DNA from: Daphnia pulex
Taxonomy: Eukaryota; Arthropoda; Branchiopoda; Diplostraca; Daphniidae
Direction of reading: 5' to 3'
Length of the DNA: 64,000 nt
Assembly: GCF_021134715.1 (NCBI RefSeq)
Contig: NC_060025.1
Span: forward strand, 7,192,001 to 7,256,000
The notes beneath the pieces were generated by a model. That model saw only the letters and a program-made list of their open reading frames with translations. It was not told the origin of the DNA and made no database searches. The stretch's first letter is position 1, and each line of letters opens with the position of its first letter. This document shows positions 1 through 64,000 of the stretch, one piece after another. The translations under genes and the position numbers were made by a program.

Positions 1-289
1 TTCGTCAACTCTATAACGGGACATCTGTATGCACTAAGCGCTTAAACAGTGTATGAAGTCCGTTCTTTTAATTTCAAATGCCATTCGTTGAATTGTTGCG
101 CTTGGCGAGGTATATATTACACAGAGCTGGCAAGTAGATTAGAACCTTATAATGGGTCAGTAAGCATGATTCGGCGGGATTTTTGGTCATCACCGTGAAT
201 GCAAAAATGTAGCACCTAGAGACAATTGCGTGCTAATGCGACATTATATGGTTCACAACATCACTCAAAGATATACCGCTTCGAAAGTA
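1..289. other. Unique flank before the first duplicated segment
   Basis: No convincing coding exon is seen on either strand. Homology to the second IR region begins at about 290, so this stretch is the unduplicated flank. Confidence 0.5.
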
Positions 290-824
290 ATTAAATCAAT
301 AGTTCGCTAATTTCGCTTATTCACGACCATAGACCAAAAGGATTTCAGTTTCGAAAAATTACAAACATTCAATTTCCTACCAAAATAAACTGTCCTGAAA
401 AATTATTCCAAAAAATTAATTTTAAAAATCAATGTTTTTCGACATTTGAATTTTCCAGTGATATACATTTATTAGCAACAGCTGTATGTGATGGTGCTTG
501 ACGGTTGCAATAATCGGTAACAACAATTTGTATATTTTGTAAAGAACGAACAATAATTTAGTGCATTATAGGATTTGGCTTCCACCAAAAATGCTATATA
601 AAGTTGAAAATGGTGGCGGTTTTTAACAGACATTGACTCTAGATATTAGATATATTTAGGATACAAGTGAACCCCAAAATAAGCGCAGACAATTATTCTG
701 TCTGCGTAGTGCTTTAATATGGGGATCTGTGAAAGAATAAGAGAGTATATAATGTGCGTGCTTGTTATATGTCATTTTCATCGCATACAGATGAACTGAA
801 ATTGAATTATGCATGAAACATTGG

Positions 825-3800
825 TTAACAGGAGTGAACCACTCTTTTATTGAGTGATGATGAAATAATCTTGATAATTACTTCACCGCAAAAGCATAAC
901 ACGGACAATGCGAGTCCAAAGGCCAGGGCGACAAAGGCTCCGCTTAAACCAGCAAGTGTCACTCGCTGTTTGTTTGAGGCCACATCCCGCATCGGATTCA
1001 GACAACGGGACGCATCGACCATATTTCGTTTGAACCAGAAATCGACGAATCCAGCTTCGTGAGCCTTTAACAATCTGCTTGATAATTCAACAAGGTATTA
1101 GTCGGGAATAAGAATGACGCTCATTTTAAGAAATTCAAATGATTATGCTTTTCATTTAAAGATAACTTGCCCTCGGGTGTAAGGTTCAATGTCCACATTC
1201 TTCGCAACTGCCAGGCCGGCCCCAAAGCTAAAGAAGAGTTCCTTTGCGATTGTAAAATCACATTTGCCAGTTTTCTTCAAATCCAAGCCGATGTTTGTCT
1301 TCACGGTTCTATATTCCTGTATGGAGGACACAATATCTTATGTATAATTATTCAACAATTGTGTAATATGCTTGTTTCTTATATCGGTAATTCGGTATAA
1401 GTTTTACTTGGACATAAGCGCTGGATCCTTTTCGTACTCGCTCCAAACATTCCTCAGTAACGCTGCAACGTAAGTCGGGTTCCTTTCTTAGCTGATCTCC
1501 CAAATATTTGAAAATGCCTTCGTCTGCATTCTGTCCGCAAAATAAAGAATTAAGGTCATTTAATTATATTACGGTTGATTTCTTAATATAGGGCTGTAGG
1601 CTATATAGTTCTTTGACATAAACTGCTGTAGTATCTAGTAGTAGGGTAAAACAGCGAATCCGGACACGGCCCAAGAAAATGCGAATTCCGGACAAAATAA
1701 GCGATTTTTAAAGTATTGTAAATGCGATTAAACGATAAGATTATTGCCACATCTGATAAATGAGCTTTAAACTAAGAAGAAGGATACACAATTGAGCCAA
1801 AGGGCACAAAACAATATTGAAGATTAATTGAGATATCTTTAATTGAAAATTGAAATTTTCGCTTACGGTTTAAACGGTAATTCTGAGTATTCCTTGCTAG
1901 CTGACAGCTTAACGCCGTAAGGAATATCAAATATATAAACTAGAACAATCGAATAAATAATTATATGAAAAGATAGAGCTTGAAAAGCTCTACATTATTA
2001 TATAAACATTTGTCAAGATTGTGTAGAATTAAACGAAACTACAGCATAAAAAGAAAATGTTTACATTTTTCGAATGTTCGGACAGCTGATGCGAATGTCG
2101 GACAGAAAATTTTCTTAAAATTAAATTTTAGTTATTTTATTATAATTGCACATCAATCGACGTAGAATTTTGAGACAAATCGATTGATGTGCAATTTGCA
2201 TACGTTTAATTGCGTAATTTTAACATTATATGCGAAAAAAGATTAAAGTGGCTGAGGATCGAACCTGGCCAGATCCAAGAATATTGTCCCTGCTTTCTTT
2301 TTTTTAATTCTATTTTTTATTCGCATGGTTTTAAAGAACGTAGGGTTTTTGTGATGATCTTCAAAATTTTATGATTTTATGTTAATAATTCACTTACATA
2401 ATTGCTTCTATATCTCAAAAAGCTGTACCTTACGTCCGAAGTTTTTTTTTGTAAAATACTTAAGACTTTTTCGTTATTTTGCTTTAATTAAGTAAATATA
2501 TCCCTTCATAGTGGGTATTAACCAAGAAAATTGTAAAAATAGTTAAATATTCCCCCCCAAAATCTAAATGTGCCATTCTAATCCTGCTCCCATAAGGGAC
2601 CGTGATGCAAAATCCGGACAGTCTCATCACAAGCTATAGGCCTACTCATTATTTTCTAAGAATTTTATCATAATAACGGTTGGTATGGCTCTGTGGATGA
2701 AGTCTAGCGTGATAACATTGAGGGTTGGGGTTCAAATCCCGAAAATGATGGGATTTACATATAATTTTCATATCAGATTATCCAACGTAGAATATAGCAG
2801 GTTAATTCATAATAAACATGAGGTTTCATTTCTAAAATTTACTTTTACATATGTTTGAATTTATAAGACGATACATATCAAAAAATTTATCAGGTAGGAA
2901 GAGTTTTGAACTCTAGTTCATCGGCAACTTTAGGTACTACCATATACGGTCTTACCACTGAGCTAATTCGACTTTGAAAATTCGATCTATCTCAATGATG
3001 TTAATTAAGTCTAGTATTTACCAATAAGCTGTTATGTATGCATACAAAATGTAGAACATCATACCGATATGTAATGAAGATACAACTCACGAGTATCTTT
3101 GAGAAAATTCCTCATATAAATATTGTATTTTAATTGATTCGAACCACAGTTTCCCAGCATCGTAGTCTAAGATGCTACCTCTAAGCCATCCCATTACTTA
3201 TGAAACAATAGTAAAATGGATGTTATGGTAATCTGCAGTTTCGCTGTCCGGAATTCGCATCGTGGGCTCAAATGGGGGAACAACGCCATTAATATAGTTA
3301 ATAATATGAACGCTTTATTATATTTATGTAGCTCAAATTGTAGAGGGCATTATTCTGAATCTGTCTATACCAAGTTTTATTTTAAAAACATTTATTTGAA
3401 ATAAGTATTAATTCTTCGATATTTCGTTAGATCCGGACATTCGCAACACGTATGTCAGGCTTAACAATAAGATTTCTCGAAAATTCTACCACCGATTTTA
3501 GTTTAGTTTTTTATTAAAGTATTCTGGGCTTATTTGCTTCAGTAAAAGTTAGGTAACCTAATGATATATAAAATATTTATAAAAAATCATTTTTCTGTTG
3601 CTTGGCAGTTTTGAACTCAAGTTAAAACTTTCAGGCAGACGAAAAATGGATTTGACAGATCAATGTTTTGATTTTTCAAATCAAAAAATCTTAATATATT
3701 TCCATTGCACCATACCTGATGCCTTAAGCAATTCGATTCAGAATTAAAAACTGAATCAAATGAAAAAATTATTTTTTGAAAATATTTCTGTCCGGAATTC

Positions 3801-5408
3801 GAATTTTTGTCCGGGGCATTCGCATTTTGTCCGAACATTCGCATTTCGGATTTACACACAAACGCCATAAGAAAGCTTAATAAGAAAAACGATGTCCGGA
3901 TTCGCTGTTTTACCCTATATGAACTGACCGAAAAAAGAAGATCTGGAGACCATCCTCGGTTGACAGTGATTTTGATTTTAGAGTTTTTGGGTATGTCGTA
4001 AACGGATCGAATTAACGGCTTGTAATTAGGTGACGTTACAAATGAGATGAGGACGCTACTGTAAGCCGTCACCAGAACGAAACAAGCGACGCACCAAGTG
4101 CCGGCCAGAACGCGAATGGTCAACCTTTGATCGCGGCTCGTTCCACCTTGAGCTAGCAGACCTGTTAAGACGCGGAACGATATGCAAATTAAGGTGTAAT
4201 AAGAATGGGAATTCTTTGAGAGTCTCTTTTATACATTACCCTGAGATAAAATAACTCCAAATACATACTGAAAGGCTCCGCCAATATCTTCAAAAAGTTT
4301 GCCTAAATGAGCTTGATTGTTCCTCCTTTCTGAATTCTTCATGAATTCCGAAATGAAATGGCTGATGCCGTATAGGCAGAGCATGGTTGCCGTCATCGAA
4401 GCCACCAAAAAGATCCAGATCTGTATAAGACACGATTGAACATTAGCATCTGATAATACACACATCTCTGCATCAATTGGAGTTGGACCTGTCCCTGGAA
4501 TGGCTTCCAAACAGCATTGACGTCCACTTCTGAACTCGGCATCGGAATGACAAGACCAAATTGACCGATAACAAATGGATAAGGGAAGTTGAGTTTCTGG
4601 AAACGGCTGTATGTTGCAACGACCCCTCCTAATAATATTTCGGCTCTCTAAAAATACACAACCAAAGAAAAGAAAACCTTTTCTTTTGAGCATTGTTTAG
4701 AGATCAAATAACTATTATAGCATTCAATTTTCCATTAAATTTTAATTTTGTTATGGAGGCCAAATCGACTGTTACCTATTATACGTGCACATAAACTACA
4801 TGATATTTATCGTTTATTAGTTATTACCCCTTCAAGGATATAGCTCATAAGACCTTTTCCGGCAGCATTATTCTCGACGCTGTATATGTTGTCTGGCATA
4901 ATTTCAAATCTGCAATAAATGTATGCCTTTTTAAATTATGGAATCATGAGGTTATATCGCTCAATGAATAATGAATACTACAACATGCAAGCAATCCAAA
5001 ATTTTTAATAGGAAAATACATGAACACTTGATGGAAAACTTACTTGAAATTCATAGTGCGAGAGAGCCATAGAAGAACTGGAACGGCAACTCCTCCAAGT
5101 TTGATGATATGGTTACTGGAGTTTCTTACAACATTAAATACCGGAGGAAGCTGAAATGGCACAAATATACATGCATTGTACAATTGCGACAAGAACAATT
5201 TTTGAAAAAATATGTTTATAATAATATCTGATGATTGGTATAAGCTCACATGAAGCATTACGACGCGGAGTAATGTTTGGTTATCGGTACCATAACCTCC
5301 TCGTAAATTGTTGCCTTGGATTTCAAAATCATCAACATAAGTTGTACAATCGTAAATTCGAGTCAGCATTAGCAGAATAATCGCAGATTTCAGTATGGGT
5401 GATGACAT
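825..5408 (-). CDS. Ionotropic receptor (IR/iGluR superfamily), copy A
   Basis: This is a divergent ionotropic-glutamate-receptor-like channel of the arthropod IR family, likely a chemosensory plasma-membrane cation channel subunit. Nine exons read on the minus strand: 5408-5250, 5150-5044, 4909-4828, 4647-4489, 4420-4240, 4161-3929, 1530-1408, 1316-1171 and 1074-825. Together they encode 479 aa with a continuous phase. The start has a hydrophobic signal-like segment (ILLMLTRIYDC). The ligand-binding S1 lobe contains LRVVMLHLPPVF and the RAEILLGGVVATYSRF region with the conserved Arg. M1 starts at IWIFLVASMTATMLCLYG (about 170-190), followed by the pore loop ending in SQG, and M3 with AYSSVLISFVTSP. 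The S2 lobe lies in exons 7-9, and the last membrane helix is LSGAFVALAFGLALSVLCF (about 438-460). There is no long amino-terminal domain, as is usual for divergent IRs. Intron 6 holds a transposon. Intron 8 appears to use a GC donor (GG|GCAAGT). The ligand cannot be predicted. Confidence 0.9.
2235..2290 (-). other. tRNA-like 3' half inside the transposon
   Basis: On the minus strand a perfect Pol III B-box, GGTTCGATCC (2256-2265), is followed by a CAGCCAC acceptor-like segment and then a T run. The D-arm side is not recognisable and the T-stem pairing is imperfect. It is therefore a tRNA-derived remnant rather than a working tRNA gene. Confidence 0.45.
2678..2752 (+). other. tRNA-like sequence inside the transposon
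   Basis: A TGGCTCTGTGGATGA segment resembles an A-box (about 2685-2700). It lies about 30 bases before a perfect B-box, GGTTCAAATCC (2729-2739), with CCC after it and GGG before it able to pair as a T-stem. The acceptor stem does not pair convincingly. It is probably a tRNA-derived pseudogene. Confidence 0.5.
2895..2974 (-). other. tRNA-like sequence inside the transposon
   Basis: On the minus strand TAGCTCAGTGGTAAGA (2950-2965) is a near-canonical tRNA D-arm/A-box. It is followed after a spacer by GAGTTCAAAACTC (2901-2913), a self-complementary T-arm-like hairpin with a B-box. Acceptor pairing is poor and the B-box deviates by one base. It is likely a degenerate tRNA. Confidence 0.5.
3134..3198 (-). 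other. tRNA-like sequence inside the transposon
   Basis: On the minus strand TGGCTTAGAGGTAGCA (3173-3188) reads as a D-arm/A-box. It is followed by a 5-bp anticodon-type stem GCATC/GATGC with a 9-base loop, then GGTTCGAATC (3136-3145), a perfect B-box. This is the most complete of the four tRNA-like units. The acceptor stem is not clearly paired, so function is doubtful. Confidence 0.55.
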
Positions 5409-6216
5409 GGTGACTGAGGAAAGCGGGGTTCACGAAATCTTTTATCTAAAATATCGTGATTAGTTTATACCTTAAAATAACAAATAAAACGCTATTGAAA
5501 GTAGAAATAGAACGAATCAAAAGGTTCCGATATTAATACTTGGATTATTTTCTTTCAAGTTAACGTGCCGAAGAAGTTGTTTCTGGGCAGCTGTTGTCAA
5601 AGGAGCTCAGCGCAACTATAACAGGAAAAACAAGTTCGATTCTCTTAAGTACTTTCCGATTAAGAGAGAGAGATAGAGCAGAAAAGTTTTGGCTAGTCTG
5701 TGTCTCATGTCTAGTTTTGACAAGAGATTGAACAGGCATCTCGTCAATAGAAAACAAAGACAGTTGGCCATACATCACGAAGGAGTGGCATATAAGTATA
5801 AGTATATCTGCATTGTAACGAAAAAGAAATGATCCAGAGAGAATTTAAAAAAAAAAATAAAGCCAATCATTTCCCGGCATATCAATCCGCGATTGATTGA
5901 CAGCAATGCGGGGCCGTTTTCTTTTTTTGTGTTGTGACAGCTCTCTTTTCAAAACGAATGTTGCAACAAGACAGATGCACGCGGAATCGGATGTAAAGCC
6001 ATCATTTTGGATAGGTTTGATGATGGCTTCAACATCTCCCAAAAAATGTCGAAATCGCTTATCAAATTCTTTTGGAGCTGCAAAACAAAGAACATTACGC
6101 ATTACAAAGACAGCGATTTATTTGATTTTCAAATATCCTGTGGCGATTCGGAAAAAACGCCCCAAATTAATCATTATTCTCCGATTGATTTCCTTAAAGT
6201 TCTTTTTTCCTTTCTT
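5409..6216. other. Duplicated upstream region of IR-A (putative promoter)
   Basis: This stretch is shared with 28708-29532 upstream of IR-B and so travelled with the gene. It contains A/T-rich runs and a GA-rich stretch. An open minus-strand frame of about 80 codons near 5850-6100 is partly preserved in both copies (DVEAIIKPIQNDGFTSDS), but the opposite strand is also open and neither matches a known domain. It is treated here as regulatory DNA with an uncertain small exon. Confidence 0.4.
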
Positions 6217-8595
6217 TTCTATCGCTTGACGTTGTACGATACCGGCCTCTATCGTCGATTTGGAAAACTAGGCAAGCTTTGATTGTAGACTGTATAGTTT
6301 TATAGGATAGGAAAATGCAAAGTACCGAGTGAAAACCATCAATCCCATATACGCGCATATACGGAAGCAAGCCCCCCTTTTTTTATTTTAGAATGCGACA
6401 GCTTTCACTCGACCTCATTGACAAAACACAGCGAATCTATTTCTATTCAAAACAGAAATAAACAGATTTCTTTTGTTGTCTCATCGTAACATGCAGGAAC
6501 TCCGGCCAAAACAGATGAGGAAGCGAAGAAAGAAAAGACAAATATCATTCATTGTCTGATTTTCTCTTCTGGCAGAGAATGTTAACGATCCACTCACGAA
6601 TGTGATTTTCACGCGTAACGACCTAATTAGCATGCGCCAACATTCGACCTACCTCCGCTATACACTCAACGTGCTCGCAATCAGTTCGATCGTCATTTGT
6701 TAAATATAATAACATTGCCGAGAGAATATAAGCTTTCTCTAATTTATGCGTGCGCATTGAAAGTGCCTTGGCATGTATGCATAAAGCGTTTGATATTGAT
6801 CACAGTTCGATTCGGTGGTGACAGCGGCCGTTAAATAATGGCGTGGATCTTTATCCCGCGTTCATCCCGATTGAGGAATATCACGAAGAGTGGATTTCTT
6901 TGTTGACCAGTCGATATCCGGACTGATGGTCAGCGACTATTAAAAAAACTTTCTTTATTCCAATAATATTTCACCTTCTGTTTTGCGAGAGCCAAGTGAT
7001 ATGGCATCGCAGAGAGATTCAACGTATTCAGAACAAGGCTGCTGTCCCGGCAAGCATGAACGAACGGGCCCCGCGTATAGTCTTTTTTTTTTGTTTTACT
7101 TTTTCTTGTCACGCTCATGACATAGCGATGCGTGCACTTTCTCATCCGCAATTCGACAACATCAAAATGTGTAACATAAGTAGACATCTGCAGTTGAAAT
7201 CTCAGGTGGGCCGATTTCCAGCGTGACACATATAATAATAATCATTCTCCAGCAGTTCTTATAGACCTTGTCGCGCCTATCCGTTCAAGCGGACGTGAAA
7301 GCATTGTCTCCGTCAACTCGGTCTAGCACACTTCTCACGCCTTGATATTATTATTATACACCGGCGTTTAATTCGAAAGAGATGCAGACAAGGTGTGTGT
7401 ATATATATGGTTGTCGGTGGCCGATCTGTCAATTCAATGGAAAAATTTCCCGTCGGCGAGTTCATCACAACTTCCGGAGAAAACACAAGTGAAAGAAAAG
7501 AGAAACAACGAGCGTCTATAGTAGTATTGGCGTCGACAGTATCAGTTGATGAATGAATGAGAGAAAAGAGTTCCCACCTGAAAGGTATCTCAATGGATAT
7601 TTGCTTCCGTTCCTGAAGAATGAGGTTGCCCAGCATTGGAAATCACCAAATTCCCTATACCACGTTATTCAAAATCAAATTTAATTGTAGAATTATTATG
7701 ATGCGCTCAAGTATTTTAATACCATCGTCAGAATGCTGTCCATGAGCTTTGATGTACATTTTCTTCGTATTATTTTTGCGAAATCTTTATGTGAATTGTG
7801 AAGAGCCCCTATTCACATTTCTGCTTTGAATAACAATGGGGTTGCTCAATCACGCTGTCCCGTGAGGCAGCTCATCCTGCAAAGAATGCCAAAAGACCTT
7901 TAACTGGATGATGAACTTTAATTTGATAGGTGACATGCGCAGCAGCAGGGAAAGGTTAGACTGCGGGTTAGCACCTGCGCCAACTTCCAGAGAGATATTG
8001 TATGTTTGCCAACTGCGTGATGACACGTCTAACGAAAATTCCCCCCCTGTAATTTCTTCATTCCGAATGCCGAAAAAGTCGTTCTGAACGCCAGGATTTT
8101 CTTTCAACTGCCTTGACCTTTTAATTACGTGGGCCGAACATGGTGACGAGCGCATAGTCTATGATATGATTTCAGGTCACAACAGAAAAAGACAATTAAA
8201 CTGACATTAGCCCATGACATAGTTCTAATAACTTTTTTTTCTTCCATGCAGTTATATGGGACACATCGTGAATCTTTCTCGTCACGCATCGTTGTTTGAA
8301 ATCTTTGAAATGTTACGTGTGTCACTCCCGCCCGCGCTGTAGGCATGACTGTCGTCAAGCAATGTCAAAACAAACCCAAAAGAAAAGGCGTCGTTGCCAA
8401 GGGGCGTTATTGGGGCCACGGTGCTTAATAATATATATTTGTTTTTTGGTCAAATATGGTACAATTGTAAGGTAGGTCAACTGATTGTTTTATATATAAT
8501 ATATAAGCTCCACTTAGCAACAACAGTTATTATTACAATGGGGGGGGGGGAATCAATAATTGTAAAAATTGTAAAATGATCTAGAATGAATCTCG
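6217..8595. other. Intergenic region, no gene recognised
   Basis: Only short overlapping frames without family resemblance are seen on both strands. The region separates the 5' side of IR-A from the 3' end of the RhoGEF gene. It contains T-runs and a G-run near 8538-8549. Confidence 0.5.
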
Positions 8596-11500
8596 TCAGT
8601 TGATCATCATGACGTGAGGTAAGGCGTTCCGGCGCTGCTTCCACCGGCCGAGACCCAGGCTGAGGGTCCGTAACCTGTGCAGCCACTGCTGGGTCTGGCC
8701 GGCTTCGATCGTCTGGCAAATGAACGACTCTTTGGTGACGATGTGATGGATCTCGAAGAAGTTGGGCAGTTCGTCCGCCTCGCTGCTGATTGTGCAGTAG
8801 GAGAGCATCAGAGGATCCTGATGAAATCAAATGTAATTTGATCACCTGGACAGATATATAAAAAAGAAGGAGTAGGGGGTACTGAACTCACCCTATAAAT
8901 AGAAGGTCCAGGTCTGGCATTCTTGACGTCTTTGATGAGGACGACTGCGGCTTCTTGGACGGTTGGTTTCACGCCAAACGTCACTGGGGCGCTGTCGGCC
9001 ACGGTTTCTCCGCCCAGCTCGAAGACGTTGGTCTTGTTGCTGTCCTGGATTTTGATTTCATTTCGAATGTACGTAAGAGAGAGAGAGAGAGAGAGACGGG
9101 TGAGAAAGTCGGCAACGAAAGAAGAAAAAAAAGAGAGTGTTGTACTTGTCAAATATATTCAAAAAAGCAAAGCCATACTTGGTGGTTGAGAGTGACGAGG
9201 CCCATCCAGACGTTCTGCCATTTGAGAGTGCGGCCTCGGCTGCGGGTGGTGGTCAAAAGCAGTTCACCCGGCTGCGTCAGTTTCACGTAGCCCTCCATTA
9301 CCAACTGGGCAGCGGCGTTGTCCGACCAACCGAGGCAATCCATCGCCAACTGCGGGCCAACAACAAACAACAAGATGGACGATGATGAGAAAACCACCAT
9401 GGTCGGCGGTCGTCGTTTTTTTTTGAAAATGTGTGTGTTGGTTACTTATTTTTTCTTCTCTTTTTTTTTCTTCTTTTGGTCACGCACGCCGGCCGAAAGT
9501 GTATGTGTGTGTGCATAGAAATACATTGGCGTCATGTCTTACCTTGCGTAACCGAAGGTTCATCAACTCTTCGCCGGATGGCCGCTGCATGCTGCTCGAG
9601 TTGGCTGAAGCGTTGTTGGCGTTGAGATTGGGCACCGAGTAACCGCGCCGCCACGGTCGGGAAACAGTTCCAAGTTCTTTGGCCTCCTGTGATTGCGCGT
9701 TCATTTTTTCACGTTCAATAAACACCGTTCAATGGAGAAAGAAAATTTTTAATCATAATTCGTCGAGCGTGAATAGGAAAAGCAGCAGCCGAGCTGGTTA
9801 TTATTACCGCGTTGATGGCCGTCAGGTAGGATTCCACTTTGGCCTGGGCCTCGCGCAAAGCTTCGCGCATCTCCACGTCCTGCTGGGCAGTGGCGCGGAG
9901 CAATCTCCCCAAAAGTAGCGGATATTTGGTGATCCTTTGAACGGGAACCTGCCAATGTTTGACGATGAAAACCAACAAACGAAACAAAAATGTGTTGAAT
10001 AATTTTTCGCAGGTGGGACCGACGATGACGACGATGATTTCATACCATGAGGAAAGCGTGCAGATCCATCCGCCGGAGGGCCGGATTCTCCAGCTGAGAC
10101 GCTCGCAAGAAGATGCGCAACAATTCGCGTTCCTTTTCCAGCGTGGATAGCAACAGCGAGGCCTCACCCTGGTTGCAAAAAGTGACGAGGTCGTTTATTT
10201 TATGACAATGAGAAATGGTGATGACGTTGGCGGATTTCTTACGGAGCGGACGCAGTAACGACGAAAGGCGTCCATCATCTCCTCGGTTTCTTTGTCCAAG
10301 AAGAGACGGGCGACGTCGACCGTCAGGAGGTCCTCGTCGCCTTGTTCCAGGGCGATCTCGACGGCTTCGCGCAGTCGCTGGCCAAACCGCTGGCTCTGCC
10401 CGCTCAATTCCGTCACGTTCAGGAACACGGCATCTGAAATAAGGCATAAAAAAGTGACATCATTAAATTTCATTCCCAACAAAAATCCTGTAAAGACAAA
10501 CGAAGCGAATTTGGCCGAAGGTGAAGTCGTCATTTTCTCAACAGATTGGAACTGATTCCAGACAATAACGGCTGTACATATAATATGATACGCAATTTCG
10601 ACCTGGTTTCCCATCGTCATCATCGTCGTTCACCCGTCAGCAGCCAGCAGTTCCGGACTACTTGGCATTGTGTCGCACGCCACCCACATGACCGTTCACT
10701 CGGTTTCTCTCTTTCTCTCTCTCCTACTGTACACATGTATACGTAGAGTGAATGCAACTCTCATCATCATCTCCCCCCGTGAATATTTGTTTGATGTTGC
10801 AGTAGCCGCCCATATTAGGTCTTGGCTTAGGTCGTTAAGACGACGGCGGCCGCATAAATCAGCGTCACGAAACGGGCCCAAAGTTAGCAGCAGGAAAACA
10901 AACGAGAAAAGATAAAAAAGCTAAAAAAGATTTGTGGCGCCGCTGGTGGTTCAACAGCCACCACGACCGCCAACGTCAAATTCGCCACTCTCTCTCTCTC
11001 TTTGGCTGTGGCCGACGTTTTGATCCCCTTTTTTTTATTTTATTAGACATTCTTTATTATTATACATTTTTTGTGTTGTTCCCCCCCCTCGAGACTTTTC
11101 CCTTCTTATTGTTGTTTTTTTCTTATTCTTACCTAATTGGCGTAGAGGAACAAGGCCGGCGACTAGTAAGGGCTTGTATAATTCGTCTTGAAGGACGCGC
11201 AAGTCACGACCGTAGCGAACTTCCGTCTCCAACAGCTCGGCCAGCACTTCGCGACGCTCGCAGCGACGCCGAGCGCATCGGTGACACACCAAACTGTCGT
11301 GCCTGGAAAAAAACAAATGAAACACACACACCCATGTCAATAATGTTGCATTGTTGTCGTTGTTGAATTTTTGTTCTTACTCTTCTTGATCCGGCTCCAG
11401 CGGTTGGTCACAGTCGACACACCACGGGATAGCGGCCGGACCGTCTTGGCCGCTGCTGGGCAAAGTGGTGGTCGACGATCCTTCCGTCGTTGTATGGGTC

Positions 11501-14393
11501 GGCTGGTGATGAGCAGACGATTTATTCAAACGACGCATCCGCCTTAACCTCTGGGCCGTTCCCGAAGTCTCGGAGCCAACGCCCGAATCGTTCCGCTCGA
11601 TCTCACCTCCTCCGCTGCCGCCATTCTGGAAAGAAAAAATAAGAAAAAGATAAGAAAAATGATCTTCCCTTCAGACACATAACTTTCGCCCACACACATA
11701 GTAATAGTATACTGCCGTCATCATCCACTCCCCTTTTTACCACCACCACCACCACCGGCCCATTCATTTTTTTTTTTTTTTTCGTTTGGGCTCATCGCGT
11801 GAAAGTCGCGAAATGATTGCGGGAAAAATGAAGAGAGAGACCGTGAACACGACGAAAAAGACTAGAGATGTTCAGAAACATGAGACTATGAATATTCATA
11901 AAACCTTTTTTTTTTTTTTATTATTATTATTATTTTTGCATTTGTTTGACTCCCACCGATAGTAGAGGAAACGGTTCTTTTCACCTCCAATGATCGTTAG
12001 TCATTTCTCGCCATTTTCGTTCTTTCGGTGTGTGGCAACCGGCACGCGGAAATGGCGTGACGGGTCAATACCAATCACATCGCCAACTTTCACCCAGGGA
12101 TTTCCGACGCCTTTCAATCGTCGATTTATGGAAATTTCTTGTCGGTTTGGGGTCCGTCGTGACACAACACACGCAGACTCATTTGTTCTTGTTTTACCTG
12201 GTAACCGCCGGTCGAGGACGTTGGCGTGATTCCCGGAGCCGATAGGGCGCTTTCCTGGCTGCTGGATTGCGTGCTGGTGCTGGACTGCGTGCTCCGGTTG
12301 CTGTTGCGATTGGGGCCGTTGTGGCGCATGGCCAAAAGGAGGGCGCCCATCTCGTCGTCTTCCTCCTCGTCGGCCGGAATCAGCTGCGGCAAACTGGGCG
12401 TCATGGGACTGGCCGGACTGGGACTGTTGGGTCGCTTCCGCTCTCTCTGCTCGGCCTCCACCGAAATGATGCCCGTCGGGTGTTTCTTGCGCAATTCCTC
12501 GAGGTAGCGCAAAATGTCCTGGCGACTGGCGCCGGCGAAGGAGCCGCCGCGGCCGGCCCGGCTCAGTCCCCTGCCGCGCTCCTTCATGTCGTCAATCTCC
12601 TCGTAAATGTGCTCCTCCTCGGCGGGCGGAGGCAACAACAAGGACGGGTCGGCCTGCACCCGACTGGCCGATCGATCACGCCCGATGGACGAGAAAGACG
12701 GCCACAGACGAGAGACGGGCCGACGTTTGGGTTCGTTTTCACCAGACGCCGGAGGAGGAGGAGGTTCCGGACGCGTTACCACCACAGGAGGAGGAGGAGG
12801 CTCCGACGTTCGATTTCTTCCGGCTGCTGGAAGCGGTTGTTTATCTTCTTTGACAGCGTCGAAGGCTTCGGACTCTTGCTGGTGATGCTGGTGGCCAGAC
12901 CAGGCTGTCCAGCTCACCATCTGCCGAAAGAGAAAACGACAGTTGGTGTTGTGTCAGGGGAACCTTCAAAGGTACATATGGAAATTTGTTCTTCGGGGAA
13001 AAGGATAGTTTACCTGTCCGATGAGAGGCCGTCCAGCCCACGAAGTGATACCAGGAGAGAGATCTAATGTCGGAAGAGGTGTGACAGGAACTGATGCGGC
13101 CAACTCGCTGGCCGACTTGTTGGCCGACGAGTCTCGGGGTAGACTGTCGTTGTCCGTTTTCGAGTGCCGGTAAATGCGGCGCGGAGGGGCCACAGGTGGC
13201 GGAGGCGGCGGAGTGTCGTCGTCGGGGCTTTCCGGTCCCGTCCCAACCTTGATGGACACTCCGGCATAGACCGGAGTGGGCGGAGGTGGCGGAGGCGGTG
13301 GCTCAGTCGGCCGGACGATCGTTTTGCGCCGGTTGTTGGGCGACTGCGGTGTCGGTGGAGTAGCGGCCGTCGTCGTCGTCACCGGAATCGTTAGCGGTTC
13401 CGGCGGAGACAAGCCGAAAAGATCGTGGAGCGATCCGCGTGATCGAGTCTTTTGTGTCAGGCGGGTCGTGTCGTGAAAACTGGCCGGCGCCGCCATCTTG
13501 GGTCGTGCCCGATCGCTCAGACTCCGCCGGAGTGGACAGCTCCGCTGGAATTCCACCTTGAGACTGACTTTCTCGGCCTTGATGGCCGCCGGCGAATCTT
13601 GGCCCGTCAAGATGCAAATCCGCTGGCCGCTGACGATCAGACCCGGTCGATCGACGGCCACCGTCGTCTGCGGAGGAGATTCGTCGCTGGCGTCGCTTTC
13701 ACCGTCGTCAGCGTCGTCATCCGACAGGTAGAGCGGCGGAGGAACGGACGTCGGTAAAGGCGGGGCTGCCGCGTGACTGACCGACACTCTGTGCTGCTGC
13801 TGTTGCTGTTTATTCTCCCTCATCTGGCGGATGTTTTGGTTGACATCCGCCGCCCGGAACTCGTAGGTGCCGTAATGATCTTCGGCCATTTTGGTCTGGA
13901 CTGTCGCCTTTCTTTCGCTCATCGGGCCGACCTCCATCGACGGATCGGCCGCACGAAAAACGGGTGAAGTCCTCACTGGATACAATCCACGGGTGGTTGT
14001 CCAGTCGGTGGTTCGCCGGATGGCGATCGAGCCCACCGCCGGAGTGGCCATCCATCCGTTGGCCGGATCGAGCCCGTATTTCTTGCGGTAGTCGTAGACG
14101 AAGTTGGCGGCCACGAAAACGCTGCCCTGGAGCGACGGAACCGAAGGGGCGTGGTGTCCTTCCTGCAGGTGCGGATGCGTGACCCAGGCGCTCGTCCAGT
14201 CCTCACCCGGTCCGGCCATGTGAGACTCGACGCCGCCGCTGTTGGAGGAGACGACGACCGTTCCGTATTGGCCGGCCGACGATTTGAATCGATCCTTGAG
14301 CCGGCCCGTCCACGATCGCCTCTTGCTGGCCATCGGCGGCGTTTTGACTTTCATGTCGTACATGGCAACTTGTCCGTCTCTTTGTTTGCGCAT
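8596..14393 (-). CDS. Rho guanine nucleotide exchange factor (DH-PH), 1220 aa
   Basis: This Dbl-family protein is predicted to catalyse GDP/GTP exchange on a Rho GTPase at the membrane or cortex. Eleven minus-strand exons are 14393-13014, 12920-12198, 11625-11381, 11302-11133, 10433-10243, 10168-10046, 9948-9808, 9686-9543, 9349-9179, 9044-8892 and 8817-8596. All phases join to give 1220 residues. Residues 1-780 are low-complexity and Ser/Pro-rich with poly-Pro runs (candidate SH3 ligands), poly-Gln and acidic DDDADDGESD. A C-x2-C ... C-x2-C cluster (C770, C773, C789, C792) lies directly before the DH domain. The DH domain (about 803-985) begins VLAELLETEVRYGRDLRVL and contains the hallmark VPVQRITKYPLLLGRLL. 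A PH domain follows (about 1055-1190), with EGYVKLTQPGELLL and a closing QQWLHRLRTLS helix. I could not assign the exact orthologue. The first Met is the first in the large exon; an additional upstream 5' exon is possible. Confidence 0.92.
9076..9096. repeat. (GA)n microsatellite
   Basis: About ten AG dinucleotides lie inside a RhoGEF intron. They would be CT on the coding strand, close to the acceptor of the penultimate exon, where they could serve as the polypyrimidine tract. Confidence 0.9.
12827..14307. repeat. RhoGEF 5' coding block, donor of the partial duplicate
   Basis: This part of the RhoGEF gene (most of exon 1, intron 1 and the start of exon 2) recurs in the same orientation at 29572-31050. 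The right border is at CTTGAGCCGG, after which the two sequences diverge abruptly. The left border is within the CGGCTGCTGG segment of exon 2. Confidence 0.88.
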
Positions 14394-17300
14394 GCGGGAT
14401 CCAAAAATAAAAGGGTCGGGTCTGATTTGGCGTCACTCACAGCCGGGAAATGCGTCACCTGGAATTTGTTCAACCGAAAAAATAGAAAATTAAGTTAATT
14501 CCAAGTCCCGCAAGTGTTTCATAATGGCCCGCATTCATTAAATAGACAGTTAACAAATGACAATGTTTAGAATAGTAACATTTAAACCAAAATACTTGGG
14601 CTAGAATTCGGTCGACCCATTTGCTGTCGTCACGCCGACAATAACAGGGTCCCAGAATTTAACAAATTTCAAGTTAAAAACCGTGATTGTTTTGTTTTTT
14701 TTCCTTTTTCGGTGAATAGGGTACGGTTGGACGAGCAACTTGAATTGAAAAACATATGGTGCTGTGTGTGTGTGTGTGTTTGTTCCGCTTGGTTTGTTGT
14801 ACACAAGAAGTGACAATGAACCCGGCAGTCTCCCTCGAGATGAAAGGGAAAATCTTCCGTTAGGACCCACCGGCTTGTGCTGTAAGCCGCAGTGCGTCCG
14901 CGTGATCAAAGGAGCAGTCCAGCTGATGGACAGAGCGAGCCGCAGCAAGGAGCCGCTGGCCTTCATTGTCCAGCATTATTATTATTATAGCTCTCTTTCT
15001 CTCTCTCTAGCTCTCTTCGCTTTTTAGAATCAAGATAAGATGTATGTATACGTTGCATCCAGACGTCTAATCACCTCTAAGTCAAAGCTAGAATTCCCGT
15101 TAGGAATTTGTCCACTTACGAGCCAGCCTCTGATTCTTTCTCCGACAACAACAACAACTACGCAACAACATGCAAAGTGCAAACACAGCTGCAGGGTGGG
15201 TGGGGGGTTCTTGAGCGCCAGGTGATTGACGCCCCACGGTCGTTAAAAGAAATTAGAAATTAAATAGAAGGTGCTGCTGCTGAGGATCGTAGAAAAAAGA
15301 GTAGCCCCCAAAATCCTTTTTAAATTTGTGAGCTGCTCTTCGATTTCATATTCGAACTCGATGGGCGATTGTCGGCCAATTAAAAAAGTGAGAGCGACGA
15401 ATTGCTGTGTGTGTCTTTAGAACGTCAAGGACGACTCGATCCTTTGTCCAACAACGGCTTTTCACGCTTTGACATTGCGTATCGGTCGGGAGACGACAAC
15501 AAAAAACAAAAAACTTGTTTCGTTCATGACCGAACCGTTTGAAAAAGGGAAGAAAAACTGGTAATTTAATGAAAAATGAAATTCAAAACGACCAAACAAA
15601 CAAGCTCTAATGAAAGTTTCTCTTGCCTCTCTCTGTGGAGACTAACAGGTTCTTTTTTTTTTTAAATAAGATTTACCAAGGAAAAAAAATAGATTAAACT
15701 GTTAATTTACACACACTATTATGCGCGTGGAATCACTTTTTATTTTTTTGGTTAACGGTAAGCATTTCAAGTTTTTATTTTTTTCGATCCTGTTTCTTTT
15801 TCTTTTCGAAATTCTCATATTGTTTGGTGGGAGTGTCGCCGTGTCCTTTTTCAATATGAAATGATGACATTCACCAAAAGTCCCGTTCGTGATTCAGTTT
15901 TCTTGATTTTTTTTCTTTTTCTTTAGCTGTTCGTTTGTTTCTCAAACTATTTACGAGCGCACTGTGGGGTAATGTCGAGTCGGAGAATTCTACACCACCA
16001 CCGGCGTACAGGAGAGGTGATCCACAATTAAACAAGTCCCATACACAGTTAGATCTGTACACCGCAGCTTGGCGGTTTGTCGGTCGGGCGTCCAATAAAC
16101 CAGAGCCCGAGAAACAACAACCCAACTCGGTGAATTCTTTTTCTTCTTTTCTTTTATTAGATTATTTATTGATTTCGCGGAAATGGTTCTCAACCGAACG
16201 AACGAACGAAAGAAAAAAAGAACTTTTTCTCGGGATGAGAGAGTGTTGTTGTGTCTAACTATTTATTATCCACGGCGTCGTGATTCAATTTTTTTTTTTT
16301 GTGATTCGTTTGAGTCGATTCGGCGGGAAGTGAGGAGGCATTGACACGAGCAAAGTTACACACAGCCGGTGTGTGTGTGTGTGTGCAGCCAAAAAAAGAG
16401 CAACACGGAAGTTGTGTACGCGGCTAGTAGTAGCAGCAGAGTGGGAACTCAAATGAATTTTTCACTCGGCTATTGCCTTGAGGCCGCCGGTGTCATCGTT
16501 CTCTCTCTTCGCTTCCAGCTCTGCTCAATTTTTGTTTTTTTTTTTCTTTCCCCCCTCTGAGCTGATCTCTTCCTATTGTGAGGATGTGAACGCGTCTGAT
16601 TCCAATCCGTGACGAACAGATTCATAAAGCAGATCAACGAACTCATCAGTCGACTTCTTACAAGCCTCCCCTATAGACACATCATCTTCTTCTCTATTGG
16701 ATTTTTTTAAAAAATGAAATGAAAAATCACAGACGGAGTATAAGACAAGCTCCGCCGGATTCTCTCTCGAAAAATGGAAGAATTGAATGAAACAAAAATC
16801 GACGCAGAGAAAGCGCATCTGCTCGACTGCGCAAATACAGGCCCATCTTTTAAATGCACACACAGATGGGCGCATTAAAAAAAGGTTCAGCGAACGCGTT
16901 GTCCAACATTTGGTGAAAAATAAAAAATCTTCAGCCCAAGTTTATTTTCTTTCCCGTGTACAAGACACAAGTTTATATATTATATCGCATGGTCGGCGCT
17001 GTTGGCCATCTGGTCTCTCTCTCTCTATGCCTTCCAGTCGTCTACAGTATTAAATCTTGTGTGTCGGGACGAAAGTGTGTACGGTCACTTATTATGACGT
17101 GTTGAGATCGGACATACCCCGGGCTAAAATATTATAGAAGCACAGCCATTGGATATATCATAACGGGGCAATCTAAACATTTTTCGAATTCCCCAAAAAA
17201 GGTCTTGTCTTTCGTCGTGATATCAAGGACTCGATCTCGTTTTTCCGAGCTGGGAAACGCGCTGACCGAATGACGACAACTGTTGAAAGAGTTGCCACTT

Positions 17301-19096
17301 ATGGCGACATTCAGACTATCTATTGCTGGAGATATCCGCCCTCCCTCCTCCCCCCCAAATAAGGCAGAGGTAGAATTGAATTCTGTGGCGATTTGACGAT
17401 GGCTGTTTTTTTATTTTCCGATTTTTTCCCCGTGTCACGATTCACAATACGCTGTAGCTCATTTTTTATTTAGCAGCAACTTCCTTTTCCTTGTTGCTTT
17501 TTTCCAGGTTATCACGTGTGGATGTGTGTGTGTTCGTTCTACAATCACACACGCAATCTGAGTTGTTTGGCCTTGCGTCGTCGTCACCGAACGGGTTACT
17601 TTCCTCGAAGTCGGGCGGAAAATCCGAATTCAAATAAACCACAACAAATGGGAAGAAGTAGAGAAGAATGAGCGATCGGTTTTCTATATAATCCAGTCTC
17701 GTGACCGAATCATAACGCCATTAACCGAGCCCATAACAAAATAACCATTTAGGAAAGAGGGAAAAAAAAAGAACAGCCCATTTCACCTCTGGCACCAAAT
17801 CCCCTTCATTTTTTTAACATTGTTGTTTGTTTTTAATTTTGGGTTTTTTGTTTTTTTCCTGGTCTATAAAAACTCGGGAGAGAATTGATATTCTGGCCGC
17901 ATCAGAATGAGCGTGACATTTCCCCCTCTAAAACCTTAAAAAACGAAAAATTCGTGAGTTCTATTATCCTCTCTTTTCATTTTTCCTTTTTTTATCCCAA
18001 CGAATTTCGAGCGTTCAGACCAGAAAAATATTAAAAAACCTGGAAATGATATCGGGAGTTGTGGGATGCGCTCGAGTTCTTCACGTGCCCTTCACGAAAA
18101 AATCATTCCAACGGCAGTTATTATTTCGAGAAAAGAAAAAGAAAAAGGAAAGAAAGACCGAGAATATAATACACAAGAAGTATAGAAGGGCTTAAGTGGA
18201 ATGACGACATTCCTCGTCTCCCTCCAGGCGATTGAACCGGTTTCACGCCGAATCACGCACTGCTTTTAGAGACGAAACAAACGCCAAAATAAAACGGAGA
18301 AGAAGAAGAAAAAAATGCGCCACGTACATAATCAACGATACCTATCGAATTTCTCTACGCTCAATTGCAGCAGGCGTTGCGTCATATTAAGGCAGCAGTT
18401 GGAAGGGGAGGGAGGGCAACAACGAGAAAATTGACACAAAAGAGACAACCAGTCAGTCGGGTTTGAAGGTAAGACAGTCGACCATCGGTAGCCGCGAATT
18501 TAAAAAAAATCAAATAGACAATCGTCCACTTTCTCTAGCTCCTTCTTTATAATAAAACGGGTCAAATCTGAATGCCTTTTCGTCGCTATCTCTATACTAC
18601 TCGCCCACCATTTTTACCATTGAGGCCTTTTTTTAATAGCTGTTGATCGCTTTTCGTTTGTGCATGAAATCTAAACAGTTGAACGCTCAAATGGGAACGC
18701 TGCTGTTGTTGTGCTGTTGCCGTAGTGAAAGTCTGAGAGCGGACGACTGTGCCAACCCGGTCGCTCATTCAGGTCAATCCATCGTGAATTCGTCGGGTTA
18801 TATTCTCTCTCTACACCGACGATTTCCAAAAAAATACCCTGGCCATTTTGAAATATACACTATTGTATACATCATCGTGAAATATTGCGAGGCAGTGTAA
18901 TAATGTCAATGATTATTAGACTTGCGCAATTTCTGTCAAAGCCTCTCATTTGCATCTGGACAGATATTTTTGGAGAGCGCGGGTTTTTTGCCTAAACGAA
19001 CCTGATGGATGGCGACCGTTCGGCGGAAATGTTCCATCTTGGTTCTCTCTCCATGTGCAACATTGGCGGACTTTGTGTGTTTCGGAAGTGGAATGC

Positions 19097-19117
19097 AGAA
19101 GAAGAAGAAGAAGAAGA
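19097..19117. repeat. (GAA)n microsatellite
   Basis: A run of six or seven GAA units lies in the noncoding region upstream of the RhoGEF. Confidence 0.85.
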
Positions 19118-22100
19118 AAAAAGAGCGCGCGTGATCATCTCATCCAGGATGTCGTTGCTCTCTCTTTCGTAAAGAAAGAAAGAAAAAAGATGCGCCTAAT
19201 AAATTTAGGCTAGGCGTTTGCTGGAGAGTAGAACACCGTGACCTAGATCCCCCCTCCGCCATGTATATTACCTTCTCTGCTGTGTGTTTCTTGTGTCTAT
19301 CTCTCCGCCTCTCTCTCTCTCTCTTACACAGCTGGGCGAAAAGGGTCGAGACTCTTGTGCTGCGTGCGTGCTGCGTGCGGGAACAATACCAGAAAAGGCA
19401 ATCAACCTCCAGGCTATTTTGATGATTATTTATACGCAAGGAGGAAGGCGTCTTATCACTTTGACAAGTTGGATTTTTTTTTTCTCAAACTTTTTTTTTC
19501 TTATTTTACTCCGCCCGATTTTTTTTTCTTCTCCCGTTTTTAGAAAGTTTTTTTTTCTCCCCTTCATCAATAACCAACCCCCGAGACTCACGATTCCATG
19601 AATTTTTTTTCGTTCGTTCGTTCCTTTTTCTCTGCATGATTTTTGTTTCATCTGCTGCCATTTTGCCAAAGATTTTGATCTCTCCTCACGCAGAGAGTCA
19701 CGTATCTATACCACATAATGTGTGTGTGAGAAACGAAATAAAATAAAAAAAGACGCTGCTGAGAAAGTCAACCGTCACCCTCCGAAAAACACCAGGGCGT
19801 GACCGAGGAGACTTGAACGCGCTCACGGCAACAACACTCGCAGCACAAAAGTTTCATTTTTTGATTATCTCTGCGCGCTGTCTGTCTGTCGTCGGATGGA
19901 ACCGTATCGATATGTAACGAAATGGAAAAGACAAGAGAGAGAGAGTGTTCCAGTAAAAATAAGAGAATGACACAAACATTTGGCCTTTATATATCAAACG
20001 TGATACCCCAAAGAAAAACGAGTTAGGACAAGATAACCAGTTCGTGGAAAATGTCAATCAAGTTTTTTGCTTAGATTGTTAACGTCTCCATTTCTTTTGA
20101 ATATCACGTGCTTATTAATTGATTGCTGACGTTGCCAAAAAAACCGGATTCCTACTGTGTTGACTCGAAACATTTTGCCGGCCAAAAGGTGATGTACCAT
20201 AGCGAGCAGAAAAAGTCAACAAGGCACAGTTTTATTCCGAGTCACGTTCCACCCAGCCAGTGGAAGTTGTGACATGGTCGAATTCCTTGACCAAAAGACG
20301 AGCTCTCGGGGTTCATGACTTTGAACAAAATAAAAAGAGTCTCCAAACATTTCAACGCACACAACAAAAGAACATCGGCACACAAAAGGTGAAGAAGAAG
20401 AAATGACAAGATATTTTTGGTTCTTTTAAGGTCACAATAAGTTGTGTGTGCCTCCCAAAATCTATCTTATAATATACCTTATATAGACATCGCATGAGAC
20501 GCCTGGCACTGTCTATCTCTCTCTCTCCTATAATAACTGAGGAATAATATTTCTTTGTTAAGCAAATGGCTGCCATCCGGTCCGGAACCGCTTCCTGTTT
20601 TGTCGGGTTCTTCTTCAGAGTACCAGCGTCCACCACCGAAAAGAAATTAGACAAAACACCAGAAGGGAGGCGGAGTTAGTTTGTTCTTTTCCTGCTTCAT
20701 GGAAAAATATATAAAAACTTCTTATTCCCCCCTCTCTCTCTCATCCTCGTTTAACTCTAAATTGAAAGTGGTCGTGGTGAAATAACGAACAATTTTTGTT
20801 TTCTTCCTCCCCCCTCTCTCTCACCTGGACTCTCTGGAGATTGAAATAACGTGACGTGGTTTCTTGATTTTCACAACTTCCCCGTGACTGAGCACAAAAC
20901 TTTATTTTTTTCTGTTTTCTTTTACTCCGCCCTTTTTTTTCAGCTGGCGAAATAATAAAAAACCACCGATGAAACTTTTTGGTCTCGTTCGATTTCGTTT
21001 CTTTGTTTCCCGTGACGAAGAAAAATAAAACGTCAAAGATGCGTGGGAAAAAGAACACACTGCCGAGATCCAATCAAATATATTCACGCAATCTCCAATC
21101 TCGCTTTTCTTTGTTTCGTGGATGGAAAAAATAAAGGGATCAAAGGTTAGCTTGATATGATTATAATCGTCAAGACACAAGGTCTCCGGGAAACAAAAAT
21201 ATATATAAAAGGGCCTTTTTTCCTTGGCTGATTAGCGCAACTGTACCGTCAGGAAACCTACACGAGGGAGACCCACCAATCGGATGTTACCCAACATGAC
21301 CCGAGGGCCCACCCCTCCAGCTGCCAGAATCAAATACACATTTCTTTTTCTTTTAAAAAAATCTAACGGTACTTACTACTTCGTCAACGTGTTCAAAGGG
21401 CGTCTGTGCACATTGCAAAGGGGCTCTCTCAACACATTTCTCTCGGCCGGTCGTTCGTGACGCCATTTTAACAAGAGCGCCACTGAGTGTCCACACCCAC
21501 GCTCGGCCGCCCTCACATACAGGGCCCTGGGCCCAGGAGTCCAGGACCAAGCAGCAGCTGTTCATATTTTACGGTCGCCGGATTTTTTTAGACGCATCAA
21601 TAAAAAACGGCCAAGGTCCATCCGTCCGTCTCTCTTTGTTTTTATTGTCGTCTGAAAAACATTCTTGGGTATGATTGAAAACTGTCGACGACGATTTGAC
21701 GCCGATTCGCTCAAGGGCAAATGGTGGTCGAGAGAGGGGGGACTCTTCACCTTGAGGCGAACTCTGCTGCTGGGTGTAGGTGTACCTACTAGGAAAAACA
21801 GGCCGTGGCTATTGAACCTGCTTTTATTCAATTTTGTCTAATTCAGCCCCCGAATCAAAGCCGGGAGGTTGTTATACTAATAACTTATTAAACAACAACT
21901 GGTTTTTCTTGAATCCCAAAAATGAGTCGACCGCGATCAAAATCAGAGCAAATAGACACACAGGCGAAAAAGGAGAAAAATCACATGAACTCACATTGTC
22001 TGTCCGTGGAGTTGAACGCCGAATTACTCGGCGGGGGGGTTGTTGTTGTTCACTTGCAGCCAAATGAATTAAGATGAATGATGTGGAGGAAAGAGGTCAA

Positions 22101-24104
22101 CGGGTCACGTCTTGTTCCACCAGCAGAAGATGTCTCGGCCAAACTCTCTCCAAACTTGCACACCGAGTAAAACCACTTCGTCGTGCACAACGTGATTCAC
22201 TCAAACTCACACTCGTTTCGAAATCATCCCCAGAATTGTTTATTGTCTTTCTCTTTTACTAATTCGAGTATAGATGAGATTCGACAAATCACGGTCACCA
22301 GAGAATCAACACCCAAACGTGTGAGAGAGAAATGGATAATTTATATACGAAGTAAAAACACTATGCACACGAAAAACGAGAGAGAACTTTCCTGTGTTGG
22401 CCGAAGCAACAGCAGGATATGTGCGACCGAGCAGCTGGGACTTTCACGACTTTCTGGCGAGTTGTGAACACAAAAGGTATGAAGTTTTTTTCCGAATAAC
22501 TCCCTCCTCGTTCTTTGAGTTTTTTATTTTAGAGAGAGGTAGAAAGCCTCAGGGCGATGGGCAGGTAAAATTCTGTAAGCACACAAAGTCGACTCGGCTA
22601 GTCGACTTACCATTTGCACGACTGAGCCAACCAGGTGTGTGTGTTAGGCGCGCCATCTGACGGTCGATTATCGCATTTCTCTGTAATAGGAAAAATGGGC
22701 AATAACACATTTGGTCTCCAGTGGATTATTATTTTAATAAAAGACAAAATCGATAAAGATTGAGTTTTTGCTCCTTTGTTTCGCGAGTCAATGTCCTTTC
22801 GAGGAGAAAGAGATTGTTTCGTGGAATTGTTTTCCAACAGTTTGATACCCAACGAAAAAATACGAAATGGGGACTATCATGCAGGAAGTTGATGATACGC
22901 TGGGCGCGCGCATGACGAATATAGAAATCGAAGGTACGTTGAGATAAATAGGTAATTACCAAATAGGTCATGCGGTTTGGCACCCGCACCTTGTAATAAT
23001 AACACATCGCCGATGTGTCCTAGATCTTTGGATATTTTTCCCACCAAGGTTTGATTGTTTTCTCTCGATTACGGCGAATTTGTTCGAAGCTCAAAATCCA
23101 AGTCACTCCTTATAAGAACGGAGCCCATCAATCTCTTCGTCGTCGAAATATCGTTAAAATAAAAATTAAAAAAAGAATACGCAAATACGCGTTATAAAAG
23201 GAATATAACCCGATAATTATTTCCCTCCATGACAGTGATCGATTCCGGAATTCTTCCGAACCAGAATTTATTACTTTTGCAAGACTTAGGCTATTGTAGC
23301 TGATGTTATTATCGTGATAACTTTATCGTGTCTGTGAGGCGGATACGTGCCGCCAGCACAGAAAAATTTGACAAAAACACATGATATCTTTTCCTCTAAT
23401 ATTCTTGATTTTTCCATCGAACTGATATAGTGTGATAAAAAAAAACAAAAGTTACTTCTGTGTACAGATCGAACGATAGATAGTATACATGTGATACGTG
23501 ACAGCCTTGGAAATGGCAATCGCTTCTTTTATTGTCCCGGAAACCGGAATCGGGAGTCGATACTACGTGTGTTGTCATTATTCCAATGTTTCTCCTGATT
23601 AGGTTTTTCCCCCCGGTAAGAAAAAACAAAACAACTGCCATTTTGTCAGATTCCCATAGACCGAAACATTTCTTATTTTATAGAAGCGATTTATGTTTCG
23701 ACATCAAAACGATTTCTGTTGTCCAGGTATGTACGTAATGAGCAATTTTTTTTTGGGAAAAGAATGCGATGAACCTTGATCAACTTCCGTTCAAATCGCC
23801 ACTGCTGCATTGACCTTCGAGATTTGGTATTTCGAAACTCCTGGGAAAATCGAGGAAACCAAATTTTTTTCAGATGGATTTTGCGGGGATCTTGGAAATG
23901 TATTCCTGTTTTGTAAATTTTTGATCCTGATTGACTGATTTTCATTTTTTTTTTGCTACTAAAAATGTTCCATACGATGATGCATTGCCATCTGTTGCAT
24001 TTCCCAAGAAGTGACAGCATTAATTCAAAATTTACTTGGCTCTCCAACCAGCTTTCCGGCCTTTCCGGCTTTCCCCAATAATTTGTTCAGGAAATTTTTT
24101 TTTC

Positions 24105-24150
24105 GCGCCAAGCAATTTTGAAATTGGGTTGTTAGAAAATGCAATAGATG
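24105..24150 (+). repeat. 46-bp dispersed repeat, copy 1
   Basis: The segment beginning GCGCCAAGCAATTTTGAAAT is repeated at 31193-31238 with about two mismatches. It is preceded by a T-run in both places, and nothing else nearby is shared. It may be a remnant of a dispersed mobile element. Confidence 0.8.
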
Positions 24151-24186
24151 ACGTAATGCCCAACAACTAAAATATGATAGAAAGAG

Positions 24187-24210
24187 CAGGGAGGAGTATA
24201 TTCCTCCCTG
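24187..24210. repeat. Perfect 9-bp stem inverted repeat
   Basis: CAGGGAGGA and its exact complement TCCTCCCTG flank the six-base loop GTATAT. This could form a hairpin or be a binding site; no function is implied by context. Confidence 0.8.
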
Positions 24211-24291
24211 GAAAGAGCATGGAAAGAGACAGTCTACGACTACGAGGGACGGCGGCGGCGGCGATCTAAATTTTCTTTTACCTTCTTTTAT

Positions 24292-24309
24292 ACGAATTCC
24301 GGAATTCGT
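24292..24309. repeat. 18-bp perfect palindrome
   Basis: ACGAATTCCGGAATTCGT is identical to its own reverse complement. It lies 82 bases after the hairpin at 24187-24210. Confidence 0.85.
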
Positions 24310-25084
24310 TCCGTTTCAGAAAACTGTTCCAAAAAAATCAAATGACAAAATAACACCAAATGAAGACAAATGGACTATGTTATTCATGTTTTTTTTTTAG
24401 TTTCAGGCTATAATTGGTAATTAATATTAATCAGGAAGTTGTGACATTGTCGCTTCTTCGGCGATCCCAGTGCCCTGTAGGGAACCACAAAGGTCCCAAG
24501 TACTCGCCACTAGTGAAAACATAGGCTTCTCTTCACATAAATAAATGTTAATGGGGGCCAGTGTGTGTGTACCTTATTTAGATTTGTTCTCGTTGAATAG
24601 AATTCAAAGAGGGGTGCCCAAGAAGAAAGATGGGCGAACAAGTCGTATAAAAGTCGCGAGATCGTGTGAGAGAAAAAACTCAGCCCCACCCCTTAACTTT
24701 AGACGATACACTACAAAAAAAAATGAATAAGAAGAACGTCAAAATAATGGAATTGTTCTTGCGAAAATTCTAAATCTTATACTTATCTCCAACAATTTTC
24801 GCCTCTCCGAAGCTTTTTTTACCGTTTTCATTACAAATTAAAACAAAATTGATTTCCCCAGTATCAACAATATAAATGTCTGCAATCAACAATGTAGTAC
24901 ATAGTTGTCTCCATTATGGTAGTCTCTATTTTAAGAAAAAAAAACAACTATTTTCAGACTCCATTTGATTGAAATTAACAATCAATCGTCATTAACTTGT
25001 AAAGGGCGTCTAAGACGACTACATAACGCAGATTATTTATTTATTATTGGATAACTATGTATTTTCCATTAAAGCTTCAAAAAT

Positions 25085-25550
25085 TTATCGTTGGCCACTT
25101 ACGGCTCCCCCAGTGTAGTCCTCGCAGCCGGGAACGTTTCTTGGAAATTCACAAGCGCATAGAGCATAGTAAAAGATGGTACCAGCAGTGGGGCAATCCT
25201 GATTTCATTTTGGAATTTCAAATAAATTTTTAATCAACCCATAAAGAAAAGAAAAATGGAAGAAAAAAAAACCAACCTGAAGATAAGCCATTCCATTAGA
25301 GCAATAGTAAAAGTATTTTGTGCATGCGAGATCAGGATAAGGATAAATTCCATTTTCCCTATTCCTGGTAATTGAAAGTTAGCAATTCTATTTAATTAAA
25401 AAAACAATGTGATGACGTCATTTGATTGACTTACTTGCAACTAAAACAACTCAAACCGTCAGGATCTTCCGTCGTTGTTGACGTGGTGGTACTGGTAGTC
25501 GTAGAAGGCTTCTCTCTTGGCGGAATTCCAGTTTGATTGTAAATCCAATC
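25085..25550 (-). CDS. Chitin-binding type-2 (peritrophin-A) domain gene, 3' part
   Basis: Three minus-strand exons join in phase: an exon ending at 25435 that is open back to about 25550, then 25364-25277, then 25198-25085. They encode a Thr-rich linker (PSTTTSTTTSTTTEDPDG) followed by a chitin-binding type-2 domain. Its Cys spacing is SCFSC, YPYPDLACTKYFYYC, a Cys after YLQD, LCAC and NVPGC. The frame ends at TAA 25085-25087 after YTGGAVSGQR; alternatively a GTAAGT inside these last codons could be a donor to an exon I did not find. Secreted proteins of this family bind chitin in cuticle or peritrophic matrix. The amino-terminal side is unclear: directly upstream the frame meets a stop, and the open frame there is in a different register. 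The gene may be truncated or frameshifted. Confidence 0.65.
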
Positions 25551-25795
25551 TCTTCAAACTCCACTTCCAACAGGTGTTTTCGAGCGATTTCTTTCTCAGC
25601 TACTAACTCAAGATCGGCCTTGAGTTGAAGGATCTCCGTAGCTTGCTTATCGATGACATTTTGCGCTTGTTTCAGATCAGTGCATAAGGCCACTTGGATT
25701 TCTTCTTTTATTTTGAAGTCTGTATCGAGAGAAAAACCCAATTCTTCGGGATCCGCACCAATCTGATTCATTTTGCTATCATCAGGAAGATTCAT
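25540..25795 (-). CDS. Coiled-coil open frame upstream of the chitin-binding exons
   Basis: Starting at the Met at 25795 (an in-frame stop directly precedes it) is an acidic, heptad-like segment. It contains LKQAQNVIDKQATEILQLKA and then ELVAEKEIARKHLLEVEFEE, typical of a coiled coil. The frame runs into the chitin-binding exon in the wrong register, so it is either a separate exon spliced by a junction I cannot place or part of one gene broken by a one-base frameshift. It ends about 80 bp from the start of the duplicated IR-B block, so the 5' part of the gene may have been lost at that border. I recognise no known family. Confidence 0.4.
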
Positions 25796-26416
25796 TCAGA
25801 ATTCTGATGCCGGAAACGAGTTTGCGAATGGCTCAGCAGGTTGGTTTTCTGTTTCAAGGAGTTCGGTGTTAATCATTAAATCAATCGTTCGGTAATTTCG
25901 CTTATTCACGACCATAGACCAGAAGGATTTCAGTTTCGAAAAATTACAAACATTCAATTTCCTACCAAAATAAACTGTCCTGAAAAATTATTCCCCAAAA
26001 TTAATTTTAAAAATCAATGTTGTTCTACATTTGAATTTTCCAGTGATATACATTTATTAGCAACAGCTGTATATGATGGTGCTTGACGGTTGCAATAATC
26101 GGTAATTCCGTAACAACAATTTGTATATTTTGTAAAGACCGAGTAATAATTTAGTGCACCAGGATTTGGCTTCCACCAAAAATGCTATAAGTTGAAAATG
26201 GTGGCGGTTTTTAACAGACATTGACTCTAGATATTAGATATATTTAGGATACATGTGAACCCCAAAATAAGCGCAGACAATTATTCTGTCTGTCTGCGTA
26301 GTGCTTAAATTTGGGGATCTGTGAAAGAATAAAAGAATATAAAATGTGCGTGCTTGTTATATGTCATTTTCATCGCATACAGATGAACTGAAATTGAATT
26401 ATGCATGAAAAATTGG

Positions 26417-28707
26417 TTAACAGGAGTGAACCACTCTTTTATTGAGTGATGATGAAATAAGCTTGATAATTACTTCACCGCAAAAGCATAACACGGACAA
26501 TGCGAGTCCAAAGGCAAGGGCGACAAAGGCTCCGCTTAAACCAGCAAGTGTCACTCGCTGTTTGTTTGAGGCCACATCCCGCATCGGATTCAGACAACGG
26601 GACGCATCGACCATATCTCGTTTGAACCAGAAAGCTACGAATCCAGCTTCGTGAGCCTTTAACAATCTGCTTGAAAATTTAAAATAAGAATGACGCTAAT
26701 TTTTTTTTATAAATTCAAATGCTTTGCATTCAAAGATAACTTGCCCTCGGGAATAAGGTTCAATGTCCATATTCTTCGCAACTGCCAGGCCGGCCGCATG
26801 GCTAAAGAAAAGTTCCTTTGCGATTGTAAAATCGCATTTGCCAGTTTTCTTCAAATCCAAGCCGATGTTTGACTGCACGGTTCTATATTCCTGTATAGAG
26901 GACACAATATCTTATTATTAATTATTCAACAATTGTGTGATATGCTTAATATTTCTTATATATCGATAGAAGTTTTACTTGGACATAAGCGCTGAATCCT
27001 TTTCGTACTCGCTCCAAACATTCCTCGGTAACGCTGCAACGTAAGTCGGGTTCCTTTCTTAGCTGATCTCCCAAATATTTGAAAATACCTTCGTCTGCAT
27101 TCTGTCCGCAAAATAAAGAATTAAGGTCATTTAATTATATTACGGTTGATTTCTTAATATAGGGCTGTAGGCTATATAGTTCTTTGACATAAACTGTTGT
27201 AGTATCTAGTAGTATATATATGAACTGATGAACTATATGAACTGACCGAAAAAAGACGATCTGGTAACCATCCTTGGTTGACAGTGATTTTGATTTGTGG
27301 GTTTTTGGGTATGTCGTGAACGGATCGAATTAACGGCTTGTAATTAGGTGACGTTACAAATGAGATGAGGACGCTACTGTAGGCCGTCACCAGAACGAAA
27401 CAAGCGACGCACCAAGTGCCGGCCAGAACGCGAATGGTCAACCTTTGATCGCGACTCGTTCCACCTTGAGCTAGCAGACCTGTAAAGACGCGGAACAATA
27501 TGCAAATTAAGGTGTAATAAGAATGTGAATTCCTAGACAGTCTCTTTTACATTACCCTGAGATAAAATAACTCCAAAGACATACTGAAAGGCTCGACCAA
27601 TATCTTCAAAAAGTTTGTCTAAATGAGCTTGATTGTTCCTCCTTTCTGAATTCTTCATGAATTCAGCAATGAAATGGCTGATGCCGTATAGGCAGAGCAT
27701 GGTTGCCGTCATGGAGGCCACCAAAAAGATCCAGATCTGTATAAGACGCGTTTGAACATTAGCATTTGATAAATACACACATCTCTGCATCAATTGGAGT
27801 TGGACCTGTCCCTGGAATGGCTTCCAAACTGCATTGACGTCCACTTCTGAACTCGGCATCGGAATGACAAGACCAAAATGACTGTTAACAAGCGGATAAG
27901 GGTAGTTTAGTTTCTGGAAACGGCTGTGTGTCGCAACGATCGGTCCAAATAATATTTCGGCTCTCTAAAAATGAAGAAAAGAGAAAACACTTTCTGTTGA
28001 GCATTGTATAGAGATACAACAACTATCAGCATTCAATTTTCCATTCAATTTTAATTTTGTTTTGAAGGCCAAATCGACTGTTACCTATTATAGGCTACGT
28101 GTACATAAACTACAGGATATTTATCGTTTATTACCCCTTCAACGATATAGCTCATAAGACCTTTTCCGGCAGCGTTATCCTCGACGCTGTATATGTTGTC
28201 TGGTATAATTTCGAATCTGCAATAAATGTATGCCTTTTTAAATTATGGAATCATGAGGTTATATCGCTCAATGAATAATGCATACAACATGCAAACAATC
28301 CAAAATTTTATTAGATAAACACTTGATGGAAAACTTACTTTAAATTCATGGTGCGAGAGAGCCATAGTAGAACTGGAACGATAACTCCTCCAAGTTTGAT
28401 GATATGGTTACTGGAGTTTCTTACAACATCAAAAAACGGAGGAAGCTGAAGCAGTGGCACAAATATGCATACATACATTGTACAATTGCGACAAGAACAA
28501 TTTTAAAAATATGTTTATAATAATATCTGATGATTGGTATAAGCTCACATGAAGCATTACGACGCGGAGTAATGTTTTGTTATCGGTACCATAACCTCCT
28601 CGTAAATTGTTGACTTGGATTTCAAAATCGTCAACATAAGTTGTACAATCGTAAATTCGAGTCAGCATTAGCAGAATAATCGCAGATTTCAATGCGGATG
28701 ATGCCAT
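26417..28707 (-). CDS. Ionotropic receptor (IR/iGluR superfamily), copy B
   Basis: Paralogue of the receptor at 825-5408 with the same nine-exon structure: 28707-28549, 28445-28339, 28216-28135, 27964-27806, 27736-27556, 27479-27247, 27101-26979, 26890-26745 and 26666-26417. Every exon has exactly the same length as in copy A, and the product is again 479 aa. Amino-acid changes are spread over the signal region (MASSALKS versus MSSPILKS), the S1 lobe (PPFFDVV versus PPVFNVV; HSRFQKLNYPYPLVNSHF versus YSRFQKLNFPYPFVIGQF) and S2. The pore and M3 are nearly unchanged. This pattern suggests both copies are functional, with change concentrated in ligand-binding parts. The GC donor of intron 8 (GG|GCAAGT) is conserved. 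Intron 6 is short and keeps the empty transposon target site. Confidence 0.9.
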
Positions 28708-29532
28708 GGTGAACGGGATACGCGGGGTTCACGAAATCACGAATCTTTTACCTAAAATATCGTGATTAGTTTATACCTTAAAATAACAAATAAAACGCTA
28801 TTGAAAGTAGAAATATAGAACGAATTAAAGGTTCTGATATTAATACTTTGATTATTTTCTTTCAAGTCAATGTGCCGAATAAGTTGTTTCTGGGCGGCTG
28901 TTTTCAAACGAACGCAGAGCGTAACTATAACAGAAAAAAACAAGTTCAATTCTCTTATAAGTACATACTTTCCGATTAAGAGAGAGAGATAGAGCAGAAA
29001 AGTTTTGGCTAGTCTGTGTCTCATGTCTAGTTTTGACAAGAGATTGAACAGGCATCTCGTCAATAGAAGACAAAGTCAGTTGGCCATACATCACAAAGGA
29101 GTGGCATATAAGTAAATCTGCATTGTAACGAAAAAAGAAATGATCCAGAGAGAATTTTTTTTTTAAAATAAAGCCAATCATTTCCCGGCATATCAATCCT
29201 CGATTGATTGACAGTAACGCGGGTCCGTTTTCTTTTTTTGTGTTGTGACAGCTCTCTTTTCAAAACGAATGTTGCAACAAGACAGATGCACGCGGAATCG
29301 GATGTAAAGCCATCATTTTGGATAGGTTTGATGATGGCTTCAACATCTCCCAAAATATGTCGAAACTGCATATCAAATTCTGTTGGATCTGCACAACAAA
29401 GAACGTTATACGCATTACAAAGACAGCGATTTATTTGATTTTCAAATATCCTGTGGCGATTCGGAAAAAACGCCCCAAATTAATCATTATTCTCCGATAG
29501 ATTTCCTTTTTAAAGTTCTTTTTTCCTTTCTA
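28708..29532. other. Duplicated upstream region of IR-B (putative promoter)
   Basis: Counterpart of 5409-6216, with small indels. The plus-strand frame that is open in copy A is broken here by an indel, which argues against plus-strand coding. The minus-strand frame around DVEAIIKPIQNDGFTSDS remains open. Confidence 0.4.
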
Positions 29533-29571
29533 TTAAAAGTTAAGTTAAGTTAATTCTAAGTAATTTCCGGC
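29533..29571. other. Junction filler between the two duplicated blocks
   Basis: About 39 bp joins the IR block to the RhoGEF block. Its core GTTAAGTTAATTCTAAGT resembles ATTAAGTTAATTCCAAGT, found about 100 bp upstream of the RhoGEF start codon near 14490. It may be a templated insertion made during repair. Confidence 0.55.
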
Positions 29572-31050
29572 TGCTGGCGGTTGTTTATCTTCTTTGGCAG
29601 CGTCGAAGGCTTCGGACTCTTGCTGGTGATGCTGGTGGCCGGACCAGGCTGTCCAGCTCACCATCTGCCGAAAGAGAAAACGACAGTTGGTGTTGTGTCA
29701 GGGGAACCTTCAAAGGTACATATGGAAATTTGTTTGAGAGGAAAAGGATAGTTTACCTGTCCGATGAGAGGCCGTCCAGCCCACGAAGTGATACCAGGAA
29801 GAGGTGTCGGAAGAGGTGTGACAGGAACTGATGCGGCCGACTCGCTGGCCGACTTGTTGCTGGCCAAAGAGTCTCGGGGTAGACTGTCGTTGTCCGTTTT
29901 CGAGTGCCGGTAAATGCGGCGCGGAGGGGCCACAGGTGGTGGTGGCGGCGGAGTGTCGTCGTCGGGGCTTTCTGGTCCCGTCCCAACCTTGATGGACACT
30001 CCGGCGTAAACCGGAGTGGGCGGAGGTGGCGGAGGCGGTGGCTCAGTCGGCCGGACGATCGTTTTGCGCCGGTTGTTGGGCGACTGCGGTGTCGGTGGAG
30101 TAGCGGTCGTCGTCGTCGTCACCGGAATCGTCAGCGGTTCCGGCGCAGACAAGCCGAAAAGATCGTGGAGTGATCCGCGTGATCGGGTCTTTTGTGTCAG
30201 GCGGGTCGTGTCGTGAAAACTGGCCGGCGCCGCCATCTTGGGTCGTGCCCGATCGCTCAAACTCCGCCGGAGTGGACAGCTCCGCTGGAATTCCACCTTG
30301 AGACTGACTTTCTCGGCCTTGATGGCCGCCGGCGAATCTTGGCCCGTCAGGATGCAAATCCGCTGGCCGCTGACAATCAGACCCGGTCGATCGACGGCCA
30401 CCGTCGTCTGCGGAGGAGATTCGTCGCTGGCGTCGCTTTCACCGTCGTCGGCGTCGTCATCCGACAGGTAGAGCGGCGGAGGAACGGACGTCGGTAAAGG
30501 CGGGGCCGCGTGACTGACCGACACTCTGTGCTGCTGCTGCTGTTGCTGTTTATTCTCCCTCATCTGGCGGATGTTTTGGTTGACATCCGCCGCCCGGAAC
30601 TCGTAGGTGCCGTAATGATCTTCGGCCATTTTGGTCTGGACTGTCGCCTTTCTTTCGCTCATCGGGCCGACCTCCATCGAAGGATCGGCCGCACGAAAAA
30701 CGGGCGAAGTCCTCACTGGATACAATCCGCGGGTGGTTGTCCAGTCGGTGGTTCGCCGGATGGCGATCGAGCCCACCGCCGGAGTGGCCATCCATCCGTT
30801 GGCCGGATCGAGCCCGTATTTCTTGCGGTAGTCGTAGACGAAGTTGGCGGCCACGAACACGCTGCCCTGGAGCGACGGAACCGAAGGGGCGTGGTGTCCT
30901 TCCTGCAGGTGCGGATGCGTGACCCAGGCGCTCGTCCAGTCCTCACCCGGTCCGGCCATGTGAGACTCGACGCCGCCGCTGTTGGAGGAGACGACGACCG
31001 TTCCGTATTGGCCGGCGGCCGGCCGACGATTTGAATCGATCCTTGAGCCG
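29572..31050 (-). pseudogene. Partial duplicate of the RhoGEF gene (5' coding part only)
   Basis: Minus-strand copy of RhoGEF residues from about RLKDRF in exon 1 through intron 1 (donor after 29757, acceptor before 29664) into the first 30 codons of exon 2. It then stops at the filler. The original start Met and promoter are missing, and a 7-bp insertion (duplicated GGCCGGC-type sequence near 31013-31020) shifts the frame close to the 5' end. The next in-frame Met (30959, MAGPGEDW) leaves about 430 codons open, but with no DH or PH domain. Few other changes are present, so the duplication is recent. Any transcript would encode only the disordered Ser/Pro-rich part. Confidence 0.85.
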
Positions 31051-31192
31051 GAAAGGAATCTTTTAATCTCTTTAAAGATTTTTAAGAAGGAAATCTGTTT
31101 TCCTTTTCGGAAGGAACAAAATGAATAGAACAGAATAAAATAAAATTACACGAAATAATCATTTGAAAAAAAACGTCAAGACCGACTTTTTA

Positions 31193-31238
31193 GCGCCAAG
31201 CAATTTTGAAATTGGGTTTTTAGAAAATGCAATAGATG
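31193..31238 (+). repeat. 46-bp dispersed repeat, copy 2
   Basis: Matches 24105-24150 in the same orientation. It lies about 140 bp beyond the right border of the RhoGEF fragment. Confidence 0.8.
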
Positions 31239-31967
31239 GCGAAAAGCTCGCCAGCAAAAGGCAAAAAAAAATGAAAAAACTTAACAACCGTTTTCAAAAT
31301 AATTCTGTTTTAACAGCAAATAAGAAAAGACGTGAAAATTCCGAATCACAAAGAACAATACCATATCATCCGTAATTTGATAGAAAGCACGGTAGTTTAT
31401 ATAACTTGCCGTTAAACAAGATCGAATAAGAAAAACCGCTAATGAGGAATGTAACCCACAACACCACTTTTATCCGGTCTATATTTAGTTACCGCTATAA
31501 TTATTACTGATGACTTTTTGTTACAAGCAGGTGTAAGCATGTTAGCTGTATTCAAGTCTCAGCTTGACACAGCATGAGGAGAAGAAAACGTCGAATTTAA
31601 AAGAATTGTTGTTTATAAAAGATACATCACAAATCCCTTCATACACATCATATCTTAATCAAGAACATCCCGGTTTCGTTCTTTCCCTTTGTGGGACGTT
31701 ATTAACAATAAAATGGGGGTATGATCATTTACGTAGTGGGTGCCGTTTCGTCCTTCCCAAATGAGACGCCCGAAGAGGAGAAAGGCGCAAGTAGTTCTCT
31801 CTCTTTGACACATGGGTCTATTTATTGTTTATTTGCAGTGTAAGCCGACAGTCTGCGTATACTAATACCCTTATTTTTTCGTGTTATTCTTCAGTGGCCG
31901 CTGTGTACATCTGCCGCGCGCGTGTGTGTAATCGACCGCATATGGCAATAATAATACGACACAGCAT

Positions 31968-31985
31968 GCTGCTGCTGCTGCTGCT
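31968..31985. repeat. (CTG)n microsatellite
   Basis: Six tandem GCT units in noncoding DNA. Confidence 0.85.
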
Positions 31986-34900
31986 TCCTCAATATAGATG
32001 TATCCGTTTGCTGCCTGCAATGAGTACATCACATTTACAATTGGTTCTCCCTCAATATGGTATATAGAAATCCCAACCGTGCAATCTGCTGTTCAGTGAT
32101 CCAGCAGCAGCAGCAGCCAAAGCGAGCCAAAGTAATTTATGGAAACTAAATTCCCTATGTAGGCCAGCACACAGCACACACACACAATCATTTGCCGTAT
32201 AATCCTGTCGAATAGATTTGCTCATCGCAGCAGTTCCATGATGGATTGAACCGAGTAATAATTCAAAATCAAGTAGGGGGGGATTACTAAATTCTCAGCT
32301 GAAATAATGAACTAAAATTATGCTGTTTGTGGGCCGCATTTTATAGTCCAGCCAATTTGATTTCAAAATTGCATAGGGCGCTATAGGCTTGGCTATAGGG
32401 TTTTTGGATCAGAATGCATAAAAGAATGATTTGGCTGGAACCAGCAAACAAAAATATGTTAGATCATAGAAAACAAGTAGCTCCATTTTGTTCTACACTA
32501 AAGAATTGATTTGTGTTGTAGAAATTGGAGCCAACTGATAGTCGACGGACGCAATTGTGTGTTTCACACCGAAATGTATCGTGAAGTCGCCGTCGAGTTG
32601 GCTGGCAAAGTGATAGATGACACCCTCTCGTGCCAACAAAGACACAATGGCGATAGAACTTACATCAACAAAAACCCAATATCGAAATGGTTCGCCGCCC
32701 AGCTAGTCGCTCGTCGATAAAATATATAAGAGGGGAAAAGGGGAGCACTATCATTTGTAGTAGCAGGGTGGAAGGCGAATGCTGCTCTTCTGAAAAGAAA
32801 AGGAGGGGAGGTTATAGACAGAGGGGGGCTATTCATGGATCTTGCAACACTCCCTTGTATCTTGCAGATCATTTCTATCATGAAAGGAGCGCTAAAGTTG
32901 ACGGCATTTAATGGCAACACTGACATTTATAGTGACAAATCACCATCTTACCCACTTTGAGTATGAACAAAGATGAAAATCAGAAGTTAGCGCTATATAC
33001 AGAGAAATATACGCATAAGAGTCAATATTTATCCAATATCCATGGACGCGGTTCTTTGTACTGAGACAAAGAGAACAGTGTGCTGCTATTTAATTCAACT
33101 GTTGAATACAATATTATTTCACCTTGATTATAGCCTTAATATTTGAACTATTTAAAATAGCGAATAAACTTATTGGCGCTAAATTACTTTATTTTGAATG
33201 AAAGACAGAACAAAAGGATGATTTTATGTATTTCATGAAAAGGTGTAATATCTAATATGCTATAAAAAACGTTACTCATTTGCATACCCAAATTCCTGCT
33301 GGGCTGGGAAGTTCTATGAACATGGATAATAGCCAGCAGTGGGCTAATATAGGCCTATACTATCTTTCTTTTATCTCGAAAAGATTTACGATCCTTTTTT
33401 TGTCTGATTTTTTGTCCTTTGCGTTTCGTATAAACCCTTTTGAATCCTTTTCTTTCTCCTATAGCTCTGCCTTTTCGTTCGCTTTTCAGCCGTGTGTCTC
33501 TCTCTCTCTTGGGCGTCATATATAGTCACTAGTTAGCCTATTCAACTAACTGAGAATGAAGGGTTAACGACAAAAGGGATAGATATAGGGCTTGCTGGTT
33601 AGCTATCAAACATAGTCCTAAGGTCTTTAAGTGACGGAGCCTCTTGTCTGCATGCAATTGTCAATAGGAGCTCTCACAAAAGAACGATGGGGAATGACGC
33701 GCTCTTCCTGATTGCCCGGCTGATATATAAAAGGGGGGCACGTGCATACCAAATCTATTTGATCAGATCTCTTATATACAAGACGTGAGGCGTTCAAATG
33801 CCGCGCTCAATTTATTATGTAACATGATGGGCTAGATCATGATTTTGATTTCTTTTCCTTTCAAGTTTATACCATATTTTGAGGCTTTTAAATTTCGCTT
33901 CCGTTTACTTATAATGCGCAAACAATGACGAAGCAGAAATTAGACACTCACATCATTTATTAGAAGCGTTCCTGCCTTCTTCATTGTTCACTCACATTTA
34001 AATGTAATAAAATTTCCCGATGTTGAACGCAAATTAATTTCAAATCAGCAAAGTGTACTACACGAAAATGAGTCTAAATATTAATTGAGCTATAAAAGTT
34101 TCTCGAAAAATTTGTTCGTTTCGAAGCTAAAATTCAAACTAGTATAGCCTAAACACACAATGGCTTAAGCTGTTTGGTGTTAGAGGTATATATCTCTAAC
34201 ACTATCTAGGTTGAAGGGGAGGAGTATATTTCAAATTTATCATGGTCGACTTTATACGATACGTATTACGGTTAAACTGATGTAGCCAGCAGCCATCCAG
34301 CCATCAGCAGCTTATATTCCTCTTTCCTATATAACGGTTAGATCCCTATGTCGATGTGTACAAAAGGAAAAGATATTTGGGTTGCAAAGCAGCAAAGCTT
34401 TTGAAAAAAAGCCTCGTGTTTTCCAATGTAATTTTCCAATGTAACCGCGGATCTTGCGGGATTATAGGTTGAAATGCAATCTGAGTAAAACGCTCTCTTT
34501 CGAGCCTCTTTAGTTGTAAATTTGTGCTTTTTTTTGTGTATAGATATAATGGCGAGAAAGTCAGATAGGGACGCAAACTCCCTCACAACCAACGCGAGGG
34601 AGGATGAGAACTCAAAGGGTTGGGCGTGGCTCTCTCTATACGGGAGATGTGTGTTTAAATTCAGGAGATCTGGCTTATAAGGAGATCACAACCGCTTTAA
34701 AGTGATAAAAATGAAATTTGTGAGGGGGAAATGAGAGCAATTTCAAGCGGGTGTCTGTGGGTACATACTATATTTTTGCCTACTGAATTGATCTAGGCTA
34801 AAATACAGGAAAAGGTCTATCTTTTTACTTGCTGAAGGAAGATATTTTTATTCGCTTTGACGTTTGTCGGCAGTGTGGTCCGGATAGCTATGCAGCCTAT

Positions 34901-37900
34901 ACAGTAAGTGATCAGACTAAATGTAACTTTCATGTTTCATCATACATAATAACGAATATAATTGTTTACGTCAGGCCTATATAATATATATGCTGCCACA
35001 CAAAAGAGCGCAAAGTAATTTCTTATTTTTATTATTCGGATACAGAAAACTGAAATAGTCGAAGCAATTTTGATTGTTCAATTTTATTTTTTTCTATTAT
35101 CCGACGGCAAATCAGACCACACATGTCAAACTATTTCTTGTTTGCGCGCTATAATTATTATAGCTACTTCCGTCGGCAAATCAACATGCCCCAACATTTT
35201 GAGCAAAGATTTTCTCAACTTGTAGCGCAGAATTTTAACGTTAACCCACTTTATCTAGCGCTATATAACCTTGAAAAGTTTCAGACCGGATATGTGAAAT
35301 TGTCTTGAACGTTTTGCAAATAATAAGGTATAGATTGACTATATTATCGAGGAGGGAGAGGGACTATACTGAAACTCAAAGAAGAATCATAGGCGCTATA
35401 GACCACGATCAATAGACATCTTGAATGAGGTAAACTTCCGGTTGCCCATTTGCCCACCTCAATTTCTGGGATTCAATAGGTGACAATGGCTTTATGTGAC
35501 TTTGACTGAGCATTTTTCGGCATCCGGTTTTGACCCCATGAACAGCCCATCAACTATCAACGGCATTCAAATGGTTTAAGCCCTATAGCTGTGTGTGCTT
35601 TACAAAATGGGGAAAAGGCTAAAAGGCATCAGCAGCAGCATTTGAAAGCTTTTATGTCACTCTCGTCTACCTTTCAGGCGAGCCGAATTGGGATATGCCA
35701 GGAAAAAAGAATCGACGGAGAGGAAAATTCGGCCTCTATTAATAATTTCACGCTTGATCATTTGATTCGCGGAAGCGGAAATATGATTCGATGTCGACCT
35801 TTATAAATAGCAATCGATTAAAAAGAATCATCTTTGTATAGAAAAATTGCTAAATTCAAATTGTTATAGTGTATAGAAACACACAGTTTGAGAAATTTCG
35901 TTGTAATTCTGTTTGTGGGCGCCCGCCACTTACAGTTATGAAGTGCAAAATATTTCATCGACAACTGCTGCGTAGTATAAATAACTCGCATAAGTAGTCG
36001 TTTTTTTTTAAATATATCAACGGCCATAAATATTTGTATGTATCTCACTAATTCACCATTTACATGACACAGCGAGAGAAGAAAAATTCTCTTTGATATT
36101 ATATCATGAAAAATCCCGGGTCTAAGTGAATTACAGCCGCCATGAGAGATTTGATGGAGCTAAATAGAGCTGTCAGGGGAGTATCATAGCATTCAATAAC
36201 CCTCATGACGCGTCGAAACTCCATTGTGATTTCTCCTTCTTATATTCTTCTTCCCCTCCTATACACACACATATATATACAGCACCCTCCTCTTTGGTGC
36301 AGTCATTGATAATGCTCAGAGCGCAATAAAAACAGCTCTGACAATCTTACATGTCCGGTATAAGTAGCAGCATAATCGATCTCCGCGTCTCTCCCTCGCT
36401 CCTTTATGCATGCGAGAGCCCTTTTGTTATAATAACCTCTATATAATAGATATGTCTTTTTTGTAAAACATTCGTACATCATCTGATTTTCCTCTATTAT
36501 AACCTTTATTAATATAGACGACGTTAGCCTTTTGGGGGGTATGCTGGGGGACAATGTGCTGCTGTTATATTATAACAGCGCGAATATCATTTTCAAATTT
36601 TTCCTCGTAGATGTTGTATGATAACGTTATATAGAATCTTTTATTTTTAAAGACGGTGAGAGACAACTATAAACAGCTAGCGCATTTTACATACAGTTGA
36701 ACCCATAACTTTAAAGCTATGAATAAAAGGACGTGATCCTATATGTGAGGCATTTTTGAGAGGGCAATTTCCGTTTGGAGGAATAAGGGAGAGCAAGCAG
36801 CAGCAATGTGATTATACCGCTCGTCTTTCGGGGGTGTCCATGCGGAATAAACGCGTCTATACAGTCAAAAGAAACTATATATGATGTGTTTCGGGGTGGA
36901 GTGTATAGCTATATGGCTACCTATTTCAGCGCGACACGCAGAGCACACAGCACAGCAGACTTAGCGCGTTTGCTCAGGCGTTGTAAAACTTAATCCGATT
37001 GGGGCATCATTTGGTCATGCACTGGCGCCTCAAACAGCGCGGGTCTTTCAATAAAAGTGTCTGGTTGTCACTAGATTTATCATGATGATACACCCCCTAG
37101 CTCGATAGGTAAAAGTAGATTTCTTATTCTGTATATAAGTTGCGCAATGAACGGCAGATTATAGATTTTTAAAAATCACTTTTTATGATCTCTAGGAATC
37201 GTAGTTTTCAAATAATAGGCCTCTGTACCTAAAATTATTGGGGTCTGATAAAAAAAGAACTAAGGAATGACAACATTGCTGTGCCATTTGAGTTGAAAAG
37301 ATATTTTTTTAGCTTTTTGAAATCAACAATTTCGTTTCTTGTAATAATAGGCTATACTAAATGTTGGTGACAAACTCTCATTGGCGAGCCTTGAGAGTTC
37401 GGAAGATATATGACCTGATGGTAAAAGCTTTTCGAGCTCTTATTGATGAAAGTGAATGCCAAATCAAATGTTTATATGTTGGGCTTATTTAGATATTTAT
37501 TGTTTATTGTCCATTGACTGTTGTAGCGTAATCCGTTTATCCGTTATGATGGTTGATGATATTGCTATAATAATGATAACAACGCCAAAACCCGTATTAC
37601 ACTCTGTTTGAAATTTTAATTGAACGATATTTGTCTGCAAATAAAAAAAGAAATTGTCACCCCTTTTCCATTATTATTATTTCTTGTGCTCCGTATAACT
37701 TTTCCCGCTTCCCTTTTAGTAAAAGTGATTTTTCGTATGTTTATTTATTAAAAACAAGATGGGCCTACTGTATAGAATGAGGGCAAAGGCAAGCCATTAT
37801 TGAATCCGGATAAATTATTTTTATCGCCATATATCTGAATGTCTCCGCTAATAAACATTTATACACAAATGAAATAAGGTTCGAAATGCAGATTTAAAAA

Positions 37901-38383
37901 ACACCCAATAGCTTACTGTTTTTAGGGATTCTTGAACTTTTTATTTCACGTGTTATAACAATTAAAAAAAAACAAGAATTTGTAAGAGCTTTTAAGACAT
38001 TATTACTATATGTGGGTAGAGTGGTAGACATAGACATTTGCACATTTTACACGAGTAGAGTAATAACAGACTACTCAAATTTTCGCATAGGTATACTTCC
38101 GAAATAATGAACACAAAAAAAATTGGGCTACTACAATCACAGATTACATTAAATACAAATGAACATAACTGGTCAGTTGGGTATTCTTAAGTTTTTTTCT
38201 TTCTTAGAAGTTTGAAATCGTACGGTTTTGGCAATGAACTAATAATAAAAAAGATTAGACAAGAAGCGAATTTTGCAAAAATAATGAATCCATTCCAAAA
38301 TCCCCTCAGCACACACCATTTGTCGATTTTTAAATCATACGTATTTATATATGCATAATACGACAAGTATATTACGTACACAT

Positions 38384-39997
38384 TCATTTTTGTTTCACAT
38401 CAACCGAATCGTCAGTGTAGATTTCTTCGTCATCAAAGAGGTCGTCGTTCACAACCTCGGCTTCTTCCTGGCGCTTTTTGGCGGTTGCCAACTCGGCCGC
38501 ATGTTTCTTACGCCACTTTGTCCGCCGATTTTGAAACCAAACCTGCCATTATTTGAAAAATGCAAAATGAAATGAGTTACAACGAACAATCTTCAGCAGA
38601 GAACAGTTCCAAATTTTATCCAACACTATCTGTGATAGCAATAAAGTTAAATCGAGATTCTGATTACTTAATAGTTTACCTTGACTTGAGATTCCGACAT
38701 GTTGAGTCCATAGGCAAGTTTCGCTCGTTCGGGACCCGCCAAATATTTCGTCTGTTCGAACGTTTTCTCCAGGGCGAAGATCTGTTGGCCGCTAAAGGTT
38801 GGCCGCGTGTGTTTCTTCTTTGAATCTTGTTCCAAGCGGCAATTGAGTTCTTCAGAATCATCTGTTTAGTGCCAATATAACATTCATTCAGGTTAGCAAT
38901 GGAAGCCAAAATTGCATTGCATTTAAGTTAAGAAAAGAAGACTTACTTCTTTTTAAACGGTCTCTTAACGTTTGCAGTCCAGGGTTATCGATGAACGACT
39001 GCAAAGTCGGCCAGTAAATTCCTGAGAAATTCGGTGAGTGCAGACCTATGCTGTTGACTCCGCTCGAGAAATCCAACGCTATTTGGCTCCTTGGTAATCC
39101 AAGGAAGGATGACTGGAATTGGGGGGTATTACTCGAACACGATTGCTGGTGGCACTGTTGAGACACCGGCGACATCACAAGGGCCGGCCGCGGCAGTGGT
39201 CGATTCAAAATGTTTTCGATCCCGTGAGGTGTTGCCGAAACCGAGGAATTCTCTTCCGTCGGCGTAGTGTTCACCGGTTCCAACAGCAGCGACGGCGACT
39301 TGGAAATCTCTACGGGACGCACGTGCTGATTTACCTTCGAGGAAATATCAAATGCTTCGACCGTTTTGCCCAACTTCTGAGTGGTGGCCGGCGGTACGAC
39401 AACCGGGGACGAAAGAGCCATCGGATGTTTGGAAGAAGTAGGCGCCAACGGGAAAGACGTTAATCGCGGAATGTAGTGGAAACTCGGGAGACCATGTTGC
39501 GGCGAACAGATCTGCAGAGCGGAATGCATAGACTGGAATTCAGGAGGATCGTGATTGGCACTGTAAGATCGGAATCCAGGCAGAGAGCCTTCGATCGGTG
39601 AAATTCGATCGACTGAGCGGGAAAAGAATAAGTTGTGGTTAACTGATGGACTGCTGATGCCTTCCCGGTCGTCTCGAACTGGTAACATGTGCTGTTGCTG
39701 ATTGGAGAGACCTGATGATGATTCCTTTCGACTTAAATCGGTTGGAGAGTCTCGGGTGATTGGGCTGGAGCTACAACTTGACGAGTCGATATTCTCCGAG
39801 CAGCCCATTTTCACGCTGTCGTCCGACGAGGTGAAAGATTCATTCAACGCAATTTTAGTATTGGTTGCTAGGTCCAGGGGCTTTGCACAGGAAAAGGTGT
39901 CGATCGAACTGTTGGGGTTATTTAAACTGACGTCAGAATTACTACAAGTTGTGATTCCAAGTGCGACGGGATCAGCCAATCTGACGCCACTTGGCAT
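38384..39997 (-). CDS. Nkx6 (HGTX): Nkx6-class homeobox transcription factor (HGTX)
   Basis: Nuclear DNA-binding transcription factor of the NK6 class, which in animals patterns motor neurons and other neural or endodermal lineages. Three exons: 39997-38947, 38861-38680 and 38542-38384, giving 463 aa in one frame. The repressor motif [12 protein letters not shown] (about 256-267) matches the eh1/TN-type motif of Nkx6 proteins. [16 protein letters not shown] (about 324-339) corresponds to the conserved YWP region upstream of the homeodomain. The homeodomain (about 364-423) reads [20 protein letters not shown] and includes [16 protein letters not shown]; it is split by an intron after QVK. The C-terminus is acidic ([20 protein letters not shown]). 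The N-terminal region is Ser-rich and low complexity. The Met at 39997 is the first in the long exon. Confidence 0.95.
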
Positions 39998-42354
39998 TTT
40001 TTCCGCGGTTTTTTTTTCAAATTCGGTCTGCTGACCCGATGAGAAAACTACGGAATATCACTCGAAATATGATGACGTTATCCTTGCACAACTAACTGTA
40101 TGAAGTCTGAAATCTTGTTAGATTTTGAAACAAATTCACAATTAATTTCACGTTAGAGTAGGTATAGAGCGCGGCATCACTTGACAAATAGGAGGACGTT
40201 ATCGGAGTTGTTCACATCAATCGTTTAAACAGCAAACTGATCATGACTACGAAGGAGTAGCGATTTAGGGGTTGTATTTGAGAATTGTGTCGTCCAGCTC
40301 ATTCACCATTCTCGCCCAGATAGCTGTTGGAGATCCATCTGCTGGACGGCCCCTTATAGGGCGGAGTTTTCCCATGAACGGAAGTCCCCGGATCACTGGA
40401 TCCAAGCTCCTCGAATCTTATTGGCTGCTGGTGATAGTGTAACTGTGCACAGGCCTCTTCCCTATTGGCCTCGTTGCCATAGGAGCGTTGCTATACACAC
40501 AGCTGAAAACAGTTTAGGCTCTATCTACTTTCTCTGCTGAACACGGCGGAACACAGCCTCGAGTCATTCAGAAATCTACACAAAAACCAACAAAACGGTA
40601 TACGGCTTCCGGCCGCCTGCTTTGTACAAAAGCTATTATATAAGCTATAGGCCAATTTGTTACGGAATGACGTGAGATAAATCAGTTTTGAAGAGCTTAA
40701 ATTATAATGAAAAAATTCAAATCTAAATCTGCTGCAGGGTTCTTGTACATAACATTTATCAGTCATATTTTATTCGAGACCTCATTTAATAGTGCGCTGA
40801 GCCTTGGGCTGTTAATTTAAAAAAAATCTTACAAAGATATCCATGCTAGTTTGCTTTACACAAATTCAAATGGTTGATTTGCATATTGAAACAAAGTCAA
40901 AATTAACAACGGGATATTTAATTTGATTCGTAATGATTTTTCCTTTTAGTGAAAAACTGGAATGGAAAAAACTATCATCTTCCCTCCTGTGTGATTCAAG
41001 AAAAGAGCAAGGTTAACCAAGTGCGTGGTGGTATAGACTGCGGAGCGCCATATTCTTCAGCAGTAAAGAAAACGAAAATGAAAGGAGACAGAGATGGGCA
41101 AAGGAAATAAGGAAAAAAAAAGGTTCAGTTGAAAGCAAACGGATGTACGGCTCAGTACTCAATAATTTATTCTATTCACAACTGAAAGTCTATGCAGCTG
41201 TATATACCGTAGGCGGGTTTGTGACATGAGGTCCGGCAATTCATTAAAACGTTTTATGTGATTCGACTATAAGCAGCTAGCAGCAACAAGCCACTTAAAG
41301 TCAGTTTACATAAAAACACTTGGAAATGCTATTTCATAAAACTAATTCATCGCTTTTCTCACTTTCAACGTTTTACCTCACTCAATAGCGTAAGCTTGCT
41401 TCAAATAACACAACCTACTTGATACACGTTAGGGGCTTCTAAAGTACTTGATTTACACAAAATAGTTTTGAAATTATATTTCTCACCTCTCAAGTGACTA
41501 TTATAATCTCGCTTTCTGCTGTTAAACGGACTTGAGATTGCCATCACACTAGGCAGAAATAAGATAAACGATTTTATTTTTTTCACCATTTACCTTTGTA
41601 TTAGCTTTTAAAATAAGACTAATGCAGAATACACCATCAGGTAACATCACTTGAGGCAATCATTTTACCTCTGAAGAAAGTGGATTACCGGATCTTGAAA
41701 AGGCGTTGGATATCTGTTCTCAACCAAAGAGCCGTATGCCGTAAATCCGACCATTTTCAAAATATTCCCTTGTTATCCCAATATCTTGATACATACTAAA
41801 GCAACCCGAAAAATATCAGAGTCTAATTCACGCCAAACTGCCTTGATACTCACATTGCCGTTTGTGACTGGGAGAATGATTACGTGTTGACTCTCGGCTA
41901 TTTGGAATGACATCGTCGAACAGCCCACCTCAGCAATCCAACAAAAAACTTGAAATTGTGGAATGATATTTGTACACTCCAAATTGGATGTAGCCGGAGC
42001 TAGAGGAGTTGTAGGCTAGTTTAACATTACAATATCAGTATTAACGTTTTAATGGACGGTTATCATATCATCCATAGTATTCTTTAAAAATATTAAGGTT
42101 ATTTCAATGATAATATTAACCTTAAAAATTATGGACAGCAATTTAACGCAAGAGAATAGGCGGTTCGATCACTTAACCATCATGTGCTTTCAACTTTCAA
42201 GTTTCAAGTTTTCAACGCCTTTCGTGCATACTGCAAAGTCCTACGGTAAGGAGAACGTTTAGGAGTTAAAACAATTCCGATCGTGTTATCCACCGTGTTC
42301 ATCCGCTCGCTACTCGATATGAATGTGTACAGGTATGAACACCTTATGAATAAA

Positions 42355-42590
42355 TTTAATTGAATCTTATAGGCGCTTGAAGGGTCAAGATGAAAAATGT
42401 AAATGCTCAAGCACTAGCTTATTAATATTATTGTTATTACTGGGCAATGCCTTTAGAGTTATCTATTCTGTAGCAATTTGTTACAATGTATGTAGCTCAT
42501 TTATTTGTTTCTCGGTACTATATCGATGGAGTAAATAATTACCGAAATGAACTCGTTATTAACGACTTTCGTTTGCGGTTCCGCAATCCG
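42355..42590 (+). repeat. Diverged local repeat, copy 1
   Basis: The block from TTTAATTGAATCTTATAG to about TTTCGTTTGCGGTT is repeated at 43088-43318. Shared islands include TGTTACAATG, ATGTAGCTCATTTATT and TTAACGACTTTCG / TTAGCGACTTTCG. Many substitutions and indels indicate an old duplication or two copies of a mobile element. Confidence 0.75.
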
Positions 42591-43087
42591 ATACGATGCG
42601 TCCACAAGGTGCACTCTCTCCCTCTATTCATATCAACGCTGAAATAATTGTTTATATTCTGATTTAGACATACAGTAGCCGATTCTTGTAGCGTATTCCA
42701 GATTTGACTCATGAACATTGTTTGTTTAATGCATTTGATTAGTTTCTTTTTTTCATCTGATATATTCGCAATTATTTTTTGGTCATTCTGCGATTCTCAA
42801 TATATCATTAATGCCACCGTCGTCTTTCCCAGCGATAATCTATTAATATTCTATGCAGCAGCATAGTCAATTCAGGAAGATTTCAACCTCTCCTAGTTCG
42901 GCGCGTTAATACTATTTCCTCTGATTAACTGGTTGAACATTAGTCTGCTCTGCCCAGAGTTTAATCTTGAAAATGAGTACTCACGCCTACACTTCATCCA
43001 CTTGATATCATGATGTACACGATAAAAATCATGTTTATTTATCATAGTGGACGAATGGGGGGATGATTTCATTATCAATATATTAAA

Positions 43088-43318
43088 ATTTAATTGCCTC
43101 TTATAGTCGTTGGCAGTGTGAAGATGAAAACGTCGTAGCTCAAGCACTGTCTTGGCAATATCGTTTTTATAACTGGAACTATGCCTTAAGAAGAATCATA
43201 TCCATCGCAATGTGTTACAATGAATGTAGCTCATTTATTGGTTTCGCGAAACATACCATGGAGTAATTAATGACCGAGGTTAACTCGCTATTAGCGACTT
43301 TCGTGTGCGGTGACTTTA
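43088..43318 (+). repeat. Diverged local repeat, copy 2
   Basis: Counterpart of 42355-42590, ending about 180 bp before the NEURL4 start codon and so possibly part of its promoter region. Confidence 0.75.
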
Positions 43319-43343
43319 TATACATGTGGGGAGTGCTGCAGTG

Positions 43344-43381
43344 CAAACAAACAAATGCATCACAAACAAACAAATGCATCA
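43344..43381 (+). repeat. 19-bp tandem repeat, two copies
   Basis: The unit CAAACAAACAAATGCATCA occurs twice without interruption, ending 117 bp upstream of the NEURL4 start codon. Each unit contains the palindrome ATGCAT. Confidence 0.9.
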
Positions 43382-43498
43382 CAAATTGCAGTTGGACATC
43401 CTTGTAAAAATAGCTCGCCATCTACCGACCGAATTTAAAAGTTTGCACAGTGTTGTGTTGTGACGGATTGTACGGTTTGTACCTTGCCGTTGTCAATA

Positions 43499-46400
43499 AT
43501 GGCGGAGGAGCCGTCCAGCTGCATAATATCTTCCGTCCCGCTGCAGCAACAGTTTCACTCAATCCATGGAACTTTAGTTCAGCTATCGGAGAACGGCTTT
43601 TCAGCCTTCCGTCTCCGTCCTAGTCACGAATTCAACCAAGGGCTGGTTTTCTCCAGTCGGTCGTTAAAGGACGAGCAGGTCTTTGAAGTCCGGATCGACC
43701 GCAAGGTTTGTTATTATTAAACAAAGTGCTACTCAATTTGTTTAATCGAGAGAGAATAAAGAGTAAAAGTGCATTGTTCATTGGATTTTGCAGGTTCACT
43801 CATGGACAGGTAGTCTACAAATTGGAATTACCACACAAGATCCAGCTACCTTCCACCCCGCCCCTCCTCCAAATGCCCTAGATATTGTCAATAAATCATG
43901 GGTACATTCGTTCTTGAATAGGTAATTCAAAAAATTAAGCACTTTTTTCATGTTCCAGGTTTTGTCTGGATGCAATCTGTTTGAAAATGGTAAAATTATC
44001 GTAGAAGACTATGGCCCAAATTTGGATGAATTGAGTGAGGGAGACCGAGTTGGTGTAATGCGCACCTCAGAAGTATGTTTACCTTCTGTGCATGTTGTTT
44101 TAAATTTTGTTTTATTTTAAAATTTTTTGTTCTGTTTAGGGAGATTTGGTTTTCTATGTTAATTCATTTGCTCAAGGAGTAGCTGTCTCAGGCATCCCTC
44201 AAACTATTTATGCTGTTGTCGATCTTTATGGCAAATGTGTTCAGGTTTCTATGATTAACCATAGTGAGACTCATTCACTACCTAGGCCATTATTAAGTAA
44301 GTTGTGAATCATATTCCTTACAAAGAACCTGAAAACATTCCTTGTTGTTGTCTCCAGCTTTGAGTTCAGTTATGATGGATAGCAATCAAGTAAATCAGGA
44401 AGAAGAATCTTGTAGTACTGCGAGTACACCAAGCGGTGCACTTCAGGATCGATTGCGGTTTCATCATCGGTGTGGCACAATGGTGAAACTTTCGGCTGGA
44501 CAACGAACTGGCGAACGCAGGCGACCGCTAGACGAGTTTAATAACGGTTAGTTTATCTCCCAGCCAACAGTTTTGAAATTCTAAATGTGTAGCTATCCAT
44601 TTTATTTTATAATTTTCAGGCGTAGTCATGACCCAACGTCCTCTTCTACCTGACGAGCTCTTTGAGATTCGTATCGATAGTTTAGTAGACAAATGGTCTG
44701 GCTCTATCGAGGTTGGAATTACAACTCACAACCCAGCTGCTCTGGACTTTCCTTCTACTATGACCAATCTTCGCAGCGGAACGGTACTCTTTTGAAATAT
44801 CCTGCATGTTAATAACTTCTGCATTCCATTTTGGTTTTAAATTCTAATGGAGTCAAATTTAGATTATGATGTCTGGCTGTGGAATCTTGACCAATGGCAA
44901 AGGGACCCGTCGTGAGTACGGCCAATGCAACTTGGACGAGTTAGGCGAAGGGGACCGGATCGGACTCATACGCAAGACAAACGGGGATCTGCATTTTTAC
45001 GTCAATGGTCGTGACCAGGGCGTTGCCGCGTCCAATGTACCAAATCCTGTGTGGGGTGTTGTGGATCTCTACGGGCGGACAGTCAGAGGTAATTTCATTT
45101 ACTGTTTTTACAATTTTGTCTCCGTTTGTGTTAAAAAACTATGATGAATGTTCTCAATAGTTTCACTGATTGACCGGGAAGACGCCGTTAAACCTCCAAC
45201 GAATGAGGCAGAAGAAGATGCTCCTGTGGTGGTGGAACAACTGCAGTTTCATATGCGGTGCGGTCTACACGCAGCTGTTGTGAATGGTGGAACGACAGGA
45301 CATCGACCGAACGCACAAAGTGACTTTAATCACGGTGTCGTGTTGACTAGCCGACCTTTGAGGCCAGACGAATTGTTCGAAGTAGTGTTGGACAAAGTGG
45401 TTCTCAAATGGGCGGGTTCCATCGAGATTGGTGTCACGACTCAACGCCCCGAGGAGCTCGACTTTCCTGCCACAATGACCAACGTCCGTTCAGGCACTTG
45501 GATGATGACCGGCAACGGCGTGATGCACAATGGACTAACTATTTTGGACGATTATGGAACTTCGCTCGACCGTCTGGGCTCGGGAGATCGGGTCGGTGTG
45601 ATACGACGTTCGAATGGGGTTTTACACTTCTTCGTCAACGGCGAAGATCAAGGTCCAGCGGCCGGCAATGTTCCAGAAAAGGTTTACGGAGTCGTGGATT
45701 TGTACGGCCAAGCAGCCCAAGTATCCATCGTCTCTCCTTCCCCGGCCACTCCGCTAACTGATTCTTCTCCCTATCCGTCCTATCTCTATCCGGCACCGTC
45801 TCATCTTCTGGCCCCTTTGGTCTCTCCCACCTCTTTGGCTGACTCCACGTACGCCCTCCCCACTTCATCGTCTTCTACTTCGGCGTCGTCAACGCTCATC
45901 CACACGGATTTAAGCTTTCACAGGTTACACGGCCGCAACACAACCTTGTCTAGCAATTGCCTTACGGCGAGTAGACCCAACGCGTTGTCAGAATTCAACG
46001 ATGCCATCTGCATTACATCAAGGCCCTTGAGACCGGGGGAGGTGTTTGAAGTGATGATCGAAAAACTAGTTGAAAGGTGGTCTGGATCACTTGAACTTGG
46101 CGTAACATCCATCCGTCCTGAAAATTTGGATTTCCCTTCAACAATGACGGACATCACTTACGGAACGTGGATGCTCAGCGGTTCATCAGTGATGCAGGTG
46201 AAATAGCACAAAATGACGAACTCTTTCATCTTCATTTTTATTCATATTTGTTTTGTTTTTGTAGGATGGGACCATCACTCGAAACGGTTATCCACTCGAC
46301 TTGGACGCTTTACAAGAAGGGAATCGAGTTGGGTTATTGCGCCATGCTGACGGAAGTTTACACTACTACCTGAACGACCAAGATCAAGGAGCAGCATGCT

Positions 46401-48818
46401 GGGGCGTGCCCCAGGATCTTTATGCCGTCATTGATTTGTATGGACAGTGCGCCCAAGTGTCGCTGGTCCACAGACCCCTTCAAGTATCCGGTATACCTAC
46501 TAACCAACAGGAGGGAGATGCTACTCCAATGGACTCGACCGCCAGTGAACCAAGATGCATCCAGCCGCATCGTCATCGTATCTCACCTTATTGTGGTCGG
46601 GCTGTCACTCTGTCAGACGATGGTCGAACGGCCAAACGCGAAGATAAGGATTTCGAGAATGGGCTGGTGTTCAGCTTATTGCCGCTGCAACCAGAAGAGT
46701 CGTTTGATGTGCGCATCGATACCGTGTCTCAGCGCTGGGCTGGGTCCCTTGCCGTCGGCCTCACTACTTTCCATCCGCAAGAAGGAGCCGTGATTCCTTC
46801 AAGTTTAAGTGGTCTGGAGTCTTCGTGGTACATCTCCAGTTCGAGTGTTTTCCAGTCGGGACGCAAAATTCTGGCCTCATGTCTACCCATGGAACATTTG
46901 GCCGTTGGGGATGTCGTTAGCATCCGTCGAACGGTGGAATCCACTCTTCATTTCGCTGTGAACGGCCGGGACTTGTCCGTCTGCGTTCGCAACATTCCTC
47001 ATGGCGCGTACGTTGTGATGGATCTACACGGAATGATTCAGTCTGTAAGGATATTTTTCCATTCAGAAGAAAAATTGGATCTTTGGTTTTAACATTAAAA
47101 TTTGATTTTTTCTCATTAGGTGAGTGTCAAAAGCATTGGAAAACTTGGGTCGTTACCGGAATCGCTTGCGACAACTCCAGCCGTTTTGGCAACCAATTCG
47201 TTACCAACGGCAGGTGGAGCTCTTCCGTTGTCACTGAGCCAGCTAGCACTGCGCGAAGCGATGCAAGGAATCCAAAGTGCGCTGAGTAGTCGCTTCGGCA
47301 GTGCATTCAGTCACCAGCAACGCTTTCACGATCATCACGGTCGCAACGTTGTCTTAAAGAATAACGGCCAGACAGCCCAGCGAACGGCCAGCTACAATCA
47401 GGTACTTTTAATTCAAAAAATGTAAAAATTGAAGCAATCTTAATAAATTGGATTTCATTTACCCTCCGTAGGGCCTGGTATATTCTAAGGATCCACTTAT
47501 ACCTGGAGGCTGCTTTCAAGTTAAGATTGAACAATTGGACGAACGTTGGACAGGCTCGTTGATGCTTGGAGTGACGTCAATTCCGCCTGAAAAAATGCCA
47601 TCGACTCCGCCTACCTGTGCGCTTCTACTTAAGCGACCTAGTTGGGTCATCAGTGGACGGACCCTGCATCAAGGTGGCCGTAAGATACGATCCGACCTCA
47701 AGTTTGATTTGAACGAATTGCGAGTTGGTCAGAGCGCCGGTGTTCACTTGAGCCAAACGGGCCACCTGCACGTTCTGATTGACGGAATTGATTGCGGTTC
47801 CGTGGCGTGGATTGGAACCAGTGAATCGCTTTTCGCCGTCGTCGATCTTTATGGGCAGAGTACAGAAATGTCCACGGTATCCGTGCGCTCAGCTTCAACT
47901 ACCACCTCGACTCCCACAACTCAGCCGGCCTTGAATGAAGAGAAAGCCTTGCGAGAAAGTTCCAACACGGAAAAGAGTTTGACAGGTGTGAGAAACTACT
48001 CTCAGCGTTCCTGTCGCTACAAGCAGAGTTGCTCAAGATTCGTCCATCTAATGGGTCTACCGGACGCGTATCTCGAGGGCGAGGGAAGTGTTTGCGGCTG
48101 CGTTCAGTGCTTCCGCGAAGAGGAAGGCACGTCAGACAAGGTGGACGAGGAGATGAAGGGTTGGTGTCGCTGGACTGTCAGGAATCGTCGACAAGTGGAC
48201 AAGAAAGACGGACCTGGCATCAACGAGAAATGGCAAACGGCGTATCATCAAACACGCCCTTGTGTCGTCCGCCGGATCCTGGATGAAGGCCATTTGCTTT
48301 CGCCGGATTTGAATGTTTGGCAGAGAACAAAGGCTGCCCGTCGGAGTAGCAAAGGCAACGATGGGGAATCTAATGGGCAGCTACTCTTTTCTCCAACTTT
48401 ACAGCCTGCGTCGTTGGCACCGATTGCAGAACTTTACGACCCAATTCTTAAGGTAAAATTAACACCTAGCATTTAGATTCTAGTAAATTTTTTAATGAGC
48501 TTGTTGTATTTTTTAAAGAAAAATCAACGTGGTCAGGTGGTTTTACAAGTGCTCGTCCAGCCGGGATCCTACAAAGTCCGGAGGGCAACCAGTCCTCTCA
48601 ACGGTCCAGCGCCGACAGTCCCGACCGCTAATACAGTGGGATCAGTGACTTGTAGTCCAGATCCAACTCATCAACAACAGTTGCTGAATCCACCCGCAGA
48701 CACGACCGCAATAACGGATGAAGACCCAGCCATTTTATGGTACACCAAGGAACGGGGAGCTGCTATTGTACAGGCGCTCTTGATCAGATTAGACGAAACT
48801 GCCTCGGCTTCGACCTGA
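43499..48818 (+). CDS. NEURL4: Neuralized-like protein 4 (NEURL4), six NHR domains
   Basis: Scaffold protein with Neuralized homology repeats; NEURL4 in animals is a centriolar protein that interacts with CP110 and the HERC2 ubiquitin ligase. Twelve exons: 43499-43705, 43794-43901, 43959-44072, 44140-44296, 44358-44546, 44620-44783, 44863-45088, 45161-46197, 46265-47044, 47120-47401, 47472-48452 and 48519-48818. They total 1514 aa. Six NHR repeats start at about residues 14, 225, 417, 639, 841 and 1061. Typical signatures are [37 protein letters not shown] and AVVDLYG. The Cys-rich C-terminal block ([20 protein letters not shown] ... VCGCVQCF ... WCRWTVR) matches the NEURL4 tail. Length is close to that of animal NEURL4. 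AATAAA at 48949-48954 is a plausible poly(A) signal. The last exon and the end of exon 11 are duplicated in inverted orientation at 62298-62753. Confidence 0.95.
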
Positions 48819-49232
48819 ACCAAACAGTGTTCGAGAACGCGCACGAAATCTGGTTGTTCTTAGCTTTAACTGATTGTTTGTGACTGTGTCCATTTATAGC
48901 TCTAATCTAAAATTCTCTTACGAATCACTCTGTACATACACATGAACAAATAAATGTGCTTGCTCCAATGCTCCTATACACAATCTATTTTTTTCTATGC
49001 AGTATTAAATATACTCGATGGCAGAACGCTGAAAATGTCAGCACCATATGGTAATAGCGTCCAAAAAATGAGATAATTTAGAATGGAGTTGCCTATGAAG
49101 TAAAGTTGTTGGATGTTTATACCGCATGTTTATTCTTAAATTGTAAAACTTATGGAAGACATGCTAAATCTGTAAATAAACCCAAAGAAGGAGCACCACT
49201 GCAAGGCAGACTAACAGTTCACTTAAATATCT

Positions 49233-51052
49233 TTACGGAGCAAGGCGTTCATAAATCCAACCTTCGTCTCCTTGGTGAGTCAAGACACCGTCCGGCTCTT
49301 CACTGGACGACGGTCGTCGAAATCGAATCCGATCATGGATTCTAGTAGACTGTCCTTGCCAAAACTCGATGACTTCTGGAATTACAACGTAACCTCCCCT
49401 AATATGCAGAAAGCAAAGATTAATTCATGGACATAGTAAATGACAAACAAATGAAAAGACAAAAAGCTTTGGGTCGAAACTGACCATTTATCCGGTCTTG
49501 GAATGGGGATCTTTTCGTCGGCGTATTCTTTCGTCAATTTTTCCTCGTCATCAACCAGTACTTGACGGGATGAAATTGCTTGGCTCTGAGACTAGTCACA
49601 CAAATGAATTAATTCTTGGTAAGAATTAATCTGTCTGAAAGCACTGCAAATCTTTGGACATCTTTATACTGAAACTAGCGCTCCAATCTGGCTGCTACGG
49701 GGTCGAGATTGAAAGTATTCATCAGAGGCTTCGGCTGGAAGTTTTTTCACTGCACCCTCTATCCTAACCTTATTTTAAAATGGAATTTTGATGAAAAATG
49801 ATCTATAAATGTTTTTAAATGCAACTATTACAGATTTTAGCAAAGGTTCCCAGTAGAAAGTGAGGGCTGCAAATGGATTTTCTTCCTGTTAAAAAAACGT
49901 ACAATTTTAAAAACCAATAATATAAAATAAAGTAATAAATAATTATTTTCCGCTAATAACCGACTATAGGAACTTAAGTTGAATAAAAATAGCATACCAA
50001 CTCGATTCCTTTCCTGCTGGAGTAGTTGGTGAAAAATCGAAATCCTTCTTTATCGAACCCTTTGAGCAACACGTAACGAGCGGAGGGTTTCCCTGTGCTA
50101 TAAAAAATTATACACAATTATGCTCTAAAATAGGAAAGGACAATCTCAATGTCTAAGCTTATTTGGCTTACTTGGAAGCTGTTGACAAACACATGGCATT
50201 TGCTTCAAGAATATTTGGTGTTTGGCAAGCAACATCAAACCATGATTGGAATTGTTTTATAGGCTCTTTAGCAACAAGGCTGTCCTCAGTGAATGTGTTG
50301 TGCTTCTCATTGTAAGGTTTTCGCATTCCTAATGATAACATGAGAAAAAAAATGAATGGATGATCGATAAAACACAAAAATCACCACACGAACAAGACGG
50401 ACAGCGAAAAAAACTAATTTATGATGTAGGTTTCGGTTAAGAAAGAAATAAAGTGAATAAGTTCAGAAGGACAGGTGAGAGTGAGACTGAATCAACGTTG
50501 AATTTACCTGGTCCCTTGGCCCGAACTAATAAACGGGCCTTGGGGAACTCTCGGGGCGGGACAAAAGAAAAATCTTGATTCGTTTTTAGACGACTAGATA
50601 CCAACGTTGGTTTGACACTTTTCCTAGTATTCTAAACGCTTTTTGTCTTTCTGAACTAGGCCTTTGGTAAATAGTTAATAATACTGCTGGAGAATTTGCG
50701 TACGATTGGTGTAAACTCTCTCGCTCTCTCCTGATCATTTTACAGGTCTTTTTTTCTGCATTTTCGTTAACTGATGGTTGTGATGTATCTGTATTAGTGG
50801 CGATGCCACTGCTGAATGATCAGAATTGTGTTGGTTTTTGTTTGCTGTGTTATCGATCGCCAAATAGTCGTGCTGAAACGACGATGAGAAACATCTCTAA
50901 AGCTTCGTTATGCAACATTATGTAACAAACAAAATCATATGTATCAGCATCAGGTTACACAGAAACAAGAAAAGAAAGTAGAAAGGGTTGAATTTTATTC
51001 ACTAACCTCCTAGGTCTATCCCTTGAGATTTATTTGAAGTTTCTGTCGCCAT
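49233..51052 (-). CDS. PNPO: Pyridoxine/pyridoxamine 5'-phosphate oxidase
   Basis: FMN-dependent enzyme that oxidises pyridoxine or pyridoxamine 5'-phosphate to pyridoxal 5'-phosphate, the last step of vitamin B6 salvage in the cytosol. Seven minus-strand exons: 51052-51007, 50328-50172, 50097-49998, 49885-49832, 49768-49670, 49585-49485 and 49398-49233, giving 240 aa. Family segments in order are [90 protein letters not shown] and the invariant C-terminal [10 protein letters not shown] ... GWIYERLAP. The start Met opens a short first exon ([10 protein letters not shown]). An alternative 5' exon could lie near 50515-50580, where a GTAAAT donor context is seen. The gene diverges from POLR3G and converges on NEURL4. 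Confidence 0.94.
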
Positions 51053-51433
51053 GGCCTTTCCAAGAAGGCTTTTCAAGGGATGAGGGAGAGAGATCTTAAG
51101 ATGAAAAATTAGGTATCTTGATGATAACATGAGCTAGAGTTGCACTAATGAAATGCCCACATAAGTAATCAGGAGAAAAAATTAATAATTTAACAATCTT
51201 GCCCTAGTTTTTATCTGTAAAAGGCGTACGTTGCTGTTGCACTGTCTGTCAGTCTGTCATTTTTTACCTTTTCCAGACATGGCAACTCAGCATACGTGAA
51301 ATATTGCAGCTGATTTCAATTTCTCATTTTGCGGACACACGAGACACGACACAGTCAAAAAATCTGTTGTTACGTTGCTTGAAAGTCAAATTATAATTAA
51401 TTCAAGTACTTATAAACCTGTCATAAACTTCTC
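51053..51433. promoter_or_regulatory. Bidirectional promoter between PNPO and POLR3G
   Basis: Only 381 bp separates the two start codons, which point away from each other, so the region must serve both genes. About the half nearest POLR3G is kept in the inverted copy; the PNPO-proximal half is not. Confidence 0.6.
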
Positions 51434-52253
51434 ATGGGTGGAAGAGGACGAGGGAGAGGAAATGCGGTTTCCTTTAACATTGAGCAATTGGGATTTGGTA
51501 GAGGTGAAGCAGGTCCAGTTTCTGTTACTCAACCTCCTCCACTATTCCCCTCTCTAGGTATTAAATTATTTACACTATTTGTGAAACAGTGTAAAGTTCT
51601 GAATTTTTTCCAATTTCTCTGTTAGAAAACAGGCCTCTTCCATTAATTAAAGATGTGGAAAATGAGTATATACTGGTTACCCAAAAGGATTTGAGCACAA
51701 GAATGAGAAACTCACCGTTTTACTTGAAACCCTCAGAAAAGTAGGTGAATAGTTAATGATTATAGTTTATTCACACACTTATTATTCTTGAAGAATCAAT
51801 AGCACATCTTATGAAAAAGAGCTACCTGTTCTATGGAATCGAATGCCTGCTGAACTTAGGGAAACTCTCCCCAAGAGGTTAGCAACTGGCAATTCAAAAG
51901 TCACTCTGAATGCTAAAAAGAAGAAAGTTGAAGACCCTGATAAAATTTTTGCCAAGCTTGAAAAGAAAGAAAGAACTGAAAGTGAAGTAGAAGAGGATGG
52001 AGGTTTGTTGAGCAAAGTATATTCTACAATTTCCATAAGTTTCTAAAATGTTTTATTAATGATAGATGGGAAAGAAGATGAAGATGATCAAGATAAATCA
52101 GATGATGAGAAAGTGGAAATGGAAGATGATGTTGTGGAAGATGATGATCCAGAAATGGATGATGAAACAGACTATGCTAATAATTATTTTGAAAATGGTG
52201 AAGCTTATTTGGATGATGAAGACGGCCAAGATGATGGAGAAGCCCAGTTTTAG
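51434..52253 (+). CDS. POLR3G: RNA polymerase III subunit RPC7, copy A
   Basis: Subunit of the RPC3-RPC6-RPC7 heterotrimer of RNA polymerase III, needed for initiation at tRNA and 5S genes in the nucleus. Four exons: 51434-51557, 51626-51740, 51803-52002 and 52066-52253, giving 208 aa. The N-terminus MGGRGRGRGNAVSFNIEQLG, PPPLFPSLENRPLP and the central LPVLWNRMPAEL match the family. The C-terminus is a long acidic tail (DEDDQDKSDDEKVE and following) ending DYANNYFENGEAYL, as in vertebrate RPC7. AATAAA at 52296-52301 is a plausible poly(A) signal. A nearly identical second copy lies in the inverted arm. Confidence 0.93.
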
Positions 52254-53220
52254 CAATACTGTAATCATTTCCTATGCAAAACTCAGACAACTTGAAATAA
52301 AAGTCTCTTTTTTTTTAATGTCTTATTTTCTTTAACTTACAAGCTGAAGAAAACATTTTCTATGTGGTTCTAATTGACGTTATTTAGTCCTTCATTGTGA
52401 GCTTAATTCATGATTCGCCAAACAATTTTGTTGAGAAATTTAAGCAAAATTTCATTGACGGCAGTGACTCCTTCATTCACTACTTTTTACTTTATGATTT
52501 GTTGTATACAATTTCATCAATTCGTGAATCAAACCCTAGGTGTATTGAATACTTTTTCTCCATTTTCTGACGATAATTTAACCCTGTTTGTAAGTTCAGC
52601 GTTCTGCAATACTAAAGAAGAAACATGTTAGGATTTGTTTTAAGTGTAAAAAGATTATTTAAAAATACCAAATTTTGCGTAACATAAATATTACGCACAA
52701 CATAAACTACCATAAAAAACTTTAATGCGATTCAACACAAATCGGGGCTCTGTACATTGCTACATTCGAATTATTTTAAACAACAATCTTAAAAACCAAC
52801 CTCTTAAGAACTATCCTCTTCAAGAATTTGAAAGTTTCGAAACCAACATGCGATTTTCAATTATCGTAAAAGTGAAAACATGTTCAAAGAACGGTTGACT
52901 TTTGGGATGATTTTTAACACGTGGTTTGATTCTCTTGCTCGAGGGCAACAACAAGCTAGTGCAAATTGAAAAAAAAAAATCTACGCTTCTTTTGCCGTAA
53001 AAAGGCTGATTCGTGGCTCTCGGCTTACTCAATAGTTAATCAATTGTTCGTTCAAGTGCCAACAGTATACGAATAATTCAGACAATTGGACAACAGACTA
53101 ATTATCACGTAATAACCCATTTACCCATAAAAAGATTCATAGCTTCATTTTTTTTTTTAACATTTATTTAGAGAAGCCTTCCATGATGTATTTGCTAGAT
53201 AGTTCAAACGGCAGTTAAAA

Positions 53221-55328
53221 TCACACCCATTTGAGGTCGGCGATCAAGGCAATATGATCCGAAGGAAACACTATACTGGGGAGCGCACAGTGTCGAGTAA
53301 CTTCCTCTAGACTGGGAAGGGGGACAACCTATGAATTCAAGGAGAAAAAAAAGTAAAAAAATGAGCATCAGCTTTAGAATTACAAAAATAATACCTGTTC
53401 AACGACAAGCTTAGATTTTTCAAAAAAAATGTAGTCAAGACAACCACTGAATCCACTAGTATAATTAGTAAAAGGAGGAGTGCCACAGGCAGTTTCCATC
53501 GCAATTGGGTTATGAAGAGATAAGTCCCGCACTGCTTCTTCTGGTTCTAGATTCGTAATACCCGGTATTAAAAGTGAAAACAAATATACGAAAATTACAA
53601 ATGAAACTTACTGCTTGACCACGCCTCGTTGTCATGATCTATGCGTTGTAATGTCATCAGTTCAAAGACACCGGATCCTGGAGTACTATTAAAATCCCCG
53701 CAAAATAAAAGGGACACTTCTTTTCCAAGTTCCTGGAAAAAGAATATTGCATTACATTTGTTTAGGTGGAGATATAATAAAGACACGCACCAATTGACAA
53801 TTTCGCAAATTTTGTGCTAAGCGCAGAGCTACACATGATTGTAGGAGACGAATGTGGTCCGCATTTGGGTGAAAATAAAGATGCGTGTTAGCTACAACTA
53901 CACGTTTACCGTTGAACAGCGACTCCAAGACAAGAAGATGACAAGAAGTAGTACGGTCAATGATTCGTTTAGACAAATCTTCATTTTTTTGCACAGCTTC
54001 CCATAAATCATTAACTAATGGATTTTTCGGCAACTCTTCGGCCAAAATATGGCTACATGATTCAACCAGCCGAAATTTGGACGTATTGAATAAACATGTC
54101 ATTCCTTCACTCACTTGTCCACCTTTTTTGCTGAATTCAGCTCCGAAACCCAATGAAGAGAAAATAGGTTTCAAATCTGAATCAAAGACTTTACCATCAA
54201 CTTCTTGGAGACAAATTATATCAGCATTGTATCCTAAATGAAAAATAAGGGTAAGCAACAGAAACAATGTTTAGTATGTTAAGGGTTAACCAATAATAAA
54301 CAATTTTACCAATTAATTCTTTTAAGATAAGTTGCTTCCGATAGTCAATTGCCAACGCGTATGGAGGACAGTAGGGGTGAAGAACTTTGCGTGTATATTC
54401 AGAATCGGTGTATAGATCGGCAAGGATATTGTAGGTCACTACCCGAAAACTAAAGAAATCATATTTAGTAATTTAAAAAAAATTATGACGATTCAATTAA
54501 ATGAACTTACCCTGTATTGCCCATTGATTCTTTTGTAAAATTGTGACGGATGTCGAAAGGACACTGGCCAGGTCCAGCTTCGACTACTTGGGAAGAGATT
54601 GCACATTCAGGAAATCCTACTCTAGATGAATTCTTTGGAATACATTTTACTTTGAGCCAGCTGCCAATGTCTGAGTTTGAAGTAGAGTAGGAGAATCCTG
54701 TTCCAACTTGAACCCAAGTTTCAGAACTATCTTCTGGGGCGACATTTATAGGCTCATGGCTCTTGTACCAAATTAGTTCACATTCACTTGTTATACAATA
54801 CTCTACTTCAAATTTGCTTAGATAAACTTGATACCCTGCCATAATTGAAGTAGGGAGCTTGAGAGTTTTTACTGTAGGAGGGTCAACATCTAAATGGTAT
54901 AATTGACCATTTACTTGAATTACAACATCTGGCATAATAAGCAAATTTCTACAAGTCACCTCTGGACCTATTATTTCACAGCCCTGCAACAGTTGGACTT
55001 CTAACTTCAACTCATCCAGGGGATCCGTAGGCAACTTCTTCAGTTTTTTTTTCTTGTACTTTAAAAAAGCCTTGTCAATATTTGTAACTATTCTTTCTTT
55101 AATTTGTTGCACATTATCATCCATTGATCTATTGAAATTGAACCAACGGTCCAACCCTATAACAGGATCTACATATTGAAACTGAATTTCCACACGATCT
55201 TCACTCTTGGTTCTACAATATGCTTTCATGGTGGAATTTCTTGTGTCTTCTTGACTCAAAAGAGAGTTGACAGCACTACTTGCTCTTCTATAAATTAAAC
55301 GGAAGGCACAATATGTTCTGCTCAACAT
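53221..55328 (-). CDS. PDE12: 2',5'-phosphodiesterase 12 (mitochondrial exonuclease)
   Basis: Exonuclease-endonuclease-phosphatase family enzyme. PDE12 in animals removes poly(A) from mitochondrial RNAs and degrades 2',5'-oligoadenylates. Six minus-strand exons: 55328-54511, 54449-54310, 54233-53791, 53732-53612, 53546-53395 and 53328-53221, giving 593 aa. The N-terminus (MLSRTYCAFRLIYRRASSAV) is Arg-rich without acidic residues, consistent with a mitochondrial targeting peptide. Residues about 25-270 form the PDE12-type N-terminal region. The EEP domain then shows VVTYNILADLY, IICLQEVDG (metal-binding Glu), VANTHLYFHPNADHIRLLQ, LLFCGDFNSTPGSGVFEL and the catalytic PSDHIALIADLKW at the C-terminus. 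All expected catalytic motifs are present. AATAAA on the minus strand at 53163-53168 is a plausible poly(A) signal. Confidence 0.95.
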
Positions 55329-55618
55329 AGCAGGTTATCTTCCGATGTAGACGAAGCAATGCCTACAAAAACAACGATCTAATTTCTCGCTCCTTACAAT
55401 TTCAAAAACAAAAACTTAATATTTACCACCTAAACTGATATTGTTGTGGTCAATATGGGATACTTGATGCGAAGAAATTATTCCAATATACACACGTGAA
55501 AATTTTTTGCAAGTTTGGCTCAGCTCAGTCGTCTGCTTGTTTTTCAGTCAACACAAAATGTGAAATCTAGCGGCGAAAGGAAATACTAAGTTCCCTTTTC
55601 CCCACCAGTTTTGAAAAT

Positions 55619-57774
55619 ATCAGCATAGTGGGTTATACCCACTGGGTATAAACAACGACGACCGTTACTTTCTAGAACTGCGCCGTCTATATTTTGATGG
55701 TTTTTAATTTTCTTTTTATTGCTGATTCGCTGATTCTTGTAACTGTATTAAAAATTAATTTTAAAATAGTAAATGTTTTTAAAATTTTTAACTCATGTTT
55801 GTTAACGCTTAAGGTACCAGTAAATTTATTAAAATAAGTTAATATTAAAATAAAGCCCCTATTTCTTAATTGTCCACAAATTTTTAATTGTTAATTGCTA
55901 CAATGTCCAAACTTACAGTACAATTTTGTCCAGGTTTTCGGTTCTTACTTAGAAAGATAGTAAAAACAGAAATCTAATTTAAAATACAGAAATCTAATTA
56001 CAATTAATTTGGAGGTTAAATGCTAAAATAACCATGTGTATATGCAACATCCAAGATATAAAATGAAGTACAAATCCCTCTCTAATGTATAAATAGTACA
56101 AAGCGAGTGGGTGTGTCGGACAAGGCGTCTCTTAGTGATCGAGGCACTTTGAGACGTTGTTCCCCTTTGAGTTCGATTCCCCTGGTGAGCAAGATTGCTT
56201 TCACACCCTGACTCGCACCATTACATACGATGGATGTCTGCAGTAGGTCGGTCTAGTGTATAAGGTTATTCTGAGCACCTTTAATCAATGCAAGCGAAAG
56301 AAAACTGGGCCCCATAATCAGTTAAAAGCGATTGGGGGTCTATGGTCACGTTACCCGATCTACGGACGGATGCGGGACCAACGTTTCTTCCTAGGCCGCT
56401 TGTTCACGCAAGCTGCCTTAGCGGCACTAGATAGAGCTAAAAATAAGCCGAACGACCACAGCTTTGGCTGCTTTTTATCCTTTTTTTCTTTTTTTTACTT
56501 TCAACGAATGGTTGACATTGAAACGGCACTCTTCCTCTACCAATTGCAATTTTTTGCACGCTGAACTGATTATCGAATGAAATGTCGGATCATCGGGCAG
56601 AATTGCGGGGTCATTCTCATTTGTGACAGGATTGCAGCAACACTGGCAGCGGCTAGCAACAGACGAAAACTGCCAAAACAACCACACAGACATGCAGTGA
56701 AACGGCAGCTGTCGATTGCAACGACACAAATAAATTCGGAAAAAATTGATGCCCCATAAGGTAGGAATACGACGGGTAGAAAAAGAAAGGAGGTGATTAA
56801 TCAACTGAAAAGGAATAGTAAATGACGGTGGTCATCATTGTTAGCGACAAAAATCACTTCAAGATGGTATTTTATTTCGACTTATTTACGTAAACACTAA
56901 GGTCTTCAAACGGGTCTCACGGCGACTTGACGTCCCACTTTGATCCACCCGTTTTCGATATGCAAATGAAGAATGAATATTCCGATTTCAACTAGCTGGT
57001 CACAAAATCAGGGTCAGGTTCTTTGGTTTAACATTAAATTAAATGGATAAACAGTTGACTCATCCTTCAAATTTGACCGACCGACCAAATTGTCCGTTTC
57101 GCACAGCTGTTTCGTATTTTAGGCGTTTCGCGTTTCGCTTTCGCAGTTTAGGGACGCCCTTTTCTTGGATTCAATCAAAAATTTACAGCAGCAGACAAAT
57201 ACTTTTTTCGCGTTACACTGCCAGAGGTAGACAGCGTTTTCATATTTATTCAGATTTATTCAAATGAAGATAATATCTATAAATAAGGCTACAATTTTTG
57301 TTTTGTTTTAAGCCAGTTTGTTCGCGGGTGTATTTAGGAACAACAAACATAATTTTTTATGAAACGAAACGAAAATTACGAGGCCGCGAACCCGCGAGTC
57401 TAAGTCTAACATCATGCTGGCATCCCGTTCCGGTGTGCGAGGTTCCCGTAGGAAATATGAATTAAAACATTAAAAAAGTAAAAGTGAAACGGTATGGTGA
57501 ATCAGGAGGGGGGCGGCGGGTCACAAAATTTATTATTAGCAATATGTAAGATTTTTCACATTTATCTTTGTTCGTTTTTTTATTTCTAACTAATAAGATT
57601 TGAAAAAGCCACCAGCCTTTGTTTCCCGCCCTCTTTCACCAAATCCAGCCCTTTCTTTATTGGTTTGCAGATTGCCATAGCTGATTAGGTGTTTTGTACT
57701 AGATTGTTTTAATTCCTTCACGATAAACTACGTACAGTACGAAAAATTACTCTTCGAAATTTGTGGATAATTGA
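55619..57774. other. Spacer of the inverted duplication
   Basis: About 2.2 kb of unique, A+T-rich DNA lies between the two head-to-head PDE12 promoters. No supported gene is seen; it contains a tRNA-derived SINE candidate near 56105-56280. Confidence 0.6.
56105..56280 (+). mobile_element. Candidate tRNA-derived SINE
   Basis: A B-box-like GAGTTCGATTCC (56169-56180) follows a segment able to form GTCTC/GAGAC pairing and a weak A-box-like region near 56115-56135. It is followed by a non-tRNA body with ACGATGGATGTCTGCAG. No poly(A) tail or target duplication was identified with certainty, so this is a tentative call. Confidence 0.4.
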
Positions 57775-58071
57775 ATTTTCAAAACTAGTGGGGAAAAGGG
57801 AACATAGTATTTCCTTTCGCCGCTAGATTTCACATTTTGTGTTGACAGAAAAACAAGCAGACGACTGAGCTGAGCCAAACTTGCCAAAAAATGTTCACGT
57901 GTGTATTGGTATATTGGAATAATTTCTTCGCATCAAGTATCCCATATTGACCACAACAATATCAGTTTAGGTGGTAAATATTAAGTTTTTGTTTTTGAAA
58001 TTGTAAGGAGCGAGAAATTAGATCGTTGTTTTTGTAGGCATTGATTCGTCTACATCGGAAGATAACCTGCT

Positions 58072-59631
58072 ATGTTGAGCAGAACATATTGTACCTTCCG
58101 TTTAATTTATAGAAGAGCAAGTAGTGCTGTCAACTCTCTTTTGAGTCAAGAAGACACAAGTAAAAAGTAAAATGTATTCCAAGGAATTCATCTAGAGTAG
58201 GATTTCCTGAATGTGCAATCTCTTCCCAAGTAGTGGAAGCTGGGCCTGGCCATTGTCCTTAATTCGATATCTGTCACAATTTTACAAAAGAATGAATGGG
58301 CAATACAGGGCCCATTGATTGAAGGGTAAGTTCATTTTATTGAATAAACATATTTTTTTAAAAACTAAATTAATGATTTCTTTAGTTTCTGGGTAGTGAC
58401 CTACAATATCCTTGCCGATCTATACACAGATTCTGAATAAACACACAAAGTTCTTCACCCCTACTGTCCTCCATAAGCGTTGGCAATTGACTATCGGAAG
58501 CAACTTATCTTAAAAGAATTAATTGGTAAAATTGTTTATTGGTTAACCCTTAACCTACTAAACATTGTTTCTGTTGCTTAATCTTATTTATCATTTAGGA
58601 TACAACGCTGATATAATCTGTCTGTGTAAGAAGTCGATGGTAAAGTCTTTGATTCAGATTTGAAACCTCTTTTCTCTTCATTGGGTTTCGGAGCTGAATT
58701 TGGAAAAAAAGGTGGACCAGTGGAAAGGAAGGTGGACCAGGGGAAGGAATGACATGTTTATTCAATACGTCCAAATTTCGGCTGGTTGAATCATGTAGCC
58801 ATATTTTGGCCGAAGAGTTGCCGAAAAATCCATTAGTTAATGATTTATGGGAAGCTGTGCAAAAAAATGAAGATTTGTCTAAACGAATCATTGACCGTAC
58901 TACTTGTTGTCATCTTCTTGTCCTGGATTCGCTGTTGAACGGTAAACGAGTAGTTGTAGCTAACACGCATCTTTATTTTCACCCAAATGCGGACCACATT
59001 CGTCTACTACAATCATGTGTAGCTCTGCGCTTAGCACAAAATTTGCGAAATTGTCAATTGGTGCGTGTCTTTATTATATCTCTACTTATACGTAATGTAA
59101 TGTAATATTCTTTTTCCAGGAACTTGGAAAGGAAGTTTCCCTTTTATTTTGCGGGGATATTAATAGTACTCCAGGATCCGGTGTCTTTGAACTGATGACA
59201 TTACAACACATAGATCATAGCAACGAGGCGTGGTCAAGCAGTGAGTTGTAATTTTCGAATATTTGTTTTCACTTTTAATAATTAATACCGGGGATTACAA
59301 ATCTAGAACCAGAAGAAGCAGTGCGGGACTTATCTCTTCATATAAACCCAATTGCGATGGAAACTGCCTGTGGCACTCCTCCTTTTACTAATTACACTAG
59401 TGGATTCAGTGGTTGTCTCGACTACATTTTTTTTGAAAAATCCAAGCTCGTCGTTGAACAGGTATTATTTTTGTAATTCTAAAGCTGATGCTCATTTTTT
59501 AACTGTTTTCCACTTGAATTCATAGGTTGTCCCCCTTCCCAGTCTAGAGGAAGTTACTCGACACTGTGCGCTCCCCAGTATAGTGTTTCCTTCGGATCAC
59601 ATTGCCTTGATCGCCGACCTCAAATGGGTGT
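58072..59631 (+). pseudogene. PDE12: PDE12 pseudogene in the inverted arm
   Basis: The start codon and first 29 or so codons match the intact gene (MLSRTYCTFRLIYRRASSAV). A deletion of about 590 bp then removes most of exon 1, with an in-frame stop at the joint. Exon 2 is interrupted by a TAA after DLYTDSE (58435-58440). The exon holding the metal-binding Glu is altered (IICL then CKKS) and frameshifted, with a small local duplication (GGAAGGTGGACCAG-type) near 58715-58750. Later exons, including FCGDINSTPGSG and the terminal SDHIALIADLKWV, remain recognisable up to the stop at 59629-59631. The catalytic GDFN has become GDIN. It is clearly non-functional as a PDE12 enzyme. Confidence 0.9.
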
Positions 59632-60616
59632 GATTTTAACTGCCGTTTGAACTAACTAGCAAATACATCATGGACGGCTTCTCTAAATAAATGTTTAAAA
59701 CAAATTAAGCTATGAATCTTATTATGGGTAAATTGGTTATTACGTAATACTTAGTCTGTTGTCCAATTGTCTGAATTATTCGTATACTGTTGGCACTTGA
59801 ACGAACGATTTATTAACTATTTTCGAGTAAGCCGAGAGCCACGAATCAGCCTTTTAACGGGCAAAAAAAGAAGCGTAGATTTTTTTTTTCAATTTGCACT
59901 AGCTTGTTGTTGCCCTCGAGCAAAAGAATCAAACCACGTATTAAAAATCATCCCTATATAAAGTCAACCATTCTTTGACCATGATTTCACTTTTACGATC
60001 ATTGAAAATCGCATCTGGTTTCGAAACTTTCAAATTCTTGAAGAGGATGGTCAACTTGCTGAAAAGAAATAGCTATTTTTATTTGGTTTTTAAGATTGTT
60101 GTTTAAAATGATTCGAATGTACAGGGCCACGATTTGTGTTAGATCGCATCATAGTTTTTGATGTTAGTTTATTTTATGCGTAATATATATGTTACGCCAA
60201 ATTTGGTATTTTTAAATAATCTTGTTACACTTAAAACAAATCCTAACATGTTTCTTCTTCAGTATTCGCCGAATGCTGAACTTACAAACAGGTTTAAAGA
60301 TATCGTCAGAAAATTGAGAAAAAGTTTTCAATACCCCCAGGGTTTGATTCACGAATTGATGAAATTGTATACAACAAATCATAAGTAAAAAATAGTGAAT
60401 GTTACTGCCGTCAATGAAATTTTTCTTAAATTTCTCAACAAAATTGTTTAGCGTACCATGAATCAAGCTCACAATGAATCACTAAATAACGTCAATTAGA
60501 ACCACATAGAAAATGTTTTCCTCAGCTTGTGGGATTAAAGAAAAGAAGACATTAAAAAAAAGAAGACTTTTATTTCAAGTTGCCTGAGTTTTGCATAGGA
60601 AATTATTACAGTATTG
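59632..60616. other. Convergent intergenic region of the inverted arm
   Basis: Counterpart of 52254-53220 between the ends of PDE12 and POLR3G. It has no gene of its own. Several short frames occur but are not conserved between the two arms. Confidence 0.6.
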
Positions 60617-61434
60617 CTAGAACTGGGCTTCTCCATCATCTTGGCCCTCTTCATCTTCCAAATAAGCTTCACCATTTTCAAAATAATTATTAGCGTAATC
60701 TGTATCGTCATCCATTTCATCATCTAAATCTTCCTTGACATCATCTTCATTTTCCACTTTCTCATCATCTGATTTATCTTGATCGTCTTCATCTTCTTTC
60801 CCATCTATCATTAAAACATTTAATAAATTTATGGAAATTATAGAATATACTTTGCTCAACAAACCTCCATCCTCTTCTACTTCACTTTCATTTCTTTCTT
60901 TCTTTTCAAGCTTGGCAAAAATTTTATCAGGGTCTTCAACCTTCTTCTTTTTAGCATTCAGAGTGACTTTTGAGTTGCCAGTTGCTATCCTCTTGGGGAG
61001 AGTTTCTCTAAGTTCAGCAGGCATTCGATTCCAGAGAACAGGTAGCTCTTTTTCATAAGATGGGCTATTGATTTTCCCAGAATAATAAGTGTGTGAATAA
61101 ACTGCAATCTTTAACTATTCACCTACTTTTCTGATTTTTTCAAGTAAAACGGTGAGTTCCTCATTCTTGTGCTCAAATCCTTTTGGGTAACCAGTATATA
61201 CTCATTTTCCACATCTTTAATTAATGGAAGAGGCCTGTTTTCTAACAGAGAAATTGGAAAAACATTCAGAACTTTACACTGTTTCACAAATAGTGTAAAT
61301 AATTTAATACCTAGAGAGGGGAATAGTGGAGGAGGTTGAGTAACAGAAACTGGACCTGCTTCACCTCTACCAAATCCCAATTGTTCAATGTTAAAGGAAA
61401 CCGCATTTCCTCTCCCTCGTCCTCTTCCACCCAT
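60617..61434 (-). CDS. POLR3G: RNA polymerase III subunit RPC7, copy B (intact)
   Basis: Inverted duplicate of the gene at 51434-52253. Exons are 61434-61311, 61241-61127, 61064-60865 and 60804-60617. All exon lengths (124, 115, 200 and 188) are identical to copy A, and the frame is open for 208 aa. The changes are mild: NTSYEKE to NPSYEKE, LKPSEK to LKKSEK, KRLATG to KRIATG, ERTESE to ERNESE, and several in the acidic tail (VEMEDDVVEDDDPEMDDETD to VENEDDVKEDLDDEMDDDTD). Splice sites are retained. Preservation here contrasts with the decay of PDE12 and PNPO in the same arm, suggesting this copy is expressed or very recent. Its upstream region is shortened to about 180 bp of the original promoter. 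Confidence 0.88.
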
Positions 61435-61713
61435 GAGAAGTTTATAAGTACTTGACTTAATTATAATTTGACTTTCAAGCAACGTAACAACCGATTTAGA
61501 CTGTGTCGTGTACTCGTGACCTCGTGTGTCCGCTAAATGGGAAATTGAAATCAGCTGCAATATTTCACCATTTTCACGTATGCTGAGTTGCCAGGTCTGG
61601 AAAAGTAAAAAATGACAGACTGACAGTTTCGACCCAAAGCTTTTTTGTCTTTTCATTTGTTTGTCATTTACTATAGTATGTCCATGAATTAATCTGTGCT
61701 TTCTGCATATTAG

Positions 61714-61879
61714 GGGAGGTTATGATGTAATTCCAGAAGTCATCGAGTTTTGGCAAGGACAGTCTACTAGAATCCATGATCGGATTCGATTTCGACGACC
61801 GGCGTCCAGTGAAGAGCCGGACGGTGTCTTGACTCACCAAGGAGACGAAGGTTGGATTTATGAACGCCTTGCTCCGTAA
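61714..61879 (+). pseudogene. PNPO: PNPO last-exon remnant
   Basis: Only the final exon of PNPO survives in the right arm ([16 protein letters not shown] ... GWIYERLAP, stop 61877-61879). The other six exons are removed by a deletion that joins the last intron to the POLR3G upstream region. Without a start or cofactor-binding part it cannot make the enzyme. Confidence 0.92.
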
Positions 61880-62297
61880 AGATATTTAAGTGAACTGTTA
61901 GTCTGCCTTGCAGTGGTGCTCCTTCTTTGGGTTTATTTACAGATTTAGCATGTCTTCCATAAGTTTTACAATTTTTAAGAATAAACATGCGGTATAAACC
62001 GGTATAAACATCCAACAACTTTACTTCATAGGCAACTCCATTCTAAATTATCTCATTTTTTGGACGTAATTACCATATGGTGCTGACATTTTAAGCGTAC
62101 TGCCATCGAGTATATTTAGTACTGCGTAGAAAAAAATAGATTGTGTATAGGAGCAAGCACATTTATTTGTTCATGTGTATGTACAGAGTGATTCGTAAGA
62201 GAATTTTAAATTAGAGCTATAAATGGACACAGTCACAAACAATCGGTTAAAGCTAAAAACAACCAGATTTCGTGCGCGTTCTCGAACACTGTTTGGT

Positions 62298-62753
62298 TCA
62301 GGTCGAAGCCGAGGCAGTTTCGTCTAATCTGATCAAGAGCGCCTGTACAATAGCAGCTCCCCGTTCCTTGGTGTACCATAAAATGGCTGGGTCTTCATCT
62401 GTTATTGCGGTCGTGTCTGCCGGTGGATTCAGCAACTGTTGTTGATGAGTTGGATCTGGACTACAAGTCACTGATCCCACTGTATTGGCGGTCGGGACTG
62501 TCGGCGCTGGACCGTTGAGAGGACTGGTTGCCCTCCGGACTTTGTAGGATCCCGGCTGGACGAGCACTTGTAAAACCACCTGACCACGTTGATTTTTCTT
62601 TAAAAAATACAACAAGCTCATTAAAAAATTTACTAGAATCTAAATGCTAGGTATTAATTTTACCTTAAGAATTGGGTCGTAAAGTTCTGCAATCGGGGCC
62701 AACGACGCAGGCTGTAAAGTTGGAGAAAAGAGTAGCTATCCATTAGATTCCCC
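62298..62753 (-). pseudogene. NEURL4: NEURL4 3'-end fragment
   Basis: This inverted copy covers the last exon (62597-62298) and the last 90 bp or so of exon 11. The last exon encodes the same residues as the intact gene, and the downstream poly(A) signal is also copied (62162-62167). The fragment is cut at 62753 by the duplication border, so it is a 3' remnant without any NHR domain. Confidence 0.9.
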
Positions 62754-63143
62754 AGGGGTAGTACTACAACGAGAGCTAATTCCAGTCTGAGTCCTGTACT
62801 CCGCAAGGCGACCGTTCCGGTCCTTTCGAACGCAGAGTGTCGATCCGTTTACAAAGGGATCATAACCAGCAAAATTATGTGCACCAGTGGATCCAGCTGT
62901 CGTGGAACGTGCAAATGTAAAAATGTAAGTAACAATGCTCATCAAATAATTTTCGATTATTATAAATTTTTGGAATTGAAACAGGGCGACAGTGGAGGAC
63001 CGATGAATTACAAACAGTCAAACGGCAGGTGGAAACAGATCGGGATCGTTTCGTTCGGCTCGTTTGTTAATTGCCAGAGCGGCCGTCCGTACGGTTACAC
63101 GAGACTGAGTTCTTATTCATCTTGGGTTCGTGCCATCGTGTAG
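62754..63143 (+). CDS. Trypsin-like serine protease, C-terminal fragment
   Basis: Two exons of an S1 (chymotrypsin-fold) protease: about 62770-62924 and 62985-63143. The first encodes LSPVLRKATVPVLSNAECRS and KIMCTSGSSCRGTC. The second carries the active-site GDSGGP, IGIVSFGSFVNC and the final YGYTRLSSYSSWVRAIV before TAG. The N-terminal two thirds with the His and Asp of the triad are missing because the inverted duplication begins at about 62753. The GTCKCKN junction has two extra residues relative to the usual Cys-x-GDSGG. It is likely a truncated pseudogene, although this part of the frame is still open. Confidence 0.75.
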   Translation, partial: RGSTTTRANSSLSPVLRKATVPVLSNAECRSVYKGIITSKIMCTSGSSCRGTCKCKNVSNNAHQIIFDYYKFLELKQGDSGGPMNYKQSNGRWKQIGIVSFGSFVNCQSGRPYGYTRLSSYSSWVRAIV

Positions 63144-63537
63144 GCCAATTCCACGTCTACTACACCGAGGACACAGACTACTGCTACACCGAGCCCACCT
63201 TCTTCCGCAACCATTCAAACGTTATCCGCGATTTTGTTGCTCTTTTTATTGATCAATTTTTCCATGAATTTCTAAACATTTCCCGCCCAATCCTACATTT
63301 TAACTTCTGGCGTTTTATATTAAAGAATTGAAAATAATTTTTTAATCAAAAAATTGGAAGAAACAAATGTTAAAGTTAAAGTATCCCCTCGATAAAGGAA
63401 ACTTGTTTGTATAGAGCCAAAGTCCAGTTCGTGAGCTGCACGAATAGGAATGTGAAATGTGAAAGAAACGACAAAACAGGAAAAATTAAGCCCAACGCAC
63501 GTGTGCCTGATCGACCTAATCAACAAAACATTTCCAT

Positions 63538-64000
63538 GGCTATGAAATCGATCGTTACAATGCCAAAAGCATATAATACAATTCCATACATCTTCAATAC
63601 GCAATTACAAGTGGCCTGGAAAAATCGATTATTAAATTCCCCCTGCGGAGGGAGTTTGATCGCCGATCGGGGATTCTCACCTCTGCCCGCTGCGTTTTAA
63701 TCCCAGGGTGATTTTACTACAATTAACATTTACAATTTAATTCTTTCATTTTAATCTTCCTGTTGTCAATTAAAGGCAAACACTCGGGTATTTGACGATT
63801 TACCTCGGGGCGCACGACATCACAGCGTCATACGAAGCCAATCGGAGAGTTTACAACGGATACGAAGTCTACATCCATCCGGAATGGAATCCCAGCACTC
63901 AGGCTGGAGACATTGCCCTGATAAAACTCTACAACATCGTTACATGTACACACTTAACTATACAAATGATAACACTGGATTGTTTCAGACTTTCAAACTA
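63538..64000 (+). pseudogene. Trypsin-like serine protease, N-terminal part, damaged, cut by window end
   Basis: An exon to about 63708 encodes SPCGGSLIADR, then after an apparent one-base loss ILTSARCVLIPG. The next exon (about 63775 onward) continues in phase with QTLGYLTIYLGAHDITASYE, VYIHPEWNPST and GDIALIKLYN, which includes the triad Asp. Position 57 (His in TAAHC) is Arg here (SARC). The missing base and the lost His mean it cannot be an active protease as read; sequencing error for the indel is possible. The gene runs off the window, and no signal peptide or IVGG activation site was located. Confidence 0.65.

Follow-up and report, generated by a model that had tools for sequence, protein, structure and literature searches.

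Non-autonomous DNA transposons are usually held to require their ends alone. A locus in a 64,000-bp window of the Daphnia pulex genome (NC_060025.1, 7,192,001 to 7,256,000; positions below are those of the window) raises the question of why a protein-free transposon should also carry several tRNA-like sequences in its interior. The reading favored here, at a probability of roughly 60%, is that the element and its relatives are large non-autonomous pogo-like transposons that retain a tRNA-derived Pol III promoter cassette. It is based on the anatomy of the element, the family-wide recurrence of the tRNA-like units, the conservation of their promoter boxes between groups, a peak of divergence just before box A, and the tie of one family end to a relic of a DDE_1 transposase.

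Anatomy of the element

The element spans 2,276 bp and has TA on either side. The left terminal inverted repeat with its TA (1642..1666, + strand) is complementary to the right one (3893..3917, − strand) at 25/25 positions (100%), or over an exact 23 bp when the TA is left out, just as the initial annotation had described, and the same ends occur in related loci. That annotation had also noted the lack of a transposase; the longest stop-to-stop frame within the element has 99 codons, which agrees, and no transposase frame was found in any element scanned. A 168-aa ORF at 3617–4123 (− strand) was rejected as an element gene, since it only bridges the element's right end and the adjoining flank. 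The paired inverted ends, the TA on either side, and the missing transposase together define a non-autonomous TA-target DNA transposon, although the length between the ends (1.9–2.55 kb in the copies cut out) is too great for a MITE in the strict sense of a few hundred bp. Both ends were present in 20 of the 30 sequences examined. TA adjoins the ends in related loci except L064, where AG stands before the G run, and the terminal G run after the TA is shorter in L010, L058, L059, and L060. Two copies at different sites are 99.9% identical (3 differences in 2,276); thus, the element has moved recently.

The relatives fall into families A, B, C, and D, with 57–63% identity between A, B/D, and C. 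A conserved non-coding left block (1642..2290, +) is common to B, C, and D (66–70%) and to the transposase-bearing relic L020 (80%), and a right block (3243..3917, −) is common to the same three families (69–73%). The left block contains a conserved hairpin (2144..2196) made of a 17-nt perfect inverted repeat with a 19-nt loop, the core pattern of which has 64 matches genome-wide vs. 0 for a reversed control. Further inward, a conserved block (2585..2622, +) ending in the family motif GATGCNAAATCCGGACAG pairs with 3244–3276, and this inner inverted repeat brackets the units u2–u4 described below.

Probable link to a pogo-like transposase

In relic L020, an A-like left end (80%, 734 bp) is continuous with a broken pogo-like DDE_1 transposase (Pfam DDE_1, E 5.2e-07). 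A second relic (C2:8067457-8069246) carries the same left end and the downstream sequence in pieces, as judged by DNA homology. A DDE_1 match was also located 2.7 kb away from a right end of the B/D type (C7:4170649). No complete two-ended, transposase-bearing copy was seen among the loci examined. Each element of families A and C contains the motif CGGACA 10–13 times, whereas elements of B and D lack it altogether and contain GGGACA 8–11 times instead; such a split is expected for sites recognized by a family-specific transposase.

Several other candidates were set aside. PF13358 (DDE_3) was rejected as the transposase, as none of its 35 matches lies within 5 kb of the listed ends. The DDE_1 match at C9:3757529 lies beyond the end of the element (C9:3758705). 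The end-like site near C10:10445170 differs by 2 mismatches, a chance-prone level at which the end search returned 48 control matches vs. 92.

The tRNA-like units

Three segments of the element each carry a box A and a box B on the same strand, spaced as in a tRNA, the arrangement of a type-2 Pol III promoter: u2 (2686..2739, +; box A 2686–2696, box B 2729–2739), u3 (2902..2965, −; box A 2965–2955, box B 2912–2902), and u4 (3135..3188, −; box A 3188–3178, box B 3145–3135). The boxes are 43–53 nt apart, with ≤2 mismatches in all. Such pairs are far above chance: the element has 3 at ≤2 mismatches vs. a mean of 0.05 (max 1) in 100 dinucleotide shuffles, and the remaining 61,724 bases of the window have 0 at this level and 7 at ≤3. 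The initial annotation had counted four tRNA-like segments, three with an A box. Its four B-box positions and strands were recovered (2265-2255 (−), 2729-2739 (+), 2912-2902 (−), and 3145-3135 (−)), and A boxes were found for u2, u3, and u4; the fourth segment, at 2256–2265, did not stand up as a unit. This B-box-like word, u1 (2255..2265, −), belongs to the conserved left block. Its best A-box candidate has 3 mismatches, above the limit of 2, and its TTC core is gone in families B and D. A pair with 3 mismatches does register at u1 in family C, but its two boxes have a T6 run between them.

None of the units is recognizable as a tRNA. ARAGORN reported 0 tRNAs in the window and 0 in 18/18 loci given to it, and the Rfam tRNA family RF00005 was absent even at E≤10 for 1400–4200, 2665–2775, and 2880–3215, the covariance threshold for a tRNA gene being the RF00005 cut-off of 29 bits. 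In one of these searches, the lone tRNA-clan match was a 13-nt T-arm match to tmRNA (5.7 bits). With scores at background for all segments, the outcome of the covariance check proposed in the initial annotation was negative, and the units are therefore not tRNA genes. Nor is the tRNA stem kept; over the 35 units listed, 1 to 5 of 5 T-stem pairs form.

The parentage of the units was assessed against 21 reference tRNAs and in a second comparison against 15 strings hand-picked from ~100 plus one tRNA. In families B and D, u3 is closest to this genome's tRNA-Arg (5/5 copies compared), and in A its best match is Phe, not Arg. The u4 units of A and C are nearest or near Gly; those of B and D are not. 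For u2, no consistent parent emerged in comparison with the reference tRNAs. A single tRNA identity for the units was thus rejected, as parentage differs between families (u3, u4) or is inconsistent (u2).

Recurrence and conservation across families

The units are not a peculiarity of one copy: every family has u2 and u4, and all but C have u3, at corresponding places and on matching strands. Three box pairs at ≤3 mismatches were found in 15/16 elements scanned and two in the remaining one (shuffle means 0.09–0.24), with the doubtful u1 supplying one of the three in the five family C entries. Other copies do share the units, and the initial annotation's description of a transposase-free transposon with several different tRNA-derived units is supported.

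Between A, B/D, and C, the u2 and u4 boxes are 70% identical vs. 34% at shifted positions (0/580 shifts), and among 600 11-mers examined in the middle, 24 of the 25 best conserved overlap a u2 or u4 box. Boxes A and B of these units have thus been kept across groups that are ~60% alike, in surroundings at ~34–36% identity, which disfavors plain pseudogenes. The earlier suggestion of tRNA genes captured by the element, or of a source of mobile pseudogenes, is therefore an insufficient account, since the boxes outlast their surroundings. That the units kept their positions as the neighboring DNA changed suggests that they do something for the element. Some observations count against the favored reading. 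In the comparison of B with D, the boxes are not exceptional (58/580 shifts reach them); u3 is missing from C; and B boxes are broken in u3 of one A copy and in u4 of another.

Divergence among recent copies

Fast-changing flanks before box A are a pattern of transcribed tRNA genes, at which mutation rates are reportedly raised. Copies of the same family differ by 31% in the 20 nt preceding box A vs. 15.5% for shifted sets (0/410 shifts); the difference is 15.8–45% in each of 11 units and drops to 5–9% beyond 40 nt upstream. This peak suggests an initiation region, though it could stem from something other than transcription. Between recent copies, the boxes themselves show no clear slowing relative to the remainder of the middle, which counts against the favored reading: box A differs by 10.6% vs. 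15.3%, with 61/410 shifts as low or lower, and offsets 43–53 (roughly box B) by 15.7% vs. 15.5%.

Two further possible signs of transcription were discarded. TTTT is absent inside 25/26 units, but the antisense strand gives the same count (25/26), so the absence reflects composition. Strand-biased mutation was looked for in the units as an excess of C>T over G>A and was not found (10/69 vs. 12/88).

Origin and proposed role of the cassette

According to the favored reading, the ends are of the pogo/Tigger type (DDE_1), and a transposase of this kind presumably moves the element in trans. The cassette, standing where the transposase would be, with u2 pointing right and u3 and u4 left, would consist of type-2 Pol III promoters and would predate the split of A, B/D, and C. 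Selection among long-lived lineages would have retained the two promoter boxes and not the tRNA cloverleaf. Most likely, TFIIIC, TFIIIB, and Pol III would bind the units and produce short non-coding transcripts, and the element would thereby stay open or shielded from silencing and hence still mobilizable. Insulation, also put forward in the initial annotation, is one way in which TFIIIC/Pol III sites could act. A bolder version, considerably less probable than the favored reading, holds that Pol III promoters have become the own machinery of a protein-free transposon lineage: transcription of the cassette or its occupancy by TFIIIC would be needed for mobility, e.g., through an open state or fork stalling, and this device would also have arisen in unrelated inverted-repeat elements of this genome (the L088 insert and the L099 family).

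Of the competing explanations, an unlikely one is that the units are neutral passengers, i.e., that an ancestor captured tRNA genes or tRNA-derived sequences of which the copies carry decaying remnants. The Arg-like u3 of B and D, the Gly-like u4 of A and C, the broken boxes of individual copies, and a within-family box divergence that is not clearly reduced all accord with such decay. It was already disfavored by the u2 and u4 boxes, the best-conserved parts between groups of an otherwise near-random middle, and it does not explain why the tRNA stems were not kept along with the boxes. Somewhat less likely still is that the units serve purely as insulator or barrier sites, of the extra-TFIIIC or tDNA-insulator type, without useful transcripts. 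The conservation of the boxes but not of the cloverleaf, anticodon arm, or acceptor would fit, as would the two orientations kept. However, such a site has no need of box A and tRNA-like spacing, which are kept as well as box B, and the divergence peak suggests initiation.

The insertion of several tRNA-derived SINEs into the element is highly improbable. Every unit does have a tRNA-like head with both boxes, but a search with the middle (2240–3243) contradicted this origin, placing 13/13 matches in family members or relics and finding no free copies; the units also occupy corresponding places and strands across A–D, and their surroundings showed neither a SINE tail nor a target duplication. 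Chance resemblance in AT-rich DNA, for which the silence of Rfam and ARAGORN might speak, has a negligible probability, being refuted by the shuffles and the rest of the window and by recurrence in four families.

Relation to known systems

With pogo/Tigger-type (IS630-Tc1-mariner, DDE_1) non-autonomous transposons and large MITEs, the element shares TA at both ends, a lack of coding capacity, a left inverted end in common with transposase-bearing relics, and near-identical recent copies. Unlike such MITEs, elements of this kind are 2.1–2.4 kb rather than a few hundred bases long and have conserved non-coding ends of ~640 and 675 bp and a conserved tRNA-like promoter cassette in place of the transposase. 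The units resemble tRNA-derived SINEs in their derivation and in the spacing of boxes A and B, but the element differs in its DNA-transposon ends and TA, its three units in two orientations, and the absence of free copies in the search made. tDNA insulators and extra-TFIIIC sites, including SINE-bound TFIIIC, likewise have box B (and A) but no working tRNA; here, such units lie within a DNA transposon, where three are kept together with their orientations fixed. Within D. pulex, the Pokey-derived MITEs (mPok) of the piggyBac type, with TTAA targets, likewise form large, long-lived non-autonomous lineages paralleling autonomous ones, although tRNA-like units are not mentioned for mPok in the portions of the source consulted (PMC3849761). 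Among the open-licence PMC papers searched, none was listed as describing DNA transposons with conserved tRNA-like promoters.

Several old lineages have kept the same internal boxes, in order and orientation, while the DNA between them turned over. If the boxes aid movement, Pol III would be a player in DNA transposition. Predicted tRNA genes number 2,614 in D. magna (PMC10570034) and 5,374 in D. arabica (PMC9820869), and some of the thousands of predicted Daphnia tRNA genes may be transposon-borne units. The window's own units, however, have degenerated too far for the programs used to call them. The divergence peak upstream of box A would provide a sequence-only marker of transcribed tRNA-like units.

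Identity and relatives of the element

The element at window 1642-3917 is real and unusual, and the best reading of it is as a large non-autonomous pogo-like transposon that appears to carry a conserved cassette of tRNA-derived Pol III promoters. By sequence, the cassette resembles a working array of such promoters, for which binding and transcription are predicted.

The inverted ends of the element are complementary at 25/25 bases, TA included. In the genome of 133,188,837 bases on 13 contigs, where the window occupies C9:7192001-7256000, a copy of equal length lies at another site on contig C4, with only 3 differences in 2,276. Older copies of the same family, termed A, lie at C3:5114110-5116654 (92-96%, with an insertion of ~275 bp), C3:2373775-2375072 (88%, without the left part), C10:6865303-6872662 (split) and C10:6892517 (the right end alone). 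No transposase-length frame was found in the elements covered by a reading-frame scan. In one split A copy (locus L061), a 6.4-kb insertion carries a piggyBac transposase (PF13843); it is a Pokey-like piggyBac element at L061 ~2180-8616, sitting at ATAA. This tetranucleotide, which corresponds to window 2592-2595, is duplicated at the insertion, and it is reported as one alternative Pokey target in D. pulex (PMC3849761).

The ends of A are common to three further families, namely B (L014-L019), D (L058-L060; 79-81% to B) and C, which comprises two subfamilies (L052/L053 and L054-L057, L066, L067, L090) 72-74% alike. Similarity among A, B/D and C, taken over the whole alignment, is 57-63%. Both ends, with TA adjoining them, were found in 20 of the 30 sequences examined; L064 has AG in place of TA beside the end, and the G run that follows TA is shorter in L010, L058, L059 and L060. 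A terminal repeat pattern allowing up to two mismatches gave 92 genome matches (44 exact) vs 48 for the reversed control, and matches at two mismatches are therefore unreliable. The left-block motif gave 64 genome matches and 0 in the control; of these loci, L095-L098 were read, and all four consist of fragmented or tandemly repeated left ends. At C3:8019630-8023144, five left-block motifs follow one another in steps of 867-871 bp, a tandem array grown from the left end of an A-D element.

Recurrence and conservation of the tRNA-like units

The initial annotation had counted four tRNA-like segments in the element, and three of these held up. In an alignment-free scan of 19 sequences, some partial, u2 (window 2686-2739, +), u3 (2902-2965, -) and u4 (3135-3188, -) recur at matching places. 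Units u2 and u4 are present in all four families (u4 of the L053 subfamily and u2 of L058 being placed via alignment), u3 is restricted to A, B and D, and u1, a B-box-like word at 2255-2265 (-), is doubtful. At three or fewer mismatches, 15 of 16 elements contain three box pairs and one contains two (shuffle means 0.09-0.24), the third pair in the five family C entries being the doubtful u1. The B box is broken in u3 of the older A copy at C3:5.11 Mb and in u4 of that at C3:2.37 Mb. The best fit of u3 in B and D is tRNA-Arg of the host genome (5/5 copies compared), and u4 of A and C leans towards tRNA-Gly; u2 and the remaining units have no assigned parent. At L061:1010-1408, next to the broken A copy, three further tRNA-like box pairs are packed into 400 bp, all on the same strand.

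With box positions defined from the window copy alone and the middle taken as element 990-1600, the u2 and u4 boxes are 69-73% identical across five lineages vs 36% for the rest of the middle; u3 is poorly aligned there (B 57%, A 23%). Among 600 11-mers examined in the middle, 24 of the top 25 overlap a u2 or u4 box. When A, B/D and C are compared, the boxes reach 70% and shifted sets 34%, and none of 580 shifts attains the box value; the same count (0/580) holds for A against the others (73%) and for the two C lineages (75%). Between B and D, the boxes are 73% identical, but 58/580 shifts reach the same value. Between groups, identity is 47.5% in the inter-box stretch, 29% in the 20 nt before box A and 39% in the 20 nt after box B, and T-stem pairing is retained in 1-5 of 5 pairs. 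Thus the promoter boxes are preserved, and the tRNA fold is not.

Divergence among young copies

Across six pairs of copies from the same family, half of which are B pairs, differences amount to 4% in the ends, 10% in the rest of the middle, 9.5% in the boxes, 18% in the inter-box stretch and 20% in the 30 nt upstream. An offset profile from four independent pairs (11 units) reaches its maximum, 31%, in the 20 nt that precede box A (-20 to -1; 0/410 shifts reach this), has a second peak at +20 to +39 (25.5%; 12/410), and falls to 10% over box A and 5-9% more than 40 nt upstream. All 11 units diverge by at least 15.8% at -20 to -1, vs a shifted mean of 15.5%. Because the flanks of transcribed tRNA genes mutate fast, we read this pattern as a probable footprint of transcribed tRNA-like genes. 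No strand bias was seen among the substitutions that would support or refine this reading. Among these recent copies, the reduction over box A is not significant (61/410 shifts are as low), and the same shift test on four pairs showed no reduced divergence at box B. Selection on the boxes is visible between old lineages but not among young ones, as would be the case if it had ceased to act on most insertions. At window 2709-2727, between the u2 boxes at the place of the anticodon arm, 8/19 and 10/19 bases differ between A copies; the flanking boxes are nearly unchanged.

Probable link to a transposase

Each of nine elements examined holds 8-13 occurrences of a hexamer, which reads CGGACA in A and C and GGGACA in B and D; the change of form affects the whole set at once, as would be expected if a family-specific protein bound these sites. 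Searching the genome for DDE_1 (PF03184) yielded 42 matches, one of them in the transposase-bearing relic L020. In L020, an A-like end (80%) makes up the left 734 bp; beyond it lie the frames of a broken transposase, and of the seven that were scanned, one matches DDE_1 (E 5.2e-07). At C2:8067457-8069246, an L020-type left end and downstream sequence recur in pieces, with no DDE_1 match listed there. Another DDE_1 match (C7:4167580-4167993) is separated by 2.7 kb from an exact match to the family end at C7:4170649, where the 661 bases read are a B/D-type right end (79-87%). These three loci point to pogo-like transposons as the best assignment for the element ends, and to a cassette that would occupy the place where L020 carries its transposase. 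No box pairs were found in L020 at two or fewer mismatches.

Similar units elsewhere

Other non-coding inverted-repeat elements of the host genome carry tRNA-like units too. L099 (C3:5423700-5425700) has exact boxes at 530 (-) and 1469 (+), in opposite orientation and ~900 bp apart; its unit has 42 scored genome matches and scores 21.1 bits against RF00005, under the cut-off of 29. An additional third B box is also present in L099. A 2.7-kb insert in a family C copy (L088:302-3005; C2:10821301-10824004) has arms of ~990 bp, 97-100% complementary, with a unit in each arm at 647 (+) and 2662 (-); its 208-aa frame gave no Pfam match above the cut-off. A strict A+B box pattern gave 596 genome matches and 0 in the control, many of them ordinary tRNA genes. 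A long tandem cluster of tRNA-Gly-like genes, in steps of ~477 bp, spans C2:8739935-8786151. Within the window itself, two near-identical long frames (475 and 433 aa) at 12966-14393 and 29658-30959 (-) represent a recent segmental duplication.
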